Shown here: positions 1 through 64,000 of the stretch, piece after piece
Layout: each line of letters begins with the position of its first letter
How positions within the stretch are numbered: position 1 is the first letter of the stretch
Assembly: GCA_023144005.1 (NCBI GenBank)
Contig: JAGLGN010000020.1
Location: forward strand, 186,001-250,000
Direction of reading: 5' to 3'
Length of the DNA: 64,000 nt
Origin: a bacterium
GTDB lineage: Bacteria > AUK180
Notes under the pieces: model-generated
Databases searched by the model: none
What the model saw: only the letters and a program-made list of their open reading frames with translations
Told to the model about the DNA's origin: nothing
Made by a program: the position numbers and the translations under genes

Positions 1-6
1 TTCCTA

Positions 7-1821
7 ATGAAGCACAAATTACTCTCATGGGTGCTCTTCTCTGCATACACCGCATTTTCCGTTTTTGTTCTGCTGAAACTTTACGGCAATTGGAATTATT
101 TTGAAACAATGAACCTTTCCTATCTTGTGGGCAGGATTAATATGCGACCAGGATTCTTGAATAAGCCGCTGGGGTGGTTCTTTTCATTCTTCGTCATGGC
201 TATGTCCTTTTTGAATTCGTTTTTTTCAATGGGATTTTCAAAGTCGAGCCATTCGAGAAATATCGTGCCCCATTGGCTGATGATCCTGGCAGCATCGCTG
301 ACGGTGTTCTTTACCAAGGATTGGCTGCTCTTCATTATCGGCTGGGAAACTCTGGGTTGGGCGAGTTTCTTTATCATAATGGGGGGAAAGCAGAAAAAAT
401 ACAAGGATTCGATGAGTTATTATTTCTTCAGCCTGGTCTCGGGGATGCTTCTGATCGCCGCGGTATGGATGATAGGGATAAAATTCCGCACATTGAATAT
501 TCATACTACCACAAGGTCGATGATAATATTGGCGAAAAATACTCCATGGCAGGCATTTCCGACATTGCTTATGCTGACCCTGTCATTTCTGATCAAGTCC
601 GGCGCATACCCGTTCCATATCTGGGCTCCTCGGGCGCATAAATCCGCCCCCGCTGATTTTTCACCCTTTATTTCCGGCATTATGATCAAATTCGGCATCT
701 TCGGACTGCTGCTTTATGTTATACCGATAGTGAGCAAAGGTTATGCCGGCTATTCTATTTTCGGAATGCCGGTATTTGCATGGGTATTTTCATGGCTGGG
801 CATCATTACTTCGGCAATAGCGACGGTACTCGCATTTTCAGAGAATGACGCAAAGAGGTTGATGGCATATTCTTCCGTAGCAAATGCCGGATACATAATA
901 ACGGCGATCTTTCTGGGAACTGCACTCGGTATCAAGGGAGGACTTCTTCACGCCTTCAATCATATGATCTTCAAGGCAGTAATATTTATGACCATCGCCG
1001 CCGTTGTTTACCGGACAGGTGAAACCGATATGAACAAAATGGGAGGGCTGGCTTATAAGATGCCGATAACATTCATGACCTTCCTCCTGGGAATAATCGC
1101 AGCGGCAGGTATCGCACCCATGAACGGCTTTGTGTCAAAGTGGATGATCTATCAGGCGCTGCTTGGGCAGAAGCATTACTTCATGACAGTAGCGATGTTC
1201 TTTGCTTCCACCGGCGCATTCCTCTATCTTTACCGGGCATTACACGCCATATTCCTCGGGCAGATCAGAGAGGTTCACGAAAGAGAAGTTAAGGAAGTTC
1301 CATTCCTTATGCAGATCCCGATGTGGATCGGTATGATACTGATGTTCGGCCTGGGCGTATTTCCCGGATATCTCCTACGGCCTATGATGCCGTTGATGAA
1401 GACCTTCGGAAGTTCCATTTCAGAATCTCTGAATGTCGTCCAGGGTTCGGTTGGGAGCCTGAATACCTTGTTCTCCACGGTGATCTTCATTCTTGGCGTG
1501 GTAATAGCCGCAGCGATATTCTTCCTTTCCGCTAAGACACATAAAACACCGATGATGGATAATTACACCTCCGGGGAAGACCCTGAAGAATGGAATGTCA
1601 CCCCGAATAAATATCAATTTTCTTACGGGTTCTACGAACCCATTACAAAGATGTTCTCATGGGCACTGAAGCGCTCCGTGGATAAAGCGTATTTTAAGGC
1701 CTCATACATCCTTAAGATCATCGGACGGGAGATCAATATGATCTTCACCGATCATAACAATTGGGGTTATGCCGCCCTCCTTGGGCTCTTGGCAATGATA
1801 ATCGGGGGGCTTTTCTTATGA
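7..1821 (+). CDS. Mbx/NuoL-type proton-conducting antiporter subunit
   Basis: Large hydrophobic protein of 604 residues, about the length of NuoL, with many membrane segments. It carries the antiporter-family signatures: a WE pair at Trp113-Glu114 in an early helix, Lys197 in a SFLIKSGAYPFHIW segment, Lys228, and a later HAFNHMIFKA helix. In complex I and its relatives these charged residues line the ion path. It is followed without a gap by NuoH-, NuoB-, NuoC-, NuoD- and NuoI-like genes. That order (antiporter, then M, J, K, L, N in Mbx naming) is the one I know from archaeal mbx operons, where this position is MbxH'. The ATG at 7 may overlap the stop of an upstream gene (ATGA), so the operon probably continues to the left with further Mrp-like subunits. 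Inner-membrane location. Whether it moves protons or sodium cannot be read here. Confidence 0.88.
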   Translation: MKHKLLSWVLFSAYTAFSVFVLLKLYGNWNYFETMNLSYLVGRINMRPGFLNKPLGWFFSFFVMAMSFLNSFFSMGFSKSSHSRNIVPHWLMILAASLTVFFTKDWLLFIIGWETLGWASFFIIMGGKQKKYKDSMSYYFFSLVSGMLLIAAVWMIGIKFRTLNIHTTTRSMIILAKNTPWQAFPTLLMLTLSFLIKSGAYPFHIWAPRAHKSAPADFSPFISGIMIKFGIFGLLLYVIPIVSKGYAGYSIFGMPVFAWVFSWLGIITSAIATVLAFSENDAKRLMAYSSVANAGYIITAIFLGTALGIKGGLLHAFNHMIFKAVIFMTIAAVVYRTGETDMNKMGGLAYKMPITFMTFLLGIIAAAGIAPMNGFVSKWMIYQALLGQKHYFMTVAMFFASTGAFLYLYRALHAIFLGQIREVHEREVKEVPFLMQIPMWIGMILMFGLGVFPGYLLRPMMPLMKTFGSSISESLNVVQGSVGSLNTLFSTVIFILGVVIAAAIFFLSAKTHKTPMMDNYTSGEDPEEWNVTPNKYQFSYGFYEPITKMFSWALKRSVDKAYFKASYILKIIGREINMIFTDHNNWGYAALLGLLAMIIGGLFL

Positions 1822-2708
1822 TTACCATGATATTAAACGCAATTTTATATTCCGTTGGAGGGATAATGGTCGGACTTCTCTTTATCGGCTTGGGCAGGAT
1901 CATAACCGCCCGAGTACAGAGAAGGATAGGGCCGCCTTTCTATCAGCAGTTCATCGATGTGATAAAACTCCTCGCAAGGGAATCCATCTGGCATCATTGG
2001 ATAATGACCCTCGGCTCAATAATGGCGCTGGGCGGATTGATCGCCACGATGGTACATGTCCCCGTAGCCGGTTGGCTGCCTTATGATTCCGGCGGACCGA
2101 TCTTTTTAATACTATATCTCGCAACGATAGGATATCTGGGAATGGCTATGGGGGTTTCCGCTTCGGGAAACCCGAATGCGCCGCTGGGGATCGGAAGAGC
2201 ACTTTCACTGATGCTGGGATATGAAATTCCTTTTGCGGCGATATTGATACTCTTTATAAGCTTAACCGGATCGTCGTCACTTACGGAAATAGCTGCGATG
2301 CAGACGGGTGGTTTCCTGAGCTGGAATATCGTCAAATTCCCTCTGGCGTTCATTGCCGCGGAGATCACTGTACAGGCGATGATGGCGGAGAAACCCTTTG
2401 ACCAGATGATCGCGCCATCGGAAATAGCATCAGGGCCATTGGTCGAGCTCGGCGGAAAATTCCTGGGACTCGGAATGATTCAGATGGCGGTCGCCATTTA
2501 CTTTGAAACGGCTATTATGGTAAATCTCTTCTTCGGCGGCGGGGCGAATATCTTCACCTTCACGCTGAAGCAATTCGGGGTTTACACCATTGCGATACTG
2601 ATAAATTCTGTAATGCCAAGATATAAGATAGAGAACGCGGTGCGTTATATTTGGACGGTGCCGCTCGCTCTTATCATCATTCAGATGCTCATCGTCTTTT
2701 TAAGATAG
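1818..2708 (+). CDS. mbxM: NuoH/MbxM-like membrane anchor subunit (complex I subunit 1 family)
   Basis: A 296-residue membrane protein of the NuoH/HycD/EchB family, which connects the peripheral electron-transfer arm to the antiporter subunits. The family signature is visible near the N-terminus as ITARVQRRIGPPFYQ, and acidic residues in membrane helices are preserved (EIPFA, AAEITVQ, PSEIASGPLVELGG). The ATG at 1818 overlaps the previous stop as ATGA, which points to translational coupling; an open frame does extend further upstream into the preceding gene but without a reason to use it. Its position between the antiporter and the NuoB-like gene matches mbxM. The symbol rests on gene order and family only. 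Confidence 0.87.
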   Translation: MITMILNAILYSVGGIMVGLLFIGLGRIITARVQRRIGPPFYQQFIDVIKLLARESIWHHWIMTLGSIMALGGLIATMVHVPVAGWLPYDSGGPIFLILYLATIGYLGMAMGVSASGNPNAPLGIGRALSLMLGYEIPFAAILILFISLTGSSSLTEIAAMQTGGFLSWNIVKFPLAFIAAEITVQAMMAEKPFDQMIAPSEIASGPLVELGGKFLGLGMIQMAVAIYFETAIMVNLFFGGGANIFTFTLKQFGVYTIAILINSVMPRYKIENAVRYIWTVPLALIIIQMLIVFLR

Positions 2709-2717
2709 GAGATGAAA

Positions 2718-3293
2718 ATGTTAAACGAAATAGAACAAAACAGAAAAGAACGCCAAAGCGCTTGGGAGTATGTGATAAATTACTTCAGAAAAAGATCTAT
2801 TTGGTTGCTTCATTACTGCACCGGCTGCGGCGCAGTGGAACTTCCCCCTGTCATGACCTCCAGATGGGATCTGGAGCGCTTCGGTGTCGGGCCCATGGCT
2901 ACTCCCAGACAGGCGGATGTATTCCTTGTCACGGGTTATGCGTCTATAAAGACATTAAAAAGGATGATACGGACCTATGAACAGATGCCTAAGCCGCGCT
3001 GGGTGATCGGATTCGGCGCGTGCACCATCAATGGAGGCATTTATTACAAATCCTACAATGTGATAAATAAGCTCGACAGGTATATACCCGTAGATATCTT
3101 TATATCGGGCTGTATGCCCCGCCCTGAAGCCATACTCGCCGCATTGGAAGAACTCAGGAATATGATACAAAGAGGTGAAGCCAAGGGCTATGACAGATAT
3201 GTCAAGAATTACGACTGGTATAAGAAAAATCAGAAAGAGATACTTGAAAGAGAAGGGTCATTATTCGGGGAGGCGGACGATGAAAACAAGTGA
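2718..3293 (+). CDS. mbxJ: NuoB/MbxJ-like [4Fe-4S] subunit
   Basis: Small electron-transfer subunit of the NuoB/hydrogenase small-subunit family, which holds the [4Fe-4S] cluster next to the active site. The ligands are visible: YCTGCGAVE gives the CxGCxxxE pair, GFGACT the third Cys and SGCMPRPE the fourth. Two ATGs are close together (2712 and 2718). AGGAG at 2707-2711 touches the first one and is six bases from the second, so 2718 is the likelier start. The protein has about 190 residues. It overlaps the NuoC-like gene by 14 bases. Cytoplasmic face of the membrane complex. Confidence 0.88.
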   Translation: MLNEIEQNRKERQSAWEYVINYFRKRSIWLLHYCTGCGAVELPPVMTSRWDLERFGVGPMATPRQADVFLVTGYASIKTLKRMIRTYEQMPKPRWVIGFGACTINGGIYYKSYNVINKLDRYIPVDIFISGCMPRPEAILAALEELRNMIQRGEAKGYDRYVKNYDWYKKNQKEILEREGSLFGEADDENK

Positions 3294-3765
3294 CATCCTC
3301 AATAAGACCAAAGAACTTTTTCCATACATTTCGACCGAATTGTTCGAAGAACAGCAGGGACGGATCAAAGTCGATAACGAACGCTTTCTTAATGTACTGG
3401 CCTATTTGAGAAACAGTTCCTTTGTTCATCTGGCGAATATTTTCGCGGTCGACTGGATAGAGGAAAAAGAGTTCGAATTGAATTATAATCTCTGGTCCTA
3501 TGACCATAACTCTTCAATAATCGTCAAGGTGGGGATACCGAGAGAGAAACCGGAAGTCACCACGGTTCTTGACCTCTGGGAACATGGCCAGGTTTACGAA
3601 CAGGAGATCCATGAATTTTTCGGAATAGAGTTCGCGGGAAACCCGGACCTCTCACCGCTATTTCTGCACAATTGGAAAGAGATACCGCCGATGAGAAAGG
3701 ACTTCGATACGGAGGAATACTCAAAAAGAGCATTTGATGTCGGGGAAAGGGAAGGTGCAAAATGA
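3280..3765 (+). CDS. mbxK: NuoC/MbxK-like 30-kDa subunit
   Basis: 161 residues of the complex I 30-kDa (NuoC/EchD) family, a structural subunit that packs against the large subunit. The diagnostic segment is EQEIHEFFGIEFAGNPDL, which corresponds to the family's ERExxDxFGxxFxxHPDL signature, followed by the usual PPMRKDF near the C-terminus. I chose the ATG at 3280, preceded by a GGGGAGG-like ribosome site, over an upstream in-frame start inside the preceding gene. The gene overlaps both neighbours (14 bases upstream, 4 bases downstream as ATGA), consistent with a tightly coupled operon. Confidence 0.87.
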   Translation: MKTSDILNKTKELFPYISTELFEEQQGRIKVDNERFLNVLAYLRNSSFVHLANIFAVDWIEEKEFELNYNLWSYDHNSSIIVKVGIPREKPEVTTVLDLWEHGQVYEQEIHEFFGIEFAGNPDLSPLFLHNWKEIPPMRKDFDTEEYSKRAFDVGEREGAK

Positions 3766-4907
3766 TAGATCTATTTACCGACATTACTGAGATCGCGAAT
3801 AAAGACGGCAACAAGGTTTACGATATCTTCTTCGGCCCCAATCATCCGGGAATGCACGGAAATTTCGGATATGTTGTGGACATGATAGGCCATTCGATCG
3901 CCAAGGCAAGGGTCAATGCGGGATTACTTCACAGAGGGTTTGAGAAGATAATGGAGACCAATCTCTGGCATCAGAACCTCTCATTGATCCCCAGAATATG
4001 TGTTGTGGACCCTGATCCGAACGAGGCAGCGTATTGCGGAGCCATTGAGAAAATAATGGGACTGGAAATACCCGAGCGGGCGAAATTCATACGGACCATC
4101 ACATTGGAGATGTCCAGGATGACCTCCCATTTAATGGGGATGGGATCCGTCGGCGGCGCGACCGGGCTCTATACCGTAATGTACCTGATGCTCGCTGACC
4201 GTGACCGGCTGCTTGATATGTTCGAATGGCTGACGGGTGGAAGGATATATCATATTTACAATATCCCCGGAGGAGTCAGAAGAGACCTTCCCAAAGGATG
4301 GAGGGATAAGCTCTATGGATTAATGGATTTTTTTGAGAGCAAACTCAAGGAATACGATGAAATACTCTATCGCCACCCCATCATTCACAAAAGATTGAAG
4401 GGTGTCGGTGTGATCACCGCCGACCAGGCAAAGAAATGGGGAATAACAGGCCCGAATCTCAGGGCGACCGGCGTAAAATTCGATACCAGAAAGGCGTATC
4501 CCTATGCGGCATACGATCAATTGGAATTCGATATACCCACAGAGAAGGAAGGTGACGCATTGGCAAGAGCAAATCTTGTCCGCGCAGAATTCGAGGTGAC
4601 CATTTCAATAATCAGGCAGGCATTGGACAAACTTCCTGAGGGAGATGTCAATATTAAACTGGGCAATCCGCTGAAGTTCAAGGTCCCTGAAGGAGAGGCA
4701 TATGCGAAGGTCGAATCCTCCAAAGGGGAATACGGATATTATATCGTTTCCACCGGAGGTATAAAGCCGTACCGCGTCTCCGTGAGAGGGCCATCCCTCC
4801 CCGCCGGACTGTTTTTATGTCATAAACACCTGCCGGGAATGAGAATAGATGATGTTGCTCTGTGGATGAACACGCTTCAGATATGCGCGCCGGATTTTGA
4901 CAGGTAG
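3762..4907 (+). CDS. mbxL: NuoD/MbxL-like large subunit with altered metal-ligand motifs
   Basis: 381-residue homologue of NuoD and of the large subunit of group 4 [NiFe] hydrogenases. It has the family start (GPNHPGMHG at about 25-33, GLLHRGFEK at about 54-62) and the C-terminal PGMRIDDVALWMNTLQ. Hydrogenases bind nickel with two CxxC pairs. Here the N-terminal pair reads C80-V-V-D83 and the C-terminal pair C375-A-P-D378, so in each the first Cys remains and the second is Asp. A standard NiFe centre is therefore not expected, and hydrogen production is unlikely. The combination of Mbx-like gene order and partly lost ligands favours a sulfur-reducing (Mbx/Mbs-type) or other ferredoxin-oxidising role over a hydrogenase or a quinone reductase. 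Quinone use cannot be fully excluded. Confidence 0.86.
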   Translation: MIDLFTDITEIANKDGNKVYDIFFGPNHPGMHGNFGYVVDMIGHSIAKARVNAGLLHRGFEKIMETNLWHQNLSLIPRICVVDPDPNEAAYCGAIEKIMGLEIPERAKFIRTITLEMSRMTSHLMGMGSVGGATGLYTVMYLMLADRDRLLDMFEWLTGGRIYHIYNIPGGVRRDLPKGWRDKLYGLMDFFESKLKEYDEILYRHPIIHKRLKGVGVITADQAKKWGITGPNLRATGVKFDTRKAYPYAAYDQLEFDIPTEKEGDALARANLVRAEFEVTISIIRQALDKLPEGDVNIKLGNPLKFKVPEGEAYAKVESSKGEYGYYIVSTGGIKPYRVSVRGPSLPAGLFLCHKHLPGMRIDDVALWMNTLQICAPDFDR

Positions 4908-4916
4908 GAGAAGAAG

Positions 4917-6761
4917 ATGAGTATTGACAAAAAAAATATAATCGCTCCCTATATGACATTGAAGAACCTTTTCAGAAAAACGGTAACGGTGAAATTTCCG
5001 AAGGAAGAATTGGATGTATTTCCCGGATGTCCGGGAGTTTCGCCCCAATACAGAGGGATACACGCGAATGATCATGAAGAATGCATAGGATGCGGGGCCT
5101 GTTCCGATATCTGCCCCACCGATGCCATTCGACTGATCGCCTTTGAGGGAGAACCCCGTGAGGGAGCCAAGAATCAAAGGCCGGAGATCGATTACGGAAG
5201 ATGCTGCTTTTGCGGATATTGTGTGGATATATGTTCTACCGGTTCTCTTTCAATGACAAGAAAATTCATTCATATCGAATGTACACCGAAAACACCGGAT
5301 CCTGAAAAAGAAGTTAATATGATCAAGGATAAGTTCATCCTGCTTCCCGATGAGAAAGGGCTGGACGATCTGGGTTGGAACACGCCTACTCCCCTGTCTT
5401 TATTGGACTTGGAAAGGGTCTCTATGGAGCAGTTATCTTCAGATCTAAGGAATGACTCCTTTGTTGAAATAGTGAAAGGATTTTCAAAAGAGCAGGCCGT
5501 AAAGGAAGCTTCAAGATGTATTGAATGCGGAATCTGTACGGATGCCTGCCCCGCGGGAATGAACATTCCGGAATACATAACTGCGATATGGGACAATGAC
5601 AACAAGGCATCAGTGGAATGGATGTACAAGACGAATCCCCTGTCCAATGTTTGCGGAAGGGTTTGCACGCATGTATGTGAAACCGTATGCGCTATCTCTC
5701 ACCGTGGAGAGCCCGTTGCCATCAGATGGCTGAAGCGCTATGCCTTGGATCAGCTGAGCTCTGATGATGTAAAGAGCATTTCCGGCATAGACCAGATAAG
5801 ATCAGCGAAGAAAAAGGTCGCGATCGTGGGAAGTGGGCCCGGCGGCCTTGCGGCAGCGTACTTCTTATCAAAAATGGGATATGCGATCACCATATTCGAA
5901 AAGAATAAAATGGCGGGCGGCGTCATGAGATATGGAATTCCTAATTATAGATTGCCGGATGAGGCACTGGACAAAGACATCGACGCGATAAAAACTCTTG
6001 GCGTGGAGATCCTGACAGAAATTGAAATAGGAAAGGCCAAAAAGATCTCACAATTACAGAAGGATTTCGATTTTGTCATCCTTGATACCGGTTTGCCCAT
6101 AGGAAGAACCATCCTGCCTGATCTGAAGCATGATAAGTTCAATTTGTCAATTGAGATGCTTGAGGATATCTCCAGGGGAGAGGAAGTAACGGTAGAAAAA
6201 AAGATCGCCGTCATCGGCGGCGGAAATGTCGCGATGGACATTGCCCGCAGTCTGGCAAGATTACAAAGGGTGAAATTCGGAGAAGTGAATATAACCGCGA
6301 TATCCCTGGAATCACGGGAGGAACTGCCCGCAGACATCGAAGAGATCGAAGAAGCGATGGAAGAGGGTATCGTGCTTGAGCCCGGATGGGGAAATATGGA
6401 AGTTGATCTCGATAAAAAAACAAATGCTATCAAGGGCATTAAGATCATGAAATGTACACAGGTATTTGATCAGGATCATAGATTCAGACCTCTTTTTGAT
6501 GAGGCGGATGTCAAGACGCTTCAAGTCGATCAGATCGTTGAAGCGATTGGCCAGGCACCCGATTATTCATTCCTTGATTCATATGAGAAGGAAGTCGAAT
6601 TCAAGGGATTCTGCATAAAGACAGATGAGAATGGAAAGACATCCCTGGATTGGCTCTGGGCTGTGGGAGATATTATTGAGGGGCCGGATATCGTACATGC
6701 GGTCTCCAACGGACATATGACCGCACAGGCCATAGACCGGATCGTTGAGGGAAATAAGTAA
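4917..6761 (+). CDS. NuoI/MbxN-like ferredoxin fused to GltD/NfnL-type FAD-NAD(P)H oxidoreductase
   Basis: A 614-residue fusion. Residues 1-120 are a NuoI-like two-cluster ferredoxin: C56-C59-C62-C66 followed by Pro, and C96-C99-C102-C106. Residues 195-260 look like the Fe-S N-terminal domain of glutamate synthase small subunit and NfnL (C201, C204, C207, C211; then C246, C250, C254, C258). From about 300 there is a two-dinucleotide-fold flavoprotein: GSGPGGLAAA (305-314) for FAD, IGGGNVAMDIA (433-443) for NAD(P)H and AVGDI near 582 closing the FAD site. It ends the operon where mbxN/nuoI is expected, so it likely passes electrons between NAD(P)H, the Fe-S chain and the NuoB-like subunit. AGGAG sits just upstream of the ATG. 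There is no glutamate synthase large subunit nearby, so a plain GltD role is unlikely. The preferred nucleotide is not readable. Confidence 0.86.
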   Translation: MSIDKKNIIAPYMTLKNLFRKTVTVKFPKEELDVFPGCPGVSPQYRGIHANDHEECIGCGACSDICPTDAIRLIAFEGEPREGAKNQRPEIDYGRCCFCGYCVDICSTGSLSMTRKFIHIECTPKTPDPEKEVNMIKDKFILLPDEKGLDDLGWNTPTPLSLLDLERVSMEQLSSDLRNDSFVEIVKGFSKEQAVKEASRCIECGICTDACPAGMNIPEYITAIWDNDNKASVEWMYKTNPLSNVCGRVCTHVCETVCAISHRGEPVAIRWLKRYALDQLSSDDVKSISGIDQIRSAKKKVAIVGSGPGGLAAAYFLSKMGYAITIFEKNKMAGGVMRYGIPNYRLPDEALDKDIDAIKTLGVEILTEIEIGKAKKISQLQKDFDFVILDTGLPIGRTILPDLKHDKFNLSIEMLEDISRGEEVTVEKKIAVIGGGNVAMDIARSLARLQRVKFGEVNITAISLESREELPADIEEIEEAMEEGIVLEPGWGNMEVDLDKKTNAIKGIKIMKCTQVFDQDHRFRPLFDEADVKTLQVDQIVEAIGQAPDYSFLDSYEKEVEFKGFCIKTDENGKTSLDWLWAVGDIIEGPDIVHAVSNGHMTAQAIDRIVEGNK

Positions 6762-6772
6762 TTGGGTATAAT
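6745..6772 (+). promoter_or_regulatory. Sigma-70-type promoter before the MATE gene
   Basis: TTGAGG at 6745-6750 and a perfect TATAAT at 6767-6772 with a 16-base spacer. The -10 lies only three bases before ATG 6776 (six before ATG 6779), and no Shine-Dalgarno sequence fits between, so the transcript would be leaderless or nearly so. The -35 lies inside the end of the upstream flavoprotein gene. Confidence 0.55.
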
Positions 6773-6775
6773 GAT

Positions 6776-8125
6776 ATGATGAGAGATATTAAAGCCACCT
6801 TAGCAGAAGGGCCAATAGGAAAGATCCTATTCAAATTGACTGTGCCGATGATATTCGGCATGGTGGCAATGGTGGCTTTTAATCTCGTTGATACCTTTTT
6901 CGTCGGGAAATTAGGAACCGATGAATTGGCGGCGATGAGCTTTACTTTCCCCGTAGTAATGGCACTTAACGGCATTGCTCTAGGCTTGGGGATCGGCGCT
7001 GCCGCGGTGATCTCAAACGCCATCGGCAAGGGCAATATGAAGGCCGTAAGACGGCTCACGACCGATAGCCTGATCCTTGCTGCCCTCATCGTTGCAGTTT
7101 TTGCTTCCCTTGGACTTCTGACTATCAAGCCTCTTTTTAAATTACTCGGAGCAAAAAAAGAACTGCTGCCTCTTATCTACTCATACATGCGTGTCTGGTA
7201 TCTCGGTGTTGTCTTCGTTGTTTTTCCTATGGTCGGCAATAATGCCATAAGGGCGACAGGAGACACAAAGACACCGGCGCTGATCATGATGTGTGCGGTT
7301 ACCATGAATGTTATCCTTGACCCGCTTTTGATCTTTGGATTGGGCCCGTTTCCAAGATTAGGGCTTACGGGAGCCGCTCTCGCTACCGTATTTTCCCGTA
7401 TGACGACTTTCTCGCTATCCTCATGGGTGCTCATCAAGCGCTATAAGATGGTAACCTTTGAGAAAGCGCCGATCGAAGAGATCTGGCATTCATGGAAAAA
7501 GATCCTATATATAGGCCTCCCTTCGGCTTTGACCAGAGTTATCATGCCCATAGGGATCGGCGTTATCACCAAATTTGTTTCAATGTTCGGAAAGGAAGCC
7601 GTTGCCGGCCTTGGCGTCGCAACACGGATCGGCTTCTTCGCCATGACCATAATATGGGCATTATCCTCTGTAATTGCGCCTTTCATAGGACAGAATTGGG
7701 GCTCAAAGAAGTCGGATCGGGTAAGAAAAGGACTGTGGATCTCATACCGCTTCTCATTCCTTTACGGATTGGGGTTATTTATTATACTCTACTTCATTGC
7801 CCCGCTGATAACACCTGTTTTCAACGGCGATCCCGAAGTACACCGCGTATCGACCCTTTATCTGCGAATACTCTCAATGGGATACGGCCTGCAGGGGATC
7901 TTCATCATTTCAAATTCAGCATTGAATGTTCTCCACCGTCCCTTATGGGGAGCTCTTATCACTGCCATACAAATGTTTCTGCTGTATATTCCCCTGGCAT
8001 TCCTTGGAATGAAATTCATGGGGTTGAATGGAATATTCCTCGGTGGTGCGATCTCTTATGTAATTTCAGGATTGATCGGCGCCAAACTTGCGCTGAACTT
8101 CTCAAGAGAGGTTTATCTTAAATAG
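6776..8125 (+). CDS. MATE-family multidrug/cation exporter
   Basis: 449-residue integral membrane protein with about twelve hydrophobic segments in two similar halves, the size and layout of MATE transporters. These export organic cations or metabolites in exchange for protons or sodium. Typical family phrases are visible: PMIFGMVAMVAFNLVDTFFV at the start, GIGAAAVISNAIGKG, NAIRATGDTKTPA at the end of the first half, and FIGQNWGSKK at the start of the second. Two ATGs (6776, 6779) follow a TATAAT closely and no ribosome site is present. The TAG stop (8123-8125) shares its last two bases with the palindromic element that begins at 8124. Substrate unknown. It is probably transcribed from its own promoter rather than only with the upstream complex. 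Confidence 0.88.
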   Translation: MMRDIKATLAEGPIGKILFKLTVPMIFGMVAMVAFNLVDTFFVGKLGTDELAAMSFTFPVVMALNGIALGLGIGAAAVISNAIGKGNMKAVRRLTTDSLILAALIVAVFASLGLLTIKPLFKLLGAKKELLPLIYSYMRVWYLGVVFVVFPMVGNNAIRATGDTKTPALIMMCAVTMNVILDPLLIFGLGPFPRLGLTGAALATVFSRMTTFSLSSWVLIKRYKMVTFEKAPIEEIWHSWKKILYIGLPSALTRVIMPIGIGVITKFVSMFGKEAVAGLGVATRIGFFAMTIIWALSSVIAPFIGQNWGSKKSDRVRKGLWISYRFSFLYGLGLFIILYFIAPLITPVFNGDPEVHRVSTLYLRILSMGYGLQGIFIISNSALNVLHRPLWGALITAIQMFLLYIPLAFLGMKFMGLNGIFLGGAISYVISGLIGAKLALNFSREVYLK

Positions 8126-8242
8126 GGACGGTGGTTAAGAGTGTTAAGAGTTCAATTCCACTAAAAACCGAACATCCCAAAAGATAGGACATTTATAGAA
8201 AATATTTTAAGCAAACCCTTAACACTCTTAACCACCGTCCCT
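8124..8242 (+). repeat. Short palindromic element (non-autonomous REPIN/MITE-like)
   Basis: A 119-bp element with 29-base inverted arms at 8124-8152 and 8214-8242. Both outer ends begin AGGGACGGTGGTTAAGAG; the arms differ at two positions near the inner end. The 61-bp centre has no gene. The arms match the terminal repeats of the transposase element at 62732-63627 in most positions, so this is probably a non-autonomous relative moved by that transposase family. The left end overlaps the stop codon of the MATE gene. Lying between convergent genes, the large hairpin could also stop transcription from both sides. Confidence 0.82.
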
Positions 8243-8258
8243 ACTCTGCTACTCTTCT

Positions 8259-8924
8259 TTAAAAACCGAATTGTATAGCAACTCCGGGTTGAAAGAGGAA
8301 ACCGTCATCCGTGGAGGCATTGATATCCTCTGCATTCATCGCGACCTTATAAAATGCCACTTCCGGCATGAGCGCAATAGCACCCAATTGGAATTTAAAA
8401 CCGACGAAGCCACCATAATAATGCTGAGGAACAATATCAATATCATCAGTAAAACCATACGAAACATATTGATACTTGGGGCCGAAATATAATGAAATGG
8501 CATCCACCGGCCGTATATCAAAGATAAGATTGCCATTTATCGCCCAGCCGGTTAAACCGAAAAAATTAGAATAGACGCCGCCGATATCAGTGGCAACACG
8601 GAAAATCCCAAGATCAATAAATCTCCATTTCCAATCCATGGAAAGATTCGTGGAATAGATCTTAAAACCCATGTCCATATTCTCTGTTAAGCCGTATCTC
8701 AAGAAGAGTTCCATCATTTGGTAATCATTCATGAACTCATTTGTATCCAGTATAGCTCCGCCATCTGTATCGGGATCAGCGAATTGCAATACCCCTATTC
8801 CCAGACCGCCGGCAAATTTACCCTCTCTGACCGTATCTGCATTCTGATATGTGGAAAGCGAATAACATCCAGTAAAAACAAGCAGGCTCACAAGAGCCAG
8901 GGAAAGGAAAAATCTCTTCTTCAT
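8259..8924 (-). CDS. Outer-membrane beta-barrel lipoprotein, function unknown
   Basis: 221 residues beginning with a signal peptide of lipoprotein type (MKKRFFLSLALVSLLVFTGC, lipidated Cys at 20; the -3 position is Phe, a little unusual). The rest alternates polar and aromatic residues like beta strands, and the protein ends with Phe (AIQFGF), the usual last residue of proteins recognised by the BAM machinery. The start ATG at 8924 has GAGGTG eight bases upstream. A promoter for it lies at 8943-8971. I do not recognise a specific family; a small barrel or an outer-membrane-associated lipoprotein is the best description. It diverges from the O-antigen ligase-like gene. Confidence 0.7.
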   Translation of the reverse strand: MKKRFFLSLALVSLLVFTGCYSLSTYQNADTVREGKFAGGLGIGVLQFADPDTDGGAILDTNEFMNDYQMMELFLRYGLTENMDMGFKIYSTNLSMDWKWRFIDLGIFRVATDIGGVYSNFFGLTGWAINGNLIFDIRPVDAISLYFGPKYQYVSYGFTDDIDIVPQHYYGGFVGFKFQLGAIALMPEVAFYKVAMNAEDINASTDDGFLFQPGVAIQFGF

Positions 8925-8942
8925 AAAACACCTCTCTCACAT

Positions 8943-8971
8943 ATTTTAAGTGTAATCCTGTGTAAAATCAA
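8943..8971 (-). promoter_or_regulatory. Promoter of the outer-membrane lipoprotein gene
   Basis: On the minus strand TTGATT (8966-8971), a 17-base spacer and TAAAAT (8943-8948), about 18 bases before the start codon, with a GAGGTG ribosome site in between. It diverges from the promoter at 8979-9006. Confidence 0.55.
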
Positions 8972-8978
8972 GTTTTTC

Positions 8979-9006
8979 TTGAAAATAACTGTATTTTTAC
9001 TATAAT
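8979..9006 (+). promoter_or_regulatory. Promoter of the O-antigen ligase/TPR gene (leaderless)
   Basis: TTGAAA (8979-8984), a 16-base spacer and TATAAT (9001-9006), followed after only five bases by ATG 9012. There is no room for a Shine-Dalgarno sequence, so the mRNA should begin at or beside the start codon. Confidence 0.6.
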
Positions 9007-9011
9007 TAACT

Positions 9012-11906
9012 ATGAATTCAAAATCCGTAGAAAAAATACTTTATTGGGCACAAACAGGTACGATACTGCTTCTTTCATTTTTAGTAGCAGTACTGCTTTC
9101 CAGACAGACAGTTGACTCATCTGTCCTGAAAACATCCTGGGCCTTGGGACTTTCCATCTGCATTTTCATGCTTTTTGCCTTGAGGACGATCATCAAGAAA
9201 AAGGGCCATTCATTCATTTACCTTGAGATCGCCGTCCTGGCATACTGGGCATACCTGATCTTCAACGGACTCTTCATATCAAATTTTCCCGCAGAAAGTT
9301 ATCATCAGCTTTTCAAGGTTACCTCTTATGTCATGATCTTTTTCGGAGTTTCCGAGATGGCATCTTCAGCGCAATTCAGAAAGCTCTTCAATTATTTTAT
9401 GATCACTCTTGCTGGCGTATTGATCTCATACGGCATCATGCAGAAACTGGGCTGGGACATTTTTCAATGGGAGAACGCATCATCATCAAGGAGGATACTG
9501 TCAACCTTCGGAAATTCCATTTTTTACGCTAACTTCCTGCTCTTTCTGCTGCCGATAGTCCTCGCGAACCTTGTTCTTGAATTGATCCGGCCGTTCGATG
9601 TGGACGAAGATGTCTCACCGATGAAATATTTTCTCTCCTTTATAACGATGCTCATCTTCTTCTCTATTTACGCCTTTCTTATTTACAAGATCGCAAGGTC
9701 TACAGCCGGATTCAACAGCACACTCAATAAGACGCTCATATTCGGATTGATATTTCTCTACTTCGGTTTCAATATCTTCCTCTTTAATGTGCTAAAGAGA
9801 GCGTATCTTTCTGTTTACCTGCTCACAATGTCAATACTTGGTGTCTACTCCCTGATCATGACACTATCCAGAGGCGCATGGTTGGGTTTTCTCCCCATGC
9901 TTTTTTATCTGGTGATATGGGTAGCGTATTATCTGTCCAAAAAGGGTCTCGTTAAACTCCCCGGGAAAAAGCTGATGCTCATAGCGGTGGGAAGCGTGGT
10001 CGGAATACTGATCATTACTGTTTTCCTTCTTCCTCGTGACATCAAACTCCGCATTAAAGAGGTCCGATTCTCCTCCACCACCGTTCAGGTCCGTTTTACG
10101 ATCTGGGAAGGGGCGCTGAAAATGATAAAGAAAAGGCCGATCGCAGGCTACGGAGTCGGGTCTTATCAATTGAATTTCCCTGAGAACCGTCCACAGGATT
10201 ACTCTTTGAAATCCGTTTCAAACAATACAATAAACACACATAGCGAGTATCTTCAGATCGCGTCTAATACCGGATTCATCGGATTGATATTATTCGGCTT
10301 CATCGCTATTTTGCTTATAAAGGGAAATATCAAGTACCTTTTGAACCCTCCTAATAGGGAGGACTTCTTTTTCGCAATGGCATTGGGCAGCGGATTGATC
10401 GCTGTACTGATCCATTCCTTCTGGTCTGTTTCCATGCGCTTCACCTCGACGGTGGTTTATTTTTATATCTACCTCGGGCTTTTCAATGGAATGATAAGAC
10501 AGCAAACGGAGAAAAACCCAGAATTAATTAAAAAACCATTCCTTCCCATGACGATCGTTCTTTTGATCTTTGCATTAGGTATTATCCCGTGGATCCGTAC
10601 GGCAGATAAATTCTACCTCAGGGATTACTATATAAGGCAGGGTATGATCACCGATACTCTTCGTGGTGATGTGGGCAGGGAAAGATCGAGAACCTTCGCA
10701 AATTTCGGTAGTTTTGAAAACAATCCCGCAAAGCTGCAGAAATTGATGGAATTAATGTACAAGGCAGATCTTTACTGGTATAAGATCCGCGGAATTTCAC
10801 TGAAAAAGAAGGAAACGGATCTCATAAAATCTGTATTCAATAAGCTCGCCGCAGGTGAAAAGGATAAGAACAACCGCATCCTGTACCTTACGGCTTTGAG
10901 GTCATTGGAGAAATTCATCAAAGGAGAGCTGACTTCATATGACTCCCGCAGCCGCATGATAAGAGAATTAAATTCCGCTTTCAACCTTCCACTGAAGGAT
11001 GGAAAGTTGCGCCGTTTGCGTCAACAGATATCTCCGATATTGGAATGGGTATTCTTTGCGGTAGAAGCAGAAAACTCCGGCTTCCAGGAAATCCGCAAGA
11101 AGGTCACAGATACCTTTAGAAGCGGTAAGGCATCCACTGAAGATATACGAAGCATTAAGCCGTATTTCGAGCGTTTTACAGATAACCTCCTCAAGATGTA
11201 CAGCGCCAAGACCGTTGTTTACTATGATCTTGGCTTGATCATTGACCCTTATACTTATGATTGCGCCTATAAGAAAGCAAGCGCACAATATGATCTGGCC
11301 AAATTTACCGAGGCAATGAAGACCTATCTTGCATTGGAAGCGATCGCGCCCAATTATACACAATTGCACTACAATAAAGGTGTTGTCCTCAAGAAATTCT
11401 TCCGGACAGGGAAAACCGAAAAAGAAAAAATGGAGTTTTTGGAACGATCACGGGAGGAACTTGAAAAGAGCAAACACTTGAATCCGTATTTCATAAATAC
11501 GAGAATGCTTCTGGCGGCAGTCTATAGGGATCTTGGAAGGGAAAAGGAATATTTCGATGAGTATAAATTCTCATATGACTTTTCCTTCGGCAGGATAAAT
11601 AAGATGTTGACACTTCACCCGATTTCGCTTAATATCCAGAAAGATGATCTTATTAAAAATGTGAAGATCTGGGCATCCACAGGTAAAGTACTATTAGCAA
11701 AAGGTGATCAGCATATCGATTACAGAAATGACTTGATCACCCTTCAGATAAATACAAGGGACAATATAAAAAGGATACAGGATACCCAGTGGGATAAGGT
11801 GCCGGAAGAGAAGATAAAGGCCGCTGTTGAGACCATAATGCAATTGAGAGTAACCGCAAATCAGCTGCTGGCGGAACAGCCGAAGATCAGGCCTTCCACC
11901 AATTAA
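9012..11906 (+). CDS. O-antigen ligase-like (Wzy/WaaL) membrane protein with C-terminal TPR region
   Basis: 964 residues. The first roughly 500 form about a dozen membrane helices with the signatures of the Wzy_C/O-antigen ligase family: LSRGAWLGF near residue 285, then RFTIWEGALKMIKKRPIAGYG in a periplasmic loop and NTHSEYLQIASNTGFIGL near 405. Family members join or polymerise lipid-carried glycans at the outer face of the inner membrane. The C-terminal 450 residues are soluble and helical, and the stretch from about 725 to 850 looks like tetratricopeptide repeats. That two-part build is common in WaaL/Wzy-like proteins and in some protein glycosyltransferases. No glycan-synthesis genes are adjacent, so substrate and partner are open. 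Its 3' end overlaps the convergent downstream gene by 20 bp. Confidence 0.82.
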   Translation: MNSKSVEKILYWAQTGTILLLSFLVAVLLSRQTVDSSVLKTSWALGLSICIFMLFALRTIIKKKGHSFIYLEIAVLAYWAYLIFNGLFISNFPAESYHQLFKVTSYVMIFFGVSEMASSAQFRKLFNYFMITLAGVLISYGIMQKLGWDIFQWENASSSRRILSTFGNSIFYANFLLFLLPIVLANLVLELIRPFDVDEDVSPMKYFLSFITMLIFFSIYAFLIYKIARSTAGFNSTLNKTLIFGLIFLYFGFNIFLFNVLKRAYLSVYLLTMSILGVYSLIMTLSRGAWLGFLPMLFYLVIWVAYYLSKKGLVKLPGKKLMLIAVGSVVGILIITVFLLPRDIKLRIKEVRFSSTTVQVRFTIWEGALKMIKKRPIAGYGVGSYQLNFPENRPQDYSLKSVSNNTINTHSEYLQIASNTGFIGLILFGFIAILLIKGNIKYLLNPPNREDFFFAMALGSGLIAVLIHSFWSVSMRFTSTVVYFYIYLGLFNGMIRQQTEKNPELIKKPFLPMTIVLLIFALGIIPWIRTADKFYLRDYYIRQGMITDTLRGDVGRERSRTFANFGSFENNPAKLQKLMELMYKADLYWYKIRGISLKKKETDLIKSVFNKLAAGEKDKNNRILYLTALRSLEKFIKGELTSYDSRSRMIRELNSAFNLPLKDGKLRRLRQQISPILEWVFFAVEAENSGFQEIRKKVTDTFRSGKASTEDIRSIKPYFERFTDNLLKMYSAKTVVYYDLGLIIDPYTYDCAYKKASAQYDLAKFTEAMKTYLALEAIAPNYTQLHYNKGVVLKKFFRTGKTEKEKMEFLERSREELEKSKHLNPYFINTRMLLAAVYRDLGREKEYFDEYKFSYDFSFGRINKMLTLHPISLNIQKDDLIKNVKIWASTGKVLLAKGDQHIDYRNDLITLQINTRDNIKRIQDTQWDKVPEEKIKAAVETIMQLRVTANQLLAEQPKIRPSTN

Positions 11907-14900
11907 CTATATTCAGAAGATCAAGCGGATGCGGTTTGAACCCTCTGAGATTCTTATTTGTGATCGTATAATGCAGAGAGTGTGTAAGGAATACCGCAGG
12001 CATATCCTCAATGATCTGGTTTTCGACCTTCTGGTAGATCTCGGCTCGATTGACCTTGTTGATAACGGACATTGCCGAGTCAAGCATTGAATCAACCTTC
12101 TCATCTTTGAATCCGAAATAATTTCCGGAGATACCGATATTCCTGGAATGAAATAGAGGATAATAGAAATTATCGGGGTCACCGTTATCAGCGATCCACC
12201 CCAGAAGAAATAGTTGTACCTTACCGACTTTACACGCTTCGATGAAATCATGCCATGGGAGCGGGTTCAATTCAACATGAATATTTACCGCATCAAGATA
12301 CTTTTTTATCAATGCCGCTTTTTTTGATTCGATATCCGAATCGGAAAAGGAGAGTATCAGAGGCATCTTTATTCCGTTCTTTAATCCGGCCTTCAGAAGT
12401 AATTCTCTGGATCTCTCCGGATCAAAATGGCAATAGTCCTCATTTTCCTGATGGCCCAGAACACCAGGAGGAAGAACACCATTGGCGACGATCGACATAT
12501 TGCCGCTGATCTCTTCCATTAATTCCCGGCGATTAATTGCGTGGCCGATGGCATGCCGAATTTCCTTCACGGTCAATTCGGGCCGGGATGGAATATTTAT
12601 TCCAAGATATCTCACATCCAGCTGCGGCAGGGAGTACACACTTCCATCAACTTCGATCTTCTTATTGTTCATTAAAGAAACAAACTGCGAGGAGGGAACA
12701 TGTATATCTAATTTCCCTTCCAGGAATTTTGCTTGAGTGATCTTTTCATCGTGGACGACTTCAATTATCACTCGGTCAAAATTATCGAACTCTATGAAAT
12801 ATTCTTCGTTCTTCTTCAGTATGACTTCGGCCTCATTAATACTCTCCACGACAAAGGGGCCGACACCTACAGGAATTTCATAATCGGCATAAGTATTGCC
12901 TTTCCAAAGAATCGAAGAAGTAAGCGTGCCCAGGTTCAGATAGAAGGGCGTGTAAATATTTTCAAATCTAAAGGCGAATCTCTTCTCCGAAATATAGCGG
13001 ATACCGTCAATAAAATCGGTCTTCCCCTGTTCATACGCTCGTGCGCCCAGGATATTTTCAAAAAGGAAAAGGTTCGGGCTTGGTTCCTTTCTATCAAAGA
13101 TCCGATAGAATGTGTAGATAATATCCTTACTCGTTATCTCTTCTCCATTGGAGAATTTAATATTATCTCTGAGTGTGAATTCCGCAGCCATCCCGTGTTC
13201 CTTAATCTCCCAATTCTTGATAAGATGCGGCGATAGAAAAAGAGTTGGCGAAAGATGAAAGAGTCCCGAGAAGAGGAAATTCAGATATTTCATCGTTGTA
13301 TTGTCGGTCACCATCCTTGGATCCCAAGTAAAGGGAAGATTGGTATAATGCAGGTTCAATTCCCTCAATTTTCTGACATTTTTTGCAGGGCCTTTCAGTT
13401 CCAATTTCAAGAAATCAGTGATCAGGTCCTGCGAATAGAGTTGATCCAGGAATTGGAAGTGATTTCTGTTCATTTCATTGAAAGAAAGCACACGCGTGAA
13501 GTACTTCTCATTCTCCTTATAAATACTCAGGAGCTCGTTGATCTTTGACAGAGATATTTCAGAAAAGCTCTTCATATTTCCGATGTTTTCCAAAATACTG
13601 TTGAATGAAACATTGATCTCTTCATTATTTGACAATATCTGTGTGCTCACATCATTTATCTGCTTGAGAAGGCCGAAAACATCATCAATATTGGACAGGG
13701 CCTTTTTTATGTAGACCTTCAAATTAACGATCGCGAGCGAGCTCTGTTTGAGAAGGATCTCAATATCCAGATTCGACCTTGTGTTCTCCTTTGTTATCTT
13801 CCTTATCTGGCGGATGATCGTCATAATATCATCTTTGATGTCAGTGCTCTTTTCCGCTTCCATGGATGAGAAGTATGACAGGTCGTTTATTTTATTCAGC
13901 GAAACATAGATCAGGCTTAATTTCCCTTCGAAATTCGTGAGGAAATTCTCATACATTCTCAAATTGGCGAAAAAGGAATTCAAGCTCAATTGAAGCGAAT
14001 TGAAGATCATAGAATTCATTGTGATATTGCTTATGTCGACATTATGTACTGGTTTAATGATCTTTTCTAATTTCTCGAACTCCCTGATCAAAAATGAAAA
14101 TTTCTCCATCGCACCCTGGAAAAAATCGTATTCACCCATAAGGGATTCATAATCACTTGAGTATTTCTGACCCAAATAATCCAATTGATTGAGGCCGTTG
14201 TCAAGCTTGATCCGGAACTGTTTCAAGAAGGAGCGGAAGAGATTGAAAAAGTGGCGGAAACGGCCATCCGCTGGATCGATATCGATCTCGCCCTTCTTCA
14301 AGATATTTTCAAATGATGTGATATCGTTTCCGCATAAAGATATGTCTTTAGACAGATGGAACTTCTCCCGTACCCTTCTGAATGGAAAGAAATGAAAATT
14401 GTCCATAAGAAGCCGCTCCGACTGTACTCGTCCGAAGTGGCCGAGCATCTTGACCTTTGCTTTTATAAGATCGCTGCTCTCTGCAGTTACTCTATTAATA
14501 AGGTCTGAGAGCGGATCATCCGGAGTATAGAAGCGGAAGATGCGCATATTGTACTTGGCGCCCTTTCTTTTTACCCATTTGATCTTCACTTCGTTTTCAG
14601 AAAATATCTCTTCAATTATCTTTTTGATCTCACCATCATCCAATTCATCCTTGATGATCAGCTCCGAAGGGAATTTCACCTCACCCTTGACATCTATCTC
14701 TGTTTTCTTTTTAGCATTGAGATTGTACGGAGAGAACTCCTTCAGCAGCAATGAAACTACTCCCCGCCTGGAATCCTCATCAAGCGTATCATTCAAAATG
14801 AATATATCCGCACCGGTGAGCATCTCTTTATTCAGCTCTTTCTCCCAACCGATATCGGGGTTATCATCCCAATCCAGCTCGATCTTATTCAATCGATTGT

Positions 14901-16353
14901 TTGTGAAAGGGAAATACGGGTTTGCCAGAAGCGTACCCCCTTTTTTATAATACGGCCCGCTTGTGATCTTGGTATAATCTCCGGGATATGAATCCTTCTT
15001 GATGATCGGCAGGGATAATCGGGAGAAGTTAGCGATGAAGTCGGGATAACTCTTTTTGAGTCGAATCAGAAGTGTCATCTGGTCAATAAAAGTGACTCCG
15101 CTCAATGATTCGGTCTTCCCTGAGATGAAGTCATCATACCCTTCAATAACAGAGAAGGAGGGATGCTCAGTTGTTTTGATAAAGGTATCTATTGAGAATT
15201 TCACATCCTCGCCGTCAAGAGGAGAGCCATCCGAAAATAGAATATCCCCTCTCAGATATAACATGAGAAAATTCTTGGTATTGATATACTCCCATTTATC
15301 AAGCAATTGCGGGACCGAGCGCACGCCCTTTTGTGTTACCATGTGAAAAAATAGTAATTTATTAAAGACGGCGTCCTTCAGGTTCTTCACGGAGAAGGGA
15401 TCAAAATCCTTGAAACTTCCCTGAAGTTTCAGCGTCTTGTTTATCTCTTTGTCATGGAGAAAATAATTTCCCAGGGCGGATACTTCCTTTATCTCGACCA
15501 GGGAATCCTCCAATTCTTCAAAAACGGCATTGAACTCATCGAATTTCAAGGAATTCAGCTCATTGGATTCATTAAGGTCCTCTATCATTGAATTGAGATT
15601 GTTCTTGATGTCCATTAAGAATTTCAGTATGGAGTGGATTATACCCCTTGAACCCTTCAGTTTCGGTGTGATATCAGAGATCTTCTTGTAATACTCTTTG
15701 TAGAGATCAACATCCGCATTCACCTTCACGATATTCTCGGCGATCTTGGCGCTCAATGCATTGAACTTCTCATTTTCCGTTGAGATCTTCTGGCTTAACT
15801 TGGAATAATTTGACATTTCCTCGCCGAATTGTGAGATAACCCTGATAATGTCCTCGGAATTCGCGGTAACATTCTCTGCAATGATAGACAAGGTCTTTCT
15901 CTGCTCTTGACCCTTTGATGATTTGATTATTGTGTTGAGGGCCAATTGTCTTACAGAATTGGCCATCCTGTTCAAATTCTCTTCATTGTTCTTGAAATTT
16001 GTGAAAAGATCCTCTAATTTGTTATTTGTAGCCTCAATGTTCTCCGTAACGAAATTTATGACCTGATTGTATTGGCTGATGCCAAGGAACATTTTCAGCA
16101 GTGCCGCAAGTTTGGTGGAAAGATTTTCCGAATCCTCAATGATCTTGTCGGAATTGACACCGAAGCTTACGGCTTCGGAATCCAAATTATCCAGAAGCGA
16201 GTCAACATCTCCGATCACCTGCCGCTGGATCTCGTAAATATTTTTGTATTGGTGAAAGTGAGCCTTGAAATTTTCATAGATATTCCGGGTGAACTTATGT
16301 TTATTGAATATATAGTCGGTAAGTACTCCCAGATTAACTATGTCTAATTTCAA
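11887..16353 (-). CDS. Two MCP-like coiled-coil regions alternating with two family 5 solute-binding-protein domains
   Basis: 1488 residues with no signal peptide and no clear membrane helix, so predicted cytoplasmic. Layout: residues 1-305 long helices with a stretch at 131-165 (NSVRQLALNTIIKSSKGQE, then SIIAENV) that resembles the hairpin tip of methyl-accepting chemotaxis proteins; about 310-690 a degenerate SBP_bac_5 (oligopeptide-binding) domain with LRGDILFSDGSPLDGEDVKFS; about 700-965 a second helical region; about 990-1488 a complete SBP_bac_5 domain (LRDNIKFSNGEEITSKDIIYTF, LGWIADNGDPDNFYYPLF near 1384-1401). SBP_bac_5 proteins normally bind peptides in the periplasm. The start is TTG at 16353 inside a TTGA overlap with the stop of the upstream ATPase gene, implying coupled translation. 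I know no named protein with this layout. It may be a cytoplasmic sensor of peptides or peptide-like ligands acting on the neighbouring motor. Confidence 0.8.
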   Translation of the reverse strand: MKLDIVNLGVLTDYIFNKHKFTRNIYENFKAHFHQYKNIYEIQRQVIGDVDSLLDNLDSEAVSFGVNSDKIIEDSENLSTKLAALLKMFLGISQYNQVINFVTENIEATNNKLEDLFTNFKNNEENLNRMANSVRQLALNTIIKSSKGQEQRKTLSIIAENVTANSEDIIRVISQFGEEMSNYSKLSQKISTENEKFNALSAKIAENIVKVNADVDLYKEYYKKISDITPKLKGSRGIIHSILKFLMDIKNNLNSMIEDLNESNELNSLKFDEFNAVFEELEDSLVEIKEVSALGNYFLHDKEINKTLKLQGSFKDFDPFSVKNLKDAVFNKLLFFHMVTQKGVRSVPQLLDKWEYINTKNFLMLYLRGDILFSDGSPLDGEDVKFSIDTFIKTTEHPSFSVIEGYDDFISGKTESLSGVTFIDQMTLLIRLKKSYPDFIANFSRLSLPIIKKDSYPGDYTKITSGPYYKKGGTLLANPYFPFTNNRLNKIELDWDDNPDIGWEKELNKEMLTGADIFILNDTLDEDSRRGVVSLLLKEFSPYNLNAKKKTEIDVKGEVKFPSELIIKDELDDGEIKKIIEEIFSENEVKIKWVKRKGAKYNMRIFRFYTPDDPLSDLINRVTAESSDLIKAKVKMLGHFGRVQSERLLMDNFHFFPFRRVREKFHLSKDISLCGNDITSFENILKKGEIDIDPADGRFRHFFNLFRSFLKQFRIKLDNGLNQLDYLGQKYSSDYESLMGEYDFFQGAMEKFSFLIREFEKLEKIIKPVHNVDISNITMNSMIFNSLQLSLNSFFANLRMYENFLTNFEGKLSLIYVSLNKINDLSYFSSMEAEKSTDIKDDIMTIIRQIRKITKENTRSNLDIEILLKQSSLAIVNLKVYIKKALSNIDDVFGLLKQINDVSTQILSNNEEINVSFNSILENIGNMKSFSEISLSKINELLSIYKENEKYFTRVLSFNEMNRNHFQFLDQLYSQDLITDFLKLELKGPAKNVRKLRELNLHYTNLPFTWDPRMVTDNTTMKYLNFLFSGLFHLSPTLFLSPHLIKNWEIKEHGMAAEFTLRDNIKFSNGEEITSKDIIYTFYRIFDRKEPSPNLFLFENILGARAYEQGKTDFIDGIRYISEKRFAFRFENIYTPFYLNLGTLTSSILWKGNTYADYEIPVGVGPFVVESINEAEVILKKNEEYFIEFDNFDRVIIEVVHDEKITQAKFLEGKLDIHVPSSQFVSLMNNKKIEVDGSVYSLPQLDVRYLGINIPSRPELTVKEIRHAIGHAINRRELMEEISGNMSIVANGVLPPGVLGHQENEDYCHFDPERSRELLLKAGLKNGIKMPLILSFSDSDIESKKAALIKKYLDAVNIHVELNPLPWHDFIEACKVGKVQLFLLGWIADNGDPDNFYYPLFHSRNIGISGNYFGFKDEKVDSMLDSAMSVINKVNRAEIYQKVENQIIEDMPAVFLTHSLHYTITNKNLRGFKPHPLDLLNIVNWWKA

Positions 16354-18041
16354 CTTGATGTTACCCTGAGTACCTCGGAGATCGTTGTTGTTCCCCGTAT
16401 CACTTTCATGACACCCGCCTGCCTGAGATTATTCATTTTTTTCTTCAGCGTATATTCTTTGATATAAGCAGAGCTCTCTCCCTTTTCCACCATATTTATG
16501 ATATGATCGTCAAACTCAACTATCTCGTAAATAGCCTCTCGGCCCAAATAACCGGTATTATTACATTCTTTGCAGCCCTTACCCTTGGTGAAAATATAAT
16601 CATCGGGCTTGCCCTTGATATTCAAGAGATTCAATTCCCAATCCTCCGGCTTATAATATGTCTTGCAATGAGGGCATACCTTTCTTACAAGGCGCTGGGC
16701 TATAACACCCAGTGCAACCGATGCGATCAGATAATGGGGAACACCCATATCGTGCAGTCTGTCGATCGCGCTGACGGCATCATTGGTGTGAAGGGTAGAG
16801 AAGACCAAATGGCCGGTAAGGGCGGAACGCACCGCATGATGGGCAGTTTCACCGTCTCTGATCTCTCCGACCATGATAATATCGGGATCTTGACGCAGAA
16901 TTTCTCTCAAAACGGCAGCGAAGTCCAATCCGATCGCATGATTCAAAGAGATCTGATTAAAATCTTCATTGATAAGTTCGACCGGGTCTTCCACCGTCAT
17001 TATATTAAAGGCCGGATTCTTGATATAATTGAGCGTCGAGTATAGAGTTGTCGTTTTTCCTGAACCGGTAGGCCCGGTAACCAGAATAATTCCATGTGTA
17101 TGATTGATGATCTTCTTGTACCTCTTAAGCTCGGTTTTATCCATTCCCAGATCGCTTATCGTTTTATCGAGACTCTTCGGATCGAGTAATCTGAGAACGA
17201 CCTTTTCCCCGAAAAGTGTTGGGATAACGGCAACTCTCATTTCAACCGCGCGATCCTCATGTTCAATCCTTATTCTGCCGTCTTGAGGACGGCGCCTTTC
17301 GGAAATATCAAGCCCCGCCATAACCTTCAATCTTGCCGTAACCGCGAATTGAAGCGCGCGAGGTAATTTCCTGACGGTATGGAGTATGCCGTCGATCCTT
17401 AAACGGATCACTGTATGTTCCCTCTTCGGCTCTACATGTATATCGGATGCCCTTTGATCAATGGCCTTGTGGAGAATAAGATCGATCAAATTGATGATAG
17501 GCTGCTCTTTTTCCAGGATACGGGATATCTGTGACATATCCGTGGTATTCAAGGAATCAATTCCGCTGATATCGGTCAAAGCCCTTTCTATTGATTTGGA
17601 CATTCCGTAAAATTCGTTGATAACTCTTACAATTTCACGATTCGCGGATAAAAAGAAGGTGATCTTCCGTGGAAGGTAATGCTTCATCACATCTTCATAT
17701 TCGTCTTGTGTAAGAAGGCGCGAAATGGCGAGGTCAACGCTCTTCTCTTCCTTGGAGAAGCACACCATCTTCAAATTCCGCGCAAACGATTCCGGGAGAT
17801 ACTCTGTAATGACAGGATCGAGTTCTAAAGCATCAATACTTTTCTGAGGGATAGTGAGAACCTCTGAAAGGGCAGATTTATACTTTGCCTCCTTCAGGTA
17901 TTTTCTCCGAAAAAGGATCACCTCAATATTTTCTCCGCTCTTTGCGCTTTCTTTTTGGGCTTTTTCCAGATCAGCCGGTAAAACCAGCTTATTCTTAAGC
18001 AGAAATTCCTTAACCTTAACTTTTTCTCTTATCGGAAGCAT
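16350..18041 (-). CDS. GspE/PilB-family assembly ATPase
   Basis: 563 residues, the length of PilB/GspE ATPases that power type IV pilus extension or type II secretion. N-terminal T2SSE_N-like domain (about 1-145), then the catalytic core: Walker A GPTGSGKT at 323-330, the Asp-box region before it, GEIRDGETA for Walker B, and a His-box in HLVFSTLHTND. Near the C-terminus is the four-Cys zinc motif (CPHC ... CKEC). The ATG at 18041 has GGAGG seven bases upstream and its own promoter at 18080-18108. No other pilus or secretion genes are in the window, so pilus versus secretion cannot be settled. It is co-transcribed with the MCP-like/solute-binding fusion. Confidence 0.9.
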   Translation of the reverse strand: MLPIREKVKVKEFLLKNKLVLPADLEKAQKESAKSGENIEVILFRRKYLKEAKYKSALSEVLTIPQKSIDALELDPVITEYLPESFARNLKMVCFSKEEKSVDLAISRLLTQDEYEDVMKHYLPRKITFFLSANREIVRVINEFYGMSKSIERALTDISGIDSLNTTDMSQISRILEKEQPIINLIDLILHKAIDQRASDIHVEPKREHTVIRLRIDGILHTVRKLPRALQFAVTARLKVMAGLDISERRRPQDGRIRIEHEDRAVEMRVAVIPTLFGEKVVLRLLDPKSLDKTISDLGMDKTELKRYKKIINHTHGIILVTGPTGSGKTTTLYSTLNYIKNPAFNIMTVEDPVELINEDFNQISLNHAIGLDFAAVLREILRQDPDIIMVGEIRDGETAHHAVRSALTGHLVFSTLHTNDAVSAIDRLHDMGVPHYLIASVALGVIAQRLVRKVCPHCKTYYKPEDWELNLLNIKGKPDDYIFTKGKGCKECNNTGYLGREAIYEIVEFDDHIINMVEKGESSAYIKEYTLKKKMNNLRQAGVMKVIRGTTTISEVLRVTSS

Positions 18042-18079
18042 CTATATCCTCCATATTTTTCCTTTCCGGCTATACTGAT

Positions 18080-18108
18080 ATAATAAGGCAATACCCTATA
18101 AAAGTCAA
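18080..18108 (-). promoter_or_regulatory. Promoter of the GspE/PilB operon
   Basis: Minus strand TTGACT (18103-18108), a 17-base spacer and TATTAT (18080-18085), roughly 39 bases before the ATG, with GGAGG between. It makes the ATPase/fusion-protein pair a separate transcription unit from the maf operon upstream. Confidence 0.65.
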
Positions 18109-18188
18109 GCATAACTGACATGTGACCCCTTGCGAACTTGGAATTGACTCAAATCTAAACATTCCATTGTCAAGCTAATTATGAAACA

Positions 18189-18749
18189 CTACACCAGCTC
18201 CTTCATTATGCGCCAGAAAGCGTTCAACGGGAAGCCTACAATATTATAATAATCACCTTCAATTCGTTTGATAAAGGGCGCGGCACGGCCCTGCACCGCA
18301 TAACCTCCGGCTTTATCGGAGTATTCGTGGCTGGTCAGGTATTCAGCGATCTCTTCATCCGTGAGGTGATCGAATTCAACTCTGGTCACAGCCTTTTTCT
18401 TCTTAATTACATCGTGTTTCCCGTCATAAACGACCAGAAAACTTATCACTTCATGCGGAGAGGCCGCAAGCGTTCTCAACATTGCAAAGGCATCGTCCCT
18501 GGATTCCGGTTTTCCCAGAAAGCCGCCATTGATCTTCACCACCGTATCACAGGCAACAATGATCTCTCCGGGAAAATCTTCCTTAACAGACTCCATTTTC
18601 TTGGTAGCGAGCATCTCTACCTGATCATCCCTTTCGATCTGAAATCCCGAATCATCGAACTTCGGCGCGACATGATCCTTCAAATATCCGTGAAGTGTCA
18701 GCAATTCTATCCTTCTGGGTGAAGTAGAGGCAAGTATGACCTTTCTCAC
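18189..18749 (-). CDS. maf: Maf-like nucleoside triphosphate pyrophosphatase
   Basis: 186 residues of the Maf/HAM1-like family, which hydrolyses dTTP, UTP or modified nucleotides to the monophosphate. Visible signatures are ILASTSPRRIELL at the N-terminus, IVACDTVVKINGGFLGKP in the middle (catalytic Asp in ACDT) and AGGYAVQGRAAPFI near the C-terminus. The GG-Y-A-V-QG segment fits the YhdE (dTTP/UTP) branch. It is the last gene of the panB-nadB-uvrA-phosphohexomutase-maf operon and starts one base after the preceding stop. Confidence 0.9.
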   Translation of the reverse strand: MRKVILASTSPRRIELLTLHGYLKDHVAPKFDDSGFQIERDDQVEMLATKKMESVKEDFPGEIIVACDTVVKINGGFLGKPESRDDAFAMLRTLAASPHEVISFLVVYDGKHDVIKKKKAVTRVEFDHLTDEEIAEYLTSHEYSDKAGGYAVQGRAAPFIKRIEGDYYNIVGFPLNAFWRIMKELV

Positions 18750-18750
18750 A

Positions 18751-20067
18751 TCACGACCTGATAATTTTCAACAGATCTTCCACTTTCTCTTTCATCAGCT
18801 CTTCGGTATCCGCTTCTAGGGTCAAGCGCAAGAGCGGTTCGGTATTGGATTTTCTCAGATTGAACCACCACTTCTCATATATCACGGTCAGGCCGTCAAT
18901 ACGGAATTGTTCACCATCCTGATACATTTTCGCCACATCTTCGATCTTTCCGTCCTTGTCTTCGACCTCAGAATTGATCTCACCGCTTTGATGGTATTTC
19001 AGAAACGGCGCGGCCAATTCGGACATAGGTTTTTTCTTTTCAGAAAGGAAATTAAGCATCTTCATCATCATGATCGTGCCGCTGTCCGTATAATAATTCT
19101 CTTTGAAGTAGAAATGTCCGGCTAATTCTCCGCCGAAGAAGGCATCCTTCTCCCTGAGCAGTTGCTTGAAATAGGCATGTCCGACCATACAAAGGTAGGA
19201 ATTACCACCCGCGGCATCAACCGCCTCCTTTACCATTCTGGATGATCTGACATCATACAGGACACCGTCGTGCCCATGCTCGACCATCCATTTCCCGATT
19301 ATCGCGGTAATAATGTCAGCCGGAATATTATCGCCTTTTTCGTCGATGAACATTATACGGTCAGCGTCTCCGTCAAACGCCATGCCGAAGTTAAATTCCC
19401 CCGAGCGCACCATTTCCTTCAGATCTTTCAGATTCTCCTCTTTAAGCGGATTCGCCTCATGATTGGGGAAATTACCGTCCAATTCCATATAAAGCCCTTC
19501 AAAGCTGATATTCGTGCCGTTGAGTATCTTGGGAACGGTATAGCCACCCATTCCGTTCGCTGCGTCTATCGCGACATGGAATTTGTCTTCTGTCTTCAGA
19601 AAACTCCTGACATGGACAAGGTAATCTTCCATGATATCAAGTTTTTCCCGCTTTCCTCCTTCGATACGAGGCATTTCACCGTTCTTTACCAGTTCCTCGA
19701 CCCGATTGAGGCCCATCTCATATCCGATAGGAAGTGCGTTCTTGCCAGCGACCTTAAATCCATTGTATTCCTTGGAATTATGAGATGCGGTTATCTGGAC
19801 ACCGCCGTCCAGGCCATGCCTGCCGACGGCAAAATTGATCATGGGTGTCGAAATAAGGCCGACTTCAAAAACATGCGCACCTGCAGCCATCATGCCCTCG
19901 ATCAAAGCCTCTCTCAAAGGATTGGAAGAATCCCTCATATCATGTCCCACTGCAATCCGCTTTCCACCCATAACCTGGGGAAGAAAGTATCCTATCTTAC
20001 CGGCTATCTCAACATCAAGCCCATCATTGTATATCCCTCTGATATCGTATGCTTTAAATATTCCCAT
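18751..20067 (-). CDS. Phosphomannomutase/phosphoglucomutase (alpha-D-phosphohexomutase)
   Basis: 438 residues of the ManB/AlgC branch, which interconverts sugar 6- and 1-phosphates for nucleotide-sugar and envelope polysaccharide synthesis. All four functional loops are present: the phosphoserine loop TASHNSKEYNG (Ser95), the metal loop DGDADR (232-237), the sugar loop GGELAGH and the phosphate loop RKSNTEP. The gene overlaps the end of uvrA by 14 bp. Mannose versus glucose preference is not readable, and dual activity is common in this branch. Confidence 0.9.
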   Translation of the reverse strand: MGIFKAYDIRGIYNDGLDVEIAGKIGYFLPQVMGGKRIAVGHDMRDSSNPLREALIEGMMAAGAHVFEVGLISTPMINFAVGRHGLDGGVQITASHNSKEYNGFKVAGKNALPIGYEMGLNRVEELVKNGEMPRIEGGKREKLDIMEDYLVHVRSFLKTEDKFHVAIDAANGMGGYTVPKILNGTNISFEGLYMELDGNFPNHEANPLKEENLKDLKEMVRSGEFNFGMAFDGDADRIMFIDEKGDNIPADIITAIIGKWMVEHGHDGVLYDVRSSRMVKEAVDAAGGNSYLCMVGHAYFKQLLREKDAFFGGELAGHFYFKENYYTDSGTIMMMKMLNFLSEKKKPMSELAAPFLKYHQSGEINSEVEDKDGKIEDVAKMYQDGEQFRIDGLTVIYEKWWFNLRKSNTEPLLRLTLEADTEELMKEKVEDLLKIIRS

Positions 20068-22855
20068 GGTCTTTAACCTCCTTCAGATATTTCTTTAAAT
20101 ACCGGCCTGTACTCGATCCCTTGATCTTCATGACATCGGTAGGGCTTCCCTCGGCAACAATATAACCGCCGTCATCTCCGCCGCCGGGACCCATATCCAC
20201 TATCCAGTCGGCATTCTTCACAAAATCAAGATTATGCTCGATCACCACTACGGTATTCCCCTTATCCCTAAGCTGCTCGATCACCTTGAGAAGACGGTTC
20301 ATATCTTCGAAGTGCAGGCCGGTAGTGGGTTCGTCCATAAAGTATATCGTGCCTTTATTCGTCTTTTTGCTTAATTCGCGGCCCAGTTTTATCCTTTGCG
20401 CCTCGCCTCCGGAAAGTGTCGGCGCGGGTTGTCCGAGTTTGATATATGAAAGGCCGACATCAACAAGAAGCTGAAGTCTTCTTCTAAGGGCGGGTATATT
20501 GCTGAAAAAGCCATTGGCTTCTTCAACCGTCATATCCAGAATATCAGCAATGCTTTTGCCCTTGTATTTTATCTCCAGCGTCTCAGAGTTGAATCTCTTT
20601 CCCTTACATACATCACATTTTACATAAATGGCGGGAAGAAAATGCATTTCTATTTTTTTCTCTCCATAACCGCGGCATGCCTCACAGCGGCCGCCTTTTA
20701 CATTGAATGAATACCGTCCCGATGTGTATCCCCTCATCTTGCTCTCGGGAAGCTTGGAAAAAAGTGCCCTTATAATGTCCAATATCTTCGTATAGGTCGC
20801 GATATTGGATTTTGAAGATCGGCCGATAGGATGCTGTGAAATAAATTGAACGCCGTTTACCTTGCTCAGGTTCTTGAACATCGAATACTTCCCCGGCCTC
20901 TTACGCCCCACTCCCGTTTCCCAAAGAATGCCCTGATATAGTATCCTCTCAAGCAATGTGGACTTACCCGCTCCGGATACACCGGTTATGCAGACAAATC
21001 TGTTCAGAGGTATCTTGACATTTATCCTTTTGAGATTGAATTCTTCCGCGCCATAGACCTTGATATGGTCACTTGAGCGCGTTTTTATCTGATTCAGCGA
21101 ACATTGTTTTTTGTGAGAGAGATACTTCCCCGTTAAATTATTGGATTTCAGGAGGGATTTATAATTTCCCTCAAAAACTACCTCTCCGCCATGAATACCG
21201 CTGCCCGGCCCCAGATCAACTACCCAATCCGCCAGCTCTATTGTCTCCCTGTCATGCTCCACCGCGATCACGGTATTTCCCAGATCACGGAGTTCGGTAA
21301 GAGATCTCAGCAGACGCTTTGTATCTTTTGGATGCAGTCCTATGGTGGGTTCATCCAGGATATAGATAACTCCCGTTAATTTAGTGCCCAGCTGTGTAGC
21401 CAATTTTATCCGTTCAAGCTCGCCGCCGGAAAGTGTATCAATGGACCTGTCCAGGGAAATATATGACAGGCCTACATTATTAAGAAATTCCAGACGGGCG
21501 GTGATCTCTCTTACGATCGGTTCGACTATCTTCTTCTTCTCCCCCTGAAGATCAAGTTCTTTGAAAAAGACACCTAATTCTGATACAGTGGACGAGGTGA
21601 GGTCCCAGATATTCTTTCCTTTGATCTGCACCGAGAGCACTTCGTCCTTCAGTCGGGCTCCTGAACAATGCCTGCAGGGAACCTTTGTAAAAAAATTCAG
21701 ATAATGATTTCTGGCATGCGGGGATTTGGTTTGATTGAAGCGCCGCTCAACTATATTCGCCACACCCTCAAAACTCCCTTTTTTCCCCCAGAAAAGATAA
21801 TTCCTCTCCCCTTCATTGAGTTTTTCGAACGATTTTGTCAGATCGAAGCCCTGCTTGGAAGCTATATTGACGATATGCGACATATAATTACTGCCTGAAC
21901 CGAAACCTCCGACATAGGCCAAAAGGCCTGACTGTAATGATAATTTCTTATCACGGATCATCAGCATCGGGTCCACGGAATAAACAAAACCCAGTCCTGA
22001 ACAGGAGGCACATGCCCCGAAGGGATTGTTGAATGAGAAGATCCTGGGTGAAAGTTCAGGCAGCGACCAGCCGCATTCCGGACAAAAGAAATTCTGAGAG
22101 TAGATCATTTCTTCGGATTTTCCGGGAGATTTTTCATCTATGAGCATTATCGCTATCAGTCCCTCCGATTCCCTTGATGCCAGCTCCATTGAATCATATA
22201 AACGGGTCCTGATGCCTTTTTTGATCGCTAATCTGTCAACGACCACATCGATCCTATGCTTAATATTTTTGCTCAATTTCAGGGAATGAGCCTCAGAAAC
22301 ACTGTAAATTTTACCATCTACACGAACGCGGACATACCCTTTTTTCTGAATATCAGGAAAGACATCCCTGAAGGTGCCTTTTTTTCCGCGGACAATGGGA
22401 GCAAGGACGGCGAACTTGGTATTTTCAGGAAGCTTAAGAACCTCATCCACGATCTCATCAATGGAGTGGGAGGTGATCGGAATATGGTCATTGGGACAGA
22501 ACGGCACACCGGCACGCGCAAAAAGGACTCTCATATAATCGTAGATCTCGGTGATCGTACCGACAATAGATCTCGGATTATGCGACAATACCCTCTGCTG
22601 TATCGCGATAGCGGGAGACAATCCTTCGATATATTCAACATCGGGTTTACTTTTCAAACCCAGAAACTGTCTGGCATAGGTGGACAAGGACTCTACATAT
22701 CTTCTCTGCCCTTCAGCGTATATTGTATCAAACGCCAAAGATGATTTTCCGGAGCCGGATACACCTGTGACGACGACGAATTTGTTTTTCGGAACATCAA
22801 GGTCGATATTCTTCAGATTATGCTCTTTTGCACCTCTGATTACTATTTTGTCCAC
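20054..22855 (-). CDS. uvrA: UvrA, excinuclease ABC subunit A
   Basis: 933 residues, the normal UvrA length. Two ABC ATPase modules: Walker [10 protein letters not shown] at 31-39 and GVSGAGKST near 630, with ABC signatures [12 protein letters not shown] and [12 protein letters not shown]. Zinc modules are visible as CPECG ... CASCSG at about 260-285 and CEACRGYG ... CDVCKG at about 722-750. UvrA finds helix-distorting DNA lesions and loads UvrB in nucleotide excision repair. The start overlaps the end of nadB by 13 bp, so expression is tied to the NAD-synthesis gene. No uvrB or uvrC in the window. Confidence 0.97.
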
Positions 22856-24399
22856 TCAAGGTCCTCTTTATTAAATATCTGATGCTTCTTCCACTTCCTG
22901 TCGTCGATAAAGGAAAAATCCTTTCTGAAATGCGAACCCCGGGATTCTTCTCTCTTGAGGGCTGCTTCTGAGACCAGAAGGCCGTTGACGATCAGGGATT
23001 TACATATTAGATTTTCCGCAAATTCATCACTGTAGTTGATAAACTCACGATATAGCTTCTTGAGATAATTTACCGTGTCCTCCAATCCCTCGCGTTCACG
23101 GATGATACCCACATTGATCTCCATTTTCTCCTGGATCTGAGCTATCAATTCCTTATCTATCCTCTTGTGAATGTATTTCTTTTCCTTGAACGGGATCTCG
23201 GTGATCTTAATATTCTTGTAATCTGAACCGCATTTTCCGGATTGAAACGCAAAGACCAAAGATTCCAAGAGTGAATTCGATGCCAGACGGTTGGCCCCGT
23301 GAAGTCCCGAACAGGATGTCTCGCCAGATGCATAAAGGTTCTTGAGAGAGGATGCGCCGGAAGCATCAATTCGTATGCCTCCCATAAAATAATGAGCGGC
23401 CGGAACCACGGGAATGCTGAGAGAAGAAAGGTCATGGCCATGTGAGCTCAGGGTCTTGAAGATTGTCGGGAATCTCTTTTCAAAGCGCTCCACTCCAATG
23501 GAGGAAATATCCAGTATAACATGATCCTGATCTGATAATGTCAGCTCATTATGTATGGCGCGCGCTACGATGTCTCTTGCGGCAAGGTCCTTCATCGGAT
23601 GGTATTTTTCCATGAATGCCTCGCCCTTGGAATTGCGAAGAATTCCTCCCTCGCCCCGGACGGCTTCCGAAATAAGAAATCTTGGATAGATCTCACGGGC
23701 GAAACTGGTGGGGTGGAATTGAATAAATTCCATATCCATTACTTCCGCACCCGCCTGAAAAGCGAAATAACTCCCGTCCCCCGTGGATACCGGAGGGTTT
23801 GTGGTATTGCGGTAAAGCTGGCCGACACCGCCGGTAGCCACAAAGACCGCCTTGGACCATATCACTGTTCTTTCACCTTTAATGAATGCAATCAGGCCAT
23901 GTACCTCACCGTTTTTGACGATCAATTCCGAAACCTTGGTCTCTTCCAGGAATTCGATACCAGCCGATCTGATCTTATCAATAAGCACGGTTTCAATATT
24001 CGCTCCCGTGGCATCGCCGCCGGAATGCAGGACCCGGGATACCCTGTGGGCTCCTTCCTTTGTAAATGAGAATTGCCTGCCCTTTACATCAAAAGCAACA
24101 CCCCAGTCCATCAATTCCTTCACTCTGTCGGGCCCGTCTTCCACCATTTTCCATACCGTCGCGGGATTACATATACCGTTACCCGCATTTACGGTATCGG
24201 CAAAATGAAATTTAGGCCTGTCAATAGCGGAATACACGACGGCAACACCGCCTTGAGCATGTTTCGTCGAGCCCTCGGAAAGAACCGTCTTGGTCAGAAT
24301 GAGTACCTCTCCATACTGTTTCAACTCCAAAGCGGTACGCAAGCCGGCTATACCGCTGCCAACCACAATAAAATCGACTTTTCTTGAATCGGTCATCAA
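22843..24399 (-). CDS. nadB: L-aspartate oxidase
   Basis: 518-residue flavoprotein that oxidises L-aspartate to iminoaspartate, the first step of de novo NAD synthesis; in anaerobes fumarate is the usual electron acceptor. FAD-binding GSGIAGLRT at 14-22. Family blocks are visible: GGVAVV (preceded by KHAQ), [36 protein letters not shown] and [20 protein letters not shown], which place it with NadB rather than succinate dehydrogenase or fumarate reductase flavoprotein subunits. ATGA overlap with the panB stop. nadA and nadC are not in the window. Confidence 0.95.
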
Positions 24400-25175
24400 A
24401 TATTTTTTTCAGAAGGGAATTTGCCCTCTTCGATTTCGCGTTTATATTCTTTCAGGCCCTCGATCGCATCATTCCACAGGTCCTTATACTGCTTTGAAAA
24501 TCGCGGGCGAAGCCTGTCATAGAATCCCAGAACATCATTCCAGACAAGGATCTGGCCGTCGGTATGCCTCCCGGCACCGATGCCTATCGTGGGAATATTT
24601 ATTGATCTTGTGATCTCCGTGCCGATCTCCTCGGGTATTGATTCCAGGACGATGGAGAATACGCCGGCAGCCGCGAGGTCCAGGGCGGATCTCAGCAAAT
24701 ATTTCCTCTCATCCATCCCCTTGCCTACTTTACGGTACTTGCCGAATTTCAATATCCCCTGCGGGGTCAATCCCAAATGGCCCATGACCGGAATATCGGC
24801 TTGTATAAGTTTTTTTACTGTACGGCAAATCTCTGTCCCGCCTTCTAACTTTACAGCATCCGCATTACCCTCTGTGATCACTTTACCCGCATTTAAAATC
24901 GCTCGTGACGGTGTGACCTTATAAGTGAGAAACGGCATATCTGTAATAATGAAGGCATCCGGAGCGCCATTACGCACATACTTGGAATGCAGTATCATCT
25001 GCTCAAGAGTGACCTTGATCGTGTTCTTATCGCCGGCATACACCATGCCGAGAGAATCACCGACAAGAAGAGCATTGATCCCGGCTTCCGAAGCCGTTTT
25101 TGCGGATACATAATCATAAGCGGTAACCATAACGATGGGCTTTTTCTTTTTGGAGAAGATCCTTATGGAACTCAT
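24396..25175 (-). CDS. panB: 3-methyl-2-oxobutanoate hydroxymethyltransferase
   Basis: 259 residues. PanB transfers a hydroxymethyl group from methylene-tetrahydrofolate to ketoisovalerate, giving ketopantoate for coenzyme A synthesis. The metal and catalytic residues sit in the expected blocks: VGDSLGMV, ITDMPF, VKLEGG and the catalytic Glu in VLESIPEE. The N-terminus (KKPIVMVTAYDYVSAKTASE) is typical. GAGGT lies six bases before the ATG, and a promoter is found at 25194-25222. It heads the operon panB-nadB-uvrA-phosphohexomutase-maf, which joins two cofactor genes to DNA repair and sugar metabolism. Confidence 0.96.
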   Translation of the reverse strand: MSSIRIFSKKKKPIVMVTAYDYVSAKTASEAGINALLVGDSLGMVYAGDKNTIKVTLEQMILHSKYVRNGAPDAFIITDMPFLTYKVTPSRAILNAGKVITEGNADAVKLEGGTEICRTVKKLIQADIPVMGHLGLTPQGILKFGKYRKVGKGMDERKYLLRSALDLAAAGVFSIVLESIPEEIGTEITRSINIPTIGIGAGRHTDGQILVWNDVLGFYDRLRPRFSKQYKDLWNDAIEGLKEYKREIEEGKFPSEKNI

Positions 25176-25193
25176 AATTTACCTCTATTTTGT

Positions 25194-25222
25194 ATTTTAT
25201 ATTATATGAGGGAAATTATCAA
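25194..25222 (-). promoter_or_regulatory. Putative promoter of the panB operon
   Basis: Minus strand TTGATA (25217-25222), a 17-base spacer and TAAAAT (25194-25199), about 18 bases before the panB ATG with a GAGGT ribosome site in the leader. The region is AT-rich, so a chance match is possible. Confidence 0.42.
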
Positions 25223-25516
25223 CATTTTTACGCACAGAATATCAGGCAAATTCAGTAGTTTTGGCGGCGTAAAATGATCTTGTTTTTTGTGGACTAAAAT
25301 ATTGCATTATCTATTTCTTAAATATTTTTCTACTTGTGCAATTTATCCCGTAACTATCAGTTTCGGGACCACCGTCCCCTGTTTCATGCTCCTACTCAAA
25401 TTATTTTACTTGATTTACAAAAGTTATTCAAATACTGTAATGAATCCGACAGGGTGAAATATAAATGCTGAGTGCCTTGTTTATTTCCGCAACTACTATC
25501 CCTGTAAATCCTTTTA
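25223..25516. other. Intergenic stretch with a repeat remnant
   Basis: Between the panB promoter and the next gene there is no convincing coding frame. The one recognisable item is ACCACCGTCCCC at 25368-25379, which matches the outer end of the palindromic repeat family (compare 8231-8242). No terminator-like hairpin was seen. This marks the left edge of a visibly AT-richer stretch. Confidence 0.5.
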
Positions 25517-26245
25517 TTAATAGATCTCTTGATATTTGTTTTTTCCAAGATCTGAATCTGACAAGGATAAGAATATATTAACGTGAACGCTAGTACTTTT
25601 AGCTAATTTCCCAAGATCGCCTAAGGTTAGAAGTCTACACAATGCTCTTACAAATCTTTCAATAATGATAACCAATTTATATGCTAATTCATTAATTGCT
25701 TTAACTACATTTTCTGGTTCGATTCCTTCTTTGCACAATTCAGTAAAATTCACCAGTGAGTTCTCAAGTCTATTCCAGGCATCACTTGTTGATGAATATT
25801 TTCTAACTTGAGATAATAAAATGTCAATATTATGATATCTTGCTCCTTGGCCAAAATTCGAAAATATCTGAATAATTTCCCTAAGATGTTTGTTATTCGT
25901 TAAGAAATCTATATCAGTCTTTGCAGCAGGAAATTTTTTGTGATAATTTCGAGTAATTAATCCATCAGTAAGTCTTTGAAGAAGGCTAACAAGATTGTGC
26001 CCTTCTCTGCCCTTGAAAGGGAATGGTTCAGTTAATAAATTCAAATCATCATCGGAATATATTAAAACCAAGATACATTTTATTAATCTTTCGAATCCAT
26101 TAGAAAGTAAAAACAAAGGCACTTGATGATAATTATAATCATATTGACTTTCATATAGTATCCTTAGCCCATGACGTAATAGCCTATTAGTAAATTCAAT
26201 TTCTTCGAATAATGCTATTTTCCTTTCCTGTGAATTATTTTCCAT
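25517..26245 (-). CDS. Hypothetical helical protein, possibly HEPN-like
   Basis: 242 residues, no signal peptide, apparently all helical and AT-rich in codon use. I do not recognise it with certainty. The arrangement LFLLSNGFERLIKCILVL, then GREGHNLVSLLQRL, resembles HEPN-fold proteins, which often carry a conserved His after a long helix and act as RNases in defence or toxin systems. A strict RxxxxH motif is not obvious, so nuclease activity is not supported. GGAG lies seven bases before the ATG. It stands in the accessory stretch with a nuclease-fold protein two genes away. Confidence 0.6.
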   Translation of the reverse strand: MENNSQERKIALFEEIEFTNRLLRHGLRILYESQYDYNYHQVPLFLLSNGFERLIKCILVLIYSDDDLNLLTEPFPFKGREGHNLVSLLQRLTDGLITRNYHKKFPAAKTDIDFLTNNKHLREIIQIFSNFGQGARYHNIDILLSQVRKYSSTSDAWNRLENSLVNFTELCKEGIEPENVVKAINELAYKLVIIIERFVRALCRLLTLGDLGKLAKSTSVHVNIFLSLSDSDLGKNKYQEIY

Positions 26246-26468
26246 ATTGAACTCCTATTGGATATCTCAATTTATTTAGGATACTTTTTCAAATTGGCTT
26301 ACTACTCAAAGGAATTCATCGAGATTTTGCAATTTCTGCAACTATCCTTCCTTTCTATCCTGAATGATCGGAATCGCGTCTCTGGGATGAAAAAAAGGAT
26401 TACCGTTCACAGGGAATAATGCCAGTGATCAGATTCTATTAATCCCCAAACTTTTCAGATTTGATGCT

Positions 26469-26813
26469 TCATCTATTATGTTTACCAATAAAATTACCAA
26501 TTTCCAATTGTTTTGGGGGGCTACTGACTATCACTATATCAATTGCTTTACTATTCCGATCAACCGCTACTAAGTACCCTTGAACTCCTTCAAAATTCTT
26601 ATCCGGTTTCATTTCAACATAAACAACGGTCACTCGTTGTTCATCATAAATCTTTCCATTGATTAATTTCGATTGTCCTTCATCCCCCCATTTTTCAAAA
26701 ACAGCATTTTTGGCAGTTTCGACAATATTCTTTCTCTCCATTTCCTGCTTATCGCAGGCACTGAACAAAGAAGCAAAAAGCAAAATAATTATCATGCAAA
26801 TAATTCTTCTCAT
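26469..26813 (-). CDS. Small lipoprotein of unknown function
   Basis: 114 residues with a clear lipoprotein signal: MRRIICMIIILLFASLFSAC, lipidated Cys at 20. The mature part is short and mixed alpha/beta in appearance (VYVEMKPDKNFEGVQGYLVA). Two in-frame ATGs lie close together (26819 and 26813). GGAG touches the first and is six bases from the second, so 26813 is the better start. No family recognised; single-domain export proteins of this kind are common in accessory regions. Confidence 0.6.
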   Translation of the reverse strand: MRRIICMIIILLFASLFSACDKQEMERKNIVETAKNAVFEKWGDEGQSKLINGKIYDEQRVTVVYVEMKPDKNFEGVQGYLVAVDRNSKAIDIVIVSSPPKQLEIGNFIGKHNR

Positions 26814-26842
26814 GTACATCTCCTTTATAATCGCTGAAAACA

Positions 26843-26871
26843 ATTCTACTTGTTTTGAGAAATATTTTCAA
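26843..26871 (-). promoter_or_regulatory. Putative promoter of the small lipoprotein gene
   Basis: Minus strand TTGAAA (26866-26871), a 17-base spacer and TAGAAT (26843-26848), 29 bases before the start codon. The same CAATTTGAAAA context occurs upstream of the 25517-26245 gene (around 26285-26296). Confidence 0.4.
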
Positions 26872-26936
26872 ATTGAGCTAATGCCTTGAGAATTTATCAG
26901 GGACTTTGTGGCTACCGTCCACGTTGCCCCTTAGAT

Positions 26937-28256
26937 TTAGAATTCCCTTGCCAGTAATTCTCCCGTCAATCCCGAATACTTTTGTAAGTCACGAAGAGTG
27001 TATTTTCCAGATAATTTCAAATTTTCCCAACTGCTGTTATCAGAATAATAATATCTTCTTACAGTTGCGCCTAACCCAATAAATGGAGTTGAAAACATCT
27101 TTAGGATCTTAATATTTATACCATAACCTGATAAGTCCATCAACCATCCACTATTTTCATTTGGAAATAGTATATCGAAAGCCTCTAGGGCCAAAGGGAT
27201 TTGATCGACACATAATCCAGTTTTCTCAGCAAGGAACTCGAAGTCTTGCTTTTCATAGTCCAAGAGAATAAAGCCACCAAAATACCATAAGAACCACTGC
27301 CAAAAGACTGGATATAATTTGTAATACTTGTGCTTAGATAATTCCTTTAAGCCTTCAGTAAAAGTGCTTGGTAAGAAATCCAAGGTACTAACTTCTTGTC
27401 TACCAATCTTAAAATAATCTTTTGCTTTGCTCATATCTCCTTGTTCTTTATAAATGAGGTAATCTACAGCTGATTTTAAAATCGTTAACCTTGCATAGTA
27501 TTCAATATACGTTGAAATAGAGATATCAGTAAGCTCACATTTATAATAAGTTTCATTAAATATTTCATTCGGTAAATTGTTTATATCATCATTAAAATTA
27601 TTTCCGAGAACTTCATTTCCACATTTCGCTGAGATATGAGGATAAGTTTCATAGCACTTATATAATTCACGAATTTTTTCTATTGTATTTTCGGTAAAAA
27701 ATAATTTGTTCTTTACGTCAAAATAGTACTTATCCAATGCAATATATCGTTTAAGATCTAAATGATTCTTCTTTTCCTTCTTTAATTTCTTTTCTAATTG
27801 TCTTTCTATCCAATATGAAAATCTCCAGAAAGCTAGGTCTCTGGAATTATAATTATTTCGTATGAAATAGCGCTTCAAAAGGTTTCTAATTTGAGCTACA
27901 TTAGGATTACTAATGATATCAATACTTAATTTCTTACCAAGATTACTAACATTCTCCCTATCTGTCTTTTCTTGTTTTGTAATAAATATTCCTTTCTGTT
28001 GTTTCAAATAATCCATCCATCCTCGGACTTTAAATACATCAGCATACCCCCAGCTTTTTGATTTTGCTTCAACTAAATATATTTCCGGGATATCACCACA
28101 ATAATTAGTTAAGATTAGATCAATTTCTAGGATTTCTTCACTTCTTCTTTCGATAATATTCCTTTCTATATAATAGCCTCCAATTTGAAAATATGCAGAT
28201 ATTAATTCTTCAAATTCCCTACCTTCAGGTAAATCTGGTAATGTAATCGTAACCAT
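26937..28256 (-). CDS. Restriction-endonuclease-like (PD-(D/E)xK) protein, function unknown
   Basis: 439 residues, AT-rich. The N-terminal 100 residues fit a PD-(D/E)xK nuclease fold of the Mrr or Card1-like type: an early Glu (E17), Asp46 in LEIDLILTN, then E63-A-K65 in IYLVEAKSKSW and a helix with VRGWMDYL. The rest, rich in helices and aromatic residues, matches nothing I can name. GGAGG precedes the ATG. Proteins of this kind occur in restriction and defence systems, but no methylase or partner is adjacent. It could also be a nuclease-fold protein that only binds DNA. Nuclease activity is an inference from the motif. Confidence 0.65.
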   Translation of the reverse strand: MVTITLPDLPEGREFEELISAYFQIGGYYIERNIIERRSEEILEIDLILTNYCGDIPEIYLVEAKSKSWGYADVFKVRGWMDYLKQQKGIFITKQEKTDRENVSNLGKKLSIDIISNPNVAQIRNLLKRYFIRNNYNSRDLAFWRFSYWIERQLEKKLKKEKKNHLDLKRYIALDKYYFDVKNKLFFTENTIEKIRELYKCYETYPHISAKCGNEVLGNNFNDDINNLPNEIFNETYYKCELTDISISTYIEYYARLTILKSAVDYLIYKEQGDMSKAKDYFKIGRQEVSTLDFLPSTFTEGLKELSKHKYYKLYPVFWQWFLWYFGGFILLDYEKQDFEFLAEKTGLCVDQIPLALEAFDILFPNENSGWLMDLSGYGINIKILKMFSTPFIGLGATVRRYYYSDNSSWENLKLSGKYTLRDLQKYSGLTGELLAREF

Positions 28257-28386
28257 TTCTTCATTCCTCCATAATCATCCGTAATTATTATTTAGGTTCA
28301 TGACAATCACAATTCCCATTATAAAATACAATTATTAAAACACGGTAAATTGGGCACTCTGCAAAGAACTTTTAAATTTTTCAAGT

Positions 28387-28563
28387 CTATTCCTTCTTGC
28401 CCTTCTGGCTTTTTTGATTTGGATTTAGTTGCTTTCCTCTGTTCCCATGACTTTTAGAATACTGCTTGTTTGTGCCTTTCGCACCTCTGTTTGCATTTTT
28501 GATGTTCGCCTGATTGTTTTTAGAGGTAACTCCTTTACTCTTTTTTGTTTGCGCCTTTTTCAT
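28387..28563 (-). CDS. Small basic protein (58 residues)
   Basis: A short frame that begins MKKAQTKKSKGVTSKNN and ends KSQKGKKE. Lys, Asn, Gln and Gly dominate, there is no hydrophobic core, and only one aromatic residue is present, so it is predicted to be disordered and strongly positive. The ATG at 28563 is preceded by AAGGAG at a good distance (TTAAGGAGCTACAT), which is the main reason to believe it is translated. It resembles small nucleic-acid-binding or ribosome-associated peptides in composition only. No homologue recognised. Confidence 0.5.
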   Translation of the reverse strand: MKKAQTKKSKGVTSKNNQANIKNANRGAKGTNKQYSKSHGNRGKQLNPNQKSQKGKKE

Positions 28564-28803
28564 ATGTAGCTCCTTAAGTAATTATTAACCACTCAGCATT
28601 TTGTATGCCATTTAAGACTCTCGATAGAATATTTCGTCATCGGAAATCTATTGATTTATGCTTGACCAATAGTAACACTAAAACAGTTTTTAAGTGTTGT
28701 AGTATGATATTATCCCATATCTCTTGTCTTGCGTTCCAGGATCTTCTCTTCCACCCCAGATTATGGAAGATTGGATCATCTGTTCATTGTATTACTAATA
28801 AGA

Positions 28804-29325
28804 TTACTTAAACCCATTTTCTTTTAACCAATTCCCGGCATTGGCACTATATTCTATTATGTCTTTATTATAAATTGCTATTGCTCCAGAAATTATTCCA
28901 GCATCATCTAGGAAACCAGCTACTGGAATTGTATCTGGAATTAGATCTACAGGCATAATAAAATATAATAATGCAAATACACAAATTCCTTTTTTAATTA
29001 AAGGATATTCTTTATCATTTAACATTAGCCATAACGCTACAACTTGATCAATAAACGGAATTATACCAATTACTTTTTTAAAATAAAATAAAAAATTCTT
29101 TTTTACCGTATTTAAGGATTCACTATCGGGTTTCTTCCCTACCCAATCTTCAAAATTTGTTTTTAAAAGATCCATTTTCTCCTCCTGCCCTACTTTTTCA
29201 AATTCAGCATTATTACATTTAGGACAAGGTGGCAAAGTATCACTCGCGTTATCAAATACCACTACTTGTCCGCATTTGGTACATCTGTACCTTCCTTTTC
29301 CTGGTTTTTCACCTGTATTTGGCAT
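28804..29325 (-). CDS. Zinc-ribbon plus DUF1232 (YkvA-like) membrane protein
   Basis: 173 residues. The N-terminal 45 carry a zinc ribbon with two CxxC knuckles (RCTKCG and PCPKCN). The C-terminal half holds the DUF1232 signature LLYFIMPVDLIPDTIP followed by GFLDDAGII, a short re-entrant or membrane-associated helical segment found in many bacterial proteins of unknown role. GGAGGG lies before the ATG. The combination suggests a small membrane protein with a cytoplasmic metal-binding head. Function unknown. Confidence 0.72.
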   Translation of the reverse strand: MPNTGEKPGKGRYRCTKCGQVVVFDNASDTLPPCPKCNNAEFEKVGQEEKMDLLKTNFEDWVGKKPDSESLNTVKKNFLFYFKKVIGIIPFIDQVVALWLMLNDKEYPLIKKGICVFALLYFIMPVDLIPDTIPVAGFLDDAGIISGAIAIYNKDIIEYSANAGNWLKENGFK

Positions 29326-29744
29326 ACAAACCCTCCATCATGTTATGAAAATATATAACAACTTATGTACCAGATTATTATATATTTCCACATTGGGCTT
29401 TTCACAATATCGCCACTAAATCTCAGGGGTATTTGCGTAGGTATTGCTGGAAATTTCCGCTAGTAGATATGATTTAAGCTGAGAATATTATGTGTTACTT
29501 CATCAGCCTTGCGCTCATACCGGAATCAAATAGCCGTCAAATAAGACTTCAAGCCCGTGGATCAAATCCCTATCCCGAAACCGATCATTAACTGATAAAC
29601 GAACTTCATACTCTCGCATATCCCCATTATCTAAATATTTGCAAATGTCTTTCCGGTACTTCTATCCCGATTTTTCCACTTTTTCCACCACCGTCCCCGA
29701 ATTCCCCAGCATATAGAAGTATACTTCAATATCCTCAGCAAAAA
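29326..29744. other. 419-bp intergenic stretch with a repeat remnant
   Basis: No convincing gene. CACTTTTTCCACCACCGTCC at 29677-29696 (followed by CC) looks like a decayed arm of the palindromic family whose intact arms read CACTCTTAACCACCGTCCCT (8223-8242). A short minus-strand frame at 29515-29619 (34 residues) may be a gene relic but lacks a ribosome site. This is the right edge of the AT-rich accessory stretch. Confidence 0.5.
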
Positions 29745-31034
29745 TCATTTATTGATGTAGTACAACTCGCATTGATAATTGGATTTGCGCGAAACTAAAT
29801 GTTCATTACTTGTATAGAAAGCGAAATATTTCTCTGATTCACTAACCTCGTAGATAGGGTATACAGTTTCAATTATACGCTTAGCCTTCATTCTCTCACC
29901 TTCATTTTCAATTCGGTATACGATTTTCCCAGAAAGGGGGATGATAATAAGTTGTTTCTTTTTATTCATGTGCATATATGCCCTATATAAGTCGGCATGT
30001 GAGAAATTCGGGTTGTACTTCGAATTTGTTATTATTTCCCAAATATTCCTTTTACCTCTAGTTTTCAAAACAATGGAATTGTTCTTGAAAACATCACAGA
30101 CGATCAGAGATGATTCATTGCCATAAACAAGAAATCTGTCTCCAATAAAACGACAACTACCGCTATTAATATTTTTCTCTTGACCTGCATGTCTATTTCT
30201 GGAGATTTCAGTTACTGAAGGATTATTACAGTTAAAACTCCAGGAGTGGATAATATTCCCCCCCGCCTCTTCACTACAGATATATATTTTCTCGTTTGCA
30301 ATATCCGCATCAACAATGTTCGGATGCTTAAGAAAACAGAGCTCTTTGCCGGAAGATTTATCAATTCGTTGTATGCCGGTCTTGTAAATAATGAAAATAC
30401 CGTTCTCCGAGGAAAGCATCTTAAGGAATCCTGATTGTTTGATATTGATTTCCCAGCTAAGAATCTTTTTACTTGCAATAAAACTATTCGCAAGGTCAAT
30501 GCAAGAAAGTTTGTCTCCAGAGAAAATATAGATATCCCTACCATCATTGTGGAAGTACGCCGTTAGAGAGAATGGATTATTGTGATATTCTGAATACTCA
30601 ATTGAAAGGATATTGGAAGAAAACAAAATATCATAATTGTCAACTGGCCGGAATACTAGAAACAAACTATCTTCAATTTTGCCCCTATTAAAAAATAAAT
30701 GTGCTATTCGCTCATCACCAGAATACATTGTTGAATGCCGGCGCCAACCAACCGGATGATAATGTGTTACTTCAGGAATGGAATATTCCGCTTTTGATAA
30801 TACCGTTCTTACTTCTGTTGGTATTTTAACTTTTTCCGCTTTCATAATTTCATGAATTTGGTGATCCCTCTCTGCAAGTTGTGAATATTGAAAGAGGATT
30901 GTGCTATTGTAGATACTGATATATGTTACAAAGACATTACCTTCAAATAGCAAATACTTGCGGCTATTGCACCCTACTAAAACCATAATAGCGATTGTAC
31001 ACAGTAAAATTCGTTTAATTAAAACGTGGTTCAT
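29745..31034 (-). CDS. Lipoprotein downstream of the RHS gene, probable beta-propeller
   Basis: About 429 residues. The signal peptide starts MNHVLIKRILLCTIAIMVLV and is followed by a Gly and the lipidated Cys. The mature protein consists of repeated short strand patterns (for example IYIFSGDKLSCIDLANSF, IFIIYKTGIQRIDKSSG) typical of a beta-propeller. I chose the ATG at 31034 because the signal peptide begins there; longer in-frame starts exist at 31055 and 31064. It overlaps the 3' end of the RHS gene by 20 bp, so the two are translated together. It may anchor or neutralise the RHS product at the cell surface. That is inference; no known immunity family is recognised. Confidence 0.68.
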   Translation of the reverse strand: MNHVLIKRILLCTIAIMVLVGCNSRKYLLFEGNVFVTYISIYNSTILFQYSQLAERDHQIHEIMKAEKVKIPTEVRTVLSKAEYSIPEVTHYHPVGWRRHSTMYSGDERIAHLFFNRGKIEDSLFLVFRPVDNYDILFSSNILSIEYSEYHNNPFSLTAYFHNDGRDIYIFSGDKLSCIDLANSFIASKKILSWEINIKQSGFLKMLSSENGIFIIYKTGIQRIDKSSGKELCFLKHPNIVDADIANEKIYICSEEAGGNIIHSWSFNCNNPSVTEISRNRHAGQEKNINSGSCRFIGDRFLVYGNESSLIVCDVFKNNSIVLKTRGKRNIWEIITNSKYNPNFSHADLYRAYMHMNKKKQLIIIPLSGKIVYRIENEGERMKAKRIIETVYPIYEVSESEKYFAFYTSNEHLVSRKSNYQCELYYINK

Positions 31035-34000
31035 ATTCGTTTTTCCATTTAGCATCCATATCAAAAAAGTGATGGTTAATAAAGTATGACGGGATATTCA
31101 GGTTATCTATATCAACTCCGGGTGGTAATTCAGTAAAACGGTTTAAATAGTTAATTGTATCACTAAAAAATGATTCGGGAGTATTTGAAATTGATCTTGT
31201 AATCCATTCGACCTCCAAAGCAAATGCCTGTGAGGCACCTCCTGGTGTTTGCCAAACTGCCTCACTATTTGGATCATTAAAAAGCTTCTGAAAAGCATTT
31301 TCATATACTTCATGAAATATATCTCTTACCGTGCTTGTGTAGTCGGACACTCTCACAAATACTTGATCCTTGCCGGTAACGCCCTTCTTTCCTGAATAAG
31401 TTGTACTCCCAAGAACAAAATTGATTGTTGATGAATCGCCTTGAATAAAGAAACCTCCCCATCCCAATTCCCCATTTTCAATAGCAGTCGCAAATGAAGG
31501 AATGTGTTCTGATAATATCTGTAAAATGGTCTCAGCATCCTCTATTGATAGTTGTTTCTTATTCATATACTTGCTTAATTTCTTCTTCATTCCCGCCATT
31601 CCATGCACAGTCTTTCCTTCTTTAAGTCCATTCAAAATACTTAGAACACTTTTCTCTTCATCCTTCTTGGAAAGAAAGTCGCGCATGCTCCTAAGAAAAC
31701 CTCCTAATCCTGCAATAACAGGGATAAAAAAACCTCCGTGTCTATCGACATACTTGATCGGATTATTCGCGCAATATTGATATTTATTTATATTCACGGG
31801 TTCTTCGAGCATGATACTGATCGGATCCGTACTCACAAACCTCCCCGTATCCCCGTCATACCATCTTGCACCGAAGTAGACCAATCCTGTTTCAAGATTC
31901 ATTTCCTTTCCTGTGTACGAATATCTGTCGCTTCTATCATCCCCTTTCGTCATCCCCCATACGAGATTCCCATACGGGTCATATTTGATTCTCGAAGCGA
32001 TCTCACCTGTGAGCGCATCCGCCGTCATAACGGCTGATCCCTGAATATCAGTGAAGTTATACTCCTCTTTTATGTCCAAATTATCTTCCGTATCATATTC
32101 ATACCTTCGTGTAAGGATGCGTTCTCCGTTCCCGTATACATATGATTCCTTCAATTTCTGCGTATTCCCGTCCACCTTCGCTATCACCTGTCCCATCATG
32201 TAAAAGTATACCTCAATATCCTCCGCGGAGTCAAGTGTTTTTTCCGCGTCGGTGAGCGTGGCGATCCGCATTCCGCTGCCGTCATACTTGAATCTTACCC
32301 GCTTTGAGAAAGCGTCTTCATTCGCGAAATCCGCCGCTGTCCGCATCTGCCAGATATTGATGGCGGTGTACTCGGTCAGGCGATTCTCATAGTCCCAGGA
32401 CAGAATGTTTTTCTCGACAAGGTCATCATTATTGAAATGCTCCTTTTCCGTCATATTCCCGTTGCCGTCGTATCCGTATACAATATTTCTTTTGGCGTCA
32501 ATGATCTGCTTCTTCAATCTGTTGGAATCAGCTTCCACTTCATACAAAAGATTTTTGTATTTGCTTTTCCATGCGAGACGGTTACCAGCCGAATCATATG
32601 AATATGTGTTGCCGATACCATCGCCGTCGTCATATAGAGGGCCTGAAACGCCGATGAGCCGCCCCAGCTTGTCATATTCGTATGCAGTCTGCAAGCCGTC
32701 CGTATCTACTAAGGATGTTCTGTTTCCCACAGAATCATAATTATAGCTATGATCAAGAAATGTGGTATTCGTTTCAGGTGCAAAGACCTTGATATTGGCC
32801 GGCCTCATCATATTGTCATATGAATACTCCTTTGTCAGACTGCTTGCCGCGAGATGATAGTCTATACTTGAAATATTTCCCGATTCATCGTATTCGTATT
32901 CGCTTAATAGCCGATCGTTCTTAAGATCCCTTACTCCGACGATCTGTCCGGTATATTTCGAATAATCATATGCGACATTCTCCACCAGATCGGCATCATA
33001 AAAGAGTTTATATTCTTTTACCGAATCTTCCTCGGTATATGAGAACAGATTTCTTGAATTGAAGCTGTGGCCGCAAATATTATACAGGTCATTGCGTTCG
33101 ATGATCCTGTCCCTGACATCGTAGATATATGAATACTTCGTGACCGTATTTCCGAGATGATCCATCGTTGTCACATCCTGTAGATTGGCTTCCGCCTGAC
33201 CCTGCATATCATTGTAATTATAACCGACTGAAGAATTGTCGGGATACATGATCTTCGTTAATCTGTTGAGCTCATCGTATTCGTAATTTATGACATTTCC
33301 GTTTCCATCCCGCTTGCTGAGCAGATTATTCATCTCGTCGTATGCCAGAAACTCCCTGACTCCCTCATCTGGATTGGATGTCGCCGTAAGCCGGCCCGCC
33401 CAGTCATAGGAAAATGTAGTTTCGTTCCCTCGCGAATCAATGATCTTCTTAAGCAGTCCCCTGTACTTGTCATATTCGTAATTGGAAATATAGTCTCCTT
33501 CATCATTATGCTCGACTACTCTGATTAAGTTTCCCAGAACATCATACTTCATTTCACGCTGATGATTGCCGCTGTCGGAGATCGTCAATTCATTATTAAT
33601 GTCGTCATATGCTCTCATCACATAATTATTGTCGGGGTAAGTTGTTTTCGTCAACCTTAAATACGGATCATTGTATTCGTAGAATATTTTCTTGCCTTCA
33701 ATGGAAGTATTCTCCTTCACCGGCAAAGTCTTCCATACCGGTTTGCCGTATTCGTTATAATCGGTGAAAGTAACAACCTTTCCGTCTTCATCCTCCCTTT
33801 CCCTATTGACTTCCCGTCCGAAATCATCGTAATTAATGATCGTCTGAATATACTCCGTCTCCGCATCCGTCTCTGTTCTCGAAACCGTGTGTCTCATCAT
33901 TTGAAATGTTTTATTCGCAGCGAATAGCCGTTTACCGATTACCGAGCCGTCATCCATCCAGGTTATTTCATATTCGCCTTTTAACTGATATGCATATACA

Positions 34001-36531
34001 GCTGACGGGTCACCGATAGAGATCGTTCCATCCAAATTAGTATTGATCTCATCCTGAGGGAGAAATATCGCAAGCAGACGGTCATATCTGTCGTATTTAT
34101 ATTGCGTGACCCTGCCCTTATAATCAATTTTGCTGGCAAGTTTCCCGTCACCCTTGTAGGTAAATTCTGTCGAACCCAGAGGACCGGTGATCTTTGTTAG
34201 AAATTTTCCTTCATTGTTGGCGCCGTATTCATAATTCGTTACAACCGAATTTGGCGATGTTTCAGTAATTTTCCTATCTTTGTAATATGTTGCTGAAAAC
34301 TCCTTTGTCTCCGTTCCGTCCTGTGAATCGTATATTTCCGATTTCCACGCCTGCCCGTATTGATCATGTTCATAATATCTTTCAAAGGCAATTAGTTCGT
34401 GTGAAATACCTGTCTTATAAATTCTAGAAGTGCTCAGAACAGGAAAATCATCAAAGTCAGAATGTAAGCTCAGAGATTTAATTGTACGAGTAACAACCCA
34501 CATATTATCGTATTTGACTTCATCTATTATTGTAGGTTCAAAAGGAAATCTTTGGTCGCTGTATGTATATGATATCACGGTTTTCTTATTGTTGTTGATC
34601 GCGATCGCTTCGTGGATTCGTGTGCGGAAAGCATAACTCCCGGCGGCAAAATCGAATCTATTGATTATGTAAGAGTTTAAGTTTACATTTAATGGTTCAA
34701 AGCTAGTAGTATCTGGATAAAACTTTTTTCTTAGAATTATTCCCTCTAAACGGAAACCCCGGCCGTTCCAGTGACTCGGTGGAGAATAATAATCCAGAAG
34801 CTCTCCATTATCAATAACATCATTTAAAACATCTGTATTGATATTATAGAAATAATATGTATTCTCGAATTTGGCTCTATCACCAACTAAATAAACATTT
34901 TTTGTCCCGTTTGGAAGAATTTCCGCGGCCACTCTATAACCGATCCATATCCGGGTTCCACTTCCTCCAATTACTTTCGATCTTTTCTTGAAAGAATAAT
35001 TCCATTTCTGCTGATCGATCGTAATCTGACCTACCTTCCCGTAGTTGTCAGAATCAAGCGGACTACTATGGTAGGCGATCAGTTTTTGACCTCCGGTAGG
35101 AAAAGTGATCTCGGTCAATTTTCCCGAGGGACCGTAACCGAATGCGGTATTCAGAACATTTGTTTTGAAAACCTCTTGTGGGACGGGGTCAGGCGGCGGC
35201 GGAGGTACCGGGTGAATATTATCTTCCCACCAGGGAGTATTGATATTGATAAGGCCCTGATGAATAGGATTTTTACCGTCCCCTATTATACTGTTCAGTT
35301 TCTGATTTTCATCGGTAAAGGCGTATTCCTCCGCTTTTGCGAATTTGAAGATATTCTGCAGATAATTACCTGAATAGTTGAAAGCAACCGTTCCGGCGAT
35401 CGAGCTGATTACCTTCGATAAGCGTTTTGTCTCGTAAAAATGTATTTCGGAATGATCGCTGACATCGATCACTGGATCGGGTTTATCCGAATACTCAAAT
35501 AATACACTGGCTGTTCCCCTTTTAATATTAACGAGATAGGATTCTCTGGTATAGTATGCGCGCAACGAGAATGCGACCTTCTCATTTCCGGTACCATCGT
35601 CATCAGGAGCGATAGGGATGGCTCCCTTGGAATATTTAACCGGATACTCATAATAGTCGTTGGTATCCGCATACGAATATTCTGTGGAATAATCATAACG
35701 ATCAATGACCTTGGTGAGATCCCAGCGGTATCTATTGCCGTAGATCGTCCAGGTATCGGTATAAATGGTGGTATACATTCTGGGGTGTTTGAACTCGTAA
35801 GTATTTCCACCCTTGTCTTTGATAATAAATGCACAGCCCTTTTTCCACGCATCCGCACCTGGCGTGATCTTATCGCCCAGCCTTACATCAGTCTCGATTG
35901 TTCCTGTCTCGGGATCTATATAGGATAAAACGATCTGATCATAAGGACTTGACGGTAATTCGTATGAAACCCGTTCCATTTCCCACCCGCTCGTGTCCGA
36001 GACAAAGTGGTAGTTTCCCTGGGGGTAATATACATATTTAACCCCCCAATCTGTCTCTTCCCGATGCCTTGTTACATTGGAGATCACATAATCAATTTCC
36101 AGACTTGATCCATTAGGTAATACCATTATCAGATCACCATAATCAATATCATTCAAATAGGTTATAAAATCCTCATCGTAAGGTAAAGGAGAGCCCTCCG
36201 CAGCGGCAACTTGTGTCAAACTCCTCAATGAAACTGAATTTTCCACGACAAGATAGCTCTGTCCAAGATTCCAGCCTATTCCCGCTACACCGATCTCGTC
36301 GGGATGACTGAGGTAGTGCGATACATTGCTGTTGTAGAAAAGGTTTACATTTAAATTCCCGCCGATCGCGGGAATAGACATTATGGGTAAATTAATATTC
36401 AAATCACCTGAAAAGAGATTAACCTCGCCACCGGTACTTACCAGCTCAGCGGGATTGTGTATAGAAGGAGAGTTAGAATATGCATGAGTACAAATTAATG
36501 CAATAAATAGCAATGTAATAATCTTTCTCAT
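31015..36531 (-). CDS. Secreted RHS/YD-repeat protein with unique C-terminal domain
   Basis: 1838 residues. Signal peptide (MRKIITLLFIALICTHAYS), then an N-terminal region with NPAELVSTGGEVNLFSGDLN as seen at the start of many RHS proteins. The middle has dozens of YD repeats (YEYDELNRLTKIMYPDNS and similar). The RHS core ends near 1570 (TGKEMNLETGLVYFGARWYD, then DTGRFVSTDPI). RHS repeats form a hollow shell that encloses a C-terminal cargo. The cargo here is about 240 residues from roughly 1595 and matches no toxin family I can name. It has a FHEVYENAF segment near 1738 that is not an HExxH zinc motif. GGAG precedes the ATG. It is the second gene of a three-gene operon with a propeller protein and a lipoprotein. 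Confidence 0.85.
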   Translation of the reverse strand: MRKIITLLFIALICTHAYSNSPSIHNPAELVSTGGEVNLFSGDLNINLPIMSIPAIGGNLNVNLFYNSNVSHYLSHPDEIGVAGIGWNLGQSYLVVENSVSLRSLTQVAAAEGSPLPYDEDFITYLNDIDYGDLIMVLPNGSSLEIDYVISNVTRHREETDWGVKYVYYPQGNYHFVSDTSGWEMERVSYELPSSPYDQIVLSYIDPETGTIETDVRLGDKITPGADAWKKGCAFIIKDKGGNTYEFKHPRMYTTIYTDTWTIYGNRYRWDLTKVIDRYDYSTEYSYADTNDYYEYPVKYSKGAIPIAPDDDGTGNEKVAFSLRAYYTRESYLVNIKRGTASVLFEYSDKPDPVIDVSDHSEIHFYETKRLSKVISSIAGTVAFNYSGNYLQNIFKFAKAEEYAFTDENQKLNSIIGDGKNPIHQGLININTPWWEDNIHPVPPPPPDPVPQEVFKTNVLNTAFGYGPSGKLTEITFPTGGQKLIAYHSSPLDSDNYGKVGQITIDQQKWNYSFKKRSKVIGGSGTRIWIGYRVAAEILPNGTKNVYLVGDRAKFENTYYFYNINTDVLNDVIDNGELLDYYSPPSHWNGRGFRLEGIILRKKFYPDTTSFEPLNVNLNSYIINRFDFAAGSYAFRTRIHEAIAINNNKKTVISYTYSDQRFPFEPTIIDEVKYDNMWVVTRTIKSLSLHSDFDDFPVLSTSRIYKTGISHELIAFERYYEHDQYGQAWKSEIYDSQDGTETKEFSATYYKDRKITETSPNSVVTNYEYGANNEGKFLTKITGPLGSTEFTYKGDGKLASKIDYKGRVTQYKYDRYDRLLAIFLPQDEINTNLDGTISIGDPSAVYAYQLKGEYEITWMDDGSVIGKRLFAANKTFQMMRHTVSRTETDAETEYIQTIINYDDFGREVNREREDEDGKVVTFTDYNEYGKPVWKTLPVKENTSIEGKKIFYEYNDPYLRLTKTTYPDNNYVMRAYDDINNELTISDSGNHQREMKYDVLGNLIRVVEHNDEGDYISNYEYDKYRGLLKKIIDSRGNETTFSYDWAGRLTATSNPDEGVREFLAYDEMNNLLSKRDGNGNVINYEYDELNRLTKIMYPDNSSVGYNYNDMQGQAEANLQDVTTMDHLGNTVTKYSYIYDVRDRIIERNDLYNICGHSFNSRNLFSYTEEDSVKEYKLFYDADLVENVAYDYSKYTGQIVGVRDLKNDRLLSEYEYDESGNISSIDYHLAASSLTKEYSYDNMMRPANIKVFAPETNTTFLDHSYNYDSVGNRTSLVDTDGLQTAYEYDKLGRLIGVSGPLYDDGDGIGNTYSYDSAGNRLAWKSKYKNLLYEVEADSNRLKKQIIDAKRNIVYGYDGNGNMTEKEHFNNDDLVEKNILSWDYENRLTEYTAINIWQMRTAADFANEDAFSKRVRFKYDGSGMRIATLTDAEKTLDSAEDIEVYFYMMGQVIAKVDGNTQKLKESYVYGNGERILTRRYEYDTEDNLDIKEEYNFTDIQGSAVMTADALTGEIASRIKYDPYGNLVWGMTKGDDRSDRYSYTGKEMNLETGLVYFGARWYDGDTGRFVSTDPISIMLEEPVNINKYQYCANNPIKYVDRHGGFFIPVIAGLGGFLRSMRDFLSKKDEEKSVLSILNGLKEGKTVHGMAGMKKKLSKYMNKKQLSIEDAETILQILSEHIPSFATAIENGELGWGGFFIQGDSSTINFVLGSTTYSGKKGVTGKDQVFVRVSDYTSTVRDIFHEVYENAFQKLFNDPNSEAVWQTPGGASQAFALEVEWITRSISNTPESFFSDTINYLNRFTELPPGVDIDNLNIPSYFINHHFFDMDAKWKNEYEPRFN

Positions 36532-36532
36532 C

Positions 36533-39500
36533 TTACTCTCCTTCTTCCGGTGTTTCAGGCATATTGAAAACTATCTCTTCCCGTGTGAATCGATACCACT
36601 TCCCGTTAACTTTGTATAACACCTCATATTCAAGCCTGCATGGGTATTCTATAACTTCAAAATCCAGATAGAACTTATCGCTCATACTATCCAGATAAAT
36701 TTCCAATTCTCTGGAATAGGGATCAATATCCTGAGTCACAGAATCCTTCAGGAATTTAAGATTTCCATCGTGAGAAATCAATAATTTGACATCTATCTCA
36801 AAATTAAGAAATAATTTGTTAAGGATCAATCTTTTTGTCAGTCCTTCAGTATCGGAGACAAGGAGATATGACAATTCATCAGACAATAACGCGGCTAAAT
36901 CGGCTTCTCCAGTGAAGAAAGTATTGAAGATCAATTTCCCTGGACCGTGATTTGACAGAAGTATCGCAGGGAATTCCTGATCTTTGTGCTGAACTGATAA
37001 AATTATACTGTTCCCGTCGCTGAGATCGGCTATTTTCATCACTTCATGGATCTGTATGATCCTTTCAGCTTCAAAGAAGTCCGGTGCCGAAATATTCAGA
37101 AGATACTCATTACCGGGTAAATATCCTTCAAATTTCAGGTTAAACAGATTGGAGATCGAGTTTAATTCGCGGCTTTTCAAATAGTGAAATGAAATATAGT
37201 TAGCACCACTGAAAATCCGGTCCTGCATTATATTCCAGTGAATATCGTCAACAACGTTCTCATCGCCAAGCACAACAAACGAGCCGTATCTTTCATCTGC
37301 GAGTCTATTGGTGAATTCATTATAATCAGAAGTTAAGAAGAAATCAAAATCACTGAACAGAGACAGATTCGTCTCAAAGGTCTCTAATTCATTTGAATTC
37401 CTTTTGAGTTTTCTATTATAAAAGATCAAGGGGGTATTGATATTTAAAGAATAACGATTCAGCTCAAGCGGATCAACCAGTCTGAATATACAGGATTGTT
37501 CGGATTCAACATTTTCATTTTTGTCAACGGACCAGAAATGTATTGTATAGTCACCGACTCCGAATTGATATGTATCTATTTCCTCTAAATATAATGTTTC
37601 GGGCAATATATCACCGTCGCTATTTGTTATCCTATAGTACAATAATGGATCCAAATCAGTATTATCTTTCGCCGTTAGTATTATGGACGCGGCGGGGATA
37701 GTCTCTATCTCTCCATTTATAAACGATACGGGCGTGAACTGAACATCTGACTTCGGAGCTTCAGTATCCGATATGATAGTGTGGTTTTTAAAGACAACAG
37801 TCTTCTCTCTACTCCCCATATTTCCGTGCATATCACGGGAAACGCTTTTCAATCTGTGTTCACCGTCACTATAAATTCGCGTATCAACTATTTTTCTGAT
37901 TATTGGGCCGCCATTTATTCCTAGTAATTTATCGTCCAGATACAATTCGATTCTATCTATTTCCTGATTATCAAAACTTCGGCATAGTACCTCGATCTGT
38001 CCTGATTCTTCTTCAATCACCGGGTCAGAAAGATAAGACAATGTTTCCAGAGGATTGGACAAAATATCCGATCCGTCCGATACCGAATTGAATGTAGTAG
38101 AAGGGGCCACTGAAATATCAACAAAAGGAGGAGTGACATCAACTCCCGAACAAAAAGATACCGGGGAAATATCAGCAAGCTTCAATGCAGATGAGGCTTC
38201 TCCATAGGACGAGTATAATATTTTAGTGGTATCCCGGGAAATCGCGGGAGTTCCACCCTTCAACGGACTGGTATACTGGAATGCGGGCAGTTGACTCCCT
38301 GTTACCAGATCAATGTAAAACACCTCTATGCTTTCAGCGCCGACATAGGGGTCAATTCCAATATCATTGCAGTCCGCTCCCTGGAACTCCGTAGTGCTAC
38401 GATAATAAAAGAGCTTGCTGTTATCCTGAGAGATTGTCAGTATTCCATCCAGATTAGAAAGATCGGCCTGAAATCTGGAAATTATCCGGCTTTCTTCAGG
38501 CAGGCTGTAGTCAAGTATTGTGAAAAATTCAATCTGTGTACCGGAAGAGTAGTCTCTGGATAGATATATTATTTGAGAACTGTTATTTGCGTGTATATAA
38601 TCAAAGACTATCTCATCATTTTCACTCAGAACTACTGTTTCCACGGTGCCGATTCCGATATTTATTTTGTGCAGCAAGTTATTCGCAATAAAAAATATAT
38701 TGTTGTCAAATGCCCAAATAGGTTTATGAAATCCCCAGAACTGACCTGGAGGAAGAATGTTGAATTCTCCGGTATCATTGTGATAATTCATTCCAAGTGC
38801 GGTAGAACAATAAAGAAGGTTCGAGCCGTCAGGAGACCAACAGTAGTTATCCACAGAAATATCATCCGCCACATGTACCATACTTCCCTGATCCAGATAA
38901 AATAAATTAAATTCGCGGATAAAAGCAAATGAAAGAATATCAACGGGAGAAGGAGTGGGATCCGCTGTAAAATACTGATTCGGATTGATAATAACCGGAT
39001 TATTGGGATCCCCTATACTATCAAGAGCCAAATCAGAGCTGCCTGAATTATCACCCAGCCACACCTGGGCATCTCCAGAAATGGAATATGTTTGAAATAG
39101 AGTGTTTTCAATACAACCGAGGATCGGACTTCTTAAAAAATAAAAGTGGAAATTATCCGAAGTCCATACCGGCGCATAATTGAAGTTACCATCATCCTGA
39201 AGAATAACAGAATTCGAGATAGAGTAATGATAGTCGAAGTTGTTTATGAAAAATTCCTCTGTATTCGATAATATAACACCTCCCAGATCATCTACAAGCT
39301 CAATAAAAATAAAATATTTTCCGTTATCCGCGTTCTCATCTGAAGCCAATAATCCATCCCAGACAAAAGTCTGAGCGGTGCCGGAAACAAGAGGCAGAAG
39401 TTCTTCGTATACTAAGCTTCCCCCTGAATCCTGAATAACAATCCTGGCTTGAGCAAGGGCCTCGTCGCCGCAGCCCATTGAGTAGGAAACGGGCAAAACA

Positions 39501-40912
39501 TCATTGCAGCCGTCTTGAACACCCGGAGAAAAGTAGTCGCCGCACGCATCGACAGCAGCATAGATTTCACTATAAATTTCCACAGACAACTGTTGTTCAT
39601 ACACTTCCGTGAACCCCTGCGAATCCATTAATTTCAGAACTATCTTATAATCCCCCGGGGCAAGATCAGATATATCTACTGAGTAAATAGTGCTTTCTGC
39701 TGCGGCAATATCAAAGGTTTGGAATCCCGAAGTGCTTGTATCGACAGGAAAAATCAAATCGTCATTATAAATAAATGCGGTAACAAAAACGGGATAATTT
39801 ACAGCGTCAAAACTTCCGGTAATATCAACAAATGGATTTTCTGACAAGAACACTTCTTCGGTAAATACAAACGAGGCATTGATAGCCTCTGTAGCCGGTT
39901 GCTTTACTGAATGATTGTTCTTACCCCAGTAGATCGTCTGACCGAGATCGGCGTTGAAATATGAGAACCCTGAATACCCGCTTGATAAACAGTCATTCCG
40001 TATTATTCTATTCGAGCCTACTCTGCCGGAAATAAAGTGATCACGATTCAAATTAATAAATTCATTATTATGAATATGGTAAGCATTTCCGTTTAAATCA
40101 TATACTATAATTCCAGAATCGTTCCCTTCAATATCCGATACCACAATTGTGCCTGCGTTCTGCATCACAAGAATTTTTGATAAAGCGCTTCCATCATCGG
40201 TAATTTCCCATATTTGATCCAACTCATCAAGCGCGTAATAGATATGATCTCCATCACTATTGATAAACAGATCGCTTAAATAGATAATTCTCTCGTCAAG
40301 GGAGATGCCTCTGATGTCTGTATATGTTGCGTCTGAAAGATCTACTTCTTTTATTGAAATCATTTGATCGAGTGAAATTGTGATCAAGTGGGAATCAATA
40401 TCATACTCACGGACATAGACCGGCTCGGTACCCTGACTTGCATTAGATACATTACCGGAGCTATTTACCTGCACGACAGCGCCTTCTACGGAACCGAAGA
40501 GATAGTATAGGGAATTGTCCATATACATACATACTGGAGAAGAGGTGGGGTTATTGGTAATTATAAAACTGTTTCCCTTTTCCAGACTTCCGTTCAATAA
40601 CGAATAAAAACAAGTTCCCGTGGCATTTTCCACAAAGAATGTCGTTAATATGATTCCGGGAAAAAGTCTGTTGTGATTGGGATTGGTAATTACAAGCCCG
40701 GGCAAATCGATCTGCTCCCGCAAATCACCGATATTCTCAGTCTGGTCCCAGATATTTATCAGATCCAGATCCTCAAAAATCAGAATCTCGCTGCCTTTCC
40801 CGATAATACCATCAATCCCGTTAAAATCGGCAATTGAGTCCAAAGGTTTTTGAAATGCTGAAATCGCAGTAAGAAACACTATAAAAATGATGAAAAGAAT
40901 GGGCCGCTTCAT
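36533..40912 (-). CDS. Large secreted protein: beta-propeller repeats followed by Ig-like/OmpL47-type domains
   Basis: 1459 residues with a signal peptide (MKRPILFIIFIVFLTAISAF). The first two thirds contain repeated propeller-like phrases (APVWTSDNFHFYFLRSPI, YCWSPDGSNLLYCSTALG, TPAISRDTTKILYSSYGE), like the PD40/TolB-type blades that begin with a W/S-D-G-like turn. From about 960 to 1190 there are Ig-like domains, including one of OmpL47 type (TAKDNTDLDPLLYYRI, then SVDKNENVE). The remaining 270 residues are unrecognised. A single base separates its stop from the RHS start. The pair are likely exported together and may bind one another or the envelope. Confidence 0.75.
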   Translation of the reverse strand: MKRPILFIIFIVFLTAISAFQKPLDSIADFNGIDGIIGKGSEILIFEDLDLINIWDQTENIGDLREQIDLPGLVITNPNHNRLFPGIILTTFFVENATGTCFYSLLNGSLEKGNSFIITNNPTSSPVCMYMDNSLYYLFGSVEGAVVQVNSSGNVSNASQGTEPVYVREYDIDSHLITISLDQMISIKEVDLSDATYTDIRGISLDERIIYLSDLFINSDGDHIYYALDELDQIWEITDDGSALSKILVMQNAGTIVVSDIEGNDSGIIVYDLNGNAYHIHNNEFINLNRDHFISGRVGSNRIIRNDCLSSGYSGFSYFNADLGQTIYWGKNNHSVKQPATEAINASFVFTEEVFLSENPFVDITGSFDAVNYPVFVTAFIYNDDLIFPVDTSTSGFQTFDIAAAESTIYSVDISDLAPGDYKIVLKLMDSQGFTEVYEQQLSVEIYSEIYAAVDACGDYFSPGVQDGCNDVLPVSYSMGCGDEALAQARIVIQDSGGSLVYEELLPLVSGTAQTFVWDGLLASDENADNGKYFIFIELVDDLGGVILSNTEEFFINNFDYHYSISNSVILQDDGNFNYAPVWTSDNFHFYFLRSPILGCIENTLFQTYSISGDAQVWLGDNSGSSDLALDSIGDPNNPVIINPNQYFTADPTPSPVDILSFAFIREFNLFYLDQGSMVHVADDISVDNYCWSPDGSNLLYCSTALGMNYHNDTGEFNILPPGQFWGFHKPIWAFDNNIFFIANNLLHKINIGIGTVETVVLSENDEIVFDYIHANNSSQIIYLSRDYSSGTQIEFFTILDYSLPEESRIISRFQADLSNLDGILTISQDNSKLFYYRSTTEFQGADCNDIGIDPYVGAESIEVFYIDLVTGSQLPAFQYTSPLKGGTPAISRDTTKILYSSYGEASSALKLADISPVSFCSGVDVTPPFVDISVAPSTTFNSVSDGSDILSNPLETLSYLSDPVIEEESGQIEVLCRSFDNQEIDRIELYLDDKLLGINGGPIIRKIVDTRIYSDGEHRLKSVSRDMHGNMGSREKTVVFKNHTIISDTEAPKSDVQFTPVSFINGEIETIPAASIILTAKDNTDLDPLLYYRITNSDGDILPETLYLEEIDTYQFGVGDYTIHFWSVDKNENVESEQSCIFRLVDPLELNRYSLNINTPLIFYNRKLKRNSNELETFETNLSLFSDFDFFLTSDYNEFTNRLADERYGSFVVLGDENVVDDIHWNIMQDRIFSGANYISFHYLKSRELNSISNLFNLKFEGYLPGNEYLLNISAPDFFEAERIIQIHEVMKIADLSDGNSIILSVQHKDQEFPAILLSNHGPGKLIFNTFFTGEADLAALLSDELSYLLVSDTEGLTKRLILNKLFLNFEIDVKLLISHDGNLKFLKDSVTQDIDPYSRELEIYLDSMSDKFYLDFEVIEYPCRLEYEVLYKVNGKWYRFTREEIVFNMPETPEEGE

Positions 40913-40929
40913 GTTACCCCCTTTGCTAT

Positions 40930-40957
40930 ATTATACAGTATTATAGAATAACTTCAA
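40930..40957 (-). promoter_or_regulatory. Promoter of the propeller/RHS/lipoprotein operon
   Basis: Minus strand TTGAAG (40952-40957), a 16-base spacer and TATAAT (40930-40935), followed by a short leader with GGGGG before the ATG at 40912. Confidence 0.55.
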
Positions 40958-41000
40958 GCTATATCTATCAGGTTTCACAGAGGTGAAGAGAAGGAAAGAT

Positions 41001-41040
41001 GGGGGATCCTCGAAGTCAAGAGCATAGGAATGACAGAAGG
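41001..41040 (+). repeat. Intergenic repeat remnant of the 'GATGG ... AATGACAGA' type
   Basis: The stretch begins GGGGGATCCTCGAAG just after AAAGAT and ends AGGAATGACAGAAGG. A better-preserved copy at 48010-48080 starts AAGATGGATT, has a CCCCGAT/ATCGGGG hairpin and ends ATAATGACAGATA. Such palindromic intergenic repeats are widespread in bacteria. The rest of the 206-bp gap holds only the operon promoter. Confidence 0.4.
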
Positions 41041-41118
41041 CAGATCAAGCCCAGTTTCTACGCCACACATTGCACCCCACATGTCACACGTGTGCACTTG
41101 TCCCTGGGTCCACTGGTT

Positions 41119-42057
41119 TTACAATTCCGCCAGCACTTGAAAAATAAGTATATTATTAAGAAGATCCTGTGATTCGCCATTGATCTGATAATTCACAGAG
41201 AATCTGAGTCCGGGGCCGAGTATATCACAATTTATACCGGCGGTAAACCTTGTTCTTATCTCACCCGGCTGAGCTTTATCTCTGTCAAAAAATTCATATC
41301 TTGTCAAGAATTCACAATCCGAGACGAAGAAAGAGAGATTAACAAAATAGGAATATGAATAGAAATTCCGGTCAAATTCATCTTCGTCCTCTGCAGCGGT
41401 GAATTGGGCGAGGAAGAGAAAATTCTTCTCACGGATATTTGCGAAAATATTGAATCTTCTTGAGATCGACCATCTCTCATCTTCTATGAAATGATCCTGC
41501 CATCCGGAAACACCTAGATACATATCTTCAAATGGAACAAGATCCATACGCAGCATGTACGCCTTTTCCGAATCCGTGTCAATGAAACCTGTGAAAGTAT
41601 TGGTGCCGGAACCGTTAGCTACCAAAGCGTACAGCACGGCCGGGCCGAATGTTCCCTTCAATAGTATTCCCTCCTCCCTCCATGGACTGAAATCCGCCAG
41701 CAGCGGATACTCAAGAGTGTTGAGATTCAGCGGGGAGACTGGTGTATAAATATCCATAGGAACAAGGAATCTGCCGACGGTAAGGTCAAACATCGAAGAG
41801 CGGAAGCGGATCTTAAGCTCAAGGAGATTCACATCATCGGAGAGTAGATCGAGCTGTAAGGCGAGGCCTATCCGGCCCTCTACGAGATCGCCGCCGGTTT
41901 TTACCCTGACACGCCGGAGCTGGAAGGTATTCTCGGCGGATTCCTCCACCTTATACCATGCTTGTCCATATGCTTTAAAATATCCCCAAGGGGTATCGGC
42001 AGAAAATATAAGTATTGCCTGAAGCAGTACTGCCAGTAATAACAGTGATCTTTTCAT
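41119..42057 (-). CDS. Porin-like outer-membrane protein (phosphate-selective porin type)
   Basis: 312 residues with a signal peptide (MKRSLLLLAVLLQAILIFSA). After cleavage the sequence alternates strands and turns. Phrases such as FQLRRVRVKTGGDLVEGRIG, LTVGRFLVPM and PWREEGILLKGTF resemble the OprO/OprP-like (Porin_O_P) family. The ATG at 42057 is supported by GGAGG at the correct distance; an upstream TTG is not. It has its own promoter and lies divergent from hsp20. It ends in Leu, not Phe, which is unusual for a BAM substrate. The transported solute is not readable. Confidence 0.7.
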   Translation of the reverse strand: MKRSLLLLAVLLQAILIFSADTPWGYFKAYGQAWYKVEESAENTFQLRRVRVKTGGDLVEGRIGLALQLDLLSDDVNLLELKIRFRSSMFDLTVGRFLVPMDIYTPVSPLNLNTLEYPLLADFSPWREEGILLKGTFGPAVLYALVANGSGTNTFTGFIDTDSEKAYMLRMDLVPFEDMYLGVSGWQDHFIEDERWSISRRFNIFANIREKNFLFLAQFTAAEDEDEFDRNFYSYSYFVNLSFFVSDCEFLTRYEFFDRDKAQPGEIRTRFTAGINCDILGPGLRFSVNYQINGESQDLLNNILIFQVLAEL

Positions 42058-42075
42058 GAGATCCTCCAACGCGAT

Positions 42076-42104
42076 ATTTAAGCAAAATACAAGGCAATTG
42101 TCAA
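42076..42104 (-). promoter_or_regulatory. Promoter of the porin-like gene
   Basis: Minus strand TTGACA (42099-42104), a 17-base spacer and TTAAAT (42076-42081), then GGAGG and ATG 42057. A TGTAAAGTTT half-site overlaps the -35, and the full dyad at 42126-42144 lies just upstream. Confidence 0.6.
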
Positions 42105-42125
42105 ACTTTACACAACAATTTCCAT

Positions 42126-42144
42126 CTGTAAAGTTTCTTTACAG
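42126..42144. promoter_or_regulatory. Palindromic operator-like site between porin and hsp20
   Basis: Perfect dyad: CTGTAAAG, a three-base TTT centre, CTTTACAG. A further half-site (AAACTTTACA, 42103-42112) lies nearby in the opposite orientation. The site is about 53 bases upstream of the sigma-54 element of hsp20 and about 22 bases upstream of the porin -35. It could be an activator site for the sigma-54 promoter or a regulator site for the porin gene. Confidence 0.5.
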
Positions 42145-42196
42145 TTCAAGCGCCCACTACAAGCACTTTCCTCCTATATTTCTGCCTTTATATCGT

Positions 42197-42212
42197 TGGC
42201 ACACAGTTTGCA
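42197..42212 (+). promoter_or_regulatory. Sigma-54 (-24/-12) promoter of the hsp20-dnaK-dnaJ-rhomboid operon
   Basis: TGGCACACAGTTTGCA fits the sigma-54 consensus TGGCACRNNNNTTGCW at every fixed position, with the exact spacing between the GG and GC elements. Transcription would begin near 42222-42224, leaving a leader of about 50 bases with GGAGG before the hsp20 ATG. Confidence 0.72.
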
Positions 42213-42275
42213 CAATTAATTGACGATGTTGTTCTGATTCATGAACACATACGGGCATAGCCCTTGGAGGTAAAG

Positions 42276-42719
42276 ATGAATGTAAGAAACTGGAATCACG
42301 ATGCTGTTTTTGGAAGAGTATCCCGTTTAGAAAACATCTTTAAGGACTTCCTTTGCGATATGGATGTTCACAAAGACAATACGGGAAAGGCTGACGGCTG
42401 GAGCCCGAGGATCGATATAATAGAATCAAAGGACTCATACCTTATCCTGGCGGAAATACCGGGAGTGAAGAAAGGTGATATCGGTATCGACCTTGAGAAC
42501 AATGTAATTACACTTAAGGGTGAAAAAACGGAAAATGAAATTGGAGAGAATGAAGATTTCCTACATGCGGAAAGAGCATGCGGCAGTTTTCAACGCTCCT
42601 TCAGACTACCGGAAGCAGTAGATGAAGAGTCCGTCTCGGCAAAATACCGTGACGGGATACTTCGCTTGGAACTCCCGAAGAGAAAGAGTTCCGCTTCCAA
42701 GAAGATAGAGATAAAATAG
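42276..42719 (+). CDS. Hsp20/alpha-crystallin small heat-shock protein
   Basis: 147 residues. The alpha-crystallin domain spans about 45-138, with [20 protein letters not shown], the usual [18 protein letters not shown], and [13 protein letters not shown]. An I-x-I motif (IEI) lies at the C-terminus. These chaperones hold unfolded proteins for DnaK. The ATG at 42276 sits six bases after GGAGG; a TTG twelve bases upstream is in frame but is itself part of the ribosome site region and is unlikely. It is the first gene of an operon with dnaK, dnaJ and a rhomboid protease. Confidence 0.94.
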
Positions 42720-42729
42720 GAGGAATGAC

Positions 42730-44643
42730 ATGGCAGGAAAAGTCATAGGAATTGACCTTGGTACTACAAACTCTTGTGTGGCGTTGATGGAAAACGGCCA
42801 GGCAAAAGTAATTCACAATGCAGAGGGCGGAAGAACTACGCCTTCAGTTGTTGCCTTTAAATCAGGAGGCGAGATCATCGTCGGGGAGCCAGCGAAAAGG
42901 CAGGCTACAACGAACCCCCAGAAGACGGTATTTTCAGTCAAACGACTTATCGGAAGAAGCTTTAGCGAGATCTCCGAGGAATTGAAGATCATTCCTTATG
43001 AGGTTTCCAAAGGAAAATCACAGAATGTCGTGATCAAGATCGGGGATAAGAAATACACTCCTCAGGAGATATCTTCGATGGTCCTTAAAGAGATGAAGAA
43101 GATCGCTGAGGATTATCTCGGAGAAGAGGTAAAGGATGCGGTAGTCACCGTTCCCGCTTACTTCAATGATTCTCAGAGACAGGCTACAAAGGATGCGGGC
43201 AAGATCGCCGGCTTGAATGTGCTCAGAATAATCAATGAGCCGACAGCGGCCGCTTTGGCATTCGGAGCCGACAAGAAGAAAGACATGAAGGTCGCGGTAT
43301 ATGATCTTGGCGGAGGCACCTTCGACATCTCCATACTTGAGATAAGTGACGGTGTTTTCGAGGTCAAATCGACCAATGGCGATACTCACCTCGGCGGTGA
43401 CAATTTCGACATGATCCTTATCAATCACATCGCAGATCAATTCAAAAAAGAACAGGGCATAGACCTCAGGAGCGATCCTATCGTACTCCAGAGATTGAAG
43501 GACGCCGCGGAAAAAGCAAAGATCGACCTCTCTTCAAAACTGGAGACCGAGGTTAATCTGCCGTTTATTACTGCCGACGCGAACGGCCCCAAACATCTTC
43601 AGATGAATATCTCCAGAGCTAAGTATGAGAATCTTGTTTCAGACCTGGTCGAGAAATCCATTGAACCCTGCAAGAAAGCGGTAAAGGATTCCAAGTTAAA
43701 GGTCTCTGAGATCGACGAGATACTCCTTGTCGGCGGCATGACCCGAATGCCTCTTGTACAGAAGAAAGTCGAGGAATTTTTCAAGAAAAAACCCAATAAA
43801 GGGATCAATCCCGATGAGGCGGTCGCTGTCGGCGCTGCCATTCAGGGAGGCATACTTTCCGGTGACAAGTCAGTCGGAGATATCCTGCTCGTTGATGTTA
43901 CTCCGCTATCACTGGGTATCGAAACCCTTGGCGGTGTTTCAACAAAGCTGATCGACAGAAACACACCGATCCCTGTCAAGAAATCGGAAATATTCACTAC
44001 CGCGGCTGATAATCAGCCCGAAGTCGACATACATGTTCTGCAGGGTGAAAGGCCAATGGCAGCCAACAATAAGACCATCGGAAGATTCCAATTGGCGGGA
44101 ATTCCCCCGATGCCGAGAAGCGTCCCTCAGATCGAGGTTACCTTTGACATAGACGCGAACGGCATTCTTCATGTTACGGCGAAAGACAAAGGCACGGGCA
44201 AGGAACAGACGATCAAGATACAGGTTTCTAGCGGACTTTCCGATGATGATATAGAAATGATGGTCAATGAGGCAAAGGAGAACGAGGAAGAGGATAAGAA
44301 AAGAAAGGAGATCATCGAAGCACGCAATAAGGCGGAGAATCTTGTTTTCCAAACGGAGAAGATCGTCAAAGAAATGAAGGAGAACAAGAAGATCTCGGAA
44401 GATGAAGAAAAGGAGATCGGAGAAAAGATAGAGACCCTCAAGGAAAAGGCGAAAGGCGATTCCAAGGAAGATATCGAGAAAGCCATTGACGAACTTTCAC
44501 AATACTTCGCGGGCATTTATCAGAAGTATGCAGCCGATCAGCAGTCACAGCAACAGGGATCTCAGGAAGGAGACGAAGAAGCGCCGCAAGAGCCAGCCGC
44601 TGAAGGAGATGAAGTGATCGACGCGGATTTCGACGAAAAATAG
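42730..44643 (+). CDS. dnaK: Chaperone DnaK (Hsp70)
   Basis: 637 residues, standard length. N-terminal ATPase signatures [26 protein letters not shown] and [13 protein letters not shown]. The substrate-binding domain follows ([14 protein letters not shown]), then a Lys/Glu-rich helical lid and a disordered tail ending [10 protein letters not shown], the DnaK-type tail. It starts ten bases after the hsp20 stop with AGGAGGAATGAC upstream. No grpE in this operon, so the nucleotide exchange factor must be encoded elsewhere. Confidence 0.98.
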
Positions 44644-44661
44644 AAGTTTACATATATTTAT

Positions 44662-44684
44662 GCGGGGCGGTTATTCCGCCCCGC
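44662..44684 (+). other. GC-rich hairpin between dnaK and dnaJ
   Basis: GCGGGGCGG (44662-44670) and CCGCCCCGC (44676-44684) form a perfect 9-bp stem with a five-base loop. No T-run follows, so it is not a complete intrinsic terminator. It may set the dnaK:dnaJ ratio by attenuating transcription or stabilising the upstream mRNA. The ribosome site of dnaJ follows directly. Confidence 0.6.
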
Positions 44685-44700
44685 CGATCGGAGTTAAACG

Positions 44701-45753
44701 GTGGAAATAAAAGATTATTATAAGGTATTGGGAATTCCGGAAAATGCCTCTCAAGACGAGGTAAAGAGAACATTTCGTAAATTGGCTAAGAAATACCACC
44801 CGGATATCAATAAAGCCACGGGAGCTGCTGATAAATTCAAGGAGGTCAATGAGGCGTATCAGATCCTCTCGGATAAGGAAAAGCGCAACAAATACGACAC
44901 ATACAGGAAGTACGGCGGAGCAATGCCCGGCGGAGGCGGTGCGGGATTCAATATTTCCGACCTTTTCAGCGGATTCGAAGGAAGAGGCGGAGGATTTGAA
45001 GATATAACAGATATCTTCTCTGGTTTTTTCGGAGGCGGAGTGGGCAATAGGAAAAGAGGGCCGTCATACGATCAGTTATCGATACATATTCAATTATCCC
45101 TATCCTTCGATGAATCTATCAGAGGAACAGCTAGAAAGATACGGTATTCGCGCCATTCAACATGCGGATTCTGCGGTGGAAGCGGAGCAAGTAAACAGGA
45201 AACCTGCCCTACCTGTCATGGAAAGGGCTCTGTGATCGTCGCCGGAATAATGTCTCAACCGTGCAGGGTCTGCAAAGGGACAGGTAAGGTAACTGTTGAA
45301 AAATGCTCCTTCTGCAAGGGTAGCGGTAAGACCCCTAAAAAAGAAACAAAGACGGTCAATATTCCTCCGGGAGCGAAAGAGGGAGACAAACTCACATTAA
45401 AAGACCTTGGAAACAGCTCCGATGGAGTTACAGGCCCTCTTGTGATCCATATTTCCGTAATGCCTTCCACTATCTATAGAAGAGAGGGAAATGATCTTCA
45501 TATGGACCTTAAGATAGGCCTGTCGGAGGCACTGCTCGGGGGCAGCAGGGATATAGAACATTTCGGTACAGTCATCACCGTTAAGATACCCGAAGGCACC
45601 AACAACGGAAATAAGTTGAAGATATCAGCAAAGGGAGTAATGAGGGGAAAAAGGATGGGGGATCTCTATTTGAAGGTCAAACTCGTCCTCCCGAAAAAAC
45701 TCTCCAGGGGTCAGAAGGCGAAACTGAAACCATTCCTGGATTCTATAAAGTAA
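44701..45753 (+). CDS. dnaJ: Chaperone DnaJ (Hsp40)
   Basis: 350 residues. The J domain carries the HPD motif that stimulates DnaK (KKYHPDINK, about 30-40). A Gly/Phe-rich linker with [18 protein letters not shown] follows, then four zinc-binding CxxCxGxG-type repeats ([32 protein letters not shown]) and the C-terminal substrate-binding domains. This makes it a type I DnaJ, slightly shorter than the E. coli protein (376). Start is GTG at 44701, with CGGAG seven bases upstream. Confidence 0.96.
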
Positions 45754-45807
45754 AATATATTATTTGCCAAATTCCTGAGCATTTGTTAGAATAAGCCGGA
45801 GGAAGAT

Positions 45808-47643
45808 GTGTTTCTAATACCTATCGGCACAACACAAAAATTCAGGAAGATACCGATCATCACGATAATACTCATCAGCAGTATGGTACTTATCTTCATG
45901 TCCACGAACGGAGCGACAAAGACCGCGGAGAAAGAATTATACCGGATACAAGAGGAAGTCAGCACTCTAGTTCTGAATGATCTTCAGAATGACCGCGATT
46001 ACGCTAAACTTCCCTGGAATCAGCAGAAGGCGATATACAATCAAAAAATGAACGAGGCCTTCGAGGGCACTTTGGAGCTGCAGAGCGAGTATGCTCAAGT
46101 CATTTTTGATGAACTTCATGAGGAATTGGAGGCGCTGCTCAACGATCTGGCAATAATGAAGTTCCGTTTTGATCCTAAAAAGCCGTCTGTGATCACCGCG
46201 GTAACAAGCGCATTTCTCCATGGCGGGTTCATGCACCTGATATCCAATATGTGGTTCCTCTTCCTCTTCGGCGCCCTTGTGGAGGATTTCTTAGGCAAGA
46301 TCAATTATATTATATTTTTCATTGCGGGGGCCATCGGCTCCGCTTATATACACGGGGCTATGAGCGAGGTCCCGGTTATCGGCGCATCAGGCGTCATATC
46401 AGGTTTGATGGCGGCATTTCTGGTCTTCTTCTTTAATCGGGAGATAAAATACTTCTTTTTCATGCTCTTGATCTACCGGGTATATGCGAAAAAATTCCTC
46501 TTGAAGGCCTATCTCGCGCTTCCCATCTGGTTCGCGGTGGAAATAGCCAATCACATGCTCTATCAGGGAGCTGATAATATTGCTCACTCGGGACATATAG
46601 GAGGTTTCCTCACGGGAGCGGTCATAACTTCGATAATACGCTTCACGCCGCTTTATCCCTATTTGAAGGAGAAATACTTCGTCTCTTCTTCGCTCGAAAA
46701 CCCTCAAAGCTATATCGATGATATTGTTGACCAGATGGCGATGGGAAAGCATCGCAAGGCCCTTGACATCGCCCAGAAAGCATTGGAGGTAATGCCCGAT
46801 TTCCTTCCCCTTCATGAGAAGAAGATCGAGATCTATCGCGCCATTAAAGACAGAGCATCCCTGCGGACGGTATACAAAAGGATCTTTCCCATTCTTATTC
46901 GAAATGATGTCAGCCTGAGCGACACCTTTCTGACGGCATATTCTGATTTTGGAGATGAGATACTTGTTGATGATATGATGCCGGCCGTTCTCTTTGATAT
47001 GAATACCGATCATATGTATGAAAGTACTTGTTCCTTCGGCGAGGTTTTCTTGAAAAGAGCTACCCGGCAGAACCGTGTGCTGTATTCAAATATCCTTTCA
47101 TCCGTCGTAGTAGCATTAATGGCATCAAAAAAATATGATGATGCTTTGATAAAGGTGTATGAGGGGATACTCTTGAATAAAGAACATCCGAAGCAATTAA
47201 CGAAATTCAGGGAACAGAGAAAAGAGATCTTCACCAGAAAATTCCGTTCTCAGCCCCATCAGACGATCATGCACCTTATAGAACTTGATGAGCTGAGATT
47301 GAATAAGAATTCCGAGGGATTTAAAAACAGCATTGATAAATTAGCGGATTTGAAGGAGATCTCCTTCTCTTTCGAGCAGCTCCTCTACTACTCCGAGATA
47401 TTGCACCCCAAACAGGATTTCAAGAAGGTGGGTAATATTTTCAAGATCATCGTCTCTTCTTATAAGGATCATCCTCTGATCCATATCGTATATTTCAGGA
47501 TGGGAAAACTGCTGTTGAAGGTAAAAGAAGATAAGCAGGCGGCGATGAGATATTACGAGCAGGCATTTCACTTGTGCCAGATACCCGCTCACACGAAGAT
47601 GCTCGAGAACGAGATCAACAAACTCCGCGATGTGTTAGGGTGA
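45808..47643 (+). CDS. Rhomboid-family intramembrane serine protease with C-terminal repeat region
   Basis: 611 residues. The rhomboid core occupies about 1-285: an extended loop after the first helix that is Glu- and Gln-rich (about 40-125), HLISNMWFLFLFG with the His/Asn of the oxyanion site, the catalytic Ser in GASGVISG (Ser194) and the catalytic His in HSGHIGGFLTG (His263). Rhomboids cut substrates inside membranes. The last 320 residues are helical and TPR-like. The start is GTG 45808, five bases after GGAGG; the ATG two bases earlier leads to a stop at once. It is the fourth gene of the chaperone operon, which suggests a role in membrane protein quality control. Confidence 0.86.
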   Translation: MFLIPIGTTQKFRKIPIITIILISSMVLIFMSTNGATKTAEKELYRIQEEVSTLVLNDLQNDRDYAKLPWNQQKAIYNQKMNEAFEGTLELQSEYAQVIFDELHEELEALLNDLAIMKFRFDPKKPSVITAVTSAFLHGGFMHLISNMWFLFLFGALVEDFLGKINYIIFFIAGAIGSAYIHGAMSEVPVIGASGVISGLMAAFLVFFFNREIKYFFFMLLIYRVYAKKFLLKAYLALPIWFAVEIANHMLYQGADNIAHSGHIGGFLTGAVITSIIRFTPLYPYLKEKYFVSSSLENPQSYIDDIVDQMAMGKHRKALDIAQKALEVMPDFLPLHEKKIEIYRAIKDRASLRTVYKRIFPILIRNDVSLSDTFLTAYSDFGDEILVDDMMPAVLFDMNTDHMYESTCSFGEVFLKRATRQNRVLYSNILSSVVVALMASKKYDDALIKVYEGILLNKEHPKQLTKFREQRKEIFTRKFRSQPHQTIMHLIELDELRLNKNSEGFKNSIDKLADLKEISFSFEQLLYYSEILHPKQDFKKVGNIFKIIVSSYKDHPLIHIVYFRMGKLLLKVKEDKQAAMRYYEQAFHLCQIPAHTKMLENEINKLRDVLG

Positions 47644-48118
47644 AATAAAACTGGATCCCACGGTCACAAGTTCCCTCTGGATGACATTCTCCTCTTCTAT
47701 ATTTCCTTCCCGCATCCGCTCAGCGGGAGCCCGGCAACGCCGGGCGACCAACCCAAAAGAGTTTTGAACCATTTAAGCGACATTGACATTTTTAACGGCA
47801 AGAATGAGTGGTGGCGAAGCCAAAAATATCCAATTGTCTGAGTGAGCTAAGCTAACGAGTTTTGGGATTTTAATGAATGATGGCCGTGGTGAGTATCATC
47901 GCAAAAAATGACACGGGAATAAAGATGGGTCAAAACTCCATTAAATAATATATATCTTTCTTTTTGAGCATCATGAAATGATGTGAAAAAAGCATATATT
48001 AATAATGAAAAGATGGATTATCGGGTCCCCGATGTAATCGGGGTTCCCAAGGTCACGCGCCTGATAGCGATAATGACAGATACAGGTATTTTCTCATTCC
48101 CAAACTAATCTCTATCCT
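47644..48118. repeat. 475-bp gene-free stretch with nested repeats and hairpins
   Basis: No supported gene. Contents in order: a GTCACAAGTTCCCTCTGGAT-type repeat piece near 47661-47683; two GC hairpins, the second being GCCCGGC/GCCGGGC at 47729-47745 with a three-base loop; imperfect terminal inverted repeats GAGTTTTGAACC (47759-47770) and GGGTCAAAACTC (47927-47938), 11 of 12 bases pairing, that bracket about 180 bp like a small MITE; and a CCCCGAT/ATCGGGG hairpin at 48027-48043 within a second repeat family ending ATAATGACAGA. The region separates the convergent rhomboid and RiPP operons. Confidence 0.55.
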
Positions 48119-48265
48119 TTATGATAATCCGACTTTGTTCTTGGTACAAGTACTTGATGTCTGCGGTGTTGTGGCATTACACCTCACCCATTGCGGCTTG
48201 GAGGGATTGCATCGGACTTCAATAAATATTTTCTTCAAAACCGGTTTAGACCATTTCTTTTTCAT
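48119..48265 (-). CDS. Putative RiPP precursor peptide (48 residues, three Cys)
   Basis: Begins MKKKWSKPVLKKIFIEV, a Lys-rich start with the K-P-x-L pattern seen in many leader peptides that bind PqqD-like carriers. The second half holds Cys at 19, 29 and 40 and the word VRCN twice (17-20 and 27-30), with Thr, Ser, Asn and Pro between, so it looks like a modifiable core. The ATG at 48265 lies inside the last codons of the radical SAM gene (20-bp overlap), with AAAGGA eight bases upstream. Stop TAA at 48119-48121. The gene follows the enzyme and its PqqD partner on the same strand. A role as their substrate is inferred from position, size and composition. Confidence 0.72.
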   Translation of the reverse strand: MKKKWSKPVLKKIFIEVRCNPSKPQWVRCNATTPQTSSTCTKNKVGLS

Positions 48266-49238
48266 AAACAATTCCTTTTATACAAACAGGGTCGCGTTCC
48301 ATTTTATATAGACCGCGGCGCGCGGGACATCCACCCATGCATGTCTCGGACACAGAACAGGCAGCACAGCCCTCGGGCATTTGCCTGTATTTTGAGTATA
48401 TCTCTAAATTCTCCCAGGCTCCCTTGATCCCTACATCGAAGATATTTATTTGCTCATTGAAAAGGACACCGTAGGCGCAAGGGAGGACAGTTCCATCCGA
48501 AAGGATTTCCATGGATGTCGTAAATTTATCACCCAGGGAGCATACCGTGGGATATCCGTTATCCTCATATGATAGGCTCTCGGACTGGAATTGTAAGCGT
48601 CCATCATCCATACCGGTGATAAGCTCTGATATCATATGAAGATCCTTTGTTGAGGGCTTTTTTACATGCTTTGAGAAAGCGGAACCCATCATGAATACTT
48701 CGGTGAATTTCATCCGATATGGTGAAAGGGGAAGTACCTTCCGGATAATAGAGTCAATATCACCGGCATTGACGGATGTGATCGTCGTCTTAGTGGAAAA
48801 GGGCACTTCATATTCTGACAAAAGCTCCAATGCTTCCCATACCTTGCCCACAACTCCCCTTTTCCCGTAAAGCTGAAGAGAACGCCGCTTGTCGAATGTG
48901 TGAAGCGAGACCTGGATTTCATCTACATCAAGCTCTTTCAATTGAGATATCATGTTCTGATTGAGCAAAGTACCGTTGCTTGTAATTTTCACTTTCATCC
49001 CGTTCTGTTTTAGAAATTTTACGAACGGAAGAAATTCGGGATGCAAAAGCGGCTCTCCGCCGGTAAGGATTATGCCGGGAATACGATTTTTCAGAAGCTC
49101 CGATTTCAGATAAGGAATCAGGTCTCTGCGATCTTTATGGCGGAGATAGGGTTTCCAATTCCTCATACAGAAAGAGCAGTTCAGATTACAAGTTGCAGTA
49201 AGGTCTAAATATAGCTCGAATGGAAGGTCAAAGTACAT
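48246..49238 (-). CDS. Radical SAM/SPASM peptide-modifying enzyme (PqqE-like)
   Basis: 330 residues. The radical SAM [4Fe-4S] ligands are C17, C21 and C24 in TATCNLNCSFCMRN, followed by GGEPLLHPEF, the usual SAM-binding strand. The C-terminal SPASM domain has Cys at about 233, 254, 291, 294, 300, 304 and 319 (GCAACSVSETCMGGC), enough for two auxiliary clusters. Enzymes of this class modify peptides, for example by thioether, C-C or ether links. The gene overlaps the PqqD-like gene by 11 bp upstream and the 48-residue peptide gene downstream. That sets its role as RiPP maturase more firmly than the sequence alone. The chemistry is not readable. Confidence 0.88.
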   Translation of the reverse strand: MYFDLPFELYLDLTATCNLNCSFCMRNWKPYLRHKDRRDLIPYLKSELLKNRIPGIILTGGEPLLHPEFLPFVKFLKQNGMKVKITSNGTLLNQNMISQLKELDVDEIQVSLHTFDKRRSLQLYGKRGVVGKVWEALELLSEYEVPFSTKTTITSVNAGDIDSIIRKVLPLSPYRMKFTEVFMMGSAFSKHVKKPSTKDLHMISELITGMDDGRLQFQSESLSYEDNGYPTVCSLGDKFTTSMEILSDGTVLPCAYGVLFNEQINIFDVGIKGAWENLEIYSKYRQMPEGCAACSVSETCMGGCPARRGLYKMERDPVCIKGIVYEKEMV

Positions 49239-49485
49239 CTAACAACCCCGCGCCAACCAGAGAATCCAGGAATTTTTTAACATCCCCGCGGGCCTTATTA
49301 TCTTCTTCATAAGATTCCAATAGTTTCCCTAGCAATTCGTCAAGATCACGAGGTTCATCCAAAAGTCTCCAGATATCCGCGGCTGTCCCCTCTAAAATGA
49401 ACGGTTCGCCCCTATCCGGATTGAATGCGATCAACTTCCCTTCTTCTTCCCTGATCAATATCTCGCGGTTAATACGGAATTTCAT
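49228..49485 (-). CDS. PqqD-like peptide chaperone (RiPP recognition element)
   Basis: 85 residues, the length of free-standing PqqD proteins. The pattern fits the family: ILIREEEGKLIAFNPD, then a GTAADIWRLLDEP segment and a helical end (LVGAGLLDVL), where strand three and helix three bind leader peptides. Translation is coupled to both neighbours: the ATG overlaps the stop of the OmpA-type gene (TAATG), and the radical SAM gene starts inside its 3' end. Expected role: deliver the precursor peptide to the SPASM enzyme. Confidence 0.84.
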   Translation of the reverse strand: MKFRINREILIREEEGKLIAFNPDRGEPFILEGTAADIWRLLDEPRDLDELLGKLLESYEEDNKARGDVKKFLDSLVGAGLLDVL

Positions 49486-51551
49486 TATCTTACCTTGTCC
49501 AGTATCAATTTTGTCTTCGCTATGAGTTCACTTTTTGGATACTGCTTCGGGAAGGCCTCCAAGAGATTCCTGGCACTGTCGATATTCTTGAGTTTAATGA
49601 GACAGGCAATGATCTTGAATACTGCTTCATCATCGCTGTCATAGGTAGCCGGATCCATGTATTTATAATTCTCCAGAACCCTTTTAAAATAACTGATGGC
49701 GGCATCATAATTTCCATTACTGTATTCATACTGTCCCAGCATATAATAACCGTCTTCGAAAAAGGCGGAATTGGGAACAAGTGAGGTCTTCTCAAGATAG
49801 CCCTTGCCGCTTTTATCATTCTTCTTCAGAAGGCCGCTGCCCACCGAAAAATAGAGTTCGTTCAGGGCTTTTTTGATCTTCAATTTTTTGATGATCTTCT
49901 TTTCTCTGGCAAGCTCCACTTCTCCAAGCTTGATAGCACCTGTGAAGTTTTTGGCATCGGTCATTTCCTTGAAGAGAGTATCATAACTCTTCTGCACGGG
50001 TTTTACTTCTTCTTTAACGACCTTTTTCTTAGGCTCCGCGACCTTCTTGGTAATAGCGGTTTTGGCTGCCCGTTCACGGGCTGCCTTATCTGCCTTATCT
50101 ATCTCTTCCGATATCGACCTTTCAATACTTCTTCTGCGCTTATATTCATCTGTGAAATTTGCACCCTTCACCAAATAGAAATCAACGCGCCGGTTCAATT
50201 TTCTACCGAGATCCGTCCTATTGGAAGCTACCGGAAGTTTAAAGGCGAATGAAAAAGTATTTATCTTTGTCGCAAAGGAAGAACCCAGCTTTTTCAGAAG
50301 ATAGCTCTTTACAGAATCGGCTCTGTTCTTCGAAAGATAATAATTAGCTTTCAGAGAGCCCTTATTATCGGAATGTCCCTCAATAAAGACCGAATACTGC
50401 TGATACTTCCTTATAACCTGAGCGATACGGTCAAGCATCGGATAGGATCCCCGCAGGATATTCGCTGAGCCCCGGGCAAATTGAATGGCCTTGGTCTTCA
50501 ATTGAATACCTTCATCTCTTTTTACCAGGCGAACCTCTTCCTGCACTGTTTCAGTTGCCTTTCTCACCTTCGGGAAGATCGGAGTGGGCTGCTTGGCGAC
50601 AATGATCCTGGGAACAATGAAACCCTTATAAGTACGGGCGATCACCGCTCTCTCCAGCATATGTCCCTTGATATAATCAGGGTCGGGAAGATATTCCGAG
50701 CGTATCCATCCGAATCTCTGTGCAAGGGGTAATAATGTGTCAAAATAACTCACACCAAAATTAATTGCGATGCCGCGATCCTCGCTGAGACTTTTTATCA
50801 TTCTCTGGATATCTGAGAAACCGACCTTTATTGTGATATTTTTCTGTATCAGGCGCATACCGATCCCAATTCCCTTGGAAGAATATTCGACAAAGGAGGA
50901 GAATCTCTTGAAGGTACCGAAGTCCTTATAATACTCAGCGCCGAAGAACATCCCGTTATTCTTCATTTTACCTTCTCCGACGAACTCTCTGCCGCCGATA
51001 CCGCCGGTAATTATAAGATTGGACTCCTTATTGAAGAAGAGATATTTAGAAAGTACAATAAAAAAGGAGTTCTTGGAAATATAATCAGCGTCATTTCCGG
51101 TGGGGGTGATGCTGCTTGTGCTGCCGAGATTCCTCATACCGAAGACAATTGAAGGCAGATATTTCAACTTTGGATTCTCGATCAATTCCGATTCTGAAAA
51201 TCTCTCCAGAGGATCATCAAATACCTTGAGCTTGATCTGCGCGCCGCCCAAGCTGCCTGAAACTCCCTGTATGCCGGTGTATTGTACCCAGGTGAACTCG
51301 AACTTCAATCGATAGAAAGGCGGGTGGTAGGCAAATGTGAATGAAGCGTCTTCCTCGAACCAGTCAGTATTCAACTGATACCCGGAATTTGGATCAGTTG
51401 CCATGTATTGCGATACTGAAAAGGCGAATTCCAGGTTTCCCAAGGTCTTTGTAGATGGTACATACATGAGATCCGACGGGTAATTGAAAAAGGTCGCATT
51501 TGCACACAATGTGAGCATTAAGGCGAGAAATATGGCAGAAATTCTCTTCAT
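49485..51551 (-). CDS. Outer-membrane protein with OmpA domain and TPR-like tail
   Basis: 688 residues. Signal peptide MKRISAIFLALMLTLCANA, then about 300 residues of strand-rich, YjbH/barrel-like sequence. An OmpA C-terminal domain follows at about 357-462 (VFIEGHSDNKGSLKANYYLS, NRRVDFYL), which binds peptidoglycan. Then a Lys-rich linker of about 70 residues, and a BamD/TPR-like end (GYYMLGQYEYSNGNYDAAIS). The combination of barrel, peptidoglycan binder and TPR suggests a scaffold joining outer membrane and cell wall. It is the first gene of the operon with the PqqD-like, SPASM and peptide genes, and it has a sigma-54 promoter directly in front, so the RiPP may act at the envelope. Confidence 0.85.
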   Translation of the reverse strand: MKRISAIFLALMLTLCANATFFNYPSDLMYVPSTKTLGNLEFAFSVSQYMATDPNSGYQLNTDWFEEDASFTFAYHPPFYRLKFEFTWVQYTGIQGVSGSLGGAQIKLKVFDDPLERFSESELIENPKLKYLPSIVFGMRNLGSTSSITPTGNDADYISKNSFFIVLSKYLFFNKESNLIITGGIGGREFVGEGKMKNNGMFFGAEYYKDFGTFKRFSSFVEYSSKGIGIGMRLIQKNITIKVGFSDIQRMIKSLSEDRGIAINFGVSYFDTLLPLAQRFGWIRSEYLPDPDYIKGHMLERAVIARTYKGFIVPRIIVAKQPTPIFPKVRKATETVQEEVRLVKRDEGIQLKTKAIQFARGSANILRGSYPMLDRIAQVIRKYQQYSVFIEGHSDNKGSLKANYYLSKNRADSVKSYLLKKLGSSFATKINTFSFAFKLPVASNRTDLGRKLNRRVDFYLVKGANFTDEYKRRRSIERSISEEIDKADKAARERAAKTAITKKVAEPKKKVVKEEVKPVQKSYDTLFKEMTDAKNFTGAIKLGEVELAREKKIIKKLKIKKALNELYFSVGSGLLKKNDKSGKGYLEKTSLVPNSAFFEDGYYMLGQYEYSNGNYDAAISYFKRVLENYKYMDPATYDSDDEAVFKIIACLIKLKNIDSARNLLEAFPKQYPKSELIAKTKLILDKVR

Positions 51552-51563
51552 CTGTAGAATATA

Positions 51564-51579
51564 AGCAATTTATGTGCCA
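51564..51579 (-). promoter_or_regulatory. Sigma-54 (-24/-12) promoter of the OmpA/PqqD/radical SAM/peptide operon
   Basis: Minus strand TGGCACATAAATTGCT fits TGGCACRNNNNTTGCW at every fixed position. The GC of the -12 element is 13 bases from the ATG at 51551, so transcription would begin almost at the start codon. No Shine-Dalgarno sequence is present there. Upstream activator sites, if any, would lie in the end of the TamB-like gene. Confidence 0.68.
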
Positions 51580-51633
51580 CACATAATACCAATATACCTA
51601 GCCTTACATTATATATCCGGGCACAAAAATGTA

Positions 51634-54600
51634 CTAAAATATAAATGTGGGTGCAAAGAGTATCCCCCTGTTCCTTCCGCCAACACTGAGATCAAATGAA
51701 AGATTCCTCGAATATTGAAAATTGAGTTTGAATTCAGGGGTGAACCTTATCCTTTCATCTTCTTTAGCAAAAGTGATCCTTGTCCCCAGTGAAAATCGAT
51801 CGATATGGCTCATCCAGGACAGAGAAACATCTTCGTCACCGCCCAGAAAGGGACTCACCAGATCAACCTTAATGTCCGTCAATTGAATATATTTTCTCAG
51901 ATTGAACATCACAAATCCGGTGAAATTCTCTTTTGACCCGAGATTCGCCAGTAGATAATCCAGCCCGGTATTGAGCGAGCCGGACGAGAACAGTAAACTC
52001 TTCAATTCTTCAGTTCCCTTTTGAGGGATGGATGAGATCTCAAGATGCATATTATAAAAACTTCCCTGAAGCGATACGGACACCATGTACTTCCTGTCAA
52101 AAATAAAATTATTGCTTGCGGTAAGGTTCACATAGCCCTTCCCGTCGATGGTCGCATTTGCATTTTCGACATTGAATTCACGGCCATAAAGGATGATCCG
52201 CCCTGAATATGCTGATGCATCACCACTTATTACTGGATCCAGAAGATTCTCGCTCAATTGTAATTTACCGGAGATGCGGCCGTCATAGAAGAAATTAAAG
52301 AAGCGTACATCATTATATTCAACTTGAATATCAAGGTCCACTGGAATAAAGATATTATTCTGCGGCGTGTATATTATGAGGGGATTAAAATTGAAAAATC
52401 CCTCACTTGCCTTAAGGTTCAGTGAACTTATCTTGAGAGTATCATCCACAGAAAGAGAAATATTGCCGGATATATCCGTTGATAACCCCAGATCGGGAAT
52501 ATTGAACTGCGTCGGCCGATTAATGTTAAATACTATTCTCTCCGCTTCGTTCACCACTCCTACGGGATAATTTCCCAGTTTCAGCGTCCCTTCCTTCAGA
52601 ACTCTGCCGCCCTTTAAAAATGAAAATGTAAGGTTTTCCGCCTCTATTCTCGAGAAAGTATAATTCATCTTAGCATCGAAATCCATGACCACCTTTCCCA
52701 AAAGCGGGTCACTGCTGAAGGGTTCATACGATAGATCAAAATCCAATGACCCTTTACCGCGTGAAATAACTTTCGGAAAGACCTTCCGGATCTCCCCGAC
52801 ATCCAGATAGCCCTTAAACCCCATCTTGTAGTTCATTATCCCCTTTCTATTGAAAGTGATGTAGGAGGATGGCGCAAATTCCACCTTGGAATGCTGGGTT
52901 TTCAACCTCAGATCGTTTATTCTCAGATTGTTCCTGTCTAAGTGAAGCGAAGCGGAGACCCTCTCGTATTTAAGAGAATTTATCTTTCCATTTGTTGAAC
53001 TGACGGAAAGATAGACCGATGGGGAATCCAGATAACCCGCCAGGCTTAAACTGCCGTTCAGCTTTCCCTGAAGCCTGATCTCATCGAAGTAATTATCTAT
53101 CGGGAAATTATCCAGATCCGCGGACAGTGAAAGCTCTCTTTCGATCTTCCCCTTGGCATAAAGGGATCCATCGGACCGCATGTATCTCAGTTCATCAAGG
53201 AAAACACCACGGAAACCACCCGCTTCTGAATACCCTATCCTAGATCGGATGGTCAGGACAGGGCTGCGGACTTTCTTCTTGTTCATTGTATAGAGGGATA
53301 CTACGCTTTGCAGGGAAGATTCACTCTCGATCGAAAGGATCGCCGAGGAATGCGTCTCGCCTAAAATTGAAACCGGAGAAGGAGTACATAAGATAACGGA
53401 GTCGTCAACCTTTCCGGTAAATGACCCTCCGAGTATATCAATATTCTTTGTATATGAGACCTTCAGGCCTGAGATACTAAAGTTCTTCGTCCTAATGTCA
53501 TCGTATTTGAATGAATCGGCTGAAATAGATACTCCGCTCTTGAAAGCAGTATTTTTCAGGTCCAAAGCCAGAGAATCTCCCTTAACTTCGATTATTCCTG
53601 ATGTGGAGAAGGCCATATTCGATCTGGAATAGTTCAATCTGGTGAAGTAGAGGTGCATATCTTCGGTATTTTTAAAACTCCCTCGGCCCGAAAATTGAAG
53701 CCGGTCGCCGTTTATTGAAAAATATTCCAGATCGAACTTCTCCTCTTCATAGGAAAATACAAGAGAATAGTCGAAAAAGCCGCTTTCAAAACCTTTGATC
53801 TCCACAGGAAATGAGGAGCCAAAAAGGTCACCTTTCAGCTTAAGTGCCTTGCCCGCGAATATATATTCGCCGGATAATGTTCCGTTCAGACGCATCCCCT
53901 TAACAGTGCCGTAGTTAACAAAGAGCGAATCCATTCGTACCTCGGATATAAGGCTGTATCGGGAAGATACGCCTTTAAATCTGGCCTTTCCCGCAAAACC
54001 CCCTTCATAAATAATGCTATCCCCAATGGAAAACTCTATGTAGCCGTTTTTGAATTCATTCTGCAGTACATTCAATTCATCGATAATTGCAAGACCTCTT
54101 TTCTTTTTCGGCGAGAAAAGCAAACTGCCGCTTGAGCTGAATTTTTCATGGGATACATTGAACTTTCCGGAAAATGTACTGTTTTTATAATCACCGGAAA
54201 TGTACAGATCGGAATCCAAATGATCTATTTCCAAGCGCTTCAATTCCAATTCTCCCTTTCTATTTATAAGATCAAAGCCGCCATTTGGAGATCTCAACAA
54301 AAGATATTGATAGTCCCCCTTAGTCCCTACTGTAAGCAAAGCTGTATCTCCGAAGGCATCGGTAATAATGCCGGGGGAAATTATCGAAGATAATTCAGAA
54401 TCCTCCTTAAATGACAATTTGCCGGAAAAATCACCTGATAAGATATTGAGTTTTTCAAAATATACCGAGTCGCTTTCGATGCAGGCAGAAAGGGAGAATG
54501 GAGTATCCTTATAGGGATTATGCAGAGTTCCCTCTTTAATATCTATTGTAATTTTCCCGTTCTCTATCTGAATGAGCGAATCTCCGGAAAGAGAGGCTGA

Positions 54601-55914
54601 GTCGCCCAAAAGATACTCTCCGCTGCCGCGGCCTGTAATTTCACTTCCATTATAAAGCCCTTTGAATATATAACCGCTCTCCTCAAATTGAACGGTAGCT
54701 TTACGGTAGGAAAGTATCTCTGAAAAGAGAGAGCCGTTCCTTATCGGGCCGATGCCGATACGCGATACCTTCAAATGCCCGAAGATCTTGCCAAAACCGA
54801 TCCCGCGAAGTTTTACTTCTTCCAAGAGGCTGCTTTGTAAAGGAATATTATAAAGTCCTTTCACTGAATCGTTAAGAAATGAAAGGTCATAATCAAATAT
54901 GTCAATATAGTATTGCTGAAATTTTTCGCTCATGGAAAAAGAGGCATTTTTCCTGGTATTTTCCAGGAGAATGCTGCCCTTATCGGGATCCACCCAGCCG
55001 TATAGAGAATCTATATATTTTCCGGCCAGGCAGATATCTTTCAGCGACACCCTGAGCCTGCCAGCGATATTACCTTCTGCTGTGATATTCATATCAAGGT
55101 CAGAACTGAGCAAGTCCCTCAGCCAGATATCCGCGGAAACATCACCGGAAGAATTTACCGATACGAGTTGCTCGCCGGATTCCGATATCACTGTTCCGCT
55201 CTTTTCCTTCCAGAATATATTTATGTTTTTCGTTTTTTCGGAAACAATCGTCCCCCTGACCTCCCCGGTATCCTTCGAATAGTATCCCTTCAGAGAAAAC
55301 CCGGAAATACTCAACTCGGCATCAATATTGCCGTCAACCGCCTCTACATTTATTCCCGGGCCGACAAGTGAAACCTTATCGTCTGAGGTGGATATTTCGA
55401 AATCGATCTTCGGACTGTGAAAACTTCCTTTTTGACCGCTCAGATCATAGATAAATACGGCTTCCGTAAGGAGCGGCATTTTTAAAATTGAGATCTCCAA
55501 TTGTGAAGATACTAAAGCGATATCCGCGGTGATGAGAGAGTTTGAGAACTTCCCGTCCATTTTTAAGGGACTGATGGACAGATCAGCGGTGCCGTATGAA
55601 CGGCTATTATAAAATACTGTGATATTATTCAAATTGATCTGATAAGACAGCCGGCTTTTTTTGTCTTCTATCTTCGGAAGTACCTTAGGCAGGCGAATTT
55701 CACCCCCGTCAATGTCAACGCAAATTGCCTTTCGATGATATTTTATCTCGGCATTGTCAAAAAGAATGTCAATGCCTTCATAGGAGGCCTTGCCCTCTTT
55801 GAGCTTTACTCCGGAAAAAGATGGAATGATCGATTCATATTCAAGTGAAAGGTATTTTTTTATGTATAAAAACCCCGCAGCACTGAAGATTACAATAGCC
55901 GCTGCGGGGATCAG
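51634..55914 (-). CDS. TamB-like (DUF490) envelope protein with a non-standard start
   Basis: About 1426 residues from a CTG at 55914, or 1332 from the first conventional codon (TTG at 55632). The C-terminus has the DUF490 pattern of amphipathic strands, for example FSSGSLNTGLDYLLANLGS, ending in GRNRGILFAPTFIF. TamB and AsmA proteins form long beta-helical grooves across the periplasm that move lipid or help outer-membrane assembly. The frame stays open from 55632 up to the clpC stop at 55930, and that extension encodes a membrane anchor (IPAAAIVIFSAAGFLYIKK) followed by AsmA-like sequence, so the true start is upstream of the TTG. No ATG, GTG or TTG exists there. A hairpin with a T-run, likely the clpC terminator, sits inside this region. 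Confidence 0.78.
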   Translation of the reverse strand: MIPAAAIVIFSAAGFLYIKKYLSLEYESIIPSFSGVKLKEGKASYEGIDILFDNAEIKYHRKAICVDIDGGEIRLPKVLPKIEDKKSRLSYQINLNNITVFYNSRSYGTADLSISPLKMDGKFSNSLITADIALVSSQLEISILKMPLLTEAVFIYDLSGQKGSFHSPKIDFEISTSDDKVSLVGPGINVEAVDGNIDAELSISGFSLKGYYSKDTGEVRGTIVSEKTKNINIFWKEKSGTVISESGEQLVSVNSSGDVSADIWLRDLLSSDLDMNITAEGNIAGRLRVSLKDICLAGKYIDSLYGWVDPDKGSILLENTRKNASFSMSEKFQQYYIDIFDYDLSFLNDSVKGLYNIPLQSSLLEEVKLRGIGFGKIFGHLKVSRIGIGPIRNGSLFSEILSYRKATVQFEESGYIFKGLYNGSEITGRGSGEYLLGDSASLSGDSLIQIENGKITIDIKEGTLHNPYKDTPFSLSACIESDSVYFEKLNILSGDFSGKLSFKEDSELSSIISPGIITDAFGDTALLTVGTKGDYQYLLLRSPNGGFDLINRKGELELKRLEIDHLDSDLYISGDYKNSTFSGKFNVSHEKFSSSGSLLFSPKKKRGLAIIDELNVLQNEFKNGYIEFSIGDSIIYEGGFAGKARFKGVSSRYSLISEVRMDSLFVNYGTVKGMRLNGTLSGEYIFAGKALKLKGDLFGSSFPVEIKGFESGFFDYSLVFSYEEEKFDLEYFSINGDRLQFSGRGSFKNTEDMHLYFTRLNYSRSNMAFSTSGIIEVKGDSLALDLKNTAFKSGVSISADSFKYDDIRTKNFSISGLKVSYTKNIDILGGSFTGKVDDSVILCTPSPVSILGETHSSAILSIESESSLQSVVSLYTMNKKKVRSPVLTIRSRIGYSEAGGFRGVFLDELRYMRSDGSLYAKGKIERELSLSADLDNFPIDNYFDEIRLQGKLNGSLSLAGYLDSPSVYLSVSSTNGKINSLKYERVSASLHLDRNNLRINDLRLKTQHSKVEFAPSSYITFNRKGIMNYKMGFKGYLDVGEIRKVFPKVISRGKGSLDFDLSYEPFSSDPLLGKVVMDFDAKMNYTFSRIEAENLTFSFLKGGRVLKEGTLKLGNYPVGVVNEAERIVFNINRPTQFNIPDLGLSTDISGNISLSVDDTLKISSLNLKASEGFFNFNPLIIYTPQNNIFIPVDLDIQVEYNDVRFFNFFYDGRISGKLQLSENLLDPVISGDASAYSGRIILYGREFNVENANATIDGKGYVNLTASNNFIFDRKYMVSVSLQGSFYNMHLEISSIPQKGTEELKSLLFSSGSLNTGLDYLLANLGSKENFTGFVMFNLRKYIQLTDIKVDLVSPFLGGDEDVSLSWMSHIDRFSLGTRITFAKEDERIRFTPEFKLNFQYSRNLSFDLSVGGRNRGILFAPTFIF
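55868..55909 (-). terminator. Intrinsic terminator of clpC, inside the TamB-like 5' end
   Basis: On the minus strand CCCCGCAGC (55901-55909) pairs with GCTGCGGGG (55873-55881) around a 19-base loop, followed by five T (55868-55872). The stem is perfect. It lies 21 bases after the clpC stop. It also forms part of the reading frame for the membrane anchor of the TamB-like protein, so expression of that protein may need read-through. Confidence 0.65.
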
Positions 55915-55929
55915 TAAAAAAGCGCGATC

Positions 55930-58389
55930 TTAAGTCGCTTTCTCAAAATTAAAACCTAAGGCATCGCCTTTTTTTATCAATTTGACGGTGCCATTGCGTA
56001 ATGTTGTATCACGCAGGAGAGCTTCAGCAAGCATATCCTCGATCAGGGATTGTACTGCCCTTCTCAGCGGACGGGCGCCGTATTGGGGATTGAATCCCTT
56101 TTCAAGGATTATGTCCTTGACAGCTTTGGGAACCTTGAGCTTCAATTCCTTGTCTTCCAAACGCACACGTAATTCATCAAGCATAATATCAATGATCTGG
56201 TACAGCTCTCCCTTATTCAGTGTTTTGAATACGATCAATTCATCTATTCTGTTCAGGAACTCCGGGCGAACCCTCTTTTTTAAATGTTCAAGTACCTTGG
56301 ATTTCATCTCTTCATAATTCTCTTCATCACTGTATTTAAGATCGAAACCCATCTTCTTTGAACCGCCTATCTCCATAGCGGCGAGGTTGGAAGTAAAAAT
56401 GATAACGGTGTTCTTAAAATCGACCATCCGGCCGGTGGAATCGGTTAACCGCCCGTCATCAAGTATCTGAAGCAGAAGATTGAATACATCCGGATGGGCT
56501 TTTTCCATCTCATCAAAGAGAATGACAGAATACGGCCTTCTTCTGACCTGTTCCGTTAAAAAGCCGCCTTCCTCATAACCCACATAGCCGGGGGGAGCTC
56601 CTATCAATTTAGAAACACTGTACTGCTCCATGAACTCGGACATATCTATACGGACTAGTGCATCTTCGGTGTCAAAGAGGAAGTCCGCCAATGCCTTGGC
56701 AAGCTCGGTCTTTCCTACACCTGTCGGCCCCAAAAATATAAATGACCCTATCGGACGACGGGGATCCTTCATTCCCGATCTGGCGCGTCGTATGGCCTTT
56801 GCCAGGACGGTTACGGCCTCATCCTGACCGATCACCCTCTTATGGAGGTCCTCCTCCATTCTAAGTAATTTCTGGCTCTCCGCTTCAGCGATCCTATATA
56901 CAGGAATACCGGTTGCGGTAGAAACTACTTCCGCGATAATATTCTCATCCACTACCTTGATCTCATTCAATTTTTTCTCTACCCAAGCCTCTTTTTTCTT
57001 TTTATACTCGATCTTCATTTTTTCCAGCTCAACATTCTTCTCTTGGGCCTTTATGAAATCCTGATTTGACAAGTACATCTTGAACTCTTTTGAAAGTTTG
57101 GCGATCTTCTTCTCAAAGGCCAATACTTCCTTGGGAAGTGTGAGTGCCTTTATCCTGACATTTGCTCCCGATTCATCTATGAGGTCAATTGCCTTATCCG
57201 GTAGAAAACGGTCTGTAATATATCTCTTTGACAGCATTACAGAATCCCTGATCGCCTCAGCGGTATATACGACCTTGTGAAAAGCCTCATATTTATCTTT
57301 TATCCCTTCCATGATCTTGATAGATTCGTCCACTCCGGGCTCATTGACCATGACCTTCTGGAATCTTCTGTCCAGGGCACGGTCCTTTTCGATATGTTTC
57401 CTGAATTCATCCAGCGTGGTAGCGCCGATGCACTGTATTTCTCCCCTTGCCAATGCGGGTTTCATCATTGAAGAAGCATCCAATGAGCCCTCTGCAGATC
57501 CCGCGCCCACAACGAGGTGAAGCTCATCCAGGAACAACATGACATTCTTTGCCTCCTGGATCTCTGTAAGGACCTTCTTCATCCGGCCTTCAAATTGACC
57601 GCGGTATTTTGTCCCCGCAACGACCGCGGCAAGGTCCAGCATCTTGATCTTCTTATTCTTCAGATTCTCTGGGACATCACCTTTGATAATTTGCTGAGCA
57701 AGCCCTTCAACGATAGCCGTCTTACCTACGCCCGGTTCGCCGATCAATGCGGGATTATTCTTCTTTCGCCTCATCAGGATCATTATCAGTCTTTCTATCT
57801 CTTTCTCACGGCCGATGATCGGATCGAGCTTACCCTCCTTTGCCATTTCGGTCAAATCCCTGGAAAACTCATCCAGATTAGGAGTGTCTGAATCGGTATC
57901 GGCCTGACGATCCTGTGTCGGATCCTCGGATATCATCGGTTTCACTCTTTTATTCTTCCTTGAAACAATCGAAAAGAACTCCCTGTAGAGGTCCTTCGGG
58001 ATGAAACCCAGATTCTGAATTATCTTATACGCCCATGAATCATCAAATTTGAACATGGCGAGCAGGAGGTGCTTGGGCTGAACCAGTTCCTCCCTAAGCT
58101 TACGGGCTTCCGAAAGTGCAATATCAAGAAGGGTTTTGGTATTAGGGGCAAATGATACCTGAATGAACGGAAAGAGCAGTTTCGGCCTGTCTATCATCTT
58201 GACATTCTTCATTACATTCTCTCGCTTGACACCTTTTTTGATAAGAAATGTACTGCTGATATCCGCATCTCCTAGATCATAAATAGCCAAGAGTATATGC
58301 TCCGGTGAAAGAAGTTCATTGTTTAGATTTATCGCATATTCACTTGCGCGCTTCAGAACCCGTTTCGACTCTTCAGAATAATTTTCCAT
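55930..58389 (-). CDS. clpC: ClpC-type AAA+ unfoldase
   Basis: 819 residues, ClpC length. N domain with two repeats ([12 protein letters not shown] and [12 protein letters not shown]). First AAA module with Walker [13 protein letters not shown] near 215, a middle coiled-coil region (about 410-480, fitting the short ClpC type rather than the long ClpB type), second AAA module with Walker [12 protein letters not shown] near 550, then a C-terminal domain. ClpC unfolds proteins for the ClpP protease and works with adaptors in stress response. clpP is not in the window. It starts one base after the sppA-like gene ends and is followed by a strong terminator. Confidence 0.93.
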
Positions 58390-58390
58390 C

Positions 58391-60676
58391 TTATTCCCCC
58401 AAATATAACATCCATAGCGAAACCCCTGTAAGATCGGGAATCTTCGCTATATTAAACAGAGGTGAAAGCGGGCCTTTTCCTGTAGTGAATACCCCAATGC
58501 TTTCATCCGCAAATCTTATTGAATTCTCTTCGCATATCTCTTTGACCGCATTATCAAAAGTAGATATCTGATCCACAAGACCACTTTTCAAAGCGCGGGC
58601 GGAGCTGTATATTCTCCCGCCTGCTAATCCGGCAACTGTTTCGGCCGGTATTTCACGGCCTTCAGAAACCTTGGACTTGAAAGTCGTATAGAACACTTCA
58701 AGGTGATTTTTCATCAGAAGCAGATCCTCGTCCTCCCATTTGTCGAAGGGATCAAAGAAATCCGCTTTTTCACCGAACTTCACCGTATTGCTTTTTATCT
58801 TCAGCATTCTGAAGAAACGACCCAGATAATACTTACCGCCGAAAATACCTATGGAACCCGTAATAACATATGGATTGGCATATATCCTGTCAGCGGGAGC
58901 AGCGATATAATACCCTCCCGAAGCAGCTACCGATTCCATGTAAACATACACTTTTTTACCCTTGTTCTGAAGCCGGGTCAAGGCATGATGAATCCTGTCC
59001 GACGCGAAAGCATCACCGCCCGGAGAATCGATATAGAGCAGAACCGCCTTAATATTGTCCATCTTCTCTATCTTCCGGAACAGCTTTGTAAAGCTTCTTG
59101 CTCCAATGACGTCGCCTAGAAGCGGAGAGGATTCTTCTGTATCCAGTATCATTCCCATCATCGGGATCACAGCAATTGACGGCTTGGCAGAATAGAAATC
59201 ATCCTGGAAAGGAGATCTGTACTCACGAATACTTTCATCTTCTTCTAAAATATCTTCTGAATAAAAAAAGTCGTCAATGAGGTCGAATTGCTTTGCCTTT
59301 CCCATATCCAGAACCGGATAATTATCCACGAGCAGCCGTGCACCTTCCTGATTCAATTTGCGCCTTTTAATGATCCGGTCCAAGGAGATGGAAAAAAGAT
59401 CTCCGAGCAACTCTATCCTATTTTCCAATGCGGGGACAGAAGGCCCCTCTTTCATCATAGTCTCCGTGGCGCTCTTATAAATACAATCATCGGGCTTTAC
59501 GATCTGGGCATCGATCTTTAAGAGGTCTAGAAGGCCGCCATAATAGAGGCTCTGGGAATATATACCTCCAAAATAGAGAGAAGATTCGGGATTGGCGAAT
59601 ATCACATCACCTTCCAATGCCAGAAGATAATCCTTGAAAGGAATATATCCATGATCTAAAATAGAGATGACCGTCCTTCCCGAATTTCGAACTCGCTCGA
59701 TAGCGGAAGCGACCCTTGAGATATGCGCCATCGAAAGGCTGTTCTCACGGATCACGATATAGAGTGTTCGGAGCTTTTTCTGATCTAAAACAGAAACGAT
59801 ATTCTTGATAAGTCTTTCAATTGACGGAGTGTTCTTAAAAAGTCCCCGCTTACCGAAGGCAGAGTACTTTCCTTCAATTGTGATCTTTGCCTTTTTCTTC
59901 AGTGAAGGCAATTTCGGACGGGATTTGGTGCCCAGAGACAAGATCCCCGAGTACTCAATACCGGTGGCGTCAATATCGGTTCCGCCATGCATCGCGGTGT
60001 GGGCATTGCCAAGGAAAAAAGTGAAACCGCCTTTAAAGACTTCACCATTGGAAGTGTTTTCATAGGAAATATCAAGCTGCCCGCCTTCAATAATATCAAC
60101 GGAAAGCATCAGGCCGAAGTCATCCGGCTCATCTGCCCAGTCAAGATATCCTCTAAGGGTAAATAAGCCGGGATATCTCAAGGTCACTGTATTTTTAAAG
60201 TGTCGTTGTATGTAAGCGCCCCCATTGTTGGCGGCATCATAAATACTCATCCCCAGGCCCAGGAACCTTACCGGGTGCCAAGTGAGACCAAGGTCGAACC
60301 ATGGAGTAACCTTCCAGGAAGAGTCGAAATGCAGATTCAATGCGCAGCCAAGGGCAAAATTATTCCCTTTGCCTAATAGGAAGGATTCGCCAAGGATACC
60401 GTAATTATCGACATCCGAGGGGTTGAATATATAGGACAAGCCGTTTAATCCGAAAAAAGCGGTATTGTAGAATATTTCCGTAGTATTCTCATCACGGCCT
60501 TTAATTCCGAAAGAGCTTTCAAATAATCCTGCGTATGTAAGGTTAGCAGGATTCATATGCAATGAATCCACGCCGCGGTCATAAACAAAACCCCGTCCAT
60601 AAGTGAAACTTGAGGTCAATAATAGCGCTATGCTAATTGAGGTAATCGAAATCGCTTTTATGCCTGGAAACTTCAT
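58391..60676 (-). CDS. sppA: SppA-type signal peptide peptidase fused to an N-terminal outer-membrane-barrel-like region
   Basis: About 761 residues. After a signal peptide (MKFPGIKAISITSIS and a hydrophobic run), the first 260 residues read like a beta-barrel protein (RGVDSLHMNPANLTYAGLFE, LGLTWHPVRFLGLGMSIYDA). Then two SppA/ClpP-fold halves. The catalytic Lys is in IYKSATE near 398 and the nucleophile Ser in ESVAASGGYY near 584, as in 67-kDa SppA. SppA degrades leftover signal peptides at the inner membrane. The ATG at 60676, eight bases after GGGAG, overlaps the upstream gene by 44 bp. The fused barrel-like part is not a feature of E. coli SppA. Confidence 0.84.
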   Translation of the reverse strand: MKFPGIKAISITSISIALLLTSSFTYGRGFVYDRGVDSLHMNPANLTYAGLFESSFGIKGRDENTTEIFYNTAFFGLNGLSYIFNPSDVDNYGILGESFLLGKGNNFALGCALNLHFDSSWKVTPWFDLGLTWHPVRFLGLGMSIYDAANNGGAYIQRHFKNTVTLRYPGLFTLRGYLDWADEPDDFGLMLSVDIIEGGQLDISYENTSNGEVFKGGFTFFLGNAHTAMHGGTDIDATGIEYSGILSLGTKSRPKLPSLKKKAKITIEGKYSAFGKRGLFKNTPSIERLIKNIVSVLDQKKLRTLYIVIRENSLSMAHISRVASAIERVRNSGRTVISILDHGYIPFKDYLLALEGDVIFANPESSLYFGGIYSQSLYYGGLLDLLKIDAQIVKPDDCIYKSATETMMKEGPSVPALENRIELLGDLFSISLDRIIKRRKLNQEGARLLVDNYPVLDMGKAKQFDLIDDFFYSEDILEEDESIREYRSPFQDDFYSAKPSIAVIPMMGMILDTEESSPLLGDVIGARSFTKLFRKIEKMDNIKAVLLYIDSPGGDAFASDRIHHALTRLQNKGKKVYVYMESVAASGGYYIAAPADRIYANPYVITGSIGIFGGKYYLGRFFRMLKIKSNTVKFGEKADFFDPFDKWEDEDLLLMKNHLEVFYTTFKSKVSEGREIPAETVAGLAGGRIYSSARALKSGLVDQISTFDNAVKEICEENSIRFADESIGVFTTGKGPLSPLFNIAKIPDLTGVSLWMLYLGE

Positions 60677-61382
60677 TTTCTTTCTCCCTTTTATCTTCAA
60701 TATCAGGTGCCATCACCTCTAAGCCGGAACCACTCACTGCCAAACAATACTTTTCGGAAGGTATTGAATACCGCTTGTTCTTATCCCTTAAGACGAGGCC
60801 GGCGTCCAGCATTCTCAGTAGATATACCTTTGCAACTCCAGGCTTTCTATTCAAATCGAGGGCGATCTCTGACAGCGTCATATTCCCGCCTGACGCCAAT
60901 ATGGCCATAACAGAATTCACGGAACTGCGCCCGCTTGAAAGCCCATTGCACAGCCCTTGGATCGTAGAGAGGTAGATATTATTATTTTTCACACCTTTAA
61001 GAATGGTTCTTTCATCTTTAATGCTTATGAAGATCATCTCCTCGGAAGGAGCGATAATACTCATCTCTTTCGGGGTCAGTACAAAGGCAATATGCTTATA
61101 CTTGAGTTCCATTGTATTGAGAAATTCCTCAAATGCGGCATAGCCGTGAAAGGAAATGAACGGCTCGATGGCACCGGCAGAATTTATTATCACTGTATCC
61201 CCGCCTTTTCCTTCAGGTGGTATGGGGATGGCAAAGCGGTTGAAATATTCAAGATCGAGGACCTCTGCATCGGGCGAGATCAGAGGAAGCTCCCGATTTA
61301 TCAGATAAGTATTCTTAAATATATAAGTATTCGGCGATTTGCTTATGTGAGCAGTAAGTTCATTTATTGACATGGTTTGCAT
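60633..61382 (-). CDS. Hypothetical protein with C-terminal winged-helix domain
   Basis: 249 residues. The first 150 are mixed alpha/beta and unrecognised (NSAGAIEPFISFHGYAAFEE). Residues about 160-215 look like a winged helix: SVMAILASGGNMTLSEIALD followed by LLRMLDAGLVLRDKNKRY. It may be a transcription regulator or a DNA-binding sensor. ATGs at 61382 and 61373 both lie very near the -10 element at 61388-61393, so the mRNA is probably leaderless. It heads an operon with sppA and clpC, which suggests control of envelope or protein quality genes. This is inference. Confidence 0.65.
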   Translation of the reverse strand: MQTMSINELTAHISKSPNTYIFKNTYLINRELPLISPDAEVLDLEYFNRFAIPIPPEGKGGDTVIINSAGAIEPFISFHGYAAFEEFLNTMELKYKHIAFVLTPKEMSIIAPSEEMIFISIKDERTILKGVKNNNIYLSTIQGLCNGLSSGRSSVNSVMAILASGGNMTLSEIALDLNRKPGVAKVYLLRMLDAGLVLRDKNKRYSIPSEKYCLAVSGSGLEVMAPDIEDKREKENEVSRHKSDFDYLN

Positions 61383-61387
61383 AATAG

Positions 61388-61416
61388 ATTATACTGTATC
61401 GTATAGCAAAAATCAA
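61388..61416 (-). promoter_or_regulatory. Promoter of the winged-helix/sppA/clpC operon (leaderless)
   Basis: Minus strand TTGATT (61411-61416), a 17-base spacer and TATAAT (61388-61393), then five bases and ATG 61382. The -35 stands two bases from the start codon of the divergent kinase gene at 61419, so the two genes share a 36-bp gap. Confidence 0.6.
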
Positions 61417-61418
61417 TA

Positions 61419-62234
61419 ATGAAAAGGATCCCGATTAAATCCTCAATCTCCAGCGAATCCTTCAAGATCATTGACAAAGATGAGATCTATTTTCTGAAAA
61501 GAATACGATTGGATTATTTAAAAAAGCTCTCTAAATTTGACAGGGATAAGATCAAAACGAAGTTCCTCTCCCTGGAGTCACCCTATCTCACAAAGATCAA
61601 ACATCTTGAATACCGCCTAAGGACCGTTGACATATTAACAGAATACATCGAGGGAATACCTCTGAACTCTTTCATGGGTTTGAAGAAATATGGGAAATAC
61701 TTTTCACCGGAATTCAAGAACTACACTTCCGGATGTATAATACTCGGACTTGACGAACTTCATAAGAACGGATTACTGCACGGGGATATGAAGCCCTCGA
61801 ACATCCTGATAGGAAAAGACACACTTTCGCCGAAGATCACGGATTTCTATTTCAATTATGTAAAAATAACTCATGGTATCCCTTTTCTGAAGAAATTTCC
61901 TTTCACCAGAAGCAGGTACCGGCTGTTCGGCTCGAGAAATTATCTTCCACCCTGCAGCTTCCGGAATACCAATCCCGTAAAAGGACTTGATCGATTTGCC
62001 ATGGGAGTGACCCTCTTTGAGATCTTCACCGGCAAACCGCCCGTTCCATCCAGATTCATTTCGTCCAAAGAGCGGCTTCCTGAGTGGAAATTATCTGAAG
62101 AGCATAATGATTATTATATTGAAAACCTGGAACATTCGAATATCAAGTACCAAGCGGTAAATCTGATCCTGGACCTCATTGTAAACTATCGAGATAATAT
62201 TAATTTGAAAAAGGCGGCGAAGGTCTTTGATTAA
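61419..62234 (+). CDS. Protein kinase-like protein
   Basis: 271 residues of the eukaryotic-type or lipopolysaccharide kinase fold. An ATP-site Lys is likely K27 (YFLKRIRL), the hinge region contains TEYIEGIPLNSFM, the catalytic loop is HGDMKPSN (121-128) with the proton acceptor Asp123, and the metal-binding segment reads TDFY (D142), where most kinases have DFG. The Gly-rich loop is weak. HGD-type loops occur in KdkA/WaaP and small-molecule kinases as well as in bacterial Ser/Thr kinases, so the substrate is open. It diverges from the winged-helix gene and its end overlaps nrdR by 4 bp. No ribosome site is obvious. Confidence 0.75.
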   Translation: MKRIPIKSSISSESFKIIDKDEIYFLKRIRLDYLKKLSKFDRDKIKTKFLSLESPYLTKIKHLEYRLRTVDILTEYIEGIPLNSFMGLKKYGKYFSPEFKNYTSGCIILGLDELHKNGLLHGDMKPSNILIGKDTLSPKITDFYFNYVKITHGIPFLKKFPFTRSRYRLFGSRNYLPPCSFRNTNPVKGLDRFAMGVTLFEIFTGKPPVPSRFISSKERLPEWKLSEEHNDYYIENLEHSNIKYQAVNLILDLIVNYRDNINLKKAAKVFD

Positions 62235-62686
62235 TCTTTTTTCTCTTCAATTACCTTAGCGATATCTTCGTAGAATTTTTCGATCGAGTTGTACCTCTTA
62301 TACACCGATAAGAATCGTATATAAGCTATATCATTGATCTTTTTCAGATATTTGAGAACGATACTCCCAATATCATCGGATGTGATTATATTTGTCTTGA
62401 GAGAATATATTTCCATCTCGATCTCATCAAGCAAATTGGTTATCTGCTCGGTTGAGATATTGATCTTGCTGAAGGCGCGTGTAAGGCCGTTCAATATCTT
62501 ATGCTTTCCGAATGGTTCCAGATTTCCGTTCTTTTTCTGAACCCGGACCTCAGAAAGATCGATCATCTCAATAGTGTAAAATGTTCCCAAACATCCAATG
62601 CACTGCCTCTTTCTTCGGATAAAATTATCCTTCATCCGAGTATCGTTCACCTTAAGGGCGTCTTTTCCGCAATACGGGCATTTCAT
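62231..62686 (-). CDS. nrdR: Transcriptional repressor NrdR
   Basis: 151 residues. N-terminal zinc ribbon (MKCPYCGKDALKVNDTRMKD, then RRKRQCIGC) and an ATP-cone from about 48 (VQKKNGNLEPFGKHKILNGL). NrdR senses ATP/dATP and represses ribonucleotide reductase genes through NrdR boxes. One small difference from many NrdRs is CLGTFYTIE where others have RFTTYE. The ATG at 62686 has no ribosome site and a TATAAT five bases upstream. No nrd genes lie in the window. Confidence 0.93.
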   Translation of the reverse strand: MKCPYCGKDALKVNDTRMKDNFIRRKRQCIGCLGTFYTIEMIDLSEVRVQKKNGNLEPFGKHKILNGLTRAFSKINISTEQITNLLDEIEMEIYSLKTNIITSDDIGSIVLKYLKKINDIAYIRFLSVYKRYNSIEKFYEDIAKVIEEKKD

Positions 62687-62691
62687 ACTGT

Positions 62692-62719
62692 ATTATACAC
62701 AAAAGAATGGAATAGTCAA
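62692..62719 (-). promoter_or_regulatory. Promoter of nrdR (leaderless)
   Basis: Minus strand TTGACT (62714-62719), a 16-base spacer and TATAAT (62692-62697), then five bases (ACAGT) and the ATG. The transposase element begins 13 bases further upstream. Confidence 0.62.
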
Positions 62720-62724
62720 GGTTA

Positions 62725-63585
62725 CTAGCTTAGGGACGTTGGTGAAGAGTGTGAAGAGTTTGCCTTTTTAATTACTTGTCCGACCCAATTACGAGAGCGG
62801 TTCATCACTCTAGCGATTGTGGCATTGGATATCCTTGACTTATGTAAATGCATCACTATTTTTCTTCGATGTCCGATCATTTCACCGTCGTACAGTTTAC
62901 TCAGAAGATCGCTCTTTGAGATATTCACTTTGGACAAATACTTATTCAGCAGTTTTTCCGCGTCTTTGCCGGAAAGATAGCGTCGTTCGGCATATTTGCT
63001 CATCTCCCGGCCCTTTCTACGCTTGTCTGTCAACAATAATTCATCAGCGCTGCCAATGAAATCTTCTGAAACAGGGAAGGTATCATCCGAACTGCTTTTA
63101 AGGTATCCTTCAAGCCTAAGCAACTTGGATATCTTGGTTTTGCCCTTGTTATTGTAGAAAGAGATACTGGAATGGGGATAATCCTCAGGATGCTCAACCA
63201 ATTCAGCCTTAACAGGATTATTGTGAATATAATGCAGAATATGGAATAGATACTGTTCGTCCAGGACCGTGGAAGATTTAACCCTGCCTTGAAATACACG
63301 GCCGGCAAGGTCGTATTTTTTATTAAAGTACATCGCGTATCGTGTATTAACAAGGCGGAAGAAGTGTTCCAGAGAATTCTCCCTTCTTCTAAGCAATAGG
63401 TGGATATGATTGCGCATCAGGCAATAGCCGTATATTTCCATATCCATATCCTTTGCTACTTTATTGATAATGCTGTAATAGGCATTGAAATCATCATCGG
63501 AAAAGAACAACGGGTTCTTCCGCTGTCCCCTGCATGTTATGTGATAAAAGTAATTAGGCTCATCAAATCTTGCTCTGCGTACCAT
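62725..63585 (-). CDS. REP-associated tyrosine transposase (Y1_Tnp, RAYT)
   Basis: 286 residues. The catalytic metal-binding His pair is H60-I-H62 in MRNHIHLLLRR, and the likely nucleophile is Tyr119 in HILHYIHNNP. RVFQGRVKSS between them is typical of the family. After about 200 residues there is a C-terminal helix-turn-helix (ISNATIARVMNRSRNWVGQ). Such enzymes are HUH nucleases that act on palindromic repeats. The gene lies within an 896-bp unit with perfect 30-bp inverted ends. Its last ten or so codons (SSHSSPTSL) are read from the left terminal repeat itself, with the stop just outside. It interrupts the gap between dtd and nrdR. Confidence 0.9.
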   Translation of the reverse strand: MVRRARFDEPNYFYHITCRGQRKNPLFFSDDDFNAYYSIINKVAKDMDMEIYGYCLMRNHIHLLLRRRENSLEHFFRLVNTRYAMYFNKKYDLAGRVFQGRVKSSTVLDEQYLFHILHYIHNNPVKAELVEHPEDYPHSSISFYNNKGKTKISKLLRLEGYLKSSSDDTFPVSEDFIGSADELLLTDKRRKGREMSKYAERRYLSGKDAEKLLNKYLSKVNISKSDLLSKLYDGEMIGHRRKIVMHLHKSRISNATIARVMNRSRNWVGQVIKKANSSHSSPTSLS

Positions 63586-63627
63586 TTTCCCCTCCTTAAA
63601 CTCTTCACACTCTTCACCAACGTCCCT
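62732..63627. mobile_element. RAYT element with perfect 30-bp terminal inverted repeats
   Basis: Left end 62732-62761 and right end 63598-63627 are exact reverse complements; the outer end reads AGGGACGTTGGTGAAGAG. Each arm also holds a tandem repeat (TGAAGAGTG TGAAGAG). The same outline with T in place of G at both repeat units occurs in the element at 8124-8242. The right end touches the stop codon of dtd (63628-63630). No target-site duplication is seen, which fits an HUH-type mechanism. Confidence 0.85.
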
Positions 63628-64000
63628 CTATAAAACCAGAGTAACCGGACCATCATTTTCCAGAGTCACGGCCATATTAGCGCCAAAGATGCCTTTTTTT
63701 ACCGTCACGCCGTGCCTTTCAAGAAGCTCCGCGAATTCAAGGTATTTCTGCTTTGCCTTTACGGGCTCCTCCGATTCAGTGAAAGAAGGCCTATTCCCCT
63801 TTTTAGTAGAAGCGTATAGGGTGAATTGTGAAATAAGGAGAATCTCTCCGCTAATGTCTCTAACCGAAAGATTCATCTTCCCCTTGTTATCTGAAAAGAT
63901 CCGCAATTGTGATATCTTCTTCGCCAATTGCTCGGCTTGAACTGTGGAAGACCCCTTCCCTATCCCGATGAAAAGCAATAAGCCTCTGCCAATGGCAGAG
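63628..64000 (-). CDS. dtd: D-aminoacyl-tRNA deacylase (partial, N-terminus beyond the window)
   Basis: C-terminal roughly 124 residues. Dtd removes D-amino acids wrongly attached to tRNA. The catalytic signatures are visible: SQFTLYASTKKGNRPSF and, at the end, the Gly-cisPro-type MAVTLENDGPVTLVL. The frame continues to the window edge through AIGRGLLLFIGIGKG, which matches the N-terminal third of Dtd proteins, so the start lies just outside. An internal TTG at 63978 is not the start. The stop codon abuts the inverted repeat of the transposase element. Confidence 0.93.
   Translation of the reverse strand, partial: SAIGRGLLLFIGIGKGSSTVQAEQLAKKISQLRIFSDNKGKMNLSVRDISGEILLISQFTLYASTKKGNRPSFTESEEPVKAKQKYLEFAELLERHGVTVKKGIFGANMAVTLENDGPVTLVL

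Follow-up and report, generated by a model that had tools for sequence, protein, structure and literature searches.

A compact PqqD/radical SAM cassette with a conserved three-cysteine peptide as a candidate RiPP system of uncultured bacterial lineages

Introduction

Discrete RREs of lasso systems bind a [Y/W]xxPx[L/V/I/F/A] motif in the leader of their precursor peptides (PMC13381572). In the carrier LppB, Asp70 bonds the Tyr of a YxxP leader and Asn33 steadies its Pro kink, and these sites hold Gly and Gln in PbaB1, a carrier for WxxP leaders (PMC13381572). A WxxP leader is also bound by StsC, the RRE of the StsA sactipeptide system, and both the W and the P are needed for binding (PMC12710340). 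In paeninodin-like lasso systems, HprK-like kinases phosphorylate the C-terminal Ser of the precursor (PMC9266682, PMC10368454). Systems that have the kinase gene show strong conservation of this Ser, and hexose can be added by an NTP-transferase (PMC9266682).

Here we analyze a 64,000-nucleotide stretch of bacterial DNA (the window) in which a PqqD-family carrier, a radical SAM/SPASM enzyme and a 48-residue peptide are encoded in succession. On comparison with related genomes, we are fairly confident that this trio is best explained as a compact RiPP cassette of the carrier-guided radical SAM kind.

Results

All three genes of the cassette lie on the minus strand. The first encodes an 85-residue PqqD-family carrier, a predicted RRE (49228..49485; Pfam PqqD, 2e-15, and structure model), and the next a radical SAM/SPASM maturase of 330 residues (48246..49238; Pfam Radical_SAM, 4.5e-24, structure model and clade membership). 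The precursor peptide gene (48 residues, 48119..48265) is recognized as a conserved ORF under purifying selection. A sequence-only reading of this DNA had proposed that the three genes overlap by 11 bp and 20 bp and that the peptide starts inside the enzyme gene, and our coordinates bear out both points. An AAGGA stretch resembling a Shine-Dalgarno sequence (48273..48277, minus strand; a reading of the sequence) lies within the enzyme gene 7 nt before the peptide ATG, and is identical in the sister species (G001) of the window genome (G000).

The stop codon of an OmpA/TPR outer-membrane protein gene (49485..51551, minus strand; Pfam OmpA, 1.3e-16) overlaps the carrier start by 1 bp. This stop/start overlap recurs in four genomes (G000, G001, G003 and G004), and the OmpA/TPR gene and the cassette are probably on one transcript. 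A TamB-like gene (51634-55632; Pfam) lies upstream on the same strand. The genes flanking the trio comprise rhomboid, OmpA/TPR and TamB-like genes, assigned by Pfam, and DnaK-, DnaJ- and Clp-like genes, assigned by inspection. The Clp-like, TamB-like and OmpA/TPR genes are 5′ of the cassette in G000, G001 and G004, and OmpA/TPR is directly upstream in G003 too. In a further genome of the group, G002, the OmpA and rhomboid genes are adjacent with no cassette between them, indicating that the cassette is dispensable or movable. A link between the upstream OmpA and TamB-like genes and the cassette is possible, whether functional or merely transcriptional. No exporter, protease or kinase is found alongside the cassette in the window's phylum-level group (clade A), no B2 protease or macrolactam synthetase was seen at 42-58 kb of the window, and PqqB and PqqC are absent among the cassette's neighboring genes. 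Scans for promoters and terminators around the cassette gave results at about chance level.

The window peptide, MKKKWSKPVLKKIFIEVRCNPSKPQWVRCNATTPQTSSTCTKNKVGLS, has Cys residues at positions 19, 29 and 40, as the earlier reading had noted. Searching beside PqqD/SPASM pairs in related genomes, as that reading had suggested, recovered a 48-codon ORF overlapping the 3′ end of the enzyme orthologue in G001 (contig public as JAGLWT010000146), G003 and G004. These relatives keep the enzyme pair together with the peptide, the frame is free of stops, and no rival small peptide lies beside the pair. The enzyme orthologues are 95%, 51% and 49% identical to that of the window, respectively, and the peptides align without gaps at 83%, 69% and 63% identity. 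Since the G003 and G004 carriers are 32-41% identical to that of the window and the enzymes about 50%, the peptide is the best-conserved member of the trio across genera. Outside the overlap, pN is 0.13-0.30 and pS 0.35-1.0, and variable columns at codon positions 1, 2 and 3 number 18, 11 and 38. The peptide gene is under purifying selection. Overlapping plus-strand ORFs were rejected as the true gene, as third-position variability fits the minus frame.

The three core cysteines, Cys19 (48209..48211), Cys29 (48179..48181) and Cys40 (48146..48148, all minus strand), are invariant in clade A precursors. Beyond them, the four close clade A peptides all share N20, P21, P24, Q25, A31, P34, Q35 and T36, and the clade A core consensus is CNPxxPQxxxC[ND]AxxPQTxxxCTKNKxGLS. 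The two VRCN words to which the sequence-only reading drew attention are not conserved, as relatives have ILCD, VTCN or ITCD; what is conserved instead is C-N-P-x-x-P-Q / C-[ND]-A-x-x-P-Q-T and the CX9CX10C spacing. Core residue 26, an aromatic in the window, is W, F or T among relatives. When the peptide profile was run against all seven genomes of the phylum-level group, a fifth copy turned up in G002, MKKKWSKPEIMMININAKPPPPCNPAKPQTERCDATNPQYLAPCKGGIPLS, which has diverged in sequence but retains the CX9CX10C spacing. This copy sits at a contig end (L091:18-1860, contig C56), opposite an HprK-like kinase gene and an NTP_transf_5 gene, and no enzyme or carrier for it was found in that assembly. 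Another peptide match in G000 and G001 (E 0.08-0.17) was discarded as an unrelated ORF.

Between the window genome and its sister species, about 22% of sites differ in the peptide region and about 4% in the enzyme gene, and the divergent region begins right after the WSKP codons. The dS is 0.47 in the peptide core (48119-48245 versus L042) and 0.11 in the enzyme gene, so that core divergence is about five times that of the adjacent gene, synonymous sites included. This hints at local recombination, or at a core that diverges or diversifies quickly while the leader stays fixed.

The peptide matches no Pfam or NCBIfam model, and no NCBIfam family cut-off is reached by either the enzyme or the carrier, which agrees with the earlier description of the system as probably new. 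The peptide was not found on plasmids or viral contigs, and its profile produced no convincing match beyond the family in the 386 genomes around the window. The enzyme alignment was searched against 386 genomes, then against whole small phyla, and then against 385 genomes around G365. A sharp gap separates members (E <= 1e-74) from all other matches (about 1e-41 or worse), and across the 386 and 385 genomes members occur in three groups only, namely clade A (4 of 7 genomes), the group of G048 (clade B, 2 of 4) and the group of G365 (clade C, 5 of 8). The eleven enzymes form one clade (support 100/99), and a PqqD gene and a short peptide lie beside every one. A leader motif, W-x-x-P-x-[LI], and a terminal Ser are present in 12/12 peptides. 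That two further phylum-level groups have same-motif precursors beside their enzyme orthologues supports the original RiPP reading.

Three Cys are found in 10 of the 12 peptides, with the first two spaced CX9C in nine of these. The CX9C of Cys29 is present in four clade C precursors too, and the interval before the last Cys, X10 in the window, is X11-12 in four clade C precursors. When the window-type and G390-type (clade C) precursor profiles were compared, the three Cys aligned (hhalign P 8.5e-5, probability 60%); this match is suggestive alone and becomes stronger with the shared gene context. The C-terminal ends read KNxVFS in four clade C precursors and TKNK[VI]GLS in the four close clade A ones. 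The three-Cys core is not universal, since clade B precursors have two Cys with different spacing. In addition, clade B precursors (L013:1182-1385 and L101:1394-1603) carry a Tat-like RREFLEKGKK and a hydrophobic stretch ahead of the WxxP motif, and on the strength of this Tat-like start the clade B product may be exported through Tat.

The enzyme contains CX3CX2C plus the series CX15GX4C ... CX2CX5CX3C ... C. Its ten predicted Fe-S cysteines (CX3CX2C and seven SPASM Cys in canonical order) are invariant in seven aligned sequences, and the Pfam SPASM match is sub-threshold at 19.1 versus 21.5 bits. Structural matches to the enzyme model are led by SkfB and SuiB, with PqqE further down, and PqqE is the best PDB match by sequence. 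Model confidence is low in the C-terminal SPASM region, which was thus not used for cluster placement. Membership in the PQQ, mycofactocin, PapB, StsB or lasso families was considered and rejected on curated cut-offs, with the enzyme scoring far under those for PqqE, mycofactocin and PapB.

The window leader motif, W5-S-K-P8-V-L10 (48236..48253, minus strand), fits the known RRE recognition motif. The sequence-only reading had correctly seen a leader-like start here; its K-P-x-L motif does not hold up, as the conserved form is WxxPx[LI] and one homologue has RP. The carrier model (pLDDT 91) has an RRE fold and superposes on TbiB1-leader complexes with TM scores of 0.82-0.87, and the nearest solved relatives of the carrier family profile are TbiB1, PbaB1, LppB and TfuB1 (PDB 9x90 and 9x8z being taken as PbaB1 and LppB by their entry titles).

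A second RiPP-like system lies outside the window in the same genome, on contig C1 at about 161.6-164.5 kb (L094:6594-9478; also L095, L096, L097 and L036). It encodes a PqqD protein, a lasso-B2-like protein (below cut-off), a SPASM enzyme, a 51-residue precursor with a YxxP leader, MTIKRKYIKPVLTKYEKVRDVTTATVALEGTASAADCTLTRCTSEPPAIKG, and an HprK-like kinase. Precursors of equal length and similar sequence occur in G002, G004, G005 and G006, genomes that span two families. The Asn and Asp pair is kept in the YxxP carriers of this second system in 6/6 genomes and is absent from the WxxP carriers in 10/10, which have Glu and Asp (clade A), Asn and Glu (clade B) or Asn and Glu/Gln/Thr-type residues (clade C). 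This correlation between carrier residues and leader is what leader discrimination would predict.

Genes for HprK-like kinases neighbor the enzymes of G048, G365, G388, G389 and G390 as well as the G002 peptide, where the NTP_transf_5 gene is also present, and the kinases keep the His, the P-loop and the acidic pair. No such kinase is encoded in the window cassette, whose precursor nonetheless shares the family's terminal Ser (Ser48; 48122..48124, minus strand).

Discussion

Our analysis suggests a route from carrier to modified peptide. The PqqD protein, acting as a discrete RRE, would bind the WxxPx[LI] leader of the 48-residue precursor and hand the precursor to the SPASM enzyme. The enzyme would then cleave SAM, and the resulting 5′-deoxyadenosyl radical would modify the C-terminal three-Cys core. 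Leader removal and export may follow, with neither a protease nor an exporter within the cassette. That the peptide is the substrate of the enzyme is very probable.

The core modification would most likely be the formation of Cys thioether cross-links, a chemistry we favor by a modest degree, given the seven SPASM Cys and that Cys are the main core residues common to clade C. Seven SPASM Cys are too few to ligate two clusters entirely through Cys, a point made for AlbA, and in CteB the open AuxI site binds a substrate Cys (PMC6231123). A core Cys thiolate may occupy an open AuxI site in the window enzyme as well, which its seven SPASM Cys would allow. This count is not decisive, because PqqE has an Asp as cluster ligand, and SuiB, with an extra Cys ligand, forms a side-chain cross-link without sulfur and makes no thioether. 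The same cassette could therefore act without thioethers, through a C-C cross-link, epimerization or another change that spares Cys, with the cysteines serving as metal ligands or in disulfides. The presence of SuiB and PqqE, both makers of C-C bonds, among the closest structural matches speaks for such chemistry, as does the set of eight invariant core residues other than Cys in the close clade A peptides. However, the core residues that line up with clade C are mainly Cys, and the plausible cross-link site, the aromatic at position 26, varies, leaving a non-thioether product unlikely, though it is the most serious of the alternatives. A streptide-like Lys-Trp cross-link as the sole chemistry was rejected on the same W26 substitutions.

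The minimal layout of carrier, SPASM enzyme and short peptide is identical to that of cofactor pathways, and core conservation reaches the last residue in different genera, which sets it apart from most antimicrobial RiPPs. Both features would fit a small conserved metabolite or cofactor, in the style of PQQ or mycofactocin, with the rest of the precursor discarded. We regard this as improbable, as conservation extends over about 30 residues rather than one short motif, the cassette has no peptidase or further tailoring gene, the enzyme falls far under the PqqE and mycofactocin cut-offs, and the core diverges quickly between two sister species. It is still harder to see the peptide as escaping modification and serving the enzyme as a small regulator or chaperone-like subunit, even though the clade A peptide always overlaps the enzyme gene and has no adjacent protease or exporter. 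The WxxPx[LI] near the N-terminus, beside a dedicated PqqD protein in 12/12 cases, is a defined carrier ligand (PMC13381572), and across the clades the leader motif and terminal Ser stay constant, unlike length and core. A short, overlapping ORF might also be spurious, and here this idea is refuted by equal length and frame in four genomes, purifying selection and a profile E of about 1e-32, so that its probability is negligible.

The invariant terminal Ser would be explained by phosphorylation by HprK-like kinases, as in lasso precursors. In the other phyla, the HprK-like kinase probably phosphorylates this residue, although Ser phosphorylation somewhere in the family is a proposal we hold with some doubt. 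In the window organism, a kinase might act in trans, for which that of the second system could serve, or the terminal Ser may be a relic.

These findings add a radical SAM precursor family that is conserved among small uncultured lineages and has its enzyme, carrier and substrate defined, and the trio is small enough for joint expression. Such strong conservation of the core is unusual and points to a physiological function held in common rather than to an arms-race antibiotic. The family also joins radical cross-linking to lasso-type recognition of the leader, the latter coupled with C-terminal Ser kinases, two RiPP logics that are usually separate. WxxP and YxxP radical SAM systems with matching carriers in one genome provide a natural test of carrier insulation. 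It is tempting to speculate, and only tentatively, that these systems constitute a RiPP class of their own, present in three or more uncultured groups of phylum level. Such a class would combine lasso-type parts (the W/Y leader code, the discrete RRE and the C-terminal Ser kinase) with radical SAM cross-linking of a three-Cys core to yield cross-linked, phosphorylated peptides, its W and Y systems being insulated by their carriers.

Several described systems share parts of this plan. As in PQQ biosynthesis (PqqA/PqqD/PqqE), a separate PqqD protein accompanies a SPASM enzyme, but the scores reach 24.7 of 46 bits for PqqD and 83.4 of 381.35 bits for PqqE, and the precursor is unlike PqqA. Ranthipeptide and sactipeptide systems (PapB, CteB, SkfB) resemble the cassette in their SPASM/Twitch enzyme, Cys-containing precursor and fold; they differ from it in that the carrier here is separate and the CX9CX10C spacing was matched to no known spacing, and the enzyme scores 59 of 340 bits against the PapB cut-off. 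LPPs (linear polyphosphorylated peptides) likewise have a discrete RRE and a [Y/W]xxP-type leader, with an HprK-like kinase in our related clades (PMC13381572). Their leader is of the YxxP type, and their listed core set holds a signal-peptidase-like protein and a transporter and no radical SAM enzyme (PMC13381572). The StsA/StsB/StsC system shares the discrete PqqD-like RRE, radical SAM/SPASM enzyme and WxxP leader (PMC12710340), the three parts that the comparison covered. Against the StsB model (NF045574), a clade C enzyme scores 74.9 bits versus a cut-off of 625, and the model is outside the best 25 families of the window enzyme.

With paeninodin-like lasso systems (PMC13381572, PMC9266682), the family has in common the WxxPx[LI] leader, the discrete RRE and the invariant C-terminal Ser, while the kinase is shared by clades B and C and the G002 locus, and the NTP-transferase by G002. 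Here, a SPASM enzyme replaces the B2 protease and macrolactam synthetase, and the window lacks the kinase. The literature searched, outside which most subscription papers and preprints lie, holds no description of this precursor family, enzyme clade or leader-Ser combination. The general plan of a discrete RRE, a SPASM radical SAM enzyme and a WxxP leader is already known, for example from StsA/StsC (PMC12710340); by the sequence comparisons made here, the precursor family, the enzyme clade and the combination of a lasso-type leader with a terminal Ser lie outside every curated model.
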